From contig NZ_MU255057.1 in NCBI RefSeq assembly GCF_000227725.2, forward strand, positions 3,816 to 54,681: a stretch of 50,866 nt of DNA. Direction: 5' to 3'. The stretch comes from Thiorhodospira sibirica ATCC 700588. GTDB taxonomy: Bacteria > Pseudomonadota > Gammaproteobacteria > Ectothiorhodospirales > Ectothiorhodospiraceae. Of this stretch, positions 1 through 50,866 are shown piece by piece; the first letter of the stretch is position 1; each line of letters opens with the position of its first letter. A model generated the notes under the pieces. That model did not search any database. It saw only the letters and a program-made list of their open reading frames with translations, and was not told the origin of the DNA. Made by a program: the position numbers and the translations under genes.

Positions 1-610
1 GTTGCAGGGCCTGGCGCACGGTGCGGTAAGTGTCGGTGCCGGGGGTGGTGGGCAGGCAGGTGTGGGCCGTGCGGTTGAAGTGTTCGATGAGCGCAACGAT
101 TTCTTCAGGGGTGCAGCTTCGCGGGGTGGGCAGATAGGCGGCGCGGTCATGGCTCATCGGCGTGGCTGGTGGGGAGGCGGGTGGAGGTGCGGGGGCTTGC
201 ACCGGGGCTGTATTCACCGGGGCGGGGGTCTGTGGCGGCGGAGTTGTCTGCACCGGCGCGGGGGGCGTTGCCACAGGAGCGGTATCAGGTACTGACGGTG
301 TCAGCGAATCAGCGGGCAAGGGCTGCAACACCATCCGATAGCGATTGGTCCGGCGGGCATTGCCCGAAATCACCGCCACCCAGCCCAAGGCTTTAAGCTG
401 ACGGATCGCCCGCTTCACCGTACTGAGCGAGGTTTGTGATTTATCCATCAAGGCTTTGAGTGAGGGCCAGGCCAGACCGCTTTGCGAATTCACAAACAAA
501 ACCAGGCGGGTCGCCACCCGCACCACCGCATGAGACAAACGCCGATCACTAATGACCAAGCGCTCCCATTGAAGGATTTCCGTCGGGGATTGAGCAAACT
601 TTACAGACAT
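1..610 (-). CDS. Helix-turn-helix domain protein, C-terminus beyond window
   Basis: Reading the minus strand from an ATG at 608-610, about 203 codons run without a stop to the left edge. Residues 1-40 (MSVKFAQSPTEILQWERLVI and on) lead into a winged-helix-like segment at about 45-80 with a recognition-helix pattern (KSQTSLSTVKRAIRQLKALG). A Pro/Ala/Thr-rich linker follows at about 100-150, then a folded segment that continues out of view. The HTH type resembles the DNA-binding domain at the front of plasmid, phage or integrative-element replication and regulatory proteins. That comparison is by pattern only, so a replication role is inference. No partner gene is visible. An ATG and an uninterrupted frame with normal codon use support a real gene. 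Confidence 0.6.
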   Translation of the reverse strand, partial: MSVKFAQSPTEILQWERLVISDRRLSHAVVRVATRLVLFVNSQSGLAWPSLKALMDKSQTSLSTVKRAIRQLKALGWVAVISGNARRTNRYRMVLQPLPADSLTPSVPDTAPVATPPAPVQTTPPPQTPAPVNTAPVQAPAPPPASPPATPMSHDRAAYLPTPRSCTPEEIVALIEHFNRTAHTCLPTTPGTDTYRTVRQALQ

Positions 611-800
611 CGCGGTAATCTCCAAACACAAGAAACGGAGACCACCGACTGGATTGAGCGGGGATCGCCAGCACCGGGCAGCATCACAGGCAAGACTTTG
701 CTACAATACGCCGGTCACTGGTGCACTCGACTCTCTATCAGTCGGGGCTTTACACGGGTAAGTGCGCTAACACTCCCGTGACAGTGGCAAACCCTACCGC
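611..800. other. Intergenic, no gene seen
   Basis: The interval lies between the start of the leftmost gene and the tandem repeats. It presumably holds the promoter of that minus-strand gene. I see no convincing coding frame and cannot place a promoter with confidence. Confidence 0.35.
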
Positions 801-1047
801 AAAAAAATTCCTTTGTCTACCCCCCCGGATCGCCGAGTTGTACTCGGCTGATTTTGAATCCGTGTCTGTGTTCCGACAGGCCGAGTGCCACGCGGCGCTC
901 CACGCATTGCAAAAAAATCCCTTTGTCTACCCCCCCCCGGATCGCCGAGTTGTACTCGGCTGGTTTTGAATCCGTGTCTGTGTTCCGACAGGCCGAGTGC
1001 CACTCGGCGCTCCACGCATTGCAAAAAAATTCCTTTGTCTACCCCCT
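801..1047. repeat. Tandem repeat, about 111-bp unit, 2.2 copies
   Basis: Two near-identical units (801-910 and 911-1022) and a partial third (1023-1047) each begin with a run of A followed by CCTTTGTCTACCCCC. Each unit contains a pair of short palindromes (GCCGAGTTGTACTCGGC and GCCGAGTGCCACTCGGC). Differences are a few substitutions and the length of the C run. A relative of the palindromic part lies inverted at about 29565-29650, so the unit is dispersed as well as tandem. No protein is apparent. Confidence 0.8.
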
Positions 1048-1073
1048 TTTGGTTACTTTTTAGCCCGGCCCAA

Positions 1074-1180
1074 AGACTCTCCCCCTGCCAAGGGGGAGTC
1101 CCGCCGCAGGCGGGGAGGGGGTCAAGAACCACCCCGCCCCTACGGGGCACCCCTCCTTGATAAGGAGGGGAGTTTTTTAT
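1074..1180 (+). repeat. Composite palindromic repeat (three hairpins)
   Basis: Three consecutive GC-rich inverted repeats lie side by side: CTCCCCCTGCCAAGGGGGAG, CCCCGCCCCTACGGGG, and CCCCTCCTTGATAAGGAGGGG followed by a T run. The same three hairpins in the same order occur inverted at about 29449-29562. The last hairpin plus its T tail could act as a terminator. The interval 1181-1285 holds nothing I can call. Confidence 0.75.
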
Positions 1181-1285
1181 GCGTAGCGGGTACTCCGCGC
1201 TCCCAGGGGCTGCGCGCTCCCAGCAGGCATTGCCCAGCCTCCCAAGCCCGCCAAACTCCCCGCCATGAAACATCATCCCATCGAC

Positions 1286-1617
1286 TGCTCCTAAAAACCT
1301 AAACAAAGTTGCTTATGCGATTTTTAGGCACTTCGCTCTCCGTTGATAACACCCTTGCGGGCGAGCAACTGGAGTCCTGGTTGAGCAGTCCCAACCGAAT
1401 GGCCGGTCAACACCGGCAACATGGGCGGTTTCAGCCGTCGAAACCCAGCTTGCGCCATAAAAGTGGCCTCGGCGTTCATCCTGAACAGAGAACAACTTTG
1501 CGATTCGACTTCGACCCCGACCATAGAACGCGAAACCTTCGCGTTTGTAGATAACCTATCTACAATGGAGAATTCTGATAAACAATGAAGAAAAAATCAA
1601 GAACTGTTTTTTGCTCC
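1286..1617 (+). mobile_element. 332-bp structured repeat, copy 1
   Basis: This is copy 1 of a four-member family that is exactly 332 bp when counted from the first to the last TGCTCC. The left end holds CCTAAAAA pairing with TTTTTAGG. The right half holds two perfect stems with ACC loops (AACGCGAA/TTCGCGTT and TGTAGATA/TATCTACA), and A6/T6 pairing sits at the extreme right end. An 81-codon open frame (ATG at 1309) occurs in all copies, but it has no ribosome binding site and no recognisable domain, so the element is more likely RNA- or DNA-structured than coding. Copies 1 and 2 share diagnostic bases that copies 3 and 4 lack. The right end sits 13 bp past the stop of the Cache gene. The mobile class is unknown. 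Confidence 0.75.
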
Positions 1618-1629
1618 AAAATCGGCTGC

Positions 1630-3639
1630 CTAAGCTGGAATGAAAATCAGCGCGATGATGTCGTTTTTATAATCATTGGTGGTTTTATATTCACGATAGC
1701 CTCGCGACATGGCCGCCCCCAGTGCGTAGGACTGCTCCTGAAAGGTAATCATTGAGCCTCGCCGTTCGCCATTTTTCAGGCGTAGCAGGTGCGGTTCCAG
1801 TGCCAGCCGCTCGCCGACGGGCAGGTGCTCATGCGTACTGGCAATGATCTGTCCGCCAGGTTCTACAAAGAAGCCAAAGGCGCCGGTTGTGACGATGCCT
1901 TGCGCATCGTGTGGGAGTGCGTCGTTGAGCATGGCCTGAAACTGAGGTGTGGCATCAAATACAATGCCGATGCCGCCGACCGTTTCCACACTATCGGGGG
2001 CATGGATGGCCGTCATGTACACATAGGTTGGCTGGTGTTCATACAGCACTGTTGGCATAAATGCCGAGACCACATATTGTTGCGGGTCCTGGTTATGCAG
2101 GGCCTTGGCAATGGGCATTTCGGCAGGCAGGCGTGTTCCTACCAGCGGTGTCTGCGCGGGATTGGATACGGCGACCACATGACCGTCCAGGTCAAATAGA
2201 AACAGGTTGGTATAAACCGTATACAGCTGATTGATATAGCTTAAAATTCCTTCCAATTCCTGGCGTTGGGCGTGCAGGCTTTCGGGCTGTGCAAAAATTT
2301 CGCGAAAACGGCGAGTCAGTGCCCACCAGCGCACATCGTTGGCGCGTTCGTATAAATTGCGATCCATAATATCAACGGCCAGCGAGGCCTGGAACGAGGC
2401 ATCTGCCAGAAGGGTGTCGCGCAGGGTACGGTGCAGGCTGTGGATGGAGCGATCAAAGACCTCGCGGGTTTTGTGTCCTATGCCCCGGATTTCATTGAGC
2501 ACGGGCATAAATTCCTGGGCATCCTGTTTGGCGGAAATGATCTGTCCATTGAGCACCGCCAGGGTGAGATCATCGGTGACCCGCGCCGCTGCCTGGCTGA
2601 TGTGCGTGAGGGTGTCATCGTGCAATACCTGCTGGATCAGCAGAGGGCTATCCTGATCCAGAGGACTGCTCGCCTCATCGGCAAAGGCCGAATGCAAGGG
2701 CTGCATGACGTGGCCACGCCAGGCAAGCCCCACATAGCCCTGATAGCCACTGGTTGTCGCCGTGCGCACCATATATTCCTTACCTTTGTAGCTCACCAGT
2801 CCCAACTGACCCGGCAAGGCGGGCCTGAGACGTTCCCCGCATGGCAACAGGGTTTCATTATTGCTGGCAATCACCGCATTTTTTTCATCCAGAATCGCTA
2901 TCAGGGTATCTTGTTGCGCCAAATGGGCGAAAATGCCTTGCATTTCATCCTCAAAGCGAAAACAAAGACACAAAATCCCCAGCAAGGGGGAATGGGTATC
3001 GTCGGTGGCGGTGATGCGGGCGGCAAAAAGATGGGCGTGGCGTTGCAGGGGCTGCAAATCCGAGGGGCGAAAGATTTCCAGATAAGGCGGCGCCTGTGCA
3101 CTGGCCAGTTGAGCCAGCAGCGGATCATGGAGGATGGGGGGCAGTGGATTGTGTTCATTGAGGTGGGCGCGAAGCTGGGCATGGGCGTCGATGATAATGA
3201 TCTCATCATAAACGCTGTATTTGGCGGTATAAGCCCGTAAGCGCTCATGGATTTGCTCTGCGCTGGGAGGGTGTGGTGCTGCCGGATCAAGGAAGGCACG
3301 AATATCCCCGTCGGTGGCGAGAAAACCGACATCCGCCGTGCGTTCAAACAGATTGCGCACCAGGATATCAATAGCCACCTGCGCCCGACTGCCCAGATCC
3401 AGATTCAGCTTGCGGATCTTTTCCTGTGCCAGATTTTCCACCAACTGCTGACGCAGTTCCTGAAAACGCTGCTGGGTCATCTCCATCTCATCGAGCAGGG
3501 TTTTAGCCACCTGCAAGCTATTGATTTTGCCTACCAAGGCCACATGCTGCCACCAGCTTCCCAAATGCTGCAGCTCCTGTTCACAACGCAGTACAAATGG
3601 CATATATCGCAGTAACTGCTCTTCGCTCAACATCGTCAC
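1630..3639 (-). CDS. Soluble tandem Cache-domain protein
   Basis: The protein has about 669 residues from the GTG at 3639, which has AAGGGGAT seven bases upstream; an ATG at 3684 is the alternative and lacks a Shine-Dalgarno match. Two related blocks carry the Cache-type pattern: DILVRNLFERTADV near residue 90 and DIMDRNLYERANDVRWWALT near residue 435. Each is followed by a ligand-pocket-like alpha/beta segment. No signal peptide or membrane segment is visible and there is no HAMP, kinase, GGDEF or MCP output domain, so it appears to be a cytoplasmic small-molecule sensor acting through a partner. The C-terminus (ALIFIPA) lies just before a 332-bp repeat, so loss of a further domain cannot be excluded. 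The gene is bracketed by two direct copies of that repeat. The ligand is unknown. Confidence 0.75.
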   Translation of the reverse strand: MTMLSEEQLLRYMPFVLRCEQELQHLGSWWQHVALVGKINSLQVAKTLLDEMEMTQQRFQELRQQLVENLAQEKIRKLNLDLGSRAQVAIDILVRNLFERTADVGFLATDGDIRAFLDPAAPHPPSAEQIHERLRAYTAKYSVYDEIIIIDAHAQLRAHLNEHNPLPPILHDPLLAQLASAQAPPYLEIFRPSDLQPLQRHAHLFAARITATDDTHSPLLGILCLCFRFEDEMQGIFAHLAQQDTLIAILDEKNAVIASNNETLLPCGERLRPALPGQLGLVSYKGKEYMVRTATTSGYQGYVGLAWRGHVMQPLHSAFADEASSPLDQDSPLLIQQVLHDDTLTHISQAAARVTDDLTLAVLNGQIISAKQDAQEFMPVLNEIRGIGHKTREVFDRSIHSLHRTLRDTLLADASFQASLAVDIMDRNLYERANDVRWWALTRRFREIFAQPESLHAQRQELEGILSYINQLYTVYTNLFLFDLDGHVVAVSNPAQTPLVGTRLPAEMPIAKALHNQDPQQYVVSAFMPTVLYEHQPTYVYMTAIHAPDSVETVGGIGIVFDATPQFQAMLNDALPHDAQGIVTTGAFGFFVEPGGQIIASTHEHLPVGERLALEPHLLRLKNGERRGSMITFQEQSYALGAAMSRGYREYKTTNDYKNDIIALIFIPA

Positions 3640-3860
3640 AGCGGTATCCCCTTGGCGGCATGCGGATGGTTTAACCAAAAACATAATGCAAGATATATGC
3701 CTTATGCAGATACCCCGCAGTTTGTCAGGGCAAAATCAGCAGCGCATCCTGTTGGCATGTGTAGACAACCCGACAATCACCGTGACATTTAGGTAAATTC
3801 GCCTTTGTCTGTCGCATACACACGATTTTGACGCAACCGCTGCCGGATTTGTTTAACGCC

Positions 3861-4192
3861 TGCTCCTAAAAACCTAAACAAAGTTGCTTATGCGATTTTT
3901 AGGCACTTCGCTCTCCGTTGATAACACCCTTGCGGGCGAGCAACTGGAGTCCTGGTTGAGCAGTCCCAACCGAATGGCCGGTCAACACCGGCAACATGGG
4001 CGGTTTCAGCCGTCGAAACCCAGCTTGCGCCATAAAAGTGGCCTCGGCGTTCATCCTGAACAGAGAACAACTTTGCGATTCGACTTCGACCCCGACCATA
4101 GAACGCGAAACCTTCGCGTTTGTAGATAACCTATCTACAATGGAGAATTCTGATAAACAATGAAGAAAAAATCAAGAACTTTTTTTTGCTCC
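3861..4192 (+). mobile_element. 332-bp structured repeat, copy 2
   Basis: This copy is almost identical to the one at 1286-1617 and in the same orientation; a visible difference is G to T near the right end (GAACTTTTTTTTGC). It lies in the divergent interval between the Cache gene and frdC, so it separates the two promoters. Together with copy 1 it forms direct repeats around the Cache gene. Its reconstructed empty site is AACGC-CT-CCAACA. Confidence 0.75.
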
Positions 4193-4267
4193 AACAAAAT
4201 CAGGTGAATTTGGCCTGCATGGGCCGGTGGGTTAAATCAATGGCAGGATTTGGGGCTTTTGTTGCAG

Positions 4268-4297
4268 TTGCACATTTTTGCTACGCATCGCTATAAT
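4268..4297 (+). promoter_or_regulatory. Sigma-70-type promoter for frdCAB
   Basis: TTGCAC (4268-4273) and TATAAT (4292-4297) are separated by 18 bp and lie about 55 bp upstream of the frdC start. Both hexamers are close to consensus and no competing gene is nearby. Confidence 0.65.
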
Positions 4298-4351
4298 TCA
4301 CGCCTTTGCCCGGATTTTATCCTCCCCCTCTCCCCGGACTAGAGGTCTTGC

Positions 4352-5266
4352 ATGAGTAAAACAACTGACCTGGCCGATGCGTCGGCAAAGCCTACGCCTT
4401 TGAAAAGCAAGCTACCTGCCCGGCTTGATTTTTGGCAAAGCGCCACGGGGCTTTTTCTGGCGCTGTTTATGTGGCTGCATATGTTTTTTGTGGCCTCGAT
4501 CTTGTTGGGCAAAGATGCGATGTATACCGTTGCGAAGTTCTTTGAAGGCTATCATTTTTTTGGTCAGCCTTACCCCATTTTGGTAACCATTGCGGCAGCC
4601 GGTGTGTTTGCGGTTTTGATTGCACATGCCGGTCTGGCGATGCGTAAATTTCCCGCCAATTATCGTCAGTACAGCACCTTCCGCCGCCACATGAAGAGCC
4701 TGCGCCACGATGACACCAATTTGTGGTTCATTCAGGTCTTCACCGGCTTTGCCATGTTTTTCATGGTATCCATTCATCTTTACATCATGATGACGCAGCC
4801 GCACACCATCGACCCTTATGGTTCCGGGGATCGTATGGTGACCGACTGGATGTGGCCTTTGTATCTGTTGCTGTTGCTGGCCGTTGAGCTGCATGCCTCG
4901 ATTGGGCTGTATCGTCTGGCGGTGAAGTGGGGCTGGTTTGAGGGTAAGGATGCACAAGCGACGCGCCGTCGCCTCAAGCAGGCCAAGTGGGCAGTGACGG
5001 TGTTTTTCCTGGTGCTGGGTCTGGCGACGCTGGCGGCCTATATCAAGGTGGGTCTGGATAATCGCGATAATTACGGTCAGCGGTATGTCCCCAGTTGGGA
5101 GCGGCAGACGCAAGCCCCTACTCCTCAGGCACTGATTCCTGCTGCCCAGAGTGCAGCCCCAGACACAACAGCGCCCAGCGTGGTGGATTCTGCGGTTGAG
5201 GTTGACGCCCCGCTGGCGTCTGATGCTGTTGTTGAGCCATCCGGTCAAGACGTAGGAACAGATTAG
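4352..5266 (+). CDS. frdC: Fumarate reductase cytochrome b subunit (Wolinella type)
   Basis: This is the membrane anchor of a quinol:fumarate reductase, binding two hemes b and passing electrons between quinol and FrdB. Five hydrophobic helices are visible within residues 28-230. The four heme-ligand histidines (43, 92, 142, 181) and the two glutamates linked to proton transfer in Wolinella FrdC (here 65 and 179, in [20 protein letters not shown]) fall one residue from the Wolinella numbering 44, 93, 143, 182, 66 and 180. The protein is 304 residues, about 50 longer than Wolinella FrdC. The excess is an Ala/Pro/Thr-rich tail from about residue 245 without recognisable structure. It is first in frdCAB, one base before frdA. 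Direction of catalysis in vivo (fumarate reduction or succinate oxidation) cannot be told from sequence. Confidence 0.93.
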
Positions 5267-5267
5267 A

Positions 5268-7244
5268 ATGAATATTGTTTATACCGATGTATTGGTAATC
5301 GGCGGCGGACTTGCCGGTTTGCGCACCGCTGTGGGGGTGAAACGCCGTGGCCATGAGGCGATTGTCTTAAGCCTGATTCCGGCCAAGCGTTCACATTCTG
5401 CAGCCGCTCAGGGGGGGATGCAGGCCAGTCTGGGCAGCAGCACCATGGGCGAGGGCGATAACGAAGACGTGCATTTTGAAGACACCGTGCGCGGCAGCGA
5501 CTGGGGTGCCGATCAGGCGGTGGTGCGCATGTTTGTTAATACCGCGCCCAAGGCCGTGCGCGAGCTGGCCGCCTGGGGCGTGCCGTGGAGTCGGGTGCAG
5601 CAGGGTGAGCGTGAGTCCATCATCAATGCCGAGAAGGTGACCATCCGCGAAAAGGCCGAGGCCCACGGGCTGATTACCGGGCGTGATTTTGGCGGCACGA
5701 AAAAGTGGCGTACCTGCTATACCTCTGATGGCACCGGTCATTCCATGCTCTATGCCCTGGGCGATCAGGCGATTGCCTACGCTATTCCGGTGATAGAGCG
5801 GCAGGAGGCGTTGGCCCTGATTCATGACGGGCAGCGCTGCTATGGCGCGATTGTGCGTGACCTGATCACCGGCGCGTTGACGGCCTACGTTGCCAAGGCC
5901 ACCACCATCGCCACCGGCGGTTATGGGCGGCTGTATGAGGTTTCCACCAGTGCCATCATCTGCGAAGGCATTGGCGCGGCGCTGGCGCTGGAGACCGGCG
6001 TGGCGACGCTGGGCAATATGGAAGCGGTGCAGTTTCATCCCACGGCGATTATCCCCGCCGGTATTCTGACCACGGAGGGCTGTCGTGGTGATGGCGGGCT
6101 GTTGCGCGATGTGGATGGGTATCGCTTCATGCCCGATTATGAGCCGGAAAAGAAAGAGCTGGCCTCGCGTGACGTGGTGTCACGGCGTATGACCGAACAT
6201 ATGCGCAAGGGCAAAGGGGTTAAATCGCGCTACGGCGATCATCTATGGCTGGATATCACCGTGTTGGGCCGGGCGCATATTGAGAAAAACCTGCGCGAAG
6301 TCAAGGAAATCTGTGAATATTTCCTCGGCATTGACCCGGCCACGCAATGGATTCCGGTGCGCCCGACGCAGCATTACACCATGGGCGGGGTACGCACCCA
6401 GCACACCGGCGAAAGCCCTAACCTCAAGGGGCTGTATTCCTGTGGTGAGGCGGCCTGCTGGGATATGCACGGTTTCAATCGCCTGGGGGGCAACTCGGTG
6501 GCCGAGACGGTGGTTTCAGGGATGATTGTCTCGGAATTCATTGCCGATTTCTGTGATTCCCCGGACAGTGAGCTGAATCTCTCCACTGGCCTGATCCGTG
6601 AATTCTATCAGCGCGAAAGCGCCAAGCTGAACACCCTGCTCAACAGCACTGGCAATGAAGATGCCTTTGCCCTGCGTCGGCAGATGGAATCCATCATGAT
6701 GGACAAAGTTGGCATCTTCCGCACCGGGCCGGAATTACAGACCGCCGTGGACGAGCTGCAAGCGTTGCTCACGCGCAGCCGTAACATTGGCCTGCGCTGT
6801 CATGCCAGCGGCGCCAATCCTGAGCTGGTAGCCGCTTACCGTATCCAGAAGATGCTCAAAGTGGCACTGACCGTGGCCTACGGCGCACTGGCGCGTACTG
6901 AAAGCCGGGGCGCACACTCGCGTGAAGACTATCCGCAGCGGGATGATCAAAACTGGCTCAAGCGGACCCTGGCCAGCTGGAAGGATGAAAACGACACCCT
7001 GCCCACGCTCAGCTATGAAGATCTGGACGTGATGAGTATGGAACTGCCGCCAGGCTTTCGTGGCTACGGAGTACGCAACCACATTGATCACCCCGATACC
7101 GAGCGCCGTCAGGCCGAAGTCGAAGCCAGGCGCAAGGAACACAGCGACCGCTTCAGTCTGCAACAGGCCCTGATGCCCTATGAACACCTGCTACCCGAAT
7201 CCTGTCGGGGTAGAAACGAACGCCTTTCGGAGCCCTTGTCGTGA
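5268..7244 (+). CDS. frdA: Fumarate reductase flavoprotein subunit
   Basis: This is the catalytic subunit of 658 residues that interconverts fumarate and succinate with covalently bound FAD. The N-terminal dinucleotide motif is [12 protein letters not shown] (about residues 8-19). [10 protein letters not shown] near residue 42-51 contains the histidine that carries [36 protein letters not shown] (catalytic Arg region), HYTMGGVRT and [13 protein letters not shown] match the substrate- and FAD-binding blocks of the family. The start codon follows AGGAA and begins one base after the frdC stop. The end overlaps the frdB GTG by four bases, indicating translational coupling. No damage is seen. Confidence 0.95.
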
Positions 7245-7996
7245 GTACCGTCAATCCCACTGAAGCCCAGCAGCCGCCGCGCACCCTGAAAATCTCGATT
7301 TTGCGCCACAACCCGCAAGATCCTGCCAGCGTGCCGCACATGCAGACCTTTACGCTGGAAGAAGCCCCGGCCATGACCCTGTTTGTGGCCCTCAATGATC
7401 TGCGTGAACACCAAGACCCCTCGCTGCAATTTGATTTTGTCTGCCGCGCCGGGATTTGCGGCAGTTGCGCGATGGTGATCAACGGGCGTCCTGGGCTGGC
7501 CTGCCGGACCCTGACCCACACCCTGGCGCCGGAGATTACCCTGGCCCCGCTGCCCTTCTTTGAGCTGATTGGCGATTTATCCGTCAATACCGGCAAATGG
7601 ATGCGCAGCATGAGCGAACGCCTGCAAACCTGGATTCACAGCACCGACAGCGTAGACATCAAGCGCCTGGAAGCCCGCATGGAGCCGGAACTGGCCGAGG
7701 CCATTTACGAGCTGGAGCGCTGCATTGAGTGTGGTTGCTGCGTTGCCGCCTGCGGAACGGCGCAGATGCGCGAGGACTTTGTCGGCGCGGTTGGCATGAA
7801 CCGCATCGCCCGCTTCCGTCTGGACCCGCGTGATCAGCGCAGCGATGAGGCTTTTTATGACTTGATCGGCGACGATGATGGCATATTTGGCTGCATGTCA
7901 CTGCTCGGCTGTCAGGATGTCTGCCCGAAAAACCTGCCACTGCAAAGCCAGATTGCCTTCCTGCGCCGCAAGATGGTCAAAGTAGGACTCTCCTGA
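7241..7996 (+). CDS. frdB: Fumarate reductase iron-sulfur subunit
   Basis: This 251-residue protein carries electrons from FrdC hemes to FAD. The ferredoxin domain has [11 protein letters not shown] and a later LACR for the [2Fe-2S] centre (about residues 68-88). [12 protein letters not shown] (about 162-173) supplies the [4Fe-4S] ligands, and [14 protein letters not shown] (about 218-231) supplies the remaining ligands for the [3Fe-4S] and [4Fe-4S] centres. The GTG start overlaps the frdA stop (GTGA). A strong terminator follows 40 bp after the stop, closing the operon. Confidence 0.95.
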
Positions 7997-8035
7997 TCGG
8001 CTGGTCTGTAGAGGCCGTTTTCGGGGTATTTTTGC

Positions 8036-8068
8036 AAAAAGCGACACCTGCAGGGTGTCGCTTTTTTT
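8036..8068 (+). terminator. Intrinsic terminator of frdCAB
   Basis: A perfect inverted repeat (GCGACACC TGCA GGGTGTCGC) is flanked by AAAAA on the left and seven T on the right. It begins 40 bp after the frdB stop. The flanking A and T runs could let it work in both directions. Confidence 0.85.
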
Positions 8069-8087
8069 GTGGCTTTCCTGCGCTGGA

Positions 8088-8115
8088 ATTCCTGTTAAAT
8101 TTATGGACTTTTGAG
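8088..8115 (+). repeat. 28-bp direct repeat, left copy
   Basis: ATTCCTGTTAAATTTATG is followed by GACTTTTGAG here; the copy at 11546-11573 matches at 26 of 28 bases. The right copy ends 7 bp before the start codon of the 103-aa feo-cluster protein. The pair brackets both GGDEF-type genes. Confidence 0.7.
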
Positions 8116-8401
8116 TTTTTTTATTGGTATCGGCTATGGCAGGTTTCACTACGATGTCATTTTATCACTCAACGGGGGCCGAGGTTTTTCGAGGCGCCCT
8201 TATGTATTCCCATTTTGTTGAGCTAATGCCGATAGTTATCAGCTCAGCATTTGAATATAATGCGCTTGCGCTGACCTGACGGTGTTTCCTGCTCGCCAGG
8301 CCTGTCAATCCGGTTTCACAGCGTGGCAGCGCCTATACCTCTGAACCGGTTTAGGTAGATGATGGAACGGATGATGGAATCACAACGACTGAGCCGCCCG
8401 T
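8116..8401. other. Intergenic upstream of broken GGDEF gene
   Basis: No coding frame is convincing. A perfect TATAAT occurs at 8256-8261 without a good -35 partner. The interval probably held the promoter of the broken membrane-PAS gene that follows. Confidence 0.35.
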
Positions 8402-9500
8402 ATGGATATCCCGACACTGTTTCTGATCACCGCATTGACCAACGTCTTATTGGCGGTGGGATGGCGGCCATGGCGGATCGTCCCGAAAACGATGCCATGT
8501 GGCCGTGGGCGCTGGCGGCGCTGGTCAATGCCGGTGGCTATCTGGGTTTTATCTGGCATGCGCACAGCGGCCATCCTGTTTTATTGCTGATCTCGAATCT
8601 GCTGATCGGTGCCTGGCTGGCGCTGGTCGGTGAGGGATTTAAGCGATTTTACGCCCACGCCTGGCCGCGTGGGCTGCTGTGGCTGCCACTACCGATTATG
8701 CTGGTCGGGGTGCTGTTACTGCTGGAAAACTTTCAGGGGCGGGTTGTGGTGGTCGCGCTTATCCTCTCCTGCCAGGTTTTACTGTTGCTGTTTATGGTGT
8801 GGCACCATCGGCAGGAGACGCCAGGGCGTGGATACCTCATCATTATCATCAGTCTGCTGGCTTTGCTAATCCTGCTCAGTATCCGCGCCCTGATGGCATT
8901 TCTGGGGGCGCTGGAAAACATGTCCAGCATCTTCCAAAGCAATGCCCTGCAGGTGTTGACCTTTCAGGCGGGCCTGCTGGCCATGATTTTGCTGGCGCTG
9001 GGTGTGATTGTGCTGACACTGGAACGCACCGAGCAGATTCTCGCCGCCAGCGAACGCCGTTTCCGCATTCTGTTTGAAGCGTCACGCCAACCGCTGACCC
9101 TGATGGATCGTGATGGCTCTTTACGACCGTCAATCCAGCGGCGCTCCGATTATTTCATCTGCAACAACCGCAACAGCTGATCGGTCGGGCATTGAAGGAT
9201 TTTTCGCCCCCGCAGCAACCCGATGGTCAGCCCTCGATGTCATCCGCCGCCGCGATGCGCACACAGACCCTGAGCCAGGGCGGGCATGAATGCGAATGGC
9301 ACTATCTTCTACACACCGATGGACAGACTTTCGATGTGCTGCTGATTCTCACCGCCATCCAGTACGAAGAAGGAGCGCTTTTGCATATCGCCTGGAACGA
9401 CATTACCATTACCCAGCGCAAGGCCACTGAGACCCAGCTGCGCATCAACGAGGAAAAATTCCGCACCTTTGTCGAAGATGCCAATGACCAAAGAGATTAA
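8402..9500 (+). pseudogene. Truncated, frameshifted membrane-PAS sensor (paralogue of next gene)
   Basis: From ATG at 8402 the frame reads MDIPTLFLITALTNVLLA. It shifts at about 8455 into GGMAAMADRPENDAMWPWAL and shifts again at about 9120 (after LTLMDRDGSL) into the frame holding LKDFSPPQQPDG and FVEDAND. It then stops at 9500 just where the paralogue enters its second PAS domain. Seven hydrophobic helices (to about residue 210) and one PAS domain are recognisable; the second PAS and GGDEF are absent. The segment is colinear with residues 1 to about 365 of the intact gene starting 8 bp later. At least two frameshifts plus loss of output make it non-functional as one protein. Confidence 0.8.
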
Positions 9501-9507
9501 GATTTAA

Positions 9508-11451
9508 GTGGATATACCAACACTCTTTCTTATCATCGCGCTGACGAATATCTTGCTAGCCATCGCGATGGCATCAATGGCTGACCGTCCAGGACACCAT
9601 GCCATGTGGTTATGGTCGCTGGCAATGTTGGCCAATGCCTTAGGCTATCTAGGATTTATATGGCAAGGTCAGACAGGGCATCCAACCTTGCTGTTGTTCT
9701 CCAACTCAATGTTAGCCATCTGGCTCATCCTGATCGCTATTGGACTACAAGAGTTTTACAATCGTCGCTGTCAACTGCCACCTTGGGTATTGTGGATTCC
9801 CTTACCGGTCACATTGATCGGCCTCATACCACTGCTGGATAATTTTCAGCAGCGAGTCTTCTTTGCTGCCATCGTCTTGTCATGTCAGGTCGTGCTGCTT
9901 TTGTTGATTGTGCTCCGCAATCGTGGCGACCCTTCAGGTCGAGGTCAGATTATTATTGTGGTAAGCCTGATTGCCGGGCTTTTTCTGCTTGGGTTGCGCA
10001 TGCTGTCAACTGGAATGGGCGGCATGAGCAATACAATCGGCGTTTTACAAAGCAATGCCACGCAAACCATCACCTTTCAGGGCGTTTTGCTTGCCAACAT
10101 CCTGATAGCTCTTGGGCTGATCGTGATGGCTCAGGAACGTGCGGTACAAATCCTCGCCGCCAGCGAGCGTCGCTTTCGCATTCTGTTTGAAGACTCCAAA
10201 CAACCGTTAACGCTGCTGAATCAGGCTGGAGTTTTCACCGCTGCTAATCGATCTGCCTTAGCCTTGTTTCACCTAAGCAGCCCTGAACAACTGATTAATC
10301 GATCATTGACTGATTTTGCACCCTTAATCCAACCGGATGGGCGGCTATCTACCGACCATACCAGAGAAATGCAACAACAAACACTGATGCAGGGAGGCTA
10401 TGAATGTGAATGGCATTGCGTGCGTGCAGACGAGCAGCCGCTTGATGTGTTGCTCATACTAACAGCCATTCAATACGAGCAACAGACGGTGTTACATATC
10501 GCCTGGAGTGATATTACCCGACGCAAGGCGACTGAGGCACAGTTACGCCTCAATGAAGAGAAGTTTCGTAGCTTTGTTGAAGATGCCAATGACATTATCT
10601 ACACTCTAAGTTTAGATGGTTTTTTTCAATACATCTCGCCAAATATTGCAGAAATTTTGGAGTTTTCCCCGGAAGATTTTCTGGGATGTCATTTTGCAAC
10701 CATTGTCCATCCAGATGATTTGCCGCAGTGCCAGATGTTTCTTGAGCGGGTGCTCGCAACCCGCAGCAAGCAAAGCGGCCTGGAGTATCGGGTACAGCAC
10801 AAGACCGCCGGCTGGTGCTGGCATGTCACCAATGCCTCACCGCTGCTCGACAAAGACGGCACTATCATCGGTATGCTGGGGATTGCGCATGACGTGACCG
10901 AACGCAAGCTTAACGAGTCTAAAATCATGCGTATGGCGCATTATGATGGCTTGACCAGCCTGCCTAACCGGGTCTTGCTGTTTGAGCAACTTGAGCCCGC
11001 CATGGCCCATGCCCGACAAAACGGCAGGATGCTCGCCTTGATGTTTCTCGATCTGGACCGTTTCAAACCGATCAATGACACCCACGGTCACGCCGTCGGC
11101 GATCTGGTGTTGCAGCAGGCGGCCCAGCGGCTGCTGGACACAGTGCGTGAAACCGACATGGTGGCACGCATCGGCGGCGATGAGTTTATCGTCATGCTTC
11201 CCGATATCCGGCGCATCCAGCATGCCGTGAATGTGGCAGAAAATATTCGCCAGGCGCTGGAACAACCATTTATTATCAATAGATTAACACTCAGCATATC
11301 CACCAGCATCGGCATCGCCATCTACCCTGAGCATGGAACCGAAAGTGACATCCTGGCGCGCCATGCAGACATCGCCATGTACCACGCCAAACACGGTGGC
11401 GCCAACGGGATCCAGATCTACACGCCGCAACTGGCAACACAACAAGACTGA
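9508..11451 (+). CDS. Membrane PAS-PAS-GGDEF diguanylate cyclase
   Basis: This 647-residue signalling protein is predicted to make cyclic di-GMP. Seven hydrophobic helices occupy about residues 1-210, and PAS domains lie at about 220-345 and 355-470. A GGDEF domain at about 475-640 has the catalytic signature GGDEF at 556-560; no EAL domain follows. The start is GTG at 9508 (MDIPTLFLIIALTNILLA); the weak upstream sequence makes the start uncertain, but the paralogue begins at the equivalent codon. The first two thirds are visibly AT-richer and use different codons from the GGDEF part (from about 10780), which looks like the surrounding genome. That suggests a recombined mosaic. The input signal is unknown. 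Confidence 0.85.
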   Translation: MDIPTLFLIIALTNILLAIAMASMADRPGHHAMWLWSLAMLANALGYLGFIWQGQTGHPTLLLFSNSMLAIWLILIAIGLQEFYNRRCQLPPWVLWIPLPVTLIGLIPLLDNFQQRVFFAAIVLSCQVVLLLLIVLRNRGDPSGRGQIIIVVSLIAGLFLLGLRMLSTGMGGMSNTIGVLQSNATQTITFQGVLLANILIALGLIVMAQERAVQILAASERRFRILFEDSKQPLTLLNQAGVFTAANRSALALFHLSSPEQLINRSLTDFAPLIQPDGRLSTDHTREMQQQTLMQGGYECEWHCVRADEQPLDVLLILTAIQYEQQTVLHIAWSDITRRKATEAQLRLNEEKFRSFVEDANDIIYTLSLDGFFQYISPNIAEILEFSPEDFLGCHFATIVHPDDLPQCQMFLERVLATRSKQSGLEYRVQHKTAGWCWHVTNASPLLDKDGTIIGMLGIAHDVTERKLNESKIMRMAHYDGLTSLPNRVLLFEQLEPAMAHARQNGRMLALMFLDLDRFKPINDTHGHAVGDLVLQQAAQRLLDTVRETDMVARIGGDEFIVMLPDIRRIQHAVNVAENIRQALEQPFIINRLTLSISTSIGIAIYPEHGTESDILARHADIAMYHAKHGGANGIQIYTPQLATQQD

Positions 11452-11499
11452 CCGCATTGATGCGCTCCTGCGTGCTTGATGCTGTGCTGGATCAAAAAA

Positions 11500-11526
11500 G
11501 ATTGATTGTAAACGATTCTCATTTGG
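11500..11526 (+). promoter_or_regulatory. Fur-box-like operator upstream of feo cluster
   Basis: TGATTGTAAACGATTCTCATTT resembles the Fur consensus built from GATAAT hexamers. It shares GATTCTCATTT with the site ahead of feoB at 13081-13091. It lies about 55-80 bp before the first gene of a ferrous-iron cluster, which fits iron repression. Matching was by eye. Confidence 0.55.
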
Positions 11527-11545
11527 TTTATAAATTAGCCAACCG

Positions 11546-11573
11546 ATTCCCGTTAAATTTATGAACTTTTGAG
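11546..11573 (+). repeat. 28-bp direct repeat, right copy
   Basis: This copy matches 8088-8115 at 26 of 28 bases and lies in the leader of the 103-aa gene. See the left copy for the bracketed segment. Confidence 0.7.
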
Positions 11574-11580
11574 ATAAGGT

Positions 11581-11892
11581 ATGAAATTACGTATAGTATT
11601 GATGCTGTCGCTGTTTGGTTTTTCGGCAAGTGCCCTGGCACATACCCCCTCCTTTGCCTGCTATGACAATGCCGATGGTACCGTGCTGTGTGAGGGGGGC
11701 TTTTCCGATGGTTCATCGGCTGCGGGAGTGCCCGTCCGGGTGCTGGATGCGCAGGGCAATGTGTTGCTGGAAGGGCAGCTCAATCCGCTTAGCGAGTTTG
11801 AGTTCGATAAGCCTGAAGGCGAGTACAGCGCTTTGTTTGACGGCGGAGAGGGGCATCGTATCCAGATCCCCGGCAGTCAAATTCTTCCTTAA
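11581..11892 (+). CDS. Small periplasmic protein of the iron cluster
   Basis: This 103-residue protein has a clear signal peptide (MKLRIVLMLSLFGFSASALA, cleavage expected before HTPSF). The mature part is acidic, with two cysteines (about 27 and 37) and a beta-rich pattern (VPVRVLDAQGNVLLEGQL, then FEFDKPEGEYSALFDGGEGH) that looks like a carboxypeptidase-regulatory or transthyretin-like fold. The start is supported by AAGGT just upstream and the signal peptide. It lies downstream of a Fur-like site and 27 bp before the DUF4198 gene, so a role in metal handling at the cell envelope is inferred from context. I do not recognise a named family. Confidence 0.75.
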   Translation: MKLRIVLMLSLFGFSASALAHTPSFACYDNADGTVLCEGGFSDGSSAAGVPVRVLDAQGNVLLEGQLNPLSEFEFDKPEGEYSALFDGGEGHRIQIPGSQILP

Positions 11893-11919
11893 ATTGATAT
11901 TTAAAATCAGGAGCTTATT

Positions 11920-12723
11920 GTGATACGCACGCTGTTTGTCGGTCTTTGTGCAATGGTGGGTCTGACCTTGGCTCATCCGGTACTGGCACATTTTCAACTG
12001 CTCTACACCCCACAACTCAATCACGCCGCCCCGGCCACTTTGCCATTCAAGCTGGTGTTCACCCATCCGGCGGGCAATGGCGCGGTCATGGATATGGCCA
12101 CGCCAGAGCAGTTTTTCGTGGTGCATCAGACGGAGAAAACTGATCTGTTGAGCACCCTCAAGCCCATCACCTGGAATGGTGCGCATAATCAGGGCAAGGC
12201 CTTCGAGGCACAGGTCCCGGTGCGGCGCAATGGCGATTACCTCTTTGCCCTGGTGCCTGCGCCGTACCATGAAGAAGGCGAAGGTTATATCCAGCAATTC
12301 ACCAAAACCATTGTCAATCGCGGCGGCGTTCCTTCAGGCTGGGATGAACCGTTGGGGCTGACGGCGGAAATTGTGCCGCTGACCAAGCCCTATGCGCTGT
12401 ATGCCGGAATGCTGTTCAGCGCCCAGGTACTGTATCAGGGCGAGCCGGTGCCAGGGGCCGAGATTGAGGTGGAGTTTATGAATCATCCGGTGGTCTTAGA
12501 CGCAAACCGTTTAAATCCTCAGGGCATCCTGCAATTTCCCTCGCCGGCCTTTGAGACGTTTGTGACACGGGCCGATGCACAGGGAATTTTCTATTTCACG
12601 GTGCCACATGCCGGTTTTTGGGGATTTGCTGCCGTCGATCTGAGTCCAGAGGGGACCGAGCACAAAGGCGAGCCCTTGCATCATGAGGCAGTGATCTGGG
12701 TGCAGGCCCATGAGCTGCGCTGA
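11920..12723 (+). CDS. DUF4198-type periplasmic protein
   Basis: This 267-residue protein starts at GTG 11920, preceded by CAGGAGCTT. A signal peptide is present (MIRTLFVGLCAMVGLTLAHPVLA), followed by HFQLLYTP. Histidine-containing beta segments and the late block (AQGIFYFTVPHAGFWGFAAVD) fit the DUF4198 family, whose members are periplasmic and often sit beside metal-uptake genes. The final 14 bases overlap the feoA start, so the two are probably translated together. A metal-binding or delivery role for Fe(II) or another divalent cation is inference from context. Confidence 0.8.
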   Translation: MIRTLFVGLCAMVGLTLAHPVLAHFQLLYTPQLNHAAPATLPFKLVFTHPAGNGAVMDMATPEQFFVVHQTEKTDLLSTLKPITWNGAHNQGKAFEAQVPVRRNGDYLFALVPAPYHEEGEGYIQQFTKTIVNRGGVPSGWDEPLGLTAEIVPLTKPYALYAGMLFSAQVLYQGEPVPGAEIEVEFMNHPVVLDANRLNPQGILQFPSPAFETFVTRADAQGIFYFTVPHAGFWGFAAVDLSPEGTEHKGEPLHHEAVIWVQAHELR

Positions 12724-13006
12724 GTACACTCTGGATCGTGTGCCGCAAGGACACCCGTGTCGCATTGTGCGCCTTACCGCCCAAGGCGCGGTGCGCCAGC
12801 GCCTGCTGGATATGGGCTTATTACCCAGTGCACAGGTGGAGATGGTGCGGATGGCCCCGCTGGGCGATCCGCTGGAGCTGCGGGTGGGGGAGCGCGACAG
12901 CTTTATCGCGATCCGCCGCCAGGAGGCCAGCTACATTCATGTCTGCCTGTGCAGCGAAGCCGCTCTGGTGACAGAAAACCTCGCCATGTCCAGCGCCTCT
13001 CCTTGA
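12710..13006 (+). CDS. feoA: Ferrous iron transport protein A
   Basis: This 98-residue SH3-like protein works with FeoB in Fe(II) uptake. The FeoA pattern is clear: CRIVRLTAQGAVRQRLLDMG, then VEMVRMAPLGDPLELRVGE and FIAIRRQEASYIHV. The ATG at 12710 lies inside the end of the upstream gene. A terminator follows directly, so feoB is probably expressed mainly from its own promoter. Confidence 0.92.
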   Translation: MSCAEYTLDRVPQGHPCRIVRLTAQGAVRQRLLDMGLLPSAQVEMVRMAPLGDPLELRVGERDSFIAIRRQEASYIHVCLCSEAALVTENLAMSSASP

Positions 13007-13026
13007 TTGATGAGGCTATAAAGAAG

Positions 13027-13064
13027 GAGCGACAAGCCCCTAAGCAGGCCTGTCGCTCTTTTTT
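13027..13064 (+). terminator. Intrinsic terminator between feoA and feoB
   Basis: GAGCGACA and TGTCGCTC form an 8-bp stem around a 16-base loop, followed by six T. It starts 21 bp after the feoA stop. Confidence 0.8.
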
Positions 13065-13075
13065 AATGACAAAAT

Positions 13076-13098
13076 AGCTATTGATTCTCATTTTACGA
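13076..13098 (+). promoter_or_regulatory. Fur-box-like operator before feoB
   Basis: TATTGATTCTCATTTTACG lies 35-57 bp before the feoB start and shares GATTCTCATTT with the site at 11514-11524. Together with the terminator upstream it suggests that feoB has a separate iron-regulated promoter. Confidence 0.5.
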
Positions 13099-13132
13099 TG
13101 TATTTACTCTCCCAACGCTAAGCAAAATCTCC

Positions 13133-15625
13133 ATGAGCGCTCCTGATGCCCCCGCCATTGCCCTGATTGGCCAGCCCAACTGCGGTAAATCGACCCTATT
13201 CAATGAATTAACCGGCTTAAGCCAGCATATTGCCAATTATCCGGGGGTCACGGTCGAGAAAAAGACTGGCTATCTGAAATTGGCCACGCAGCGCCTGCCC
13301 CTGGTGGATTTACCCGGAACCTACAGCCTGACGGCGTTCTCACCGGAGGAACGAGTGGTGCGCCAGTATCTGCTAAATTCGCCGCCGCGCTTGAGCGTCA
13401 ATGTGCTGGATGCCTCACAGTTGCGCCGCTCCTTGTCGCTGACCTTGCAGGTGCTGGAGATGGGGCTGCCGCTGGTGTGTGTGCTCAATATGAGTGATGT
13501 GGCGCGCCGCCATCAGCAGGCCGTGGATGCCAGGCGCCTGGCCGAATTACTGGGTGTGTCGGTGGTCGAGACGGTGGGGCGACGCGGCGAGGGGCTGGAG
13601 CAGCTCAAGCAGTGCATGGCACACACCCTGCAACAGGGACACACCGAGGCACCATACCTGCCCGATTATGGCCCGCTGGAAGCGGCTATCCGCACCATAC
13701 AACAGGCCCTGCCCGCACAGATGGCCTCGCGTTGGCGGGTGCTGCGTTTGCTGGAAGGCGATCAGGAATTGCAAACGCAGCTGCACAGCCAGCTTAAGGA
13801 GGCTGCCGCGCCGCTGCTGGCGGAGATCAAACAACAGGCCACCGCGTTCACCGCACAGCAGGGCATCAGCGTGGGAGATCACATCATCATTCAGCGCGAC
13901 CGCCATGCCCGCGAGATTGAGGCCGCCTGCATCGCCTCGGCCCGGCCGCCCAAGGTGTCGTTTTCTGAGCGGGTGGATCGGGTCCTGTTACATCGTGCCA
14001 TTGCGCCGGTGGTATTGCTGGCGACCGTGTATCTGATTTATTACGCCTCCATTGTGCAAGGCTATGAGCTGACCCACTACACCTGGCCGCTACTGTCGGG
14101 CATTCGCAACCAGCTGGCCGAATGGCTCCCTGCCGCCGGATTTTTATATGACCCTCTAAGCCGCTCTTTTAGCCTGTGGCTGGTCGATAGCGTCAACACC
14201 CTGCTCAATTATGTGCCGATCTTTCTGATTTTATTTGCGCTGATTGCGATTCTGGAAGATTCCGGCTACATGGCGCGCATTGCTTTTATTCTGGACCGTA
14301 TCCTGCACCGTTTCGGCCTGCACGGACAATCAACCCTGCCCTTTATTCTGGGCGGTGTATTTGCCGGAGGCTGTGCCGTGCCCGGCGTGATGGCCACCCG
14401 CGCCATTCCCGACCCCCGGGCGCGCCTGGCCACCATTCTCACCGTGCCGTATATGAATTGCCTGGCCAAGGTGCCGCTGTATACCCTGCTCATCAGCATC
14501 TTCTTTGTCGAGCACAAGGCCCTGATGATGTTTTTTATCGCCACCATTACCGTGATGGTGGCCCTGCTGGTAGCACGCCTGCTCACCTTTTCCATCTTGC
14601 GTCCGCTGGAAACCGTGCCCTTTGTCATGGAGATGCCGCGCTATCATCTGCCCACCGTGCAAGGCGTGGTACGCCGTTCGCTGGAGCGCACCTGGCTGTA
14701 TGTCAAAAAAGTGGGAACGGTGGTGCTGGCGGTGGCGGTGGTGATTTTTGTATTACTGAACCTGCCCGGTCTGTCAGCAGACGAACGCGCCGCCTTTGAA
14801 CAACGCGCCAACAGCGCCTTACAGACCTTTTATGCCGAAATTGCAGACAATCCGCATGCCGCCCGGTTTCAGGATGCCGACTACCTGCTCACCGCGCTCA
14901 ATCTTGCCGCGCAATACCGTGCCCGTCGCATGAATCTGCAAAATGCCGAGGCGATTGCCGCCCTGGATCAGCGTTTTCAAAGTCGCTACCCCGAATATTT
15001 TGCATTCATTCGCCCCGGCGGCGGAGATCGGGACGTGCGGGCTATGCAACGTAGCCTGCGCACCCTGGATCAGGAACGGCGCATGGTGCGTCTGGAAATG
15101 CAGGAAACCCGCATTGTCAACAGCCTGCTGGGGCGTGTTGGCCGGGCCCTGGAGCCGGTAACGCAGGCGGCCGGTTTTGACTGGAAGATTAACGTCGCCT
15201 TGCTCAGCTCCTTTGCCGCCCGAGAAAGCTCGGTAGCCACGCTGGGGGTCTTGTTCCAGGCCGAAGAAGGCAGCAGTCAGACCCTGGAGCAACGGATGGG
15301 GGGAGCCATGCAACATGCTGATGCTGCGCTGGTGGCGCTATCCCTGATCATCTTTTTCGCCCTGTACCCCCCCTGTCTGGCCACTGCCATCATGGTGCGC
15401 ATCCAGACGGCCTCCACCGGCTGGATGGTTTTTTCGGTGATCTTCCCGACCGTGCTGGGCCTGCTGGTGGCCAGCGCCATCTATACCACCGGCGTCCATT
15501 TTGCCCTGGATGCGGTGCAGATGATGATGGCCTTCTGGCTGCTCACCCTGGCGCTGCTGTTGATCATCGGACTCTGGCCCACGCCCCGCCCAAGGCCGCC
15601 CGTTGAACCGACACACGCCCACTGA
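13133..15625 (+). CDS. feoB: Ferrous iron transporter FeoB
   Basis: This is an inner-membrane Fe(II) permease with an N-terminal GTPase, 830 residues. G1 is GQPNCGKST (13-21), G3 is DLPGTYSL (about 59-66) and G4 is NMSD (about 121). The helical GDI-like segment follows to about 270. The membrane domain has the two FeoB gate-type blocks (GGVFAGGCAVPGVMATRAIP and SFAARESSVATLGVLF). Between them, at about residues 545-655, lies a hydrophilic helical segment of roughly 110 residues not present in E. coli FeoB, explaining the extra length over 773. Frame and termini are intact. A terminator and a Fur-like site precede it, and a Cys-rich partner gene follows 15 bp after. Confidence 0.95.
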   Translation: MSAPDAPAIALIGQPNCGKSTLFNELTGLSQHIANYPGVTVEKKTGYLKLATQRLPLVDLPGTYSLTAFSPEERVVRQYLLNSPPRLSVNVLDASQLRRSLSLTLQVLEMGLPLVCVLNMSDVARRHQQAVDARRLAELLGVSVVETVGRRGEGLEQLKQCMAHTLQQGHTEAPYLPDYGPLEAAIRTIQQALPAQMASRWRVLRLLEGDQELQTQLHSQLKEAAAPLLAEIKQQATAFTAQQGISVGDHIIIQRDRHAREIEAACIASARPPKVSFSERVDRVLLHRAIAPVVLLATVYLIYYASIVQGYELTHYTWPLLSGIRNQLAEWLPAAGFLYDPLSRSFSLWLVDSVNTLLNYVPIFLILFALIAILEDSGYMARIAFILDRILHRFGLHGQSTLPFILGGVFAGGCAVPGVMATRAIPDPRARLATILTVPYMNCLAKVPLYTLLISIFFVEHKALMMFFIATITVMVALLVARLLTFSILRPLETVPFVMEMPRYHLPTVQGVVRRSLERTWLYVKKVGTVVLAVAVVIFVLLNLPGLSADERAAFEQRANSALQTFYAEIADNPHAARFQDADYLLTALNLAAQYRARRMNLQNAEAIAALDQRFQSRYPEYFAFIRPGGGDRDVRAMQRSLRTLDQERRMVRLEMQETRIVNSLLGRVGRALEPVTQAAGFDWKINVALLSSFAARESSVATLGVLFQAEEGSSQTLEQRMGGAMQHADAALVALSLIIFFALYPPCLATAIMVRIQTASTGWMVFSVIFPTVLGLLVASAIYTTGVHFALDAVQMMMAFWLLTLALLLIIGLWPTPRPRPPVEPTHAH

Positions 15626-15640
15626 GGAGGACATCCACTG

Positions 15641-15862
15641 ATGGACACCACGCCCCTGCTTCAGCCACCTGCACTCGGCTGGCTGGAAGGATTGCTGATG
15701 GCTGGCGTTGTACTTATCGCCTGTCTTTGGCTGCTGCTACGCTGGCGGCGGATACGCACAGGCACCTGCCAATGCGCCGCTGGCTGCGACCGCCCGTCCT
15801 CATCCCAGCCCTGCCAGCAATCCTCCGCTCACAAAATACCCAACACCCACACCGAGCGCTAA
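15641..15862 (+). CDS. FeoB-associated Cys-rich membrane protein
   Basis: This 73-residue protein has one membrane helix (about residues 13-33) followed by basic residues and CQCAAGC. This is the layout of the small Cys-rich proteins encoded next to feoB in many bacteria. A strong ribosome binding site (GAGGAGG) lies 10 bp upstream, and the gene begins 15 bp after feoB. Function is unknown; a redox or metal-sensing partner of FeoB is inferred from context. Confidence 0.75.
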   Translation: MDTTPLLQPPALGWLEGLLMAGVVLIACLWLLLRWRRIRTGTCQCAAGCDRPSSSQPCQQSSAHKIPNTHTER

Positions 15863-15923
15863 AAGCGCGGCATCCTTGGCGCTAGGTTTGGACTAGCGCA
15901 GTTTTGAGCCGGTTTTAACCGGC

Positions 15924-16122
15924 TCAATCGTCCATGCAAGCATCACTATCCTTTAGAAGCGGCTCAAAGTCTTCTACAATAACACGCAACATCGCGGCAA
16001 TATCTTTGCGGGTGGCAGGTAAAAGGCTTGACTTTAATGTCGCTGGCAACAGGTAGCCACTGGCGTATGTGATGTCGTGCGGGGGGCTGGCACGTTGCCG
16101 GTTCTCAGGGCGGTAGGTGTGC
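15924..16122 (-). pseudogene. Possible gene remnant
   Basis: On the minus strand an open frame without a start codon reads through DITYASGYLLPATLKSSLLP and ends KDSDACMDD at a TGA (15924-15926). The amino-acid pattern looks protein-like, but an upstream TGA cuts it at about 16122 and no family is recognised. It lies between the feo cluster and the kinase-like gene; the rest of 15863-16185 shows only a short palindrome (GAGCCGGTTTTAACCGGCTC, 15906-15925). Confidence 0.25.
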
Positions 16123-16185
16123 CATCACGTTGTGTCGATGCGCCTATCTATCCTGCTTTTATTCAACGAACCGAGATCGTCTCAA

Positions 16186-17088
16186 ATGCAAGTCGAAATT
16201 ACCAAGCAGTTACACCTTGGCGCGGAGGCCAATTTTTTTATCAGCATGCACAGCATTTTGAATATCATCAATATTCTTGCGCTGGAGCTGCAATTGCTGG
16301 AAATCGTTTCCGATAAAAAAAATGCCCTTAGCAAGAGCATTGAGCTGTGTATGAGCATCAAGGATTCGTTGACGGACAAGCCTAAATTTCTCGAACAGAT
16401 TAACAGTCTCCAGGAAAATTTGAGCCTCATCCACTTTGAACGGGATCGGCTGCTGGATCAGTATCCTCAGCTGTCCAAGGTGCAAGAGGTCAAGGATTCT
16501 TCACAAAACATTGATTCCATTGTCGATATTTTGCGCCAGCGCATCGAAGAAATCCGCCAGCGCTTGCAAAAGCCTGCTGGCTGGCTGAGCTATAACCTTC
16601 ACGATCTGGAAAAAGAGTTCATGAACTTCTTTGCCGCCACGCAGCGCAACAGCAAAAGAGCCTTTCGCGTGGTTTACAACCCCGCCGCACGCGGCGATAA
16701 CGATTATCTGGTGATGCTTCGCCTGCAAAGCGTGGATAGCCCGATGATCAGTCTGCCGGATGTCTTCAAAGACGTGATGCGCGACCTGCTGGCCAATGCA
16801 CGCAAATATTCACCGCCGGGCAGTAATATCCTGATGGGGCTTTTGGATGATGGCCGTGAGTTGCGTCTGGTGATTGAGGATACTGGACGGGGGATTCCCG
16901 CCGATGAGATTGAGCAGGTGGTGGATTATGGCTATCGCGCCAAGAACACCAAAGACAAGCCGACCATGGGGGCGGGTGTGGGCCTGACCAAGGCCTATCT
17001 GATTACCAAAGAGTTTGACGGACGCTTCTGGATTACTTCAGAGGAAGGCCGTGGGACACGCATTACCATCGCCATTCCACGCATTTAG
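16186..17088 (+). CDS. Soluble histidine-kinase-like ATPase protein
   Basis: The protein has 300 residues from the ATG at 16186; an earlier ATG at 16117 adds 23 residues that look non-coding. The C-terminal half is a HATPase domain with the N box (LLANARKYSPPG), G1 (EDTGRGIP) and G2 (MGAGVGLTKAYLI). The N-terminal half is helical, with FFISMHSILNIINIL containing His22, a possible phosphorylation site. There is no membrane segment or sensor domain. It lies 18 bp before an Mla-type transport operon, suggesting co-transcription and perhaps control of, or a common stimulus with, lipid transport. No response regulator is nearby. The STAS domain of the next protein could be its partner, by analogy with HATPase-STAS switches; that is inference. 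Confidence 0.8.
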   Translation: MQVEITKQLHLGAEANFFISMHSILNIINILALELQLLEIVSDKKNALSKSIELCMSIKDSLTDKPKFLEQINSLQENLSLIHFERDRLLDQYPQLSKVQEVKDSSQNIDSIVDILRQRIEEIRQRLQKPAGWLSYNLHDLEKEFMNFFAATQRNSKRAFRVVYNPAARGDNDYLVMLRLQSVDSPMISLPDVFKDVMRDLLANARKYSPPGSNILMGLLDDGRELRLVIEDTGRGIPADEIEQVVDYGYRAKNTKDKPTMGAGVGLTKAYLITKEFDGRFWITSEEGRGTRITIAIPRI

Positions 17089-17106
17089 ACGGGACTTGCT
17101 GAGCTT

Positions 17107-18240
17107 GTGAGCATAACACGCCCTGCAGCGCACTTGCGCGCCCAGCCCGAGCCTTCCGGTCTGCGGGTTTTTCTCGAAGGACATCTGGATGTCTACACCC
17201 TTGCAGCACTCTGGCCACAGGCGCAGGCACTGCTGCAACGCCATCCTGATACGACCATCATTGTGGACGGCTCACGGCTTGAGTATTGCGACAGTGCCGG
17301 GATTGGCTTGCTGATTGATCTGACGATCCAGCCGCGCCAGGACGGTGCGCCGGTGCGCCTGGAAAACCTCCCGGAAACAGCAAGCCGCTTGCTGGCGCAA
17401 TTCGATCTTAATCAACTGGCCCAGCCGGTGAATCCGGCCAATCCGGAGCGCTCCTGGCGCCAGCGATGGAGTGACTCGCTGCATGATGTGGGTAAGCATC
17501 TTTATGACCATATCCTGTTTGTGGGGCATAGCAGCGCGGCGCTGATGTATGCGCTGCGTCATCCGCGCAGTGTGCGCTGGAACGATGCCTTCGCCATCAT
17601 GCAAGAGGCGGGCGTCAAAGCCCTGCCGATTGTGGCGCTGATTGCCTTTTTGCTAGGGGTGATTCTGGCCTTTCAGTCGGCGATTGCGATGCGCCAGTTT
17701 GGGGCCGAGATTTTTGTCGCTAATCTATTGGCCTTATCGCTGTTTCGTGAGCTTGGGCCGTTGATGACCGCGATTTTATTGGCAGGGCGTTCAGCTTCGG
17801 CGTTTGCCGCCGAGATCGGCACCATGAAAGTCAATGAAGAGATCAACGCCCTGACCACGATGGGGCTTGATCCGGTGCGATTTCTGGTAATCACACGCAT
17901 CATGGCCGGGGTCATTGTTGCGCCCCTGCTGACCATTTTTGCGGACATGATCGGCCTGATCGGCGGGGCGGTGGTGATGCTTAGTTTTGATGTGCCGCTC
18001 ACCACCTACTTTAATCAGGTCGCGGCCGCGCTGGCCTTGAATGATTTTCTCGGGGGTTTGTTCAAAGCGGCAGTATTTGGTTTGCTGGTCGCCGGGGTGG
18101 GCTGTCTGTATGGCCTGCAAACGGGCACTGGCGCCGCCGCTGTAGGCATTTCCACCACCCGTGCGGTGGTCAGCGCCATCATCTTGATCGTCATCGCGGA
18201 TGGCTTGTTCGCCGTCTTGTTTTTCCATTTAGGGATCTAA
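17107..18240 (+). CDS. mlaE: STAS-MlaE phospholipid ABC transporter permease
   Basis: The 377-residue GTG-started protein combines an N-terminal STAS domain (about 1-105, with YCDSAGIGLLIDL around the usual phospho-acceptor Ser) with an MlaE permease domain (about 130-377; LFRELGPLMTAILLAGRS and EINALTTMGLDPVRFL are family blocks). MlaE forms the membrane part of the Mla system that moves phospholipids between inner and outer membranes. In E. coli the STAS part is a separate protein, MlaB; here it is fused. The gene follows a HATPase gene by 18 bp and abuts mlaF directly. Confidence 0.9.
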   Translation: MSITRPAAHLRAQPEPSGLRVFLEGHLDVYTLAALWPQAQALLQRHPDTTIIVDGSRLEYCDSAGIGLLIDLTIQPRQDGAPVRLENLPETASRLLAQFDLNQLAQPVNPANPERSWRQRWSDSLHDVGKHLYDHILFVGHSSAALMYALRHPRSVRWNDAFAIMQEAGVKALPIVALIAFLLGVILAFQSAIAMRQFGAEIFVANLLALSLFRELGPLMTAILLAGRSASAFAAEIGTMKVNEEINALTTMGLDPVRFLVITRIMAGVIVAPLLTIFADMIGLIGGAVVMLSFDVPLTTYFNQVAAALALNDFLGGLFKAAVFGLLVAGVGCLYGLQTGTGAAAVGISTTRAVVSAIILIVIADGLFAVLFFHLGI

Positions 18241-19047
18241 GTGTCAACACCCGCATCCACACCAAGGCCAAAGGCCACGTCAAGTTCACCGGTTATTGAG
18301 GTCGATGCCCTGCGCATCGGTTTTGGCACGCACATTCTGCTCGATCAGGTCTCCTTTCGCGTCGCCCGTGGCGAGATTTTTGTGATTCTCGGCGGCTCCG
18401 GCAGCGGCAAAAGCACCCTGCTCAAGCACATCATCGGCCTGTATGCGCCTCTGGCGGGACAGATTCGCATCAATGGTCAGGATATGGGCCATGATGAAGC
18501 GGAGGACAAGCGGCGCGAGGTGTTGCGCAATATCGGCGTGATGTATCAAAGCGGGGCGCTGTTTGGCTCCATGACCTTGCTGCAGAATGTCTGCCTGCCG
18601 CTGGAGGAGCACACCCAACTGCCGCTGGCCGCGCGTGAGCTGATTGCGCGCATGAAACTTGGGCTGGTCGGTCTGCAAGGCTTTGAACAGCACATGCCCT
18701 CACAGATCAGCGGCGGGATGCAAAAACGCGCAGCGATTGCCCGCGCCATGGCACTCGACCCGGCGGTGTTGTTTCTCGATGAACCCTCAGCCGGCCTTGA
18801 TCCCATTACCTCAGCCGAGCTGGATCAACTGATTCTACGCCTGGCGCGAACCCTGGGCATCACCTTTATCATCGTCACCCATGAACTGGCCAGCATCTTC
18901 ACCATTGCCGATCGGGTGATTATGCTGGACAAAGAAACCAAAGGCATTGTCGCCGAGGGGAACCCCGCCACCCTGCGCGATACCAGCACCCATCCCTGGG
19001 TCAGACAATTTTTCAATCCACGCTTAGGTCAGGAGCAGCATGCGTGA
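18241..19047 (+). CDS. mlaF: Mla-type ABC transporter ATP-binding protein
   Basis: This 268-residue ATPase energises the MlaE permease. Walker A is GGSGSGKST, the signature is QISGGMQKRAAIARAMA, and Walker B is VLFLDEPSAGLDP followed by the switch His in IIVTHELAS. GTG starts right after the mlaE stop codon. A Pro/Thr/Ser-rich stretch of about 18 residues precedes the domain. The end overlaps mlaD by four bases (GTGA). Confidence 0.92.
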   Translation: MSTPASTPRPKATSSSPVIEVDALRIGFGTHILLDQVSFRVARGEIFVILGGSGSGKSTLLKHIIGLYAPLAGQIRINGQDMGHDEAEDKRREVLRNIGVMYQSGALFGSMTLLQNVCLPLEEHTQLPLAARELIARMKLGLVGLQGFEQHMPSQISGGMQKRAAIARAMALDPAVLFLDEPSAGLDPITSAELDQLILRLARTLGITFIIVTHELASIFTIADRVIMLDKETKGIVAEGNPATLRDTSTHPWVRQFFNPRLGQEQHA

Positions 19048-20051
19048 GTTCACGAGCTAATTATTTCCGTTTAGGGCTATTTATTCTGTCGTCTATCGGG
19101 GTAGGCGTAGCCATCCTCGTATTACTCGGCGTGGGCGCCCTGCTGCGCCCCACCCTGGTGCTGGAAACCTATTTCGACAGCTCGGTGCAGGGGCTGGATA
19201 TCGGCGCACCGTTGAAATTGCGTGGGGTAAAGATTGGCGAGATCAGTCATATCGGCTTTAGCTACAACCGCTACCAGCAAGACCTGCCACTGATTGAGCG
19301 GCGTCAATATGTGATGGTGCAAACCGTGGTGCGTCGCGATTTATTGGGGGCAATGGGCGAATTTACTGAGGCCAAGGCGCTGCAAAGCTATATTGATCGC
19401 GGCCTGCGCGTGCGCATCACCGGCATGGGGGTCACCGGCCTGAATTTCCTCGAGCTGGATTTTCTCGACCCCAACGCCTTCCCGGTGCTGGAGGTTGACT
19501 GGCAACCCTATGACTACTACATCCCTTCCGCCCCCAGTACCGTTGGCCACTTCATGCAACAGGCCGAGGGGATCCTGCGGCGCCTGGAAGGCTTTGATAT
19601 TGAAGGCACCCTGGGCAATCTCAACGAACTGCTGGAAAACCTCGATGGTTTGGTCAGCGGCTTTAATCCAGAACGCCTCAGCAACGAATTTATCGGCGTG
19701 GCTGCCCAGCTTAATCAGGCCGGGGCACAATTAAACACCCTGCTGGCCTCACCGGCCTTGCAAGCGGTTCCCAAAGAATTACAGGCCGCCGTGCAAAACT
19801 TTCGCACCTTGAGCGAAAACCCCAAGCTCAATGAGTCCATCAATAGCCTCAACCAGGCCCTGCAAGGCTTTGAGCGGGTCATGCAACAGGCGGAACGCAC
19901 GCTAATCTCCCATGAAGGCGATGTCGCCGCCATCCTGGAAAACCTGCGCGGCGTTACCGACAACCTCCATGCCTTCAGCGAAGACCTGCGCACCCATCCG
20001 GGAATGTTGCTGCAACGCGCCCCCGCCCCGGCAGTGGACCCGGCGCCTTAA
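19044..20051 (+). CDS. mlaD: MCE/MlaD-family substrate-binding protein
   Basis: This 335-residue protein has one N-terminal membrane helix (about 9-33) and a periplasmic MCE domain (about 40-130; GLDIGAPLKLRGVKIGEI is the characteristic block). A long helical tail of about 190 residues with repeated leucines and glutamines follows. MlaD forms a hexameric ring that binds phospholipids on the periplasmic side of MlaFE. The tail is much longer than in E. coli MlaD (183 aa) and resembles PqiB/LetB-like or plant TGD2-like needle helices. MlaC is not encoded here, so a long needle could replace a soluble shuttle. Confidence 0.9.
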   Translation: MSSRANYFRLGLFILSSIGVGVAILVLLGVGALLRPTLVLETYFDSSVQGLDIGAPLKLRGVKIGEISHIGFSYNRYQQDLPLIERRQYVMVQTVVRRDLLGAMGEFTEAKALQSYIDRGLRVRITGMGVTGLNFLELDFLDPNAFPVLEVDWQPYDYYIPSAPSTVGHFMQQAEGILRRLEGFDIEGTLGNLNELLENLDGLVSGFNPERLSNEFIGVAAQLNQAGAQLNTLLASPALQAVPKELQAAVQNFRTLSENPKLNESINSLNQALQGFERVMQQAERTLISHEGDVAAILENLRGVTDNLHAFSEDLRTHPGMLLQRAPAPAVDPAP

Positions 20052-20108
20052 AAAGCTTGAAATATCCCCTGTCCGTGGCGATGTTTTTCCAGGCCCGTCA
20101 GTGTTGTT

Positions 20109-20246
20109 GCACATAGCGCAGATGTTGCAGGCGGTTTTTTCGTAGGCATGGCAGCTGGCGCAAAAGGCATCCTGGGTGGTGAATTTATGGGCGGCGGTGC
20201 TCATGCCTGCCAGTAACCCAACGATCAGTATGCCACTGAGGCCCAG
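20109..20246 (-). pseudogene. NrfH/NapC-like cytochrome c fragment
   Basis: In a frame different from nrfA, the minus strand encodes a hydrophobic helix (WLGLSGILIVGLLAGMSTAA) and one heme motif (FCASCHAYEK). This is the start of an NrfH/NapC/NirT-type membrane cytochrome. A six-A run after the heme motif appears to have lost or gained a base: shifting frame there gives RLQHLRYVQQH and a stop. Remaining heme motifs are absent. It joins directly to the truncated nrfA, which looks like a deletion junction. Confidence 0.6.
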
Positions 20247-20247
20247 C

Positions 20248-21450
20248 CACATAATCCCAAAACCATTGCCCCTTGCGCACATGTTCCCGCGCTTGGGCCA
20301 ATAGCGCCTTATCGAGGCCGGGATATTCCATCGCCAAACGCACCGCTTCGTGGGCGCGTACTGATTTTTCCTGGGCAATATTCAACTGTCGCCAGACGCG
20401 CTTCTGATGATATTCCACGCGGGATCGCAAGAAAGCAGGCGTTTGATCCTGATGGCAGCCAAGGCACGCCGACTGGATCATCTGCTCGCTGCGCAGTGGC
20501 GAGGTCCAGTGATGCGAGGTAATGACCACCGGCCCGTTACGCACGCGTGGCATGTGACAATCAGCACAGGATACTCCGGCCTGAGCATGAATACTGTCAT
20601 GAAACATTTCATATTCAGGGTGTTGCGCCTTGAGCATCGGACTTTTGGAGACCGCATGGATCCAGTCCGCAAACTGTCCGGCAAAGCCATCGCGATCTGG
20701 CTGACCGTCGGCCATGAACTGATAAATATCTTCAGGATTCATGCCCTTGTCCCACGGAAAATGCGGTTTTGCAGCCACGCCGTGCTCGCGGGTTTCAAAG
20801 TAATATTCCACATGACATTGCGCACAGACCAAAGAGCGCATCTCTTGATGCGAAGCCTGACGCCAGTCACGGCCCTGTCGCTTGAGTGCCTCATCAAGGG
20901 GCACACTGGTGATGGTCAGGCGCATTTGCTGCTGCGGATCGTGGCAATTGGTACAGCCGATGGTGTGGTGATCGGCGTCGTGCATCTGCCGGTAATCATG
21001 GAAATTCGAGGCCCAAAAACCTTCGCCGTAGTGTTTTAGCAGTTGCGGCATGGTGTTGGTTTTGCAGTTCCAGCAGGTGGCAGGCAGCCCGGCTTGCTCG
21101 CTTTAGCGATTCACCCGATCAATATGCGTCAGGTCTTTGATGGCGAAGGTGTGCCCACGGGCGCATTTATATTCATAGCTGAAGGGATACCCCAGCCAGA
21201 GGTTTTTCAGATAAGGCTGGGCATGACGATAGCCCTGCGGCAAGGGGTTGATGCCATCATGCTTGTCATGTGGAACCGCGCCGCCGTATTCCGTCATTAG
21301 GGAATCGTCGTGGTTTTGCAGATAGGACTGATACTGTGGCAAGTGCGTAAAGGCAGCATTGCCTTGCCCCAGATCCAGCGCACGCAGCGGACTGGACAGG
21401 ATGCTGAGTACCACAATCACAAAGCCCGCCATGGTGTATAAAAACCGCAT
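20248..21450 (-). pseudogene. nrfA: Ammonia-forming nitrite reductase, interrupted and truncated
   Basis: NrfA is the periplasmic pentaheme enzyme reducing nitrite to ammonium. ATG at 21450 starts a signal peptide (MRFLYTMAGFVIVVLSILSS). The frame reaches DLTHIDRVNR, hits TAA at 21103-21105, and continues in the same frame with SEQAGLPATCWNCK. CWNCK is the lysine-ligated active-site heme motif unique to NrfA. CTNCH, CAQCHVEYYF, CADCH and CLGCH follow, giving all five hemes. Homology stops at KGQWFWDYV (20248), where the usual C-terminal helices should continue, and a different cytochrome fragment begins. A nonsense codon plus a lost C-terminus mark it as inactive unless the TAA is a sequencing error. 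Confidence 0.85.
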
Positions 21451-21568
21451 TATGAATAGCCCCCATGTCAACGAAGGTGTCTTCTTGAGTATAGCCCAGG
21501 CAGGGTGATAACTGCTCAAAAACTGCGCATTGACTTGAGATCACTACAGAGGGTGTTTACAAAAATGG

Positions 21569-21654
21569 AGCCAGCCCGACGGCCACCCTGGACGAGATCA
21601 GGGCTGCGTTGAAACAGCGCACCGGGGTCAAGGCTGATGAGTTCATGATGTGAC
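21569..21654 (+). pseudogene. Possible transposase remnant
   Basis: A short frame reads ASPTATLDEIRAALKQRTGV and ends in TGA after KADEFMM. The pattern resembles the helix-turn-helix linker of IS630-type transposases. It has no start codon and is adjacent to a solitary IS4-type end. Weakly supported. Confidence 0.25.
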
Positions 21655-21690
21655 AGGCAGGTCTATACGCTGACTTATAGGTGATAGGTG

Positions 21691-21707
21691 GCAAGGCCCG
21701 ACATCAG
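21691..21707 (-). repeat. Solo IS4-type inverted-repeat end
   Basis: GTGATAGGTGGCAAGGC is identical over 17 bases to the reverse complement of the left end of the decayed IS4 element at 49353. No transposase frame is attached, so this is a leftover end or a footprint. It lies about 90 bp upstream of purH. Confidence 0.6.
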
Positions 21708-21798
21708 CGGGCGCGTGTTTGCCGCGTGTTCCTGTTACAATAGATCGCTCTATCCTTAAGTCTCATCATTCTTTGCAAACCTTATCCTAAAGAGCGTC

Positions 21799-23379
21799 AT
21801 GACCGCTGAATTGCTTCCGATACGACGTGCGCTGCTGAGCGTTTCCAATAAAACCGGTATCACTGACTTTGCCCGTGCCTTGCAGGCGCGTGGGGTTGAG
21901 ATTTTATCCACGGGGGGGACTGCGACCCTGTTGTCTGAGGCCGGGATTGCGGTGACTGAGGTCTCCAGTCATACCGGCTTTCCCGAGATCATGGATGGTC
22001 GGGTGAAGACGCTGCATCCGCGCATCCACGGAGGGATTTTGGGCCGTTATGATGTGGATGATGCGGTGATGCGTGAGCATGATATTGCGCCGATTGATCT
22101 GGTGGTGGTGAATCTGTATCCCTTTATCCAGACGGTGGCCAAGCCCGATTGCACCCTGGAGGAGGCGATTGAAAACATCGACATCGGCGGTCCGGCGATG
22201 GTGCGGGCAGCGGCGAAAAATCAGAGCTTTACCGGGGTGGTGGTTGATCCGGAGGATTATGCGGCGGTGTTACAACATCTGGATGAACATCAGGGTCTGC
22301 CGCAGGCGCTGCGTTTTCACCTGGCGGTCAAGGCTTTTGCACATACCGCCGCCTATGACGGTGCAGTGGCGAATTATCTGAGCAGCATGGAGCCGTGTGG
22401 CAATCGGGAGGATTTCCCGCGCACGCTGAATCTGCAATATGAGCGTGCCCTGGTGTTGCGCTATGGTGAAAATCCGCACCAGCGGGCGGCCTTTTATGCC
22501 GACCTCTCGCCGTCCTGTGCGGGGGTGGCAACAGCGCGCCAGCTACAGGGCAAGGCGCTGTCATTTAATAATATTGCTGACACGGATGCTGCTCTGGAAT
22601 GTGTGCGGCAGTTTACTCAAGCGGCCTGTGTGATTGTCAAACATGCCAATCCCTGCGGCGTGGCGGTGGCAGAGAGCCTGCAGCGCGCCTATGAGCGGGC
22701 CTACCAGACCGACCCCACTTCGGCCTTTGGCGGCATCATTGCCTTTAATCAGCCGCTGGATGAGGCCACGGCGCGGGCGATCATCGAACGCCAGTTTGTC
22801 GAGGTGATCATTGCCCCGGACATCACGCCCGAGGCCAGCACGGTGCTGGCGAGCAAGGCCAATGTCCGGGTGTTGGCCTGCGGTGCGCTGAACGCGCCAT
22901 CCAGCGACCTAAGCCACTGGGAATACCGGGGGATTAACGGCGGGGTGTTGATGCAGGAGCGTGATCTGGGAAGGGTGGAGGCGGCTGATCTGCAATGTGT
23001 CAGCCAGCGTCAGCCTACGGCGGCTGAGTTGCGTGATCTGCTGTTTGCCTGGCAGGTGGCGAAGTTTGTGAAATCCAATGCGATTGTCTATGCGCGTGAT
23101 GAACAGACCATCGGCATCGGCGCTGGGCAGATGAGTCGGGTGTATTCGGCGCGCATTGCCGCGATCAAGGCGGCGGATGAAAAGCTGGAGGTGGCCGGTT
23201 CGGTGATGGCCTCGGATGCCTTTTTCCCCTTTCGTGATGGCATTGATGCCGCGCATCAGGCCGGTATCCGCGCCGTGATTCAACCCGGTGGCTCGATGCG
23301 GGATGCCGAGGTGATTGCGGCAGCCGATGAGCATGATATCGCGATGGTATTTACCGGGATGCGGCATTTCCGTCACTGA
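21799..23379 (+). CDS. purH: Bifunctional AICAR transformylase / IMP cyclohydrolase
   Basis: This 526-residue enzyme catalyses the last two steps of IMP synthesis. The N-terminal MGS-like cyclohydrolase domain (about 1-200) begins [13 protein letters not shown], with STGGTATLL and [15 protein letters not shown]. The C-terminal transformylase domain has [15 protein letters not shown] and the catalytic KHANPCGVA. Length and motifs are typical. It sits 94 bp before purL on the same strand, giving a purine pair. A -10-like TACAAT lies at 21736-21741 without a clear -35. Confidence 0.96.
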
Positions 23380-23472
23380 TCATGGGTTTGTGGCTGCGTT
23401 CAGGGTCGAACGCAGTGGATTTTGGCATTTAACCGGTGAGCGCATGAGGCGCTTGCCCCAACGAGGTCATCC

Positions 23473-26400
23473 ATGCTGATCTTTTCAGGCAGTGGCGCAT
23501 TGTCTGCTTTTCGTGCAGCGCGTTTGTTGCAGCGCGTGCAGGCCGTAGCACCGGACGTTGTGGCCCTCAACGCCCGTTTTGAGCATTTTGTCGAACTGAG
23601 CGCGGGGGTGTCTGCGCTGTCTCAGGAGGCCACTGCGCGCCTGGAGCAGTTATTGCACTATGGCGGCCAACCCGCCACCTTGCCCGCACAGGGTCCGTAT
23701 TTTCTCGTGGTGCCACGGCTGGGCACGGTGTCGCCGTGGTCCAGCAAGGCCACCGAAATTGCCCATCATTGCGGCCTGGTCGGTAGCGTGGCGCGCCTTG
23801 AGCGCGGTATCGCCTACCGGCTCAGCGGCGCAGCCGATGTGTCCGCCCAACAGTGGCAGGCCATCGCGGCCTGTCTGCATGATCGCATGACCCAAAGCGT
23901 TTTGCCGGACGTGGCACAGGCCGAGGGTCTGTTTACTCACCATCAACCCCGTCCGCTGACCACCATTGCCTTGGGCGAGCAGCCCCGCCAGGCTCTGCAC
24001 CAGGCCAATCAGGACATGGGGCTGGCGTTGTCTGCCGATGAAATCGAGTATCTGGCGCAGGCGTATGAAACCCTGGGGCGTGATCCCACGGATGTGGAAT
24101 TGATGATGTTTGCCCAGGCCAACTCGGAGCACTGCCGCCACAAGATCTTTAATGCCGACTGGATTATCGACGGCCAGGCCCAGAGCCGCTCCTTGTTTGA
24201 CATGATTCGCCACACCCACCATTGTCATCCCGCGGGGATTTTGTCGGCCTACAAAGACAATGCGGCGGTGATTGAGGGGCATCATGGCTATCGCTTCATG
24301 CCGGAGGCCGATGGGGTATATCGCCAGCAGGCGCTGGATCTGCCGATTTTGATGAAGGTGGAAACGCATAACCATCCCACGGCTATCTCCCCCTTTCCGG
24401 GGGCGGCCACCGGTGCTGGCGGTGAGATTCGCGACGAGGGCGCGACCGGACGGGGTTCCAAGCCCAAGGCCGGGCTGACCGGGTTTGCGGTGTCGAATCT
24501 GCGCATCCCCGACTTTGTTCACGCCTGGGAAACGGTGGATTATGGCCGTCCGGCACGCATCGAAAGCGCCCTGGAGATCATGCTGGCGGGTCCCATTGGG
24601 GCCGCAGCCTTTAATAATGAGTTTGGCCGTCCAGCCCTGGCGGGCTATTTTCGCACTTATGAAGCCCTGGTGCCGGGGGCCTTTGGCAGCCAATTACGCG
24701 GCTATCACAAGCCGATCATGATTGCCGGTGGGCTGGGCAGTCTGCGCGCTGAACATGTCGACAAGCAGGCTTTACCGCCGGGGACGCCCATTGTAGTGCT
24801 GGGTGGCCCGGCGATGTTGATCGGTCTGGGCGGCGGTGCGGCCTCGTCGATGGCCAGCGGCAGCAGTGCCGAAGCGCTGGATTTTGCCTCGGTGCAACGC
24901 GGTAATCCGGAGATGCAGCGCCGCTGTCAGGAGGTCATTGATCGCTGCTGTACGCTGGGGGCGGATAATCCCATTTTGTCGATTCATGATGTGGGCGCCG
25001 GAGGGCTGTCCAACGCGGTGCCGGAGATCATTCATGACGCCCGACGCGGTGGCTGCATACAGCTGCGCGATATTCCCAGCGATGAGCCGGGGCTGTCACC
25101 GATGGAGTTGTGGTGCAACGAGGCGCAAGAGCGTTATGTACTGGCCATTGCCCACGATAAACTGGAACGGTTCAGCGCCATGTGCGCGCGGGAACGCGCC
25201 CCCTTTGCGGTCATCGGCACAGTGAGCGAGGAGCAGGTGTTGCACCTTAGCGATGATCTGTTTGCCAATCGCCCGGTGGATTTGCCGATGGAGGTTTTAT
25301 TTGGCAAACCGCCGAAAATGCTGCGCGAGGTGCAGCATCAGACCTTCAGCAAGCCGGGATTTAACACGCAGGCCATTGAGGTTGCCGAGGCGGTGCAGCG
25401 GGTGTTGTCTTTGCCCAGTGTGGCTGCCAAGACCTTTTTGATCACCATCGGCGATCGCAGCATCACGGGCCTGGTGGCGCGTGATCAGATGGTCGGCCCG
25501 TGGCAGGTGCCGGTGGCGGATGTGGCCGTGACCCTGACCGATTATTGGCACTATAGCGGCGAGGCCATGGCGATGGGCGAGCGTCACCCCATTGCCCTGG
25601 TGCATCCGGCGGCCTCCGGACGCATGGCCATTGGCGAGGCGCTGACCAATCTGGCCGCAGCGCCAATCAACACGCTGAGCCGGGTGAGTTTATCCGCCAA
25701 CTGGATGGCCGCCGCCGGTCATCCGGGTGAGGATGCCGCCTTGTTTGATACGGTGCGCGCCGTCGCCGAGGAACTTTGTCCCCGGCTGGGGATTGCCATC
25801 CCGGTAGGCAAGGATTCGCTGTCGATGAAAACCGTGTGGACGGTGGATGAGGACAGCCGCGAAATGACCGCGCCGGTTTCGCTGGTGGTGTCCGCCTTTG
25901 CGCCGGTGGCTGAAGTGCGCCACACGCTTACGCCACAACTGCGCACCGATTGTGGCGATACCGACCTGATCCTGATTGATCTGGGCAAGGGGCGTAACCG
26001 CATTGCCGCCTCGGCACTGACGCAGGTTTATAACGAAGTGGGCCATTATCCGCCCGATCTGGATGATCCCGACATGCTCAAACGCAGTCTGGAAGCCCTG
26101 TGGGAGCTGAACCGTGAGGGCCTGGTGCTGGCCTATCACGACCGCTCTGATGGCGGTCTGCTGGCCTGTGTCTGTGAAATGGCCTTTGCCGGGCATTGCG
26201 GGCTGGATATTCATTTAGACGATCTGGGCAATGATCCCATTGCCGCATTGTTTAGCGAAGAGCTGGGCATGGTCTTGCAGGTCCGCCATAGCGACACCGA
26301 AGAGGTGCTGGCCCTGTTGCGTGAAGCCGATCTGAGCCATCACAGCCACGTCATCGGCACCTTAAATGAGACCCAGCGCCTGAGCTTTTTCATCGGTCAC

Positions 26401-27387
26401 AGCGTGTTTTACAGCGCCGAACGCAAAAGCCTGCAGCGGCTGTGGGCGCAGACCAGCTACCAGATGCAGCGCCTGCGCGATGATCCGCGCTGCGCGCAAG
26501 AAGCCTTTGACGCCCTGGATGAAAACGACGATCCTGGCCTGTCCCCGGTGTTAAGCTTCGATCCGCAAGAAGACATCACCTTGCCGTGGATTCTCAAAGC
26601 CCGCAAGCCATCGGTGGCGATTTTGCGCGAACAGGGGGTCAACGGGCAGATTGAGATGGCGGCGGCGTTTGCACGGGCCGGATTTGAGCCGGTGGATGTC
26701 CATATGAGCGATGTGCTCAGCGGCCGCGTGGATCTGGCCCACTATCGCGGTCTGGCGGTATGCGGTGGCTTTTCCTATGGGGATGTGCTGGGTGCCGGTG
26801 GGGGCTGGGCCAAGTCGATTCTGCTCAACCCGCAACTGCGCGAGATGTTCAGCCGCTACTTTGCCCGCCCGGACACCTTCAGCCTCGGTGTGTGCAATGG
26901 CTGTCAGATGCTCTCCCAGCTGCACACCCTGATTCCGGGTACGGATCACTGGCCGCGCTTTGTCGCCAATCGCAGCGAGCAGTTCGAGGCACGCCTGTCG
27001 ATGGTCGAAATTCTGGAAAGTCCGTCGGTGCTGTTGCGCGGCATGGAAGGCTCCAAACTGCCCGTGGCGGTGGCACATGGCGAAGGGCGGGCTGAATTTG
27101 CCCAGCCTGAAGATGCCGCCCATGCCCTGGCGCAACATCTGGTCAGCCTGCGTTATGTCAATCACGGCGGCGAACCCACGCAACACTACCCGGCCAATCC
27201 TAACGGCTCGCCTTTGGGCATTACCGGCCTGTGCAGTCGTGACGGGCGCGTCACCATCATGATGCCCCATCCCGAGCGGGTATTTCGCACAGTGCAATAT
27301 TCCTGGCATCCGCCGCAGTGGGGCGATGATGGCCCGTGGCTGCGCCTGTTTCGCAATGCCCGCAACTGGCTGAAAAAAACCGGCTGA
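23473..27387 (+). CDS. purL: Phosphoribosylformylglycinamidine synthase, single-chain
   Basis: The 1304-residue large form of PurL converts FGAR, glutamine and ATP into FGAM. An N-terminal PurS-like domain is followed by a linker and two AIRS-type halves ([20 protein letters not shown] near residue 295 is the first ATP-site block). The C-terminal glutamine amidotransferase holds VCNGCQML with the nucleophile Cys near residue 1141 and MMPHPER near 1267. This undivided form is characteristic of gammaproteobacteria and eukaryotes. No frameshift is visible along 3.9 kb. Confidence 0.97.
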
Positions 27388-27479
27388 GCGGCAAGACACG
27401 ATTGACCTCACGCAAAACCGCAAATCCGCCGCATATCATGCTGTGCAGGGACGCGCAATTTGATGGGTAAACTCCAGCA

Positions 27480-29390
27480 ATGCTGAATAAAATGCGCCTA
27501 TTGGGGAAAATCAGTCTGGGATTGGGTCTATTTGTGCTGGGTGCAGGTCTGTTGACGGTGCTTAACCTCAGCAGCCTCAACACCATCATAAGCCAGGCAG
27601 AACAGCGCGAACTACAGGCCTTGGCCCAGGACATCCGCCATCGGATGCATGGCCAGCTGCGCACCGGGGAAATGCTGGCTTACAGCATTGCCCAGCAGCC
27701 GAGGGTTCAAGCTGCTTTTGCGGCCGGTGACCGGCAGGCGCTGAGCGATATGCTGCTGCCGGTCTTTACGCAGCTGCAACAGCGTTTTGGCTTAGAGCAG
27801 TTTCAGTTTCACACCCCGCCCGCCACCTCCTTTCTACGCTTGCACATGCCAACCCGCTTTGGCGATGATCTATCTTCCTTTCGCGCCACCGTGGTCAAAG
27901 CCAATCAGGAACAACGCACCATCACCGGTCTGGAAGTGGGCGTCGCCGGTCTGGGGATGCGTAGTGTGGTGCCGGTGTACGATCAACAGGGGCAGCACTT
28001 GGGGAGCGTGGAGTTTGGCTTGGCGTTGGGGCAGGATTTTTTTAGCCAATTTGCAACCGAGCGCGGCGTAGATGCCGCCTTGCACTTAATCACCGCCCAA
28101 GAGATACACACCTTCGCCACCTCGGCACATGCCCAACCCCTGCTCGATCCACCTCGACTGCGGCGGGCATTGCACGGCGAGGAGCAATTCATTCAGGAGC
28201 AGATCAACGGGCAGGCGCTGGCGGTGTATGTGATGCCGGTGCATGATTTTTCTGGCCAGGCCATTGGCGTCATTGAACTGGCCAAAGATCGCAGCCATTA
28301 CATCACCACCCTGCAGCAGGTGCGCAATTCCGCCATTACCGTCACCGTGGGGCTGCTGGCCTTTGGTATCCTGCTCACCTTCATGATGGTGAAAAATATT
28401 CAGCAGCGTACCCAGAAACTGGCGCGGAACATGCGCGAAATTGCTGCAGGCGATTTACGCATCCCCATCCAGGACAGCCAAGCTGACGAGATCGCCGATC
28501 TAGCCCAGGTTGCCGATACCATGCGCATCCAGTTACACCAACTGGTTGCCAGGCTTATGGAACACGCCAAAGCCCTGGATGATTCCGCGCAGTCCATCGC
28601 CACCGCCATCAAAGACCAGGCAGCCACCTCCACTCAGACCTCCTCATCCATTGCCGAAATCACCGCAACCATGGAGCAGTTGTCAGCCTCCTCTTCACAG
28701 GTAGCGGAACATGCTGGCGTCTTGGCCAAAATCTCCGACAACACCTATCAAAACGCCCAGGACGGTCAGCAGGGGCTGCAGTCAGTCATGGATAAAATGC
28801 AGATGATTCAGCAAGACAGCCAAGCCAATCTACACGACATCGTGAGCTTGGGGGTGCGTTCCAACGAAATTGGCAAAATCATGTCCATCATCCATGCCAT
28901 TGCCGATCAATCCAAACTGATTGCCTTTAATGCCGCCCTGGAGGCTGCAGACACCACCGATTCAGGACGCCGCTTTGGGGTGGTTGCCAGTGAAATTCGC
29001 CGCCTGGCGGATAATGTCAGCCAATCTGCCCATGAGATCGAGCAAAAAATTGAACATGTCCAAGAGGCCATTGCCCGCCTGGAAATCAATTCACAGCGCA
29101 GCGTTGAAACCATCGGCGCCGGTCTAAGCGCCATGCAGCACAGCGCCACCCACTTTGAAAGCCTGCTGCACAGCGCCCATGAAAGCAACAGCGCTGCACA
29201 ACAAATTGCCCTGTCTTCACAGCAACAGCGCACCGCCAATACCCAGGTGACGATTGCCTTGCGCGAAATGGTCAGCGCCAGCAAACACACCAGTCAGGCC
29301 ATTAGTCATATTGCCCAAATCAGTGAAACAATGTCGCATCTGGCCAGCGAGCTTAACGCCCAAGTCAATCACTTTCGGTTAATGCCATAA
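27480..29390 (+). CDS. Methyl-accepting chemotaxis protein, double-Cache type
   Basis: This 636-residue transmembrane receptor has an N-terminal helix at about 9-32, a periplasmic Cache-like sensor at about 35-275, a second helix at about 283-305 and a HAMP domain at about 306-360. The coiled-coil signalling domain runs to the end. The hairpin tip reads IIHAIADQSKLIAFNAALEA then FGVVASEIRRLAD, close to but not identical with the MCP consensus (QTNLLALNAAIEAARAGE). The helices carry a Thr-Asp insertion-like TTDSGRR, so interaction with CheA/CheW may be specialised. No che genes are in the window. The ligand is unknown. Confidence 0.92.
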   Translation: MLNKMRLLGKISLGLGLFVLGAGLLTVLNLSSLNTIISQAEQRELQALAQDIRHRMHGQLRTGEMLAYSIAQQPRVQAAFAAGDRQALSDMLLPVFTQLQQRFGLEQFQFHTPPATSFLRLHMPTRFGDDLSSFRATVVKANQEQRTITGLEVGVAGLGMRSVVPVYDQQGQHLGSVEFGLALGQDFFSQFATERGVDAALHLITAQEIHTFATSAHAQPLLDPPRLRRALHGEEQFIQEQINGQALAVYVMPVHDFSGQAIGVIELAKDRSHYITTLQQVRNSAITVTVGLLAFGILLTFMMVKNIQQRTQKLARNMREIAAGDLRIPIQDSQADEIADLAQVADTMRIQLHQLVARLMEHAKALDDSAQSIATAIKDQAATSTQTSSSIAEITATMEQLSASSSQVAEHAGVLAKISDNTYQNAQDGQQGLQSVMDKMQMIQQDSQANLHDIVSLGVRSNEIGKIMSIIHAIADQSKLIAFNAALEAADTTDSGRRFGVVASEIRRLADNVSQSAHEIEQKIEHVQEAIARLEINSQRSVETIGAGLSAMQHSATHFESLLHSAHESNSAAQQIALSSQQQRTANTQVTIALREMVSASKHTSQAISHIAQISETMSHLASELNAQVNHFRLMP

Positions 29391-29816
29391 ACGGCAGGGA
29401 GCGCCAGCTCCGCACCGGGAACGCACAGCTCCAGCTGCCGCCTCAAAAAACTCCCCTCCTTTTGAAGGAGGGGTGCCCCGTCAGGGGCGGGGTGGTTATG
29501 GGTGATTTTGACCCCCTCCCCGCCGGCGGCGGGACTCCCCCTTGGCAGGGGGAGAGTCTTTCTAAGCGGGAGCGCCGAGTTTTACTCGGCTGGTTTTTAA
29601 TCCATGTTCCGGTTGCCCGACCTGCCGAGTACAACTCGGCGCTCCACGGTTAGAACCAGTGGGTGCCGTCGTGTTGGGCGAGGCCGAGGGTTTGTAGGGC
29701 GGTGAGGACTTCCCACTACATTATGCAGGGCTACCGCAAAAAATACCGCCTCCTTTGTGGCCACTGCACAAATCCGTTGCCGGGCGCTTTGAACTGATAT
29801 CTTGTGACGACACTAT
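29391..29816. other. Intergenic with palindromic repeats and a coding scrap
   Basis: The stretch between the chemoreceptor and murJ is dominated by the composite palindromic repeat described separately. On the minus strand at about 29652-29715 a short frame reads EVLTALQTLGLAQHDGTHWF to a TAA, with no start codon. It looks like the C-terminus of a lost gene I cannot name. Confidence 0.35.
29449..29650 (-). repeat. Composite palindromic repeat, inverted relative of 830-1180
   Basis: On the minus strand this reads, in the same order as near the left edge, a GCCGAGT-type double palindrome (with GGAGCGCCGAGTT and AACTCGGCGCTCC), CTCCCCCTGCCAAGGGGGAG, a CCCCGCCCCT/GGGGC hairpin, and CCCCTCCTTCAAAAGGAGGGG with a T run. 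The left-edge locus has about 110-bp tandem units in place of the single palindromic block. Confidence 0.75.
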
Positions 29817-31391
29817 CTAATGTGTGGGGGATTCGAGGCGCTGGGGGCTGAATTCGTGCCAGCGCAGGCCAAGCAGCAGCAGGGTGAGTAGATAGCTCAG
29901 TGCGCCCAGTCCGATCAGGCCAAACAAGGTGACGACGCGCTGCCAGGCGGGCCAGAGTCCCCACTGTGCCAGTGGCGGGCTGAGCCACCACAGGGCCAAG
30001 GCCATCAGCAGACCTGCCAAGGCAACGGCCAGCCCCAGGCGGCGCCAGCCCGGCTGCGGTTGGTAGATCCGATCCCGATAGAGCAACCCTAGCAAAAGCC
30101 CGGCGTTGAGCATGGCCGATAATGCGGTGGCTAAGGCCAGTCCGGCGTGTGCGCCGGGAATTTCTAGCCAGACCCACGGCACTACAATGGCAAAATTCAG
30201 CGCAATATTGGCCAGCATGGCGATGATGCCGATCTTGACCGGGGTTTTGGTGTCTTGGCGAGAGTAAAAACCGGGGGCCAGTACCTTGATGAAGATAAAG
30301 GCGGGCAGGCCCAGCGCATAGGCCATCAGTGAAAGCGCCGCCATCCGGGTATCAAAGGCGGTGAAGGCTTGATATTGAATCAGGCTGGCGAGAATCGGGC
30401 CAGCCAGCAGGATCAGGCCCAAGGCCGCCGGGATGGCTATCAGCACCGCCAGCCGCAGTGCCCAGTCCAAGGTACGGCTAAACGCCTTTGGATCATCACT
30501 GACATGCTCATGCGACAAGCGCGGCAGAATCACCGTGGCAATGGCAATGCCGAAAATGGCCAGTGGCAGTTCCACAAAGCGGTCGGAAAAATACAGCCAG
30601 GAAATGGAGCCCGCCACCAGAAAGGAGGCGATCAGGGTGTCAATCAGCAGATTGATCTGCACCACGGAGGAGCCAAAAATCGCCGGGAGCATCAGGCGCA
30701 TGATCTTGCGCACCCCGGCATGGGCGCGGCGCAAGCGGGGTCGAGGCAACAGCCCCAGACGTAGCAGAAAGGGGATTTGAAAACCCAGCTGTACCGCCCC
30801 GGCGATAAACACCCCCCAGGCCAGGGCCTTGACCGGTTCGCTGAACCAGGGCGCAGCGAATAGCGCCGCGCCAATCAGCGAGAGATTCAAAAACACCGGG
30901 GTAAAGGCGGGTACGGCAAAGCGCCCCATGCTATTGAGAATGCCCCCGGCCATCGCGGTCAGGGAGATAAACAACAGATAAGGGAAGGTAATGCGCAGCA
31001 TCTCAATGGCCAGTTCGCGGCGGCCATCGTCACCGGAAAAGCCCGGCGCAAAGATCATGATCAACACGGGCGCTGCGAGCATCCCCAGCACGGTGATCAC
31101 AAACAGCACCAGGGTGAGCATCCCGCTGACGTGATCAATCAGATCGCGCAAGGCATTCTGACCATGACGGGTCTTGTACTCGGCAAACACCGGCACAAAG
31201 GCTTGCGAGAAGGCCCCTTCGGCAAACAGGCGGCGCAAAAAATTGGGAATGCGAAAAGCCACAAAGAAGGCATCGGTGGCCCCGGTGGCGCCGAAATTGA
31301 CCGCCAGCACCATATCGCGCACATAGCCAAACAGGCGCGAAATCAGGGTCATCCCGCCGACCACCAAGGTAGCGCGCAAAAGCTGAGCCAT
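29817..31391 (-). CDS. murJ: Lipid II flippase MurJ
   Basis: This 524-residue MATE/MVF-family membrane protein flips lipid II across the inner membrane for peptidoglycan synthesis. About 14 hydrophobic helices are visible. Residues corresponding to essential charges in E. coli MurJ (R18, R24, D39, R52) are present as R19, R25, D40 and R53 in SRLFGYVRDMVLAVNFG and RIPNFLRRLFAEGAFSQAF. Start ATG at 31391 is 13 bp after the stop of the upstream hydrolase gene, so the two probably share a transcript. Only palindromic repeats lie downstream. Confidence 0.95.
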   Translation of the reverse strand: MAQLLRATLVVGGMTLISRLFGYVRDMVLAVNFGATGATDAFFVAFRIPNFLRRLFAEGAFSQAFVPVFAEYKTRHGQNALRDLIDHVSGMLTLVLFVITVLGMLAAPVLIMIFAPGFSGDDGRRELAIEMLRITFPYLLFISLTAMAGGILNSMGRFAVPAFTPVFLNLSLIGAALFAAPWFSEPVKALAWGVFIAGAVQLGFQIPFLLRLGLLPRPRLRRAHAGVRKIMRLMLPAIFGSSVVQINLLIDTLIASFLVAGSISWLYFSDRFVELPLAIFGIAIATVILPRLSHEHVSDDPKAFSRTLDWALRLAVLIAIPAALGLILLAGPILASLIQYQAFTAFDTRMAALSLMAYALGLPAFIFIKVLAPGFYSRQDTKTPVKIGIIAMLANIALNFAIVVPWVWLEIPGAHAGLALATALSAMLNAGLLLGLLYRDRIYQPQPGWRRLGLAVALAGLLMALALWWLSPPLAQWGLWPAWQRVVTLFGLIGLGALSYLLTLLLLGLRWHEFSPQRLESPTH

Positions 31392-31404
31392 CAGAATATG
31401 CGCC

Positions 31405-32943
31405 TTAGCGGGCGACCAGCGGGAAGGTCAGGGCAATTGCCCAGGCAAAGGCCAGCGCATTGGCAAAGGCCCCGACCAGCGGATGATAGCTGCGTCGATA
31501 GGCCCAGCGGCTGAACAGGCCATGCACGATGAAAAACGGCACCATCGCCGGGATGATGATGATCAAGAAAAACAGTTCTTCCAGGCTGAGCAGAGTCGCC
31601 GCAATCAAGGACAGCACAAACAGCACCTTGGTCAAGGCATAGGCCCCGCGCAAGGTCACCGCGCCTCGGGTAAACCATTCGTCGGCAGCAAAAAACAAAA
31701 AAGTGCCGCCGAACAGCACGATCACCAGCCACAGCCGTTCCGGAATCGGCATAAACGAGGCGACAAAGGTATCCATCACCCAGGCCACCGACAAGGTGAC
31801 ATAAGCCCCGGCAGCCAACATCGCGCCTACCAGACGGCGGCGGCTGAACCAGACCCCTTGGCGCAGTTTGCCCGCCCACAACAGACCCAGCCAGGTCAGC
31901 GCGCCATACAGCGCAAAATGCAGGAATAAATAATCCCCAATCAGAATGGGCAGCGGCACACTGGGCAAGGGCCACAAGATCAGCGGGGTAAAAATCGCCG
32001 GCAGCAGGGCCAGCGGCCAGAACACCCGCCAGCGATCCACGCCACTGCCCAACGGCGTACGCGCAATCTTGGGTAATAAGGTTGCCAAAGGGCGCGCCAG
32101 CAGCAACAGCCCCATCAACAGCAGCAGCAGCCACGGCCCGCGCCGGTCGATAAAGCCATCTCCAGGGGTGATGGTCAGCGACTGATTAAGCCAATCCAGC
32201 GTTTCCTGCAAAGCGACTGGACTATACAGCACACCAATATGCTCTACGCCATTGGCCAAGGCCAGACGGCGCGCCGTACCTTCAGTAAAATCACCGTAGG
32301 TGATACCCGCCTGCACCTGCCCATCAGGGGTGGCATGGGCGACGGCCGCTGCACCCAGATCTTGCAACCCCTGCGGCTCCAGGGCGCCATACACCACTAA
32401 AAGATTACGCGGGGCATCATGGCGGCTGTGATCAGAAAAGGGCGAAACCGCGACGGTGGCATTGATCTTCGCAGGGTATTCGCTGGCATAGCGCATCACC
32501 GTATCCGAGGCCATCGAATGACCCACCAAGGCCAGCTCACCATTACCCCCCGGCAGCGCTTGCGCAAAGTCCACCACTTCCGTCAAGGCCGCTACCAGCA
32601 TCTGACTGCGCGCCTCATAATCGGCCAGTTCCCCGGCAATCGGTACGGGATGGCGTCCATGACCGGGAAAATCAAAACTCAGCGCCTGGTAGCCATTGCG
32701 CGCCAAGGTCAGGGCAAAGGGCTGCATCAACTGCTGCGAACCGGCAAAACCATGGGCAATGATCACCACCGGGGCCTGCTGTGGAGCAGGCTCAGGCGCA
32801 AACAGCGTGATCGGGGTCTGGCCCACGCTAAAATATTCTATGGAAACGGCCTGAAAAGGGCGCAACAACTGCCAGACACTGAGCATTATCAAGACCAGTG
32901 CAAGCAGCGTAATCAGGCTAAGGCGGAGATGGCGTCGTTTCAT
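31405..32943 (-). CDS. Alpha/beta hydrolase fused to a multi-helix membrane domain
   Basis: This 512-residue protein has an N-terminal anchor (about 8-28). An alpha/beta-hydrolase domain at about 30-270 has an oxyanion-type HGFAGSQQ and the nucleophile elbow GHSMAS. Six to seven hydrophobic helices follow from about 280 to the end. The nucleophile Ser and an Asp/His-bearing core are consistent with an active esterase or lipase, but the substrate is unknown. The architecture (outward hydrolase tethered to a polytopic domain) and the position immediately upstream of murJ suggest an envelope role; that is inference. The start at ATG 32943 gives a typical signal anchor. A 332-bp repeat lies 75 bp upstream. 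Confidence 0.85.
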   Translation of the reverse strand: MKRRHLRLSLITLLALVLIMLSVWQLLRPFQAVSIEYFSVGQTPITLFAPEPAPQQAPVVIIAHGFAGSQQLMQPFALTLARNGYQALSFDFPGHGRHPVPIAGELADYEARSQMLVAALTEVVDFAQALPGGNGELALVGHSMASDTVMRYASEYPAKINATVAVSPFSDHSRHDAPRNLLVVYGALEPQGLQDLGAAAVAHATPDGQVQAGITYGDFTEGTARRLALANGVEHIGVLYSPVALQETLDWLNQSLTITPGDGFIDRRGPWLLLLLMGLLLLARPLATLLPKIARTPLGSGVDRWRVFWPLALLPAIFTPLILWPLPSVPLPILIGDYLFLHFALYGALTWLGLLWAGKLRQGVWFSRRRLVGAMLAAGAYVTLSVAWVMDTFVASFMPIPERLWLVIVLFGGTFLFFAADEWFTRGAVTLRGAYALTKVLFVLSLIAATLLSLEELFFLIIIIPAMVPFFIVHGLFSRWAYRRSYHPLVGAFANALAFAWAIALTFPLVAR

Positions 32944-33017
32944 TACACTTCGATTCCAAGGCTGAAGGGGACTGGCCAGCCAGCGGCCAGTACCCGCGCA
33001 TTATGCCTTAGATTGCC

Positions 33018-33349
33018 TGCTCCTAAAAACCTAAACAAAGTTGCTTATGCGATTTTTAGGCACTTCGCTCTCCGTTGATAACACCCTTGCGGGCGAGCAA
33101 CTGGAGTCCTGGTTGAGCAGTCCCAACCGAATGGCCGGTCAACACCGGCAACATGGGCGGTTTCAGCCGTCGAAACCCAGCTTGCGCCATAAAAGTGGCC
33201 TCGGCGTTCATCCTGAACAGAGAACAACTTTGCGATTCGACTTCGACCCCGACCATGGAACGCGAAACCTTCGCGCTTGTAGATAACCTATCTACAGTAG
33301 GGAATTTTGATGAAGAATGAAGAAAAAATCAAGAACTGTTTTTTGCTCC
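33018..33349 (+). mobile_element. 332-bp structured repeat, copy 3
   Basis: This copy has the same length, ends and stems as copies 1 and 2. It carries subfamily differences shared with copy 4: CCATGG for CCATAG, TTCGCGCTT for TTCGCGTTT, and CTACAGTAGGGAATTTTGATGAAG in the right part. It lies in the divergent promoter interval between the hydrolase-murJ pair and lgt. The reconstructed empty site is GATTGC-CT-CCACGC. The 250 bp from here to lgt show no convincing gene. Confidence 0.75.
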
Positions 33350-33600
33350 ACGCATCCAAGGATAGCTTGGGCCATACGCCAGACACCGACACCCACCACG
33401 GCCATGCAAGCATTGGACAAAGCCTGTCTGAATCAGGCAAAATTTTCGCCACTCAACGGTGCAATCAGTCCAGCGCCGGTGAGTACGGCCTTGCTGGCAG
33501 TGTGTCTGTGTTGTTCTCGCGCCGCTGTGTGCGCTAACGCTGACTGGCCGGCGGCCCATCCACTTCTCCTGAGTTGTCAGGCTTTTCTAAGATACATTCT

Positions 33601-34416
33601 ATGTTGACGCATCCGTTTATCGATCCCATTGCTATTGCTGCCGGGCCGGTGCAAATTCACTGGTATGGCATCATGTATGTGGTGGGCTTTCTCGCTTTTT
33701 GGTGGTTGGGGTATCGCCGTGCCCAAGCGCCCTTTAGTCCGCTGCCGCCGGAAAAAATCAGCGATCTGTTGTTTTATGGGGTGCTGGGGGTGATTCTGGG
33801 CGGGCGCTTGGGCTATGTGCTGTTTTATCAATTTGACGCCTTTTGGCAAGCGCCGTGGATCATTCTGCGCATATGGGAGGGCGGGATGAGCTTCCACGGC
33901 GGGCTTTTGGGAGTGCTGCTGGTGGCCTGGGCCTATGCGCGTCATTTACAAATCCCTTTTTTGCGCCTGACGGATTTTGTCGCCCCCTTGATTCCCATCG
34001 GTTTGGGTGCCGGGCGTTTGGGCAACTGGATCAACGGCGAGCTATGGGGCAAAACCACAGAGCTTCCCTGGGCGATGATTTTCCCGGCGGCTGACTGGAT
34101 GCCGCGCCATCCCTCACAGCTTTATCAGGCCGCGCTTGAAGGGCTGGCGCTGTTTGCCATTTTATGGATTTTTTCGCGCCAGCCGCGCCCCTTAGGTGCG
34201 GTATCCGGATTATTTTTGCTGGCTTATGGGCTGTTTCGTTTTGTGGTTGAGTTCGTGCGCGAGCCGGATCTGCATCTGGGCTATCTGGCCTGGAACTGGC
34301 TTACCTTGGGGCAGTTGCTCACCCTGCCGATGATGCTGGCCGGGGTGGCGCTTTTGTGGTGGGCCTATCACAAAGGCCGCACGCCAACGACCTTACCCTC
34401 CTCAAAGGTCGGTTAA
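33601..34416 (+). CDS. lgt: Prolipoprotein diacylglyceryl transferase
   Basis: This 271-residue inner-membrane enzyme transfers diacylglycerol to the lipobox Cys of prolipoproteins. Family blocks are [16 protein letters not shown] near the N-terminus, [11 protein letters not shown] with the catalytic His, and the Lgt signature [15 protein letters not shown] with the key Arg. Seven helices are visible. I chose ATG at 33601 ([11 protein letters not shown]), which matches the usual start; a TTG at 33574 is possible but adds an atypical leader. thyA begins two bases after the stop. Confidence 0.95.
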
Positions 34417-34418
34417 CC

Positions 34419-35252
34419 ATGAACATTTATCTGGATTTATTGCGTGATGTGCTGGATAAAGGCTGCTTTAAGGCGGATCGTACCGGCACTGGGACTTACA
34501 GTGTCTTTGGGCGGCAGATTCGCATGGATCTGGCGCAGGGATTCCCCCTGCTGACCACCAAAAAGGTGCATTTCAAGGCGGTGGTGCATGAGCTGTTGTG
34601 GTTTTTGCGCGGGGAGACGCAGGTAGAAACCCTGCAACAGCACGGCGTGCATATCTGGGATGCCTGGGCGGATGAGCATGGTGCGCTGGGGCCGATTTAC
34701 GGACGGCAATGGCGCGCCTGGCCGACCCCACAGGGGGAGACCATCGATCAACTCGCTGCGGTGCTGCAGCAGATTCGTGAACGCCCCGATTCACGACGCC
34801 TCCTGGTCAGTGCCTGGAATGTCGCCGATCTGCCCGATGAACGCTTAAGCCCGCAAGAAAATGTCAAACAGGGGCGCATGGCCTTGGCGCCGTGTCATAC
34901 GCTGTTTCAGTTTTATGTGGCGGATGGGCGGCTGTCATGTCAGCTGTACCAGCGTAGCGCCGATATTTTTCTGGGAGTGCCCTTTAATATCGCCAGCTAC
35001 GCGCTGCTGACGCAGATGATGGCCCAGGTCTGCGGCTTAAAAGCCGGGGAGTTTATCCACACCTTCGGCGATCTGCATGTGTATCAAAACCATCTCACCC
35101 AGGTCAAAGAACAACTGAGCCGCGAGCCTTTCCCCTTGCCACAGCTGGTGCTCAACCCGGCGGTGGAGGATCTGTTTGCCTTTACATACAGCGATATCAG
35201 CTTGCAGCACTATCAGGCACACCCGGCCATCAAAGCGCCGATTGCCGTGTAA
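34419..35252 (+). CDS. thyA: Thymidylate synthase
   Basis: This 277-residue enzyme makes dTMP from dUMP with methylenetetrahydrofolate. It begins [15 protein letters not shown]. Signature blocks include [12 protein letters not shown], the catalytic Cys in [13 protein letters not shown], and [20 protein letters not shown] with the dUMP-binding Asn. A small insertion ([11 protein letters not shown]) precedes the catalytic Cys, as in many 277-residue ThyA proteins. It is coupled to lgt upstream and followed by folA, the usual folate pairing. Confidence 0.96.
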
Positions 35253-35300
35253 TGTCAGGCTATTTCATCAAAATTTTGGCGGTCAACGATACCTTTATTT

Positions 35301-35831
35301 ATGCATAACTCCGATGACACACAGGCTCCCCGTATCGCCCTCGTGGTGGCGATGGATTGTCACGGGTTGATTGGTCGGTGTAATCAATTACCCTGGCACT
35401 TGCCCAACGATCTGGCGCATTTCAAGCGCCTGACCCTGCACAAGCCGATCATCATGGGCCGCAAGACCTTTGAGTCCATCGGGCGGCCTTTGCCGGAACG
35501 CAAAAATATCGTAATTACCCGCCACCCGGAGCGCCACGCTGTGCCTGGGTGTCATTTTGTGTCTTCGATGGCGGCGGCGCTGGGACAGGCAGCCCCGGCC
35601 GAGGAGGTGTTTATCATCGGCGGTGCGCAGCTGTATCAAGAGGGCCTGTCGATTGCGCAGCGTATCTATTTGACCCGCATTGCGCATGGCTTTGAAGATG
35701 GTGATACCTGGTTTCCGCCGCTGGATGACACCTGGCAGGAAATCGTCTGTGAGCCGCAGCCCGCCGATGAACGCAATCCCTACCCCCACGCCTTTTGCAT
35801 TCTCGAAAGGTCGCCGTGTGCTACGTCCTAA
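35301..35831 (+). CDS. folA: Dihydrofolate reductase
   Basis: This 176-residue enzyme regenerates tetrahydrofolate consumed by ThyA. It begins with a short extension and then IALVVAMDCHGLIGRCNQLP. LPWHLPNDLAHFKRLT carries the catalytic acidic residue, and IIMGRKTFESIGRPLPERKN and VFIIGGAQLYQ are NADPH-binding blocks. It is 49 bp after thyA, and smc starts 12 bp after its stop. Confidence 0.95.
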   Translation: MHNSDDTQAPRIALVVAMDCHGLIGRCNQLPWHLPNDLAHFKRLTLHKPIIMGRKTFESIGRPLPERKNIVITRHPERHAVPGCHFVSSMAAALGQAAPAEEVFIIGGAQLYQEGLSIAQRIYLTRIAHGFEDGDTWFPPLDDTWQEIVCEPQPADERNPYPHAFCILERSPCATS

Positions 35832-35843
35832 GCCTGCCTACTG

Positions 35844-38800
35844 ATGCGTCTGAGCAAGATTAAGCTAAGCGGCTTTAAGTCCTTCGTTGATCCGACCACC
35901 CTAAGCCTGCCAAGCAATCTGGTCGGCATTGTCGGCCCCAATGGCTGCGGCAAATCCAATACCATTGATGCAGTGCGCTGGGTGATGGGGGAGTCTTCTG
36001 CCAAGAATCTGCGCGGCGACTCCATGGAAGATGTCATTTTTAATGGCTCGGCCTCCCGCAAGCCGGTCGGACAGGCCAGCATTGAGCTGATCTTTGACAA
36101 TAGCGACGGCACCCTCGGCGGGGCCTATGCGCAATACAGTGAGATATCCATTCGCCGTCAGGTCAGCCGCGACGGGCAATCACAGTATTTTTTGAATCAT
36201 ACGCGCTGCCGCCGCCGCGATATTACCGACGTTTTTTTGGGCACCGGACTGGGGCCGCGCAGCTACGCCATCATTGAACAGGGCATGATCTCGCGCCTGA
36301 TTGAGGCCCGTCCGGAGGAATTGCGGGTGTATCTGGAAGAGGCGGCGGGTATCTCGCGTTACAAAGAACGCCGCCGGGAAACCGAAAACCGGATGCGGCA
36401 TACCCGCGAAAACCTTGAACGCCTCAATGATGTGCGCGAGGAGGTTGGCAAGCAATTACAGCATTTGCAACGCCAGGCCAGCACCGCCGAACGCTTTACC
36501 GTGCTCAAAGAAGAAGAGCGGCGCACCAAGGCGGAACTGCTGGCCTTGCGCCTGCAGGCACTGCAGCATGAGGCCGATGAACGACAGCGCACCTTGCAAA
36601 GCGAGCAGACCAAGCAGGATGCCGCACTGGCCCAGCAGCGCCACCTGGAAGCCGAGCAGGAAAAGCAGCGGGCGGCGCTGGTGGAGGCCAACGAGGTCTA
36701 TACCGACATCCAGGGACGCTACTATGCCGTAGGTACCGAGCTGGCCCGCACCGAGCAAGCGGTGCAACATGCCCGGCAACTGCACGAACAGCAATTGCAG
36801 ACACAGCAGCAGACCGAGGCGGCCTTGCAGGCGGTTGAGCAGCATCGCAACCAGGATCAGACACGGCTGGAAGCCTTGCAGCAACAGATCACCCAGCTAG
36901 ACGCCGCCCATGCCCAGGCCCAGGCGGGTATGGAAACACTGCAAGAACATCTGGAAAATGCCCAGGCCGAGATGGATCAATGGCAACACCGCTGGGATGC
37001 CTTCAATGAACAGGCCGCTGAACCGGCGCGGGTGGCCCAAGTGGAACGGGCGCGCATGGAACAACTGGAGCGCCAGATTGATCAGGCCAAAAACCGTCTA
37101 CAGCGTCTGCACGATGAAGGCCAGGCCCTGCACACCGAGGCGGTACAGGCAGAAATCAATGCCCTGCAGGCGCGGGTAGAACAGGCCGCCGAGGCGCAAA
37201 CGCAGCTGGATGAACAACTGGCAGCGCTGCTCGACAGTCTGGACAATGAACGCCGCCGGGCAACGACCGTCAGTCAGCGCCTGGATGATACCCGCCGTCA
37301 GGGACAAGAGGCACGCGGACGTCTGGCGTCCTTGCACACCTTGCAACAGGCTGCTTTGGGGCTGGGCGATGCGCAGCTAACCCCGTGGCTGCAGCGTCAT
37401 GGCTTAGAAACGGCAAGCCGTCTGGGGCAGCAGATTCGCGTCCCGCCAATGTGGGAAGCCGCGCTGGAGATGGTCCTGGGGCATTATCTGGAATCTTTGT
37501 GCGTGACCCAGCTCGACACGCTGCTCGGTGCGCTTGATGATCTGGAACAAGGCAGCCTAAGCGCGGTGGCCAGCACCGCTGAACCGCGCCAGCGCGAATC
37601 GCTCAGCGCCCCACCGGCCAGCTTTGAGACCCCTTCCTTGCTCAGCCAGACCCAAGGGCCGGCAGTGCTCGCCACCTGGCTGAATGGGATTTATACGGTG
37701 AGCGATGTCCATCAGGCCAAAAAGCTTCGCCCGGCGTTACAACCGGGACAATCCCTGATCACCCCGGATGGTCTGTGGCTTGGCCATGATTGGCTGCGGG
37801 TAGCGCGGGGCCACGATGCGCATCGTGGGCTGCTGGCGCGGGAACAACAGATTCAAGCGCTGGAAGCAGAATTGAGCCGCCTGCACGCCGCACAGGAAAC
37901 GCTGGAAGAAACCCTCGAACAGGCCCGCGCCCAGCAGCAAAGCCTGGAGACCAGCCGCGAACAGCTACAACTCCAGATCAATCAGGCACATCATCAGCTG
38001 GCCGGACTCAACAGCCAGCTGCAGCAGCGTCACAGCCGCCTGGAACAAATGCAGCAGCGCCTGCAAAGCCTGAATGATGAGCGCGAGGAACTGCAAGAAA
38101 GCCTCAGCGAGGCCCTGGAAAGTCTGCAGGAGGCCACCTACGCCCGCAATGCCGCCGTCACCCAAATGGAAACACTCAGCCATCAGCGCAGCGCCTTGCA
38201 AACGCAAAAAGAGCAACTCAGCCAGCGCCTTAGCATGGCGCGCGCCAATACCCAGCAGCACCGCGAGCAGTTCCATCAGCTGGCCTTGCAGCTAGAATCC
38301 AGCCGCAGCGCCCATCAGGCCACCGCGCAAAACCTGCAACGCTTGCAGGCCCAGGCCGCACAACTGCAGGCACAGCTTGACCGCCTGAGTGAGCAGCTTA
38401 GCGAAGAACACGCGCAGGCCGAACAACTGCAAGCGCAACAACTAGACGAGCTGCTGAGCCAGCATGTCAGCCTGGAACGTAGCCTCAATGAGGCGCGGGC
38501 AGCGGTACAAGGGATTGAGGCACAGCTGCGCACCCTGGAACGCCAGCGCACCACTGCCGAAACCGAGGTCGAGACACAGCGCAGCGTCCTTGAGGGCTTG
38601 CGCATGGCCTGTCAGGAGATAGCCGTACGCGGCCAGACCCTGCAAGAACAACTGGCCGAAACCGCATTTACCCTGGATACACTCCTGCAAACCTTAGACC
38701 CGCAGGCCACCATTGCCGACTGGCAACTCAAGGTGGAACAACTGGGCACCAAAATCCAGCGTCTGGGCGCCATCAATCTGGCCGCGATTGAGGAATATAA

Positions 38801-39377
38801 AGAGCAAGCCGCACGCAAGACCTATCTGGATGCGCAATATGCAGATTTGCATGAAGCCCTGGAAACCCTGGAAAACGCCATCCAGAAAATCGACCGGGAA
38901 ACCCGTGCCCGCTTTCGTGACACCTTCGAGCAGGTCAGCCAACGCTTTCAGGAAACCTTCCCGCGTCTGTTTGGCGGCGGCCAGGCACACCTGCAAATGA
39001 CCGGCGAAGACCTGCTGACCACGGGTGTGGCGGTCATGGTGCGCCCCCCCGGCAAGCGCCTGTCCACCATTCACCTGATGTCTGGCGGTGAAAAAGCCCT
39101 GACCGCCGTGGCCCTGGTCTTTGCCATCTTCTCACTCAATCCGGCCCCCTTTTGTATGCTCGATGAAGTCGATGCCCCGCTGGATGAAGCCAATGTCGGG
39201 CGTTTTTGCAAGCTGGTGCGCGAAATGTCGGCCCAAGTGCAATTCATCTTCATCACCCACAACAAAGCCACCATGGAACTCGCCGAACAACTCATCGGCG
39301 TCACCATGCACGAACCGGGCGTATCACGTCTGGTCACGGTAGACATCAACGAAGCCGCCGACATGGCGCTGGCCTGA
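35844..39377 (+). CDS. smc: Chromosome segregation ATPase SMC
   Basis: This 1177-residue condensin ATPase has Walker A GIVGPNGCGKSNTIDAVRW near residue 27-45. A long Gln/Glu/Leu-rich coiled coil follows (about 170-500), then a hinge at about 505-645. The returning coiled coil reaches about 990. The C-terminal head has signature LMSGGEKALTAVALVFAIF and Walker B FCMLDEVDAPLDEANV. It compacts and segregates DNA together with ScpA/B, not encoded here. Intact throughout. An IscB element is inserted immediately behind the stop codon. Confidence 0.97.
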   Translation: MRLSKIKLSGFKSFVDPTTLSLPSNLVGIVGPNGCGKSNTIDAVRWVMGESSAKNLRGDSMEDVIFNGSASRKPVGQASIELIFDNSDGTLGGAYAQYSEISIRRQVSRDGQSQYFLNHTRCRRRDITDVFLGTGLGPRSYAIIEQGMISRLIEARPEELRVYLEEAAGISRYKERRRETENRMRHTRENLERLNDVREEVGKQLQHLQRQASTAERFTVLKEEERRTKAELLALRLQALQHEADERQRTLQSEQTKQDAALAQQRHLEAEQEKQRAALVEANEVYTDIQGRYYAVGTELARTEQAVQHARQLHEQQLQTQQQTEAALQAVEQHRNQDQTRLEALQQQITQLDAAHAQAQAGMETLQEHLENAQAEMDQWQHRWDAFNEQAAEPARVAQVERARMEQLERQIDQAKNRLQRLHDEGQALHTEAVQAEINALQARVEQAAEAQTQLDEQLAALLDSLDNERRRATTVSQRLDDTRRQGQEARGRLASLHTLQQAALGLGDAQLTPWLQRHGLETASRLGQQIRVPPMWEAALEMVLGHYLESLCVTQLDTLLGALDDLEQGSLSAVASTAEPRQRESLSAPPASFETPSLLSQTQGPAVLATWLNGIYTVSDVHQAKKLRPALQPGQSLITPDGLWLGHDWLRVARGHDAHRGLLAREQQIQALEAELSRLHAAQETLEETLEQARAQQQSLETSREQLQLQINQAHHQLAGLNSQLQQRHSRLEQMQQRLQSLNDEREELQESLSEALESLQEATYARNAAVTQMETLSHQRSALQTQKEQLSQRLSMARANTQQHREQFHQLALQLESSRSAHQATAQNLQRLQAQAAQLQAQLDRLSEQLSEEHAQAEQLQAQQLDELLSQHVSLERSLNEARAAVQGIEAQLRTLERQRTTAETEVETQRSVLEGLRMACQEIAVRGQTLQEQLAETAFTLDTLLQTLDPQATIADWQLKVEQLGTKIQRLGAINLAAIEEYKEQAARKTYLDAQYADLHEALETLENAIQKIDRETRARFRDTFEQVSQRFQETFPRLFGGGQAHLQMTGEDLLTTGVAVMVRPPGKRLSTIHLMSGGEKALTAVALVFAIFSLNPAPFCMLDEVDAPLDEANVGRFCKLVREMSAQVQFIFITHNKATMELAEQLIGVTMHEPGVSRLVTVDINEAADMALA

Positions 39378-39389
39378 CACGGAAAAGCG

Positions 39390-39694
39390 GGTCAACTACC
39401 CCGCCCTAAAGGGCGGAGCTTGCCTGCCTGCCGCGACGCAGGCAGGTGAAAGCAAGCTCGGTTGACCAGGGCAAGCGGTGCAAACCCGCTACGTGCATCA
39501 CAGGTCGTTAAGACCCACTCCGGGATGCTTCCTCAGTCCCGGACTCTGGAAGGTTGGGATCATGCTGGCGAAAGGTAAAACGCCGAAGGTTTTAGCCGCC
39601 GCGCAAGCGGGAGCCGGTGATGCACATGCCCGAGGGGAGCGAGCCGCAAGGTTTCGTCACTAGGCCCGTAAGGGTATTGATATGGGAGAATACG
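39390..39694 (+). ncRNA. IscB-associated omega RNA (HEARO-like)
   Basis: About 300 bases of non-coding, strongly paired sequence precede iscB. GGTCAAC (39390-39396) pairs with GTTGACC (39461-39467), enclosing CCGCCC-TAAA-GGGCGG, GAGCTTGC with GCAAGCTC (39452-39459), and CCTGCCTGC with GCAGGCAGG. Further stems include CCGGGA/TCCCGG around 39523-39543. The last part (GTGATGCACATGCCCGAGGG through GTCACTAGGCCC) resembles the conserved 3' portion of IscB guide RNAs. In this family the guide is the flanking sequence 5' of the scaffold, which here is the smc 3' end and its first downstream bases. Confidence 0.75.
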
Positions 39695-41044
39695 ATGGCC
39701 GTGTTTGTTTTAGATAAAAAGCAGCAACCGCTGATGCCCTGCTCAGAAAAGCGGGCGCGCTTGCTCTTACAGCGCAATCGTGCCGTGGTAGTGCGGTTGC
39801 ATCCCTTCACCATCCGCCTAAAAGACCGCATCGGCGGGACGGCGCAACCCCTGCGCTTGCAGCTTGATCCGGGTAGCAAAACGACCGGCCTGGCGTTGGT
39901 GCGTGAAGTAGAAAATATAGACCCTGATACCGGCGAAGTGCGCAGCGAAGCAGTCGTGCTTTGGTTGGGTGAACTTACCCATCGCGGCGCTGCCATCCGT
40001 GACGCATTGACCGCACGCCGTGCCATACGCCGTAACCGCCGCAATCGCAAAACCCGCTATCGTGCGCCGCGGTTCCTTAATCGCGCTAAACCTAAAGGCT
40101 GGCTACCACCTAGCTTGCGGCATCGCCTGGAGACAACACTGAGTTGGGTAAAACGCCTGCAACGGCTGGCACCGCTCACCTGCATCCGTCAAGAGCTGGT
40201 GCGCTTCGATACTCAAGCCATGCAAACACCGGAAATCAGCGGGGTTGAGTATCAGCAAGGTGAACTGGCTGGTTATGAACTACGCGAATATCTGTTGGAG
40301 AAATGGCATCGCACCTGCGCTTATTGTGGTGCAAAAGATGTCCCGCTGGAAATTGAACACATTATCCCGCGCAGCAAAGGCGGATCAGATCGTGTTAGCA
40401 ATCTCACGCTGGCTTGCACCCACTGTAATCAACAGAAAGGCAATCAAGACATTGATGTCTATCTTAAAGATAGGCCGTCAGTGCTGCGCCGCATTCAGAC
40501 CCATGTCAAAACCCCGTTGCAAGATGCCGCTGCCGTCAATGCCACTCGCTGGGCGTTGTTCAATCATCTCAAAGCAACGGGCTTACCCGTAACTACCGGA
40601 TCGGGCGGGCGCACCAAATACAACCGCCGCCGCCTAGAGATACCCAAAACCCATGCACTGGATGCTGCCTGCGTGGGTGAAATAGACGCGCTCCATGGCT
40701 GGAACAGACCCGCGTTGGCTATCAAAGCCACCGGGCGCGGCAGCTATCAACGCACCCTGCTCTCCCGCTTTGGCTTCCCGCGTGGCTACCTGACCCGCCA
40801 GAAACGCATTAAAGGGTTTCAGACGGGGGATCGTGTCATTGCCCAGGTTGCGACGGGCAAAAAGGCAGGAACCCATAGCGGGCGCGTCGCGGTACGCGCA
40901 TCAGGAAGTTTCAATATCCAGACCGCGCACGGCGTGGTTCAGGGTATTTCCCACCGCCATTGTCGTGTGGTGCAGCGCGCTGACGGCTATGGTTACACCT
41001 TTCAACCTCAACCCAAAACGGAGGAAGCGAGACGGGCGGCTTAA
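39695..41044 (+). CDS. iscB: IscB RNA-guided nuclease
   Basis: This is a 449-residue ancestor-type relative of Cas9 that cuts DNA with an omega RNA. The N-terminal PLMP domain contains QQPLMPCSEKRARLLL. RuvC-I is LQLDPGSKTTGLAL with Asp58, and the Arg-rich bridge helix covers about 109-130. RuvC-II has Glu167 (IRQELVRFD). The inserted HNH domain covers about 205-252, with Cys208/211/241/244, His222 in EIEHIIPRSKGGSDRVSNL, Asn236 and His243. RuvC-III is THALDAACVG with His320 and Asp323. A C-terminal target-adjacent-motif domain follows. All catalytic residues are present. ATG 39695 follows GGGAGAA; an upstream in-frame ATG (39617) would lie inside the omega RNA. Confidence 0.93.
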   Translation: MAVFVLDKKQQPLMPCSEKRARLLLQRNRAVVVRLHPFTIRLKDRIGGTAQPLRLQLDPGSKTTGLALVREVENIDPDTGEVRSEAVVLWLGELTHRGAAIRDALTARRAIRRNRRNRKTRYRAPRFLNRAKPKGWLPPSLRHRLETTLSWVKRLQRLAPLTCIRQELVRFDTQAMQTPEISGVEYQQGELAGYELREYLLEKWHRTCAYCGAKDVPLEIEHIIPRSKGGSDRVSNLTLACTHCNQQKGNQDIDVYLKDRPSVLRRIQTHVKTPLQDAAAVNATRWALFNHLKATGLPVTTGSGGRTKYNRRRLEIPKTHALDAACVGEIDALHGWNRPALAIKATGRGSYQRTLLSRFGFPRGYLTRQKRIKGFQTGDRVIAQVATGKKAGTHSGRVAVRASGSFNIQTAHGVVQGISHRHCRVVQRADGYGYTFQPQPKTEEARRAA

Positions 41045-41070
41045 AGGCCGGGGTTTCTCGCGCAAAGCGG

Positions 41071-41550
41071 ATGACACCAGCCATCGTGCAACTCAACAAG
41101 GCAGCCATCCCCTACACGCTGCACGAATACGTCCACGATCCGGCCACTCAGGCCTATGGGCAAGAGGCCGCCGACAAACTCGGCCTGCCCGCCGTGCGGG
41201 TATTCAAAACCTTGGTGGTACAACTCGATACTGCGGCACTGGCGGTGGCTGTGGTGCCGGTCGCCGCCATGCTCAACCTCAAATCCTTGGCCCGCGCTGC
41301 CGGGGCGAAAAAGGCCGGCATGGCCGACAAGACACTGGTCTCGCGCACCACAGGCTATGTGCTCGGCGGGGTCAGTCCGCTGGGTCAGAAAAAACGCCTG
41401 CCAAGCTATATCGACCACTCGGCCCAGGATTTTTCGACGATCTTCGTCAGCGCCGGTCGCCGAGGTTTACAGCTTGAGCTTGATCCCCATGCACTGGCGC
41501 ACCTGCTGCAAGCCCGCTTTGTACCACTGTGCGCGGAGCAGGCGCCCTGA
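41071..41550 (+). CDS. ybaK: Cys-tRNA(Pro)/Cys-tRNA(Cys) deacylase
   Basis: This 159-residue YbaK/EbsC-family editing protein hydrolyses mischarged Cys-tRNA(Pro). Typical features are ALHEY-like YTLHEYVHDP at the start, VFKTLVVQLD with the conserved Lys, and TGYVLGGVSPLGQKKRLP, the family hallmark. The start lies about 10 bp past the IscB right-end hairpin, so its promoter may have been displaced or replaced by the insertion. A terminator at 41697 follows. Confidence 0.92.
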   Translation: MTPAIVQLNKAAIPYTLHEYVHDPATQAYGQEAADKLGLPAVRVFKTLVVQLDTAALAVAVVPVAAMLNLKSLARAAGAKKAGMADKTLVSRTTGYVLGGVSPLGQKKRLPSYIDHSAQDFSTIFVSAGRRGLQLELDPHALAHLLQARFVPLCAEQAP

Positions 41551-41696
41551 CACACCGTGCGTGCCTTTATCAGCGCGCTGGTCAGATCATGGACAGCGAA
41601 GGGATTTTTGTTGCGGCGCATTAGATGGCATGGCTAGAATGCAGCTGGCGCGGATGCGCAGATTGTGGCGGGCAGTACAATGCTAGCCGCTTATCC

Positions 41697-41719
41697 CCCA
41701 CCGCCGGTGGGATTTTTTT
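41697..41719 (+). terminator. Intrinsic terminator between ybaK and zipA
   Basis: CCCACC-GCC-GGTGGG forms a compact stem followed by A and seven T. It separates ybaK from zipA and argues against a zipA start upstream of it. Confidence 0.75.
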
Positions 41720-41774
41720 CGTATTCAAAGACCAAAAGCCCTGTGGCTTTGAGATTGTTGATAGCAGGTGGTAT

Positions 41775-42722
41775 ATGGACTCTTCCCTACGTTGGCTCTT
41801 GCTGGGCATTGGCCTGTTGATCATGGCTGCCATTTATCTGGTGGGCTGGTTGCGCCGTGTAAAAGAAAAACGTGAGCATGACGATGCGGCGTTGCCTGCA
41901 GCTGACGAAAGCGCACAAGTCCACATCAAGGCCAGCGACGGGCGGCGTGAGCCGGTGCTGGGCGATGCTCCGCTTGAGCGGGAGCCAGAACCGGTTGCAC
42001 CGGTGACGGCTAAATCCAAGCCTTCCATCTTGGGGCGACGACGGCGCTCTGATGCCGACGAAAGCGCGGCTGCGCCGATCGTCAGGGCCGCAGCGAATCC
42101 GGCACCGGCGGCGACAGATCCCGATGCGCCCGCCATCAAAATCCAGATCAAGGCCCGCGCCAAGGTGAAGCCTAAAGCCGCAACCCCTGACCCTGTCGCA
42201 CCGACACCAGGGCGCAAACCCCTTGCGCCTTCGCCACCCCCGCGAGAGATCGGAAAAGCGCCCACCGTAGGTATCACGCGACAAGAGCCGGAAAAGATTC
42301 TGGCGCTGCATGTCAGTGCCCATTTGACCGCACACTTTCATGGTGCGGATATTGTGCGAGTGTTGCGCCAGCAAGGGCTGGAATATGGCGAGATGAACAT
42401 TTTTCATCGCATGGTCGAGCATCACCAGCAGCGCATGACCTTGTTCAGTGTCGCCAGCATGGTTAAACCGGGCGCGCTCAATCCCTACGAAATGGCCACC
42501 TTCACCACCCCAGGCTTGGCCTTGATCTTACGTCTGCCGGGGCCTTGGGATGGGGTCATGGCCTTTGATGCCATGCTCGTGTGTGCCGAGGAACTGGCTG
42601 ATGAACTGGGCGGATTATTGCTTGATCAGCATCGTGAAGTCGCCAGCCGGCAGGTTTTGGATTACACCCGCGAAGAAATTCGCTCCTGGGAACTGCGCCT
42701 GCAAAGCAGTGGTTATGCCTAA
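41775..42722 (+). CDS. zipA: Cell division protein ZipA
   Basis: This 315-residue membrane-anchored FtsZ-binding protein starts MDSSLRWLLLGIGLLIMAAI, a single N-terminal helix, followed by a charged segment. A Pro/Ala/Lys-rich linker runs about 60-170, and the globular FtsZ-binding domain starts near residue 175 (KILALHVSAH) and includes FSVASMVKPGALNP. The start at 41775 gives the expected anchor at residue 7; an in-frame ATG at 41625 lies before a terminator and is rejected. It lies downstream of smc as in many gammaproteobacteria. ligA, often next, is replaced by tmk. Confidence 0.93.
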   Translation: MDSSLRWLLLGIGLLIMAAIYLVGWLRRVKEKREHDDAALPAADESAQVHIKASDGRREPVLGDAPLEREPEPVAPVTAKSKPSILGRRRRSDADESAAAPIVRAAANPAPAATDPDAPAIKIQIKARAKVKPKAATPDPVAPTPGRKPLAPSPPPREIGKAPTVGITRQEPEKILALHVSAHLTAHFHGADIVRVLRQQGLEYGEMNIFHRMVEHHQQRMTLFSVASMVKPGALNPYEMATFTTPGLALILRLPGPWDGVMAFDAMLVCAEELADELGGLLLDQHREVASRQVLDYTREEIRSWELRLQSSGYA

Positions 42723-42799
42723 ATGATGGCCTTTTCACACATTGGTGGGCGGACTTGACGGCACCACAGACCTTAACAAACCCTTTAGGCGAATCCGGC

Positions 42800-43429
42800 A
42801 TGACTGCACCCTTGATCACTCTGGAAGGCATTGAAGGTGTTGGCAAAAGCACTCACCTTGCAGGGGTGCAGCAGTACTTGCAGCGCTGTGGCGTCAGCGT
42901 CGTCACCACGCGAGAACCCGGCGGCCCGCCGCTTAGCGAGGCGGTGCGTGGCTTGCTGTTGTCTACGGATTACCCGGCCATGCATGCCGATACCGAACTG
43001 CTGTTGATGTTTGCGGCCCGTGCCGAGCACCTGCGCCACACCATCGAACCCCTGCGGGCCCAGGGAACCTGGGTGTTGTGTGATCGTTTCACCGACTCAA
43101 CCTATGCCTATCAGGGCGGTGGGCGGGGAATTCCCCTGGCGCGCATTCAAACCCTGGAAGACTGGGTACAAGGCCCGCTCCGTCCGGATCTCACCCTATG
43201 GCTGGATGCCGAGGTCAGCACGGCGTTGCAACGTACCCAAAAGCGCGCAGCGGCGGATCGCTTTGAACAGGAAACCCTGGCCTTTTTTGCCCGCGTGCAA
43301 GCCGCCTACCAACAGCGCGCCCACGCCGAACCCCACCGCATCATCCGCATTGACGCCAACCTGCCCCTGGCACAGGTACAAGCACAAATCATCAGCTGCC
43401 TTAGCCAGCGCTTCCCCGCGTTGGCATAA
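42800..43429 (+). CDS. tmk: Thymidylate kinase
   Basis: This 209-residue enzyme phosphorylates dTMP to dTDP. The P-loop is EGIEGVGKSTH, followed by TTREPGGPPLSEAVRGLLL. The DR motif and LID region read CDRFTDSTYAYQGGGRGI. ATG at 42800 (MTAPLITLEGIEG) gives the usual N-terminus; a TTG at 42755 in the same frame would add 15 residues. With thyA 8 kb upstream, two consecutive dTTP steps are encoded in the window. holB, often linked to tmk, is absent. Confidence 0.93.
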   Translation: MTAPLITLEGIEGVGKSTHLAGVQQYLQRCGVSVVTTREPGGPPLSEAVRGLLLSTDYPAMHADTELLLMFAARAEHLRHTIEPLRAQGTWVLCDRFTDSTYAYQGGGRGIPLARIQTLEDWVQGPLRPDLTLWLDAEVSTALQRTQKRAAADRFEQETLAFFARVQAAYQQRAHAEPHRIIRIDANLPLAQVQAQIISCLSQRFPALA

Positions 43430-43455
43430 AAGTATCCGATCGTTTTATCCGCATT

Positions 43456-43486
43456 AAAAACGGCGGGCGCCAATGTAACGCCCGCC
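43456..43486 (-). terminator. Terminator downstream of hsp20
   Basis: GGCGGGCG and CGCCCGCC form an 8-bp stem. On the minus strand it is followed by GTTTTTAA, suiting the hsp20 transcript. On the plus strand only a later T run exists, so it may act weakly for tmk too. Confidence 0.65.
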
Positions 43487-43557
43487 GATCTTGCACGTTT
43501 TTGGTTTTTTGGTGCCGACAAGCGATGGCTTGCCCGGCATTGTCGGTATTGCTATGT

Positions 43558-43992
43558 TTATCCTTCAACCTGAATACGGCGAGGCTGGATTTTCTCCTGT
43601 TTGGGAATGCGCACCTCTAAAACGCCGTTGGTGCTGCGGGCACTGATTTTGTCCGCATCGGCAGTATCCGGCAAGGAGAAGCGGCGATAGAAGCTGCCTC
43701 TGACCCGCTCGACCCGCTTGAAGTTTTCCTTTTCTTCGACATTTTCATAGCTGCGTTGGCCACTGATGCTCAATATCCCGTTTTCCATGTGGATCTCAAT
43801 GGCTTTGGGATCGACACCGGGGACATCGGCATAGAGAATATAGGCATCTTTTTCTTCGCGGATATCCACTGCTGGCACCCAATCGCTGGTTGCAGCACTT
43901 TCCTCAGCGCCGCCTTTACCGCTGTAAACCCGGTCCAGTTCACGAGTCAGTTGATTGATCAAACTCCAAGGTTCATAGCGCATCATCGTCAT
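43558..43992 (-). CDS. Small heat shock protein, Hsp20/alpha-crystallin family
   Basis: This 144-residue holdase has a short N-terminal region (MTMMRYEPWSLINQLTREL). The alpha-crystallin domain spans about 38-130, with ILYADVPGVDPKAIEIHMEN and SFYRRFSLPDTAD. A C-terminal RRIQVEG could provide the I-X-I/V motif for oligomer assembly. The start at 43992 is supported by AAGAGGTGATTACC directly upstream; an in-frame ATG at 44061 adds an unlikely leader. Convergent with tmk. I see no convincing heat-shock sigma promoter. Confidence 0.93.
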   Translation of the reverse strand: MTMMRYEPWSLINQLTRELDRVYSGKGGAEESAATSDWVPAVDIREEKDAYILYADVPGVDPKAIEIHMENGILSISGQRSYENVEEKENFKRVERVRGSFYRRFSLPDTADADKISARSTNGVLEVRIPKQEKIQPRRIQVEG

Positions 43993-44061
43993 GGTAATCA
44001 CCTCTTGAAATATCTCAATAAACACTGTGTTGACTGGGAATATCATCTGTTTTTGCGACAA

Positions 44062-44516
44062 GCGGCATCGCCACGATACCGCTCTGACATCCCCGGTTAG
44101 CGCTTAGATAGGGGCAGGCAAAAATTTTTCAAGGGTGCCTCGGAACAGCTCAATGCCTTTGAGCTAGTGGTTTAAAAACGGGTAGCTCTCCAAATGGTAG
44201 TGTTGAATGGGGTAAGATATAGAGGTGATGGGTTCTAAAGCGTAAAAAGCCATGCGGTGTCATTCAGAGAAGGTGATTAAAAATGGCCGTATCCATAACC
44301 ACACGCCGACCATTTCGCCCGTATCTTGATCGATTGCTAAGCAATAAGGTCCGGATATTCTCCGGACTTTGCTTGTCGGTATTAAAGATCACTGCCGTCA
44401 GGCAACATCTCAGGAAAAAAGCCTGTACTTTTGAAATCACTCACTATAAATGGAGGACGCGAACAGGGCCGATTGATCGTGCTGTGCATGATGGTTGCGC
44501 TCGCCGCGATGGAATA
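44062..44516. other. Interval between hsp20 and amidoligase
   Basis: This interval is in frame with the amidoligase from an ATG at 44283, which has GAAGGTGA eight bases upstream, but the 78 encoded residues look unlike family N-termini. A hairpin GTCCGGATATTCTCCGGAC lies at about 44350-44368 and GGAGG at about 44453. It could be a leader region, a regulatory segment or a degraded 5' gene. Confidence 0.35.
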
Positions 44517-45512
44517 ATGAGAACTGCTTACCTACGCATGCCGCCAAACCTAGTTACTGATGAGGGTCAACCTCGTCGCGTTGGCATAGAAATCGAGTTT
44601 AACGGCCTATCTTTAGCCGATGCCATTGCGCTGGTTGCTGATCAAATCAACGGGACTATTGAGCATACCGGGCGCTATGATGCGCGCATTTGCAACGATC
44701 CTGCCGGTGACTGGCGGGTTGAGATCGACTTTGCTCTGCTAAAAAGACTGGGACGGCGCGACCGTAACAGCGAGGATTTGAGTGAGACGATTGAGGATAC
44801 CATCGAACATCTGTTGCTTCGCGTGTCCGAGCCACTCGTTCCGCTGGAAATTATCAGTCCACCGTTGCCACTGGAGCGTCTTGGCGAAGTTGAAGCGCTA
44901 ATTAAAGCCTTGCGTGATGCGGGTGCCTGCGGTACCCACGACCACCCATTGCATGCCTTTGGGCTGCAATTTAATCCTGAGTTGCCCAGCTTGGAAACAT
45001 CGGTCATCGTAAGGTATTTCAAAGCATTTTTGTTGCTGTCTGATTGGTTAAGTCAACGCTGTGCTGTGGACTGGACACGCCGCCTGACCTTTTTTGCCGA
45101 TCCTTTTGCAAGGGACTACCTGCGTCACGTGATTGATCCGGGCTATTGGCCCTCGCAGGATCAGTTGATCGACGACTATCTTGCTGCCAATCCTACGCGC
45201 AACCGGGCGCTGGATTTACTGCCGCTGTTTGCCTATCTGGATGCCGAACGTGTCAGGCAGGTGGTCACTGATGAGCGTGTCAACGCCCGCCCGACACTCC
45301 ATTACCGGCTACCCAACAGCGATATTGATAATCCTGACTGGGGTTTGCATGTGCCCTGGAATGACTGGATCATCGTCGAACGACTCGCTGGAGAGCGGCA
45401 AACATTAAATGCACTGGGGCAAGCATTGGCAGATTGGCTTGACCGTGGGGCGGATGCGGATGATCGCACATGGGCGCAAAGCCTGAAAGGTTGCGGCATC
45501 ATTGCCTGCTAA
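44517..45512 (+). CDS. Amidoligase-family enzyme
   Basis: This ATP-grasp-like/GCS-related amidoligase (about 331 residues from ATG 44517) is expected to form an amide or isopeptide bond. Blocks include GQPRRVGIEIEFNGLSLADA (substrate and metal site acidic residues), DWRVEIDFALLK, VPLEIISPPLPLE and HAFGLQFNPELP. In other bacteria such genes usually sit beside a class-II or gamma-glutamyl amidotransferase/cyclotransferase; none is present here. An alternative start at 44283 has a better ribosome binding site but would add 78 unconserved residues. The last codons (GCGIIAC) overlap antisense sequence that reads as part of the neighbouring adhesin repeat (DLAGNDAAT), so the native C-terminus may have been lost. 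Confidence 0.75.
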   Translation: MRTAYLRMPPNLVTDEGQPRRVGIEIEFNGLSLADAIALVADQINGTIEHTGRYDARICNDPAGDWRVEIDFALLKRLGRRDRNSEDLSETIEDTIEHLLLRVSEPLVPLEIISPPLPLERLGEVEALIKALRDAGACGTHDHPLHAFGLQFNPELPSLETSVIVRYFKAFLLLSDWLSQRCAVDWTRRLTFFADPFARDYLRHVIDPGYWPSQDQLIDDYLAANPTRNRALDLLPLFAYLDAERVRQVVTDERVNARPTLHYRLPNSDIDNPDWGLHVPWNDWIIVERLAGERQTLNALGQALADWLDRGADADDRTWAQSLKGCGIIAC

Positions 45513-48500
45513 GTCTTGGGTAGCGTTTGGATCATCGCCTGCGGTTGGGTCGGTGTAGGACACTGCAACGGATTCACCGTATGGAATGGGCGTTCCCAGT
45601 GTAAGAACAACCGTAGAGCCAATTACGCTAACGCTATCGACGGGATAAGGCACCCCCGCCCACCATCACACTGAAATCACCGGATGCTGCGGTATGGGTT
45701 GCATCCAGCAGCTCATCATAGGTTAAGAAAATCCGAGTGCCATCGGTGCTGGTTTCCGCATTTAGGAGTACTGGTGGTGTGGTGTCGGCGGGCGCAAAGT
45801 CCACGGTGAGGTTGGCCGTGGAATGTACGTTACTCAAACCGGGTTCATACAGCTTGACCGTGAAGGGGCGGGTGCCGGAGGTGGGTGCAGGAGAAGCGGT
45901 GTTTGAGTAAACCAGCGCATCCAGCAACAACTCCACTCTGGCCGAGGTCATGGGGATGGTACTGTTGGCGGTGTTCAGCACCAGCGTCCAATTTCCGCTA
46001 CCCGTGCTGAACAGCGAATAACCAAAGCTTTCACCGCCCAGCGTGAATGCGACATTCGTCTGCCCGCTTGCCGGCCAAGTCAAACCACCGATGTTGTTAA
46101 TGGCAATGGGATTGGTGTTGTTGCTACTATCAAAGAGGGTGAGCGAGTCGGTACCGGTGAAGTGGTTTTTGTTGAAAACAATCTCTACCTTGCCAAAGGT
46201 CTCGATTTGGTGTTCACCCACCAGTTGTCCTCCCAAGGCATTTTTATCATTGATGCCTGTGGTGAAGGTCATGGCATTTGGAGCCGGGTCAAAATTGACG
46301 GTGCGGTTAACACCTGCTGCCGGGCCGTTCAAATCCAGGGTTAAAGGGGTAGGTGCATTATTAGTAACCGGCGTTGCTGGCAGCGATACCGCATCATTAC
46401 CTGCCCAATCCTGAATAGCACTTGCATCATTTCCGGCTGTAGGGTCTGTGTAGGCGACGGTTACACTTTGACCTTCAGTAACCGGACTCACCAGCGTCAA
46501 CTCAACTGTCATGCCTGTGACTACAACATTTGTAACTGTGCGTTCCTGACCATCGACCAGCACTGTGAAGGTGCTTGCAGCGGGCTTGCCGCCAACTGTA
46601 TTCATCAGGTTTTCGTTATAAGTCAGGATGATCTTGGTGCCATCGCTGCTGGTTTCGGCGCTTTGGAACACCGGCGGTGTGGTATCCGGAAACACCACCG
46701 TGAACCGTGCCAAATCGCTGGCGCTTTGGTTGGTTTGCTCAAACAATCTGACATCGAAAAGGCGGTCGTTGCCTGTGGGGGTGCCCGCAGCGCCTCGGCT
46801 TGTCCGGCAATGACACCGGTTTGGCCCTGCTCAACAAAAGTGACGGTGGCGACACCGCCCGTGACGCTGATGGAGCAAAAAACAGTTCTTGATTTTTTCT
46901 TCATTCTTCATCAAAATTTCCTACTGTAGATAGGTTATCTACAAGCGCGAAGGTTTCGCGTTCCATGGTCGGGGTCGAAGTCGAATCGCAAAGTTGTTCT
47001 CTGTTCAGGATGAACGCCGAGGCCACTTTTATGGCGCAAGCTGGGTTTCGACGGCTGAAACCGCCCATGTTGCCGGTGTTGACCGGCCATTCGGTTGGGA
47101 CTGCTCAACCAGGACTCCAGTTGCTCGCCCGCAAGGGTGTTATCAACGGAGAGCGAAGTGCCTAAAAATCGCATAAGCAACTTTGTTTAGGTTTTTAGGA
47201 GCAGTAAGTGAAGTTGTGCCCACCTGCCTGGAAATTTACAGGCGAAGAAGTGGCCGAAGTGGTGCCAAGGTTGCTGACTATCGTAACAAGGGTGCTGGCG
47301 ATACCCAAGGATTCACTGTTGCCATCGACAAAGTTAGCTAAGGTAAAGCTGACTTTCAGCTCTCCCAGCCGGTCTGCTGGATTTAGGTCAGGAATGTTGA
47401 CGGTGTTGGATGCCGTGAACGTCATAGCATCCGTAGCAGTTTGGAAGTTGATGGTGTGCCAAATGCCCTCTGTCACCCCCCATCTGATTGCCGGGGCCAT
47501 TCAAATCCACCGTTGGCGGCGTTGCCTGCTGCCCAAACAGTACGGTAAAAGTGGTTTCTGCTGGATTCTGATTGAGTGAATCGGTCAAGTTCAGAGTAAA
47601 AATACGATTGCCGCCGGTTGGGAATTGCTTTGTGTTGGTGTAGTAAATGTTGTCGAGAATGAATTCAACCTGGTTAGCTGTCAGGCTTCCACCATCGCCT
47701 TTGAAGGTGATGGTCGCAATATCACCCACCACGGCAATGGAATACAAGTAATCGTCACTGCCCACTGTGAAAGCGATGTCGCTTCCAGTTGCTTCGGTAG
47801 CTCCTGCGTTCCAAGTCAGCGTTACCTCACCCAGTTTTAACAACTCATCATGTTCATCCGTGAAAGCTGTTTTATCAAAACTGATCCGCAATTCGCCGTA
47901 ATGAGTCAGCCCTCGGCTATTGGCTTCTTCGACAGAATGTGTGAAGAATGCAAGGTCATGAAAGTTCGGGCGAGCGTCCGCCATGTAATTCACTTCATAA
48001 CTGGTGATTTCTGGCGTATCAAAACCATCCAAATCCAACTCAGGGCCACCATTAAGCACCCCCCGCCATTCATTTAACGCCAGTGGCTGACTGTGCAAGG
48101 TGGCTGGCATCACATCCAGCACCCAATCACCACCTAAATCCGTGTGCCCCACCTTGTGGCTGGCGGCGGCAATCTTCAAGCCGGTTTTGGTTTGTAATGC
48201 GGCTACCAACGCACGACCGGTATCGCCTTGCGCGACTTCACAGCCGTAAATCAGCCATTCGCCATCCGGTGCCATAGACTGGCGCAGGCTTCCCAGCAAG
48301 TGGGTGTGTTGTGGGAGGGTATCCAAACACAGGGTGTGATGGCCTAAAAAAATAGCACCGGGTGCACCGTGGCTGATTAAGTGCAGTGTTTTTAAGCCGG
48401 GGTAGTGCGCCACAATTTCTGCCAGTTGGGTGATGGCATCGGCAGTGTCATCCAGTAGGTGCACATAACCACCAAGGGGCAGTGCATCCAGCAGTGATGC

Positions 48501-48581
48501 TTCGTTGCTCAGCACCGCATCAATAACAATGACTTCCTGATCAACGGCATGCAGTGAAATGGGGTGGTTTGGGGTGTGCAT
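45505..48581 (-). pseudogene. DUF4347 / SwmB-repeat adhesin, broken
   Basis: ATG at 48581 follows CTGGAG. A DUF4347 domain (about residues 8-190, with LKTLHLISHGAPGAIFLG and WLIYGCEVAQGDTG) is followed by calx-like units and SwmB-type repeats (TTPPVFQSAETSSDGTKIIL; TVAYTDPTAGNDASAIQD). Such proteins are secreted or cell-surface giants. Damage: a frameshift at a six-C run (47476-47481), a 332-bp element inserted in codons for NFTY/SISV (46872-47203), a frameshift at five G (46778-46782), and another at five C (45653-45657). The 3' end merges into the amidoligase. It cannot yield a full protein as read. Confidence 0.85.
46872..47203 (-). mobile_element. 332-bp structured repeat, copy 4, inside adhesin gene
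   Basis: This copy is in the minus orientation and belongs to the subfamily of copy 3. It splits the adhesin frame between GGHNFTY and SISVTGG. The paralogous units in the same protein (GSDDYLYSIAVVGD and GGESFGYSLFSTG) show that the uninterrupted sequence was FTY-S-ISV. This implies an original TTAC-TCC-ATC and a net 329-bp insertion without target duplication. An insertion that breaks a gene shows this family moved. Confidence 0.85.
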
Positions 48582-48733
48582 ATCAAAGCTCCAGATCGAT
48601 GACAAAAATCAAGGGAGCCAGTCTATTGATTGGTGGGTTCTTGATATACCTCTAAAACGAAATCCGCTTACACAAAAAACGAAATTGCGTGTTTTTTTGG
48701 GTCAATGCTTGAGTAGTGTTGCTTGGCACGTTG

Positions 48734-49352
48734 CTATTTTTTCTGGCTGCGACTGGCCATGAATTCCGACGGCAAAACGCCGTAGCGTTCGCGGAAATAG
48801 CGGGAAAATTTGGATTGAATGGAAAAATACAATTCCGCTGAGAGTTTGGCGAGATTGATATCGTTTTGGCTCTGCAACAAGTATTGGTAGGAATAATCCA
48901 GTTTGCGGTTGCGGATATACGCCATCGGCGAACAGCCGTGGCGCTTGAGGCAGGCGTATTGCAGAGCACGCGCCGAAACGCCGAGCATCCGCTCGATTTC
49001 GGTCAGCGCCACAGGTTTTTGAAGATGTTCTTCAACATAGCGCTCAAAAGCCGCCAGGGTGTCCACGCGCTGCGCCGCTAGATAATCCGTTTGCTTCAGG
49101 AACACTTCCGGCTGTAAGGCCATCGCTAATAAACGATAGACCTGATCATTGAAACCGGCGGCTTGCAGCAGAGCGGCATCACCGGCGAAGGCATCAATTT
49201 GCTGGATCAATTGTAGGAACAGTTGCCGTAAATGGATCGGGCCATAGTGGAGCTTGACGGTTCTTAGAATGGGTTTGCGTCATCGGTAAGCCCTCGCCGC
49301 CTTGCATGATCAGGCTGACTTGGTTCAGACGGTTCAGGTCAAAGGTGATGTG
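48734..49352 (-). pseudogene. AraC-family regulator, 5' truncated and frameshifted
   Basis: The C-terminal AraC DNA-binding domain is intact (LTEIERMLGVSARALQYACL; FSRYFRERYGVLPSEFM). Upstream, the frame TVKLHYGPIHLRQLFLQLIQ shifts near 49262-49268 into the frame carrying ITFDLNRLNQVSLIMQGGEG. This ends abruptly at the IS4-type end. About half of the expected roughly 320 residues are gone. It is probably inactive; a 158-residue product from ATG 49210 containing only the DNA-binding half could still be made. Confidence 0.75.
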
Positions 49353-50529
49353 CCTTGCCACCTATCACTTTTATGGCAAACTTTGAGGGTTGGCTGAACT
49401 GAGGTCATGGGGGAGGGCATGGGAAGCATCAAACACTTGGCAGAAGAGGTGGAACGTGGACTGCGCAAAGCCGCATCCGGGGCTGCGCCTGACGGTGGTG
49501 AGGAAACTGTCGCTGGTGGTCGGAGCGATGATCGAAGCGCAAACCGCCAACACGGTGGAGTTGAGCAATGTGTTGCCGCTGGAGACCGAGCGCCAAGACA
49601 TGCGCGAACAGTGGTTGAGACGGTTGCTGAAGAACCCGTTGGTGTGTCCAACCGAGATCATGCAGCCGTTGGCGATGGCCGAACTGGCGCAGGCGGCCCG
49701 TCACGATCAGACGGTGTGCCTGAGTCTGGATCAAACCGATTTGGGGGATCGGATGGCGTTGCTGGTGTTGGCCTTGCGCGTGGGCGAGCGGGCGTTGCCG
49801 TTGGTTTGGTGGGCCAGGCAAGGCGCGGCGAACATCGGCTGTGCGGGCCAGAAAGCCCTCCTGGAGACGGTGTTGGCTTGGCTGCCGGCTGGGGCGCGGG
49901 TGCTGCTGTTGGCGGATCGGTTCTACCCATCGGCGGCGTTGTTCGCGTGGTTGCATGCGCACGAATGGGGCTACCGGTTGCGCTTGAAGGGGAATCTGCG
50001 GGTGGACACCGGCGTGGCGGAGACCACGACCGGGGATTTGGCCAAGGGTGTGCGGGAAGGATATTTTCCGGGTGTGCGCCTGTTCGCCTCTGGGGTGGTG
50101 ACCCACCTGGGAATTGTGCATGAATCCGGTCATCCGGAGCCGTGGATGATTGCCATGGATGCGATTCCGACCCGGGCGCGCGTACTGGTGGGGCATCGAG
50201 CCGATGTTCTCCGACGTTCAAGGGGGCGAGGAGTTTGGCTTGGGGGGATTCGCACCTGCGCCCTGCGGATCGTTTGGAACGCCGGGTGTTGATCATGGCC
50301 TTGGCGATGTATGGGTGTGTGCGCATTGGGCGCGAACAGGCGTGTCACCCTCCGACCCCGCTCGAAAAAAACCAAGCACAGGACGATCCGAACCTCTGGA
50401 GCTTCCGCAAGCTTGCCCGCAGCCTGGTTTCGTGGTTCACACGTGGCTTGCGCTACCTGATGCGCTGTCTGCAAAACGACCTGCCGCTGCCGGCTTTTCG
50501 TGCCCGTGAGTAAATTGATAGGTGGTAAG
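49353..50529 (+). mobile_element. Decayed IS4-family insertion sequence
   Basis: The element is bounded by imperfect inverted ends sharing CTTRCCACCTATCA (left from 49353; right ending at 50529). It is about 1.18 kb and contains one broken transposase frame. Its left end truncates the AraC gene; its right end lies 9 bp before the start of an IS5 transposase. No target duplication is evident, consistent with nested insertion or deletion. A 17-bp solo end occurs at 21691. Confidence 0.75.
49390..50513 (+). pseudogene. IS4-family transposase, frameshifted
   Basis: The first frame runs from LSLVVGAMIEAQTANTVELS through CLSLDQTDLGDRM and LLLADRFYPSAALFAWLHAH, covering two of the DDE catalytic acids. 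Near 50185 the homology moves to a second frame (YWWGIEPMFSDVQ, the catalytic Glu). Near 50235 it moves to a third (DSHLRPADRLERRVLIMALA through RSLVSWFTRGLRYLMRCLQN). With two frameshifts, transposition from this copy is not expected. Confidence 0.8.
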
Positions 50530-50538
50530 ATTTGCCCC

Positions 50539-50866
50539 ATGGATCAGATGAGCTTTGCTGACATTGAGTCCCAGAATAAGAAGCGCAAGACGCGACGTGA
50601 GCTGTTCCTTGAGCGAATGGACAGACACATTCCCTGGTCTGTGCTGGTCAAGAAGCTCAAGGTGCATTACTCCAAGGGGCGCGTTGGCCGTCCTCCATAT
50701 CCCTTGGAGATGATGCTCCGGATTCATTGCATGCAGCGGTTCTACAACCTCAGTGATCCGGGGATGGAAGACGCGCTCTACGAAATCGAGAGCCTGCGCC
50801 GATTTGCAGGTCTGCGCCTTGGTGACCGGATCCCCGATGAAACACCCATCCTCAACGTTCGCCATT
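50539..50866 (+). CDS. IS5-family transposase, 3' end beyond window
   Basis: From ATG 50539 a frame of 109 codons runs to the right edge. MSFADIESQNKKRKTRRELF, RPPYPLEMMLRIHCMQRFYN, LSDPGMEDALYEIESLRRF and PDETPILNVRH match the N-terminal part of IS5-subgroup transposases, including the first catalytic Asp (DRIPDETP). The start lies 9 bp from the IS4 end, so the left IS5 terminus and leader seem to be missing or displaced by the IS4 insertion. Confidence 0.85.
   Translation, partial: MDQMSFADIESQNKKRKTRRELFLERMDRHIPWSVLVKKLKVHYSKGRVGRPPYPLEMMLRIHCMQRFYNLSDPGMEDALYEIESLRRFAGLRLGDRIPDETPILNVRH

Follow-up and report, generated by a model that had tools for sequence, protein, structure and literature searches.

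A putative mosaic origin for a membrane-PAS-PAS-GGDEF gene and the broken copy beside it in Thiorhodospira sibirica

The window, a stretch of 50,866 nucleotides of the Thiorhodospira sibirica genome, contains a gene that may have been assembled from two homologues. Its most probable history, to which we assign a probability of about 0.6, is that the 5' piece of an incoming homologue split the gene occupying the locus. The intact gene, I, would then be a chimera, and the broken copy upstream of it, P, would be the old 5' half of the occupant. The pieces are ordered in such a way that two like ones, P and the C-terminal part of I (I-C), flank an unlike one, the N-terminal part of I (I-N). This relation, in which the outer two pieces are alike and the inner one is different, is independent of which part is native.

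The two copies, their surroundings and their orthologues

Gene I (9508-11451, plus strand) is an uninterrupted open reading frame of 647 amino acids with a GTG start. It encodes a membrane-PAS-PAS-GGDEF protein, in which Pfam places PAS_9 at residues 235-337 (PAS1), PAS and PAS_4 at residues 352-463 and 358-467 (PAS2), and GGDEF (PF00990, E = 1.1e-49) at residues 477-633. The membrane region was judged by eye, as no Pfam family is found there. The GGDEF motif itself, residues 556-560, is invariant with two orthologues. An RxxD inhibitory site is located five residues before GGDEF, and in I this is R547-E-T-D550, followed by MVARI and then by GGDEF; R547 and D550 are invariant across the three sequences compared. 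With both the GGDEF signature and the RxxD site kept, I is expected to encode an active, feedback-inhibited diguanylate cyclase. A structure prediction of I from three sequences had a mean pLDDT of 46 and a pTM of 0.29, and was not used as evidence.

The frameshifted 5' copy, P, occupies 8402-9488 on the same strand and is a pseudogene comprising the membrane region and PAS1 (residues 1-362). It begins with an ATG at 8402 and has two one-base gaps, near 8459 and 9117, relative to I and the orthologues; after the frames are joined it contains no in-frame stop. A tblastn search with I recovers P in three frames, with 54%, 63% and 75% identity (E = 6e-103), and the overall protein identity is 59.5%. 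An identity this low, although P has only two frameshifts, rules out a recent internal tandem duplication. P stops at the position of I residue 362 (VEDAND), where PAS2 has only just begun, and nucleotide alignment finds no trace of its own 3' part past 9488. A predicted open reading frame of 273 amino acids (8359-9180, plus strand) runs through P, its upstream ATG restoring the frame over the membrane region.

Gene I starts 19 bp after the end of P. This junction (9489-9507, plus strand), of which 4 of 19 bases are G or C, cannot be matched convincingly to I or the orthologues in nucleotide alignments and is interpreted as the left edge of the insertion, putatively the leader of the donor gene. 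Allowing up to three mismatches, the stretch 9481-9508 occurs once in the genome. A consensus scan of 7950-11620 found no plus-strand promoter-like site in front of P or in the gap separating it from the GTG of I; the site nearest to the start of I begins at 9509, inside the gene. Such matches are close to the chance level, with 6 found and 4.2 expected in the scanned interval.

The P-I block is flanked on the left by frdB (7241-7996) and on the right by a series of genes (11581-15625) for a 103-aa protein, a DUF4198 protein, FeoA and FeoB. The DUF4198 assignment comes from Pfam, and the frd and feo names are those which we take the sequences to indicate. Elsewhere in the window, a 475-aa open reading frame (39617-41044) may be an IscB-kind RNA-guided nuclease, judging by eye. 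The genome is 3.20 Mb in 5 contigs, and a search of the genus matched this genome alone.

A 28-bp direct repeat brackets the block. Its left copy (8088-8115) is identical in 26 of 28 positions to the right copy (11546-11573), both on the plus strand, and the right copy adjoins the 5' side of the genes at 11581-15625. With up to three mismatches allowed, the 22-bp core is found twice in the genome, both times exactly and at this locus (a reversed control pattern is found once), and the repeat is absent, at up to seven substitutions, from the stretches of four relatives. Because of the repeat, insertion of the whole block with a 28-bp target duplication was considered. In three relatives a stretch that, judging by eye, resembles a Fur box lies upstream of the gene for the 103-aa protein, and the window has a weaker similar one to the right of the P-I block; such a model would place this stretch inside the insert. 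Insertion by a transposon or IS element was rejected, there being no suitable terminal inverted repeats and no transposase in sight. Among inverted repeats no more than 60 bp apart, the interval 7990-11600 has one 13-bp hairpin (8036-8066). The seven far inverted pairs in 6500-13500 are imperfect (71-86%) and none of them frames the insert. No IS-like product was recognized by eye among the open reading frames of at least 80 amino acids in 6500-13500.

Full-length relatives of I occur in three genomes, which all belong to a single further genus of this family: Ectothiorhodospira lacustris (L016), E. magna (L017) and a third Ectothiorhodospira genome, G008 (L097). They are colinear with I and 67-69% identical to it. 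The E. lacustris orthologue has the same length as I, 647 residues, and is colinear with it also across codon 404, as would be expected if the right junction were homologous. Each of the three genomes has one intact copy. The neighborhood of the gene in E. lacustris (L016:4244-9519) and E. magna (L017:2408-11406) differs from that of I. There the orthologue lies between two genes which we take to be cobyric acid synthase-like, together, in E. magna, with a gene for a 1235-aa sensor-kinase-like protein; the genome of the window has one match to the cobyric acid synthase-like gene. The 103-aa/DUF4198/FeoA/FeoB series is present in the three orthologue genomes and in a fourth (G013), and no orthologue of I was found near it in the stretches read from these four genomes.

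A few side observations concern this protein family. Upstream of the 103-aa/DUF4198/feoAB genes of E. lacustris and G008 (L114 and L115), at 1.7 kb and 2.4 kb, respectively, the opposite strand encodes a distant PAS-GGDEF relative with 27% identity over 444-447 residues. In a more distant relative (G035, L127), which lacks PAS1, PAS2 follows immediately on the membrane region. Of five genes compared between E. lacustris and E. magna, the PAS-GGDEF gene is the most divergent, its product having 75.8% identity versus 88.3%, 96.3%, 96.6% (over 176 residues only) and 84.4% for four neighboring genes.

Base composition and synonymous codons

The two copies differ in base composition. The G+C content and third-position G+C content (GC3) are 0.570 and 0.690 in P, 0.494 and 0.524 in codons 1-361 of I, and 0.563 and 0.684 in codons 401-647 of I. 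Along I, GC3 is 0.524 in codons 1-361, falls to 0.30 in codons 362-404 and rises to 0.695 in codons 405-647. In a two-segment model the best changepoint lies after codon 404, with a likelihood ratio (LRT) of 24.2 and a support interval of codons 397-417 (10698-10758, plus strand), around the HPDDLP of PAS2. It divides the gene into codons 1-404 (9508-10719), which contain the membrane region, PAS1 and the first half of PAS2 and have a GC3 of 0.50, and codons 405-647 (10720-11448), which contain the second half of PAS2 and the GGDEF domain. None of 2000 shuffles reached this LRT (p = 0.0005). The step is also larger than in all 61 background open reading frames of at least 400 amino acids (maximum 14.6), taken from the window and from ten 20-kb stretches of the genome. 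The three orthologues have no significant step (LRT 4.2, 1.7 and 5.8), with GC3 values of 0.72-0.86 across eight compared segments and of 0.68-0.88 in windows of 60 codons.

At codon 361, where P ends, the LRT is 8.4 versus 24.2 at codon 404, and 13 of the 43 codons in 362-404 end in G or C versus 34 of the 43 in 405-447 (p = 1e-5). The switch does not match any domain boundary. The AT-richest stretch of I is codons 353-404, with a second changepoint at codon 352, so the putative insert is not uniform in composition; the contrast nevertheless survives the omission of these codons (187/352 versus 169/243, p = 6e-5). Furthermore, at the 200 codons where P and I have the same amino acid, G or C is in the third position of P only in 55 and of I only in 25 (p = 0.001). 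In composition the N-terminal part deviates only moderately from the genome and is still inside the genome's range: codons 1-361 are at the 5.2nd percentile (96 segments), and codons 1-404 at the 2.6th percentile of the background (76 segments).

A first-pass annotation of this DNA had described a broken and an intact copy in tandem, and the analysis bears out both copies at 8402-9488 and 9508-11451. The broken copy is GC-rich (GC3 of 0.690), as had been noted, and it stops at the second PAS domain, its end at residue 362 falling in the start of PAS2. An AT-rich front followed by a genome-like end had also been reported for I. The gene is indeed not uniform, its GC3 changing from 0.50 to 0.695, but the step lies in the middle of PAS2, near codon 404, and not at the GGDEF domain.

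Synonymous codon choice provides a measure from which composition is removed. Identical codons at shared amino acids were counted and compared with a shuffle within each amino acid, for I-N (codons 1-361), I-C (codons 405-647) and P. I-N has no significant excess with any of the three orthologues or with P (p = 0.085-0.142 overall, 0.10-0.14 for the orthologues). An excess was found with all three orthologues both for I-C (p ≤ 0.036) and for P (p ≤ 0.007). The mean excess, with the block-jackknife error in parentheses, is 0.050 (0.037) for I-N, 0.168 (0.039) for I-C and 0.146 (0.047) for P. The difference between I-C and I-N has a z of 2.2-2.4, that between P and I-N a z of 1.6, and that between I-C and P a z of 0.36. 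At sites where P and I-N differ, the orthologues match P more often, for synonymous codons in three of three comparisons (p = 0.017-0.04) and for amino acids with p values of 0.017, 0.047 and 0.31. Judged by GC3 and synonymous signal, P and I-C thus look like a single lineage that is distinct from I-N, although the significance is modest.

The test was calibrated on five genes that were assumed to be vertically inherited, namely the DUF4198 gene and four which are presumably purL, smc, murJ and feoB. Between this genome and Ectothiorhodospira they gave values of 0.069-0.116. Half-overlapping segments of these genes had a mean of 0.079 and a maximum of 0.125 at 400 codons (n = 13), and a mean of 0.066 and a maximum of 0.127 at 243 codons (n = 26). 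For the two short neighbors the values were 0.008 (103-aa gene) and 0.045 (feoA). The signal of I-N (0.050) is thus ordinary relative to genes assumed vertical, and P and I-C are above all calibration segments tested, 26 of 26 at 243 codons and 13 of 13 at 400 codons. That P and I-C are more Ectothiorhodospira-like than the vertical genes points to an acquisition of the occupant and not of the insert; the former occupant may have entered from an Ectothiorhodospira-like source once the genera had separated.

How the locus may have formed

According to the preferred reading, the locus would first have held one membrane-PAS-PAS-GGDEF diguanylate cyclase gene. The incoming DNA would have carried the 5' end of a divergent homologue, consisting of a leader of about 19 bp and codons 1 to about 404. 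Its right end would have recombined by homology and in register within the PAS2 coding region, in codons ~397-417 around HPDDLP, and its left end would have been joined without homology after occupant residue 362. About 1.23 kb (9489-10719) would have been spliced in and about 42 occupant codons (about 363-404) lost, so that the occupant was split. Its 5' half, P, would have stayed upstream, decaying, and its 3' half would continue an in-frame chimera, in which a membrane region, PAS1 and half of PAS2 of incoming origin lead into the old half of PAS2 and the GGDEF domain. One homologous and one illegitimate junction are the signature of homology-facilitated illegitimate recombination, which we infer to be the likely mechanism at this locus.

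Recombination of an incoming homologue into a resident gene had been proposed in the first-pass annotation. Partial insertion is indeed the simplest account, and P and I-C agree in GC3 and in synonymous codons. The labels 'resident' and 'foreign' are less secure. Base composition is what would make the insert the arrival from another species and the occupant native; the calibration suggests that the occupant itself may have been acquired. If a foreign 5' part now drives the resident GGDEF output, half of PAS2 would have been replaced too, the junction being inside this domain. The chimera may receive an altered signal input with an unchanged c-di-GMP output.

A longer route would lead to the same present structure. 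Two full-length homologues could have stood in tandem, either by an old duplication or because a whole foreign gene was inserted beside the resident one. Gene conversion from the upstream copy would then have overwritten the 3' part of the downstream copy, before the upstream copy lost its own 3' part. The 59.5% identity of I and P suits an old pair, and the likeness of P and I-C would follow from the conversion. However, three events (duplication or insertion, conversion and deletion) are required where one suffices, and the 3' part of P has left no trace past 9488. We consider this route unlikely.

Amino acid sequences alone show no mosaic. The ratio of the distance between I and the orthologues to the distance among the orthologues is 1.29 in the N-terminal part and 1.26 in the C-terminal part, so relative divergence is alike in both; the ratio for P is 1.10. 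Trees built from residues 1-361, 1-220 and 405-647 of the proteins give I no resolved position. Discordant phylogenies of the two parts, which had been predicted, thus find no support, although trees of five or six sequences cannot refute them either. These results would suit an I that is not mosaic at all, its composition step being due to regional drift or local selection and P being a separate remnant of a decayed Ectothiorhodospira-like homologue. The synonymous signal of I-N, equal to that of genes assumed vertical, and an N-terminal composition within the genome's range would agree with this. On the other hand, none of the 61 background open reading frames has a step as sharp as that at codon 404, which also lacks a counterpart in the three orthologues and is off any domain boundary. 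The shared synonymous codons of I-C and I-N also differ (z of 2.2-2.4). A non-mosaic I is therefore rated as rather improbable, below the tandem route.

Several searches were made for a donor of the 5' part of I. In the family, 5 of 47 genomes matched, one being the own genome, and none was a donor. In the class, the only match among 369 genomes, drawn from a larger group, was the own genome. A peptide-pattern scan of GTDB contigs, with one genome for each of 84,980 species, gave no donor among the best 80 of 204 relatives, two of which reach residue 1. Eight plasmid records were found, all with less than 60% identity and none with 80% coverage. Across the family, class, GTDB (best 80 of 204) and plasmid searches, nothing is nearer than Ectothiorhodospira.

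A broader and improbable proposal is that displacement of the sensor end recurs in this gene family. Divergent 5' halves would be swapped onto the standing GGDEF half by one-sided recombination in PAS2, leaving 5' stubs, and the P stub, open over the membrane region (8359-9180), would perhaps pair with the chimera and modulate it. Campbell-type integration of a circular molecule carrying the 5' part of a homologue, by one crossover near codon 404 and with later deletion of the intervening vector and the duplicated 3' part, yields the order of P, insert and C terminus, and a circular intermediate appears in the passages of PMC2935791 on Rhs C-terminal displacement, but it is very improbable here, since P stops at residue 362, which leaves about 40 codons up to the right junction and calls for a second deletion, and since the stretch joining P to I is only 19 bp with no vector remnant.

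Relation to known systems

If the preferred reading is true, the locus is a visible intermediate of sensor replacement, in which an incoming sensor half, the kept output half and the old sensor half are adjacent. It would suggest that the input of second-messenger enzymes, too, is rewired by one-sided recombination of the kind proposed for toxin and effector loci. Furthermore, 5' stubs upstream of chimeric genes would provide a search handle for such events. A single case, it remains a modest finding, and the locus would be a tidy example of an already known kind of gene remodelling.

Enzymes of cyclic di-GMP metabolism change by domain swapping and truncation with the GGDEF output kept, as set out in the relevant passages of PMC10333796. 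A case cited there is a PAS-GGDEF protein that went from cytoplasmic to membrane-associated through a deletion, whereas in I a homologous 5' part appears to have replaced another. Literature searches found no described case of a mosaic GGDEF gene with a recombined N-terminal sensory domain and an accompanying pseudogene, and no case of N-terminal displacement by horizontal gene transfer in bacteria.

Homology-facilitated illegitimate recombination, in the passages of PMC3240628 and PMC5361080 that describe it, has one homologous and one non-homologous junction, results in a net gain of foreign DNA and is known from three naturally competent species and from E. coli conjugation. The P-I locus likewise has one junction in homologous sequence, in register. 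Unlike in those studies, the event here is deduced from the sequence alone. A mechanism akin to it has been proposed, in the part of PMC5361080 on Vibrio cholerae, for the displacement of type VI secretion (T6SS) effectors, which leaves orphan immunity genes; the process described there displaces gene pairs, whereas half of one gene would have been displaced at the P-I locus.

The nearest described analog is the C-terminal displacement of Rhs proteins. As presented in the passages of PMC2935791 on this process, an incoming segment recombines in the common part of the gene, the displaced end stays beside the intact gene, and the parts have distinct GC signatures. The P-I locus does not show the Rhs arrangement, in which displaced C-terminal tips follow an intact rhs gene; it has no toxin and no immunity gene, contains a single remnant and encodes a PAS-GGDEF protein. 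Judged against those passages, the P-I locus would be the mirror image of an Rhs locus, with the old 5' sensor half left upstream of the intact gene.
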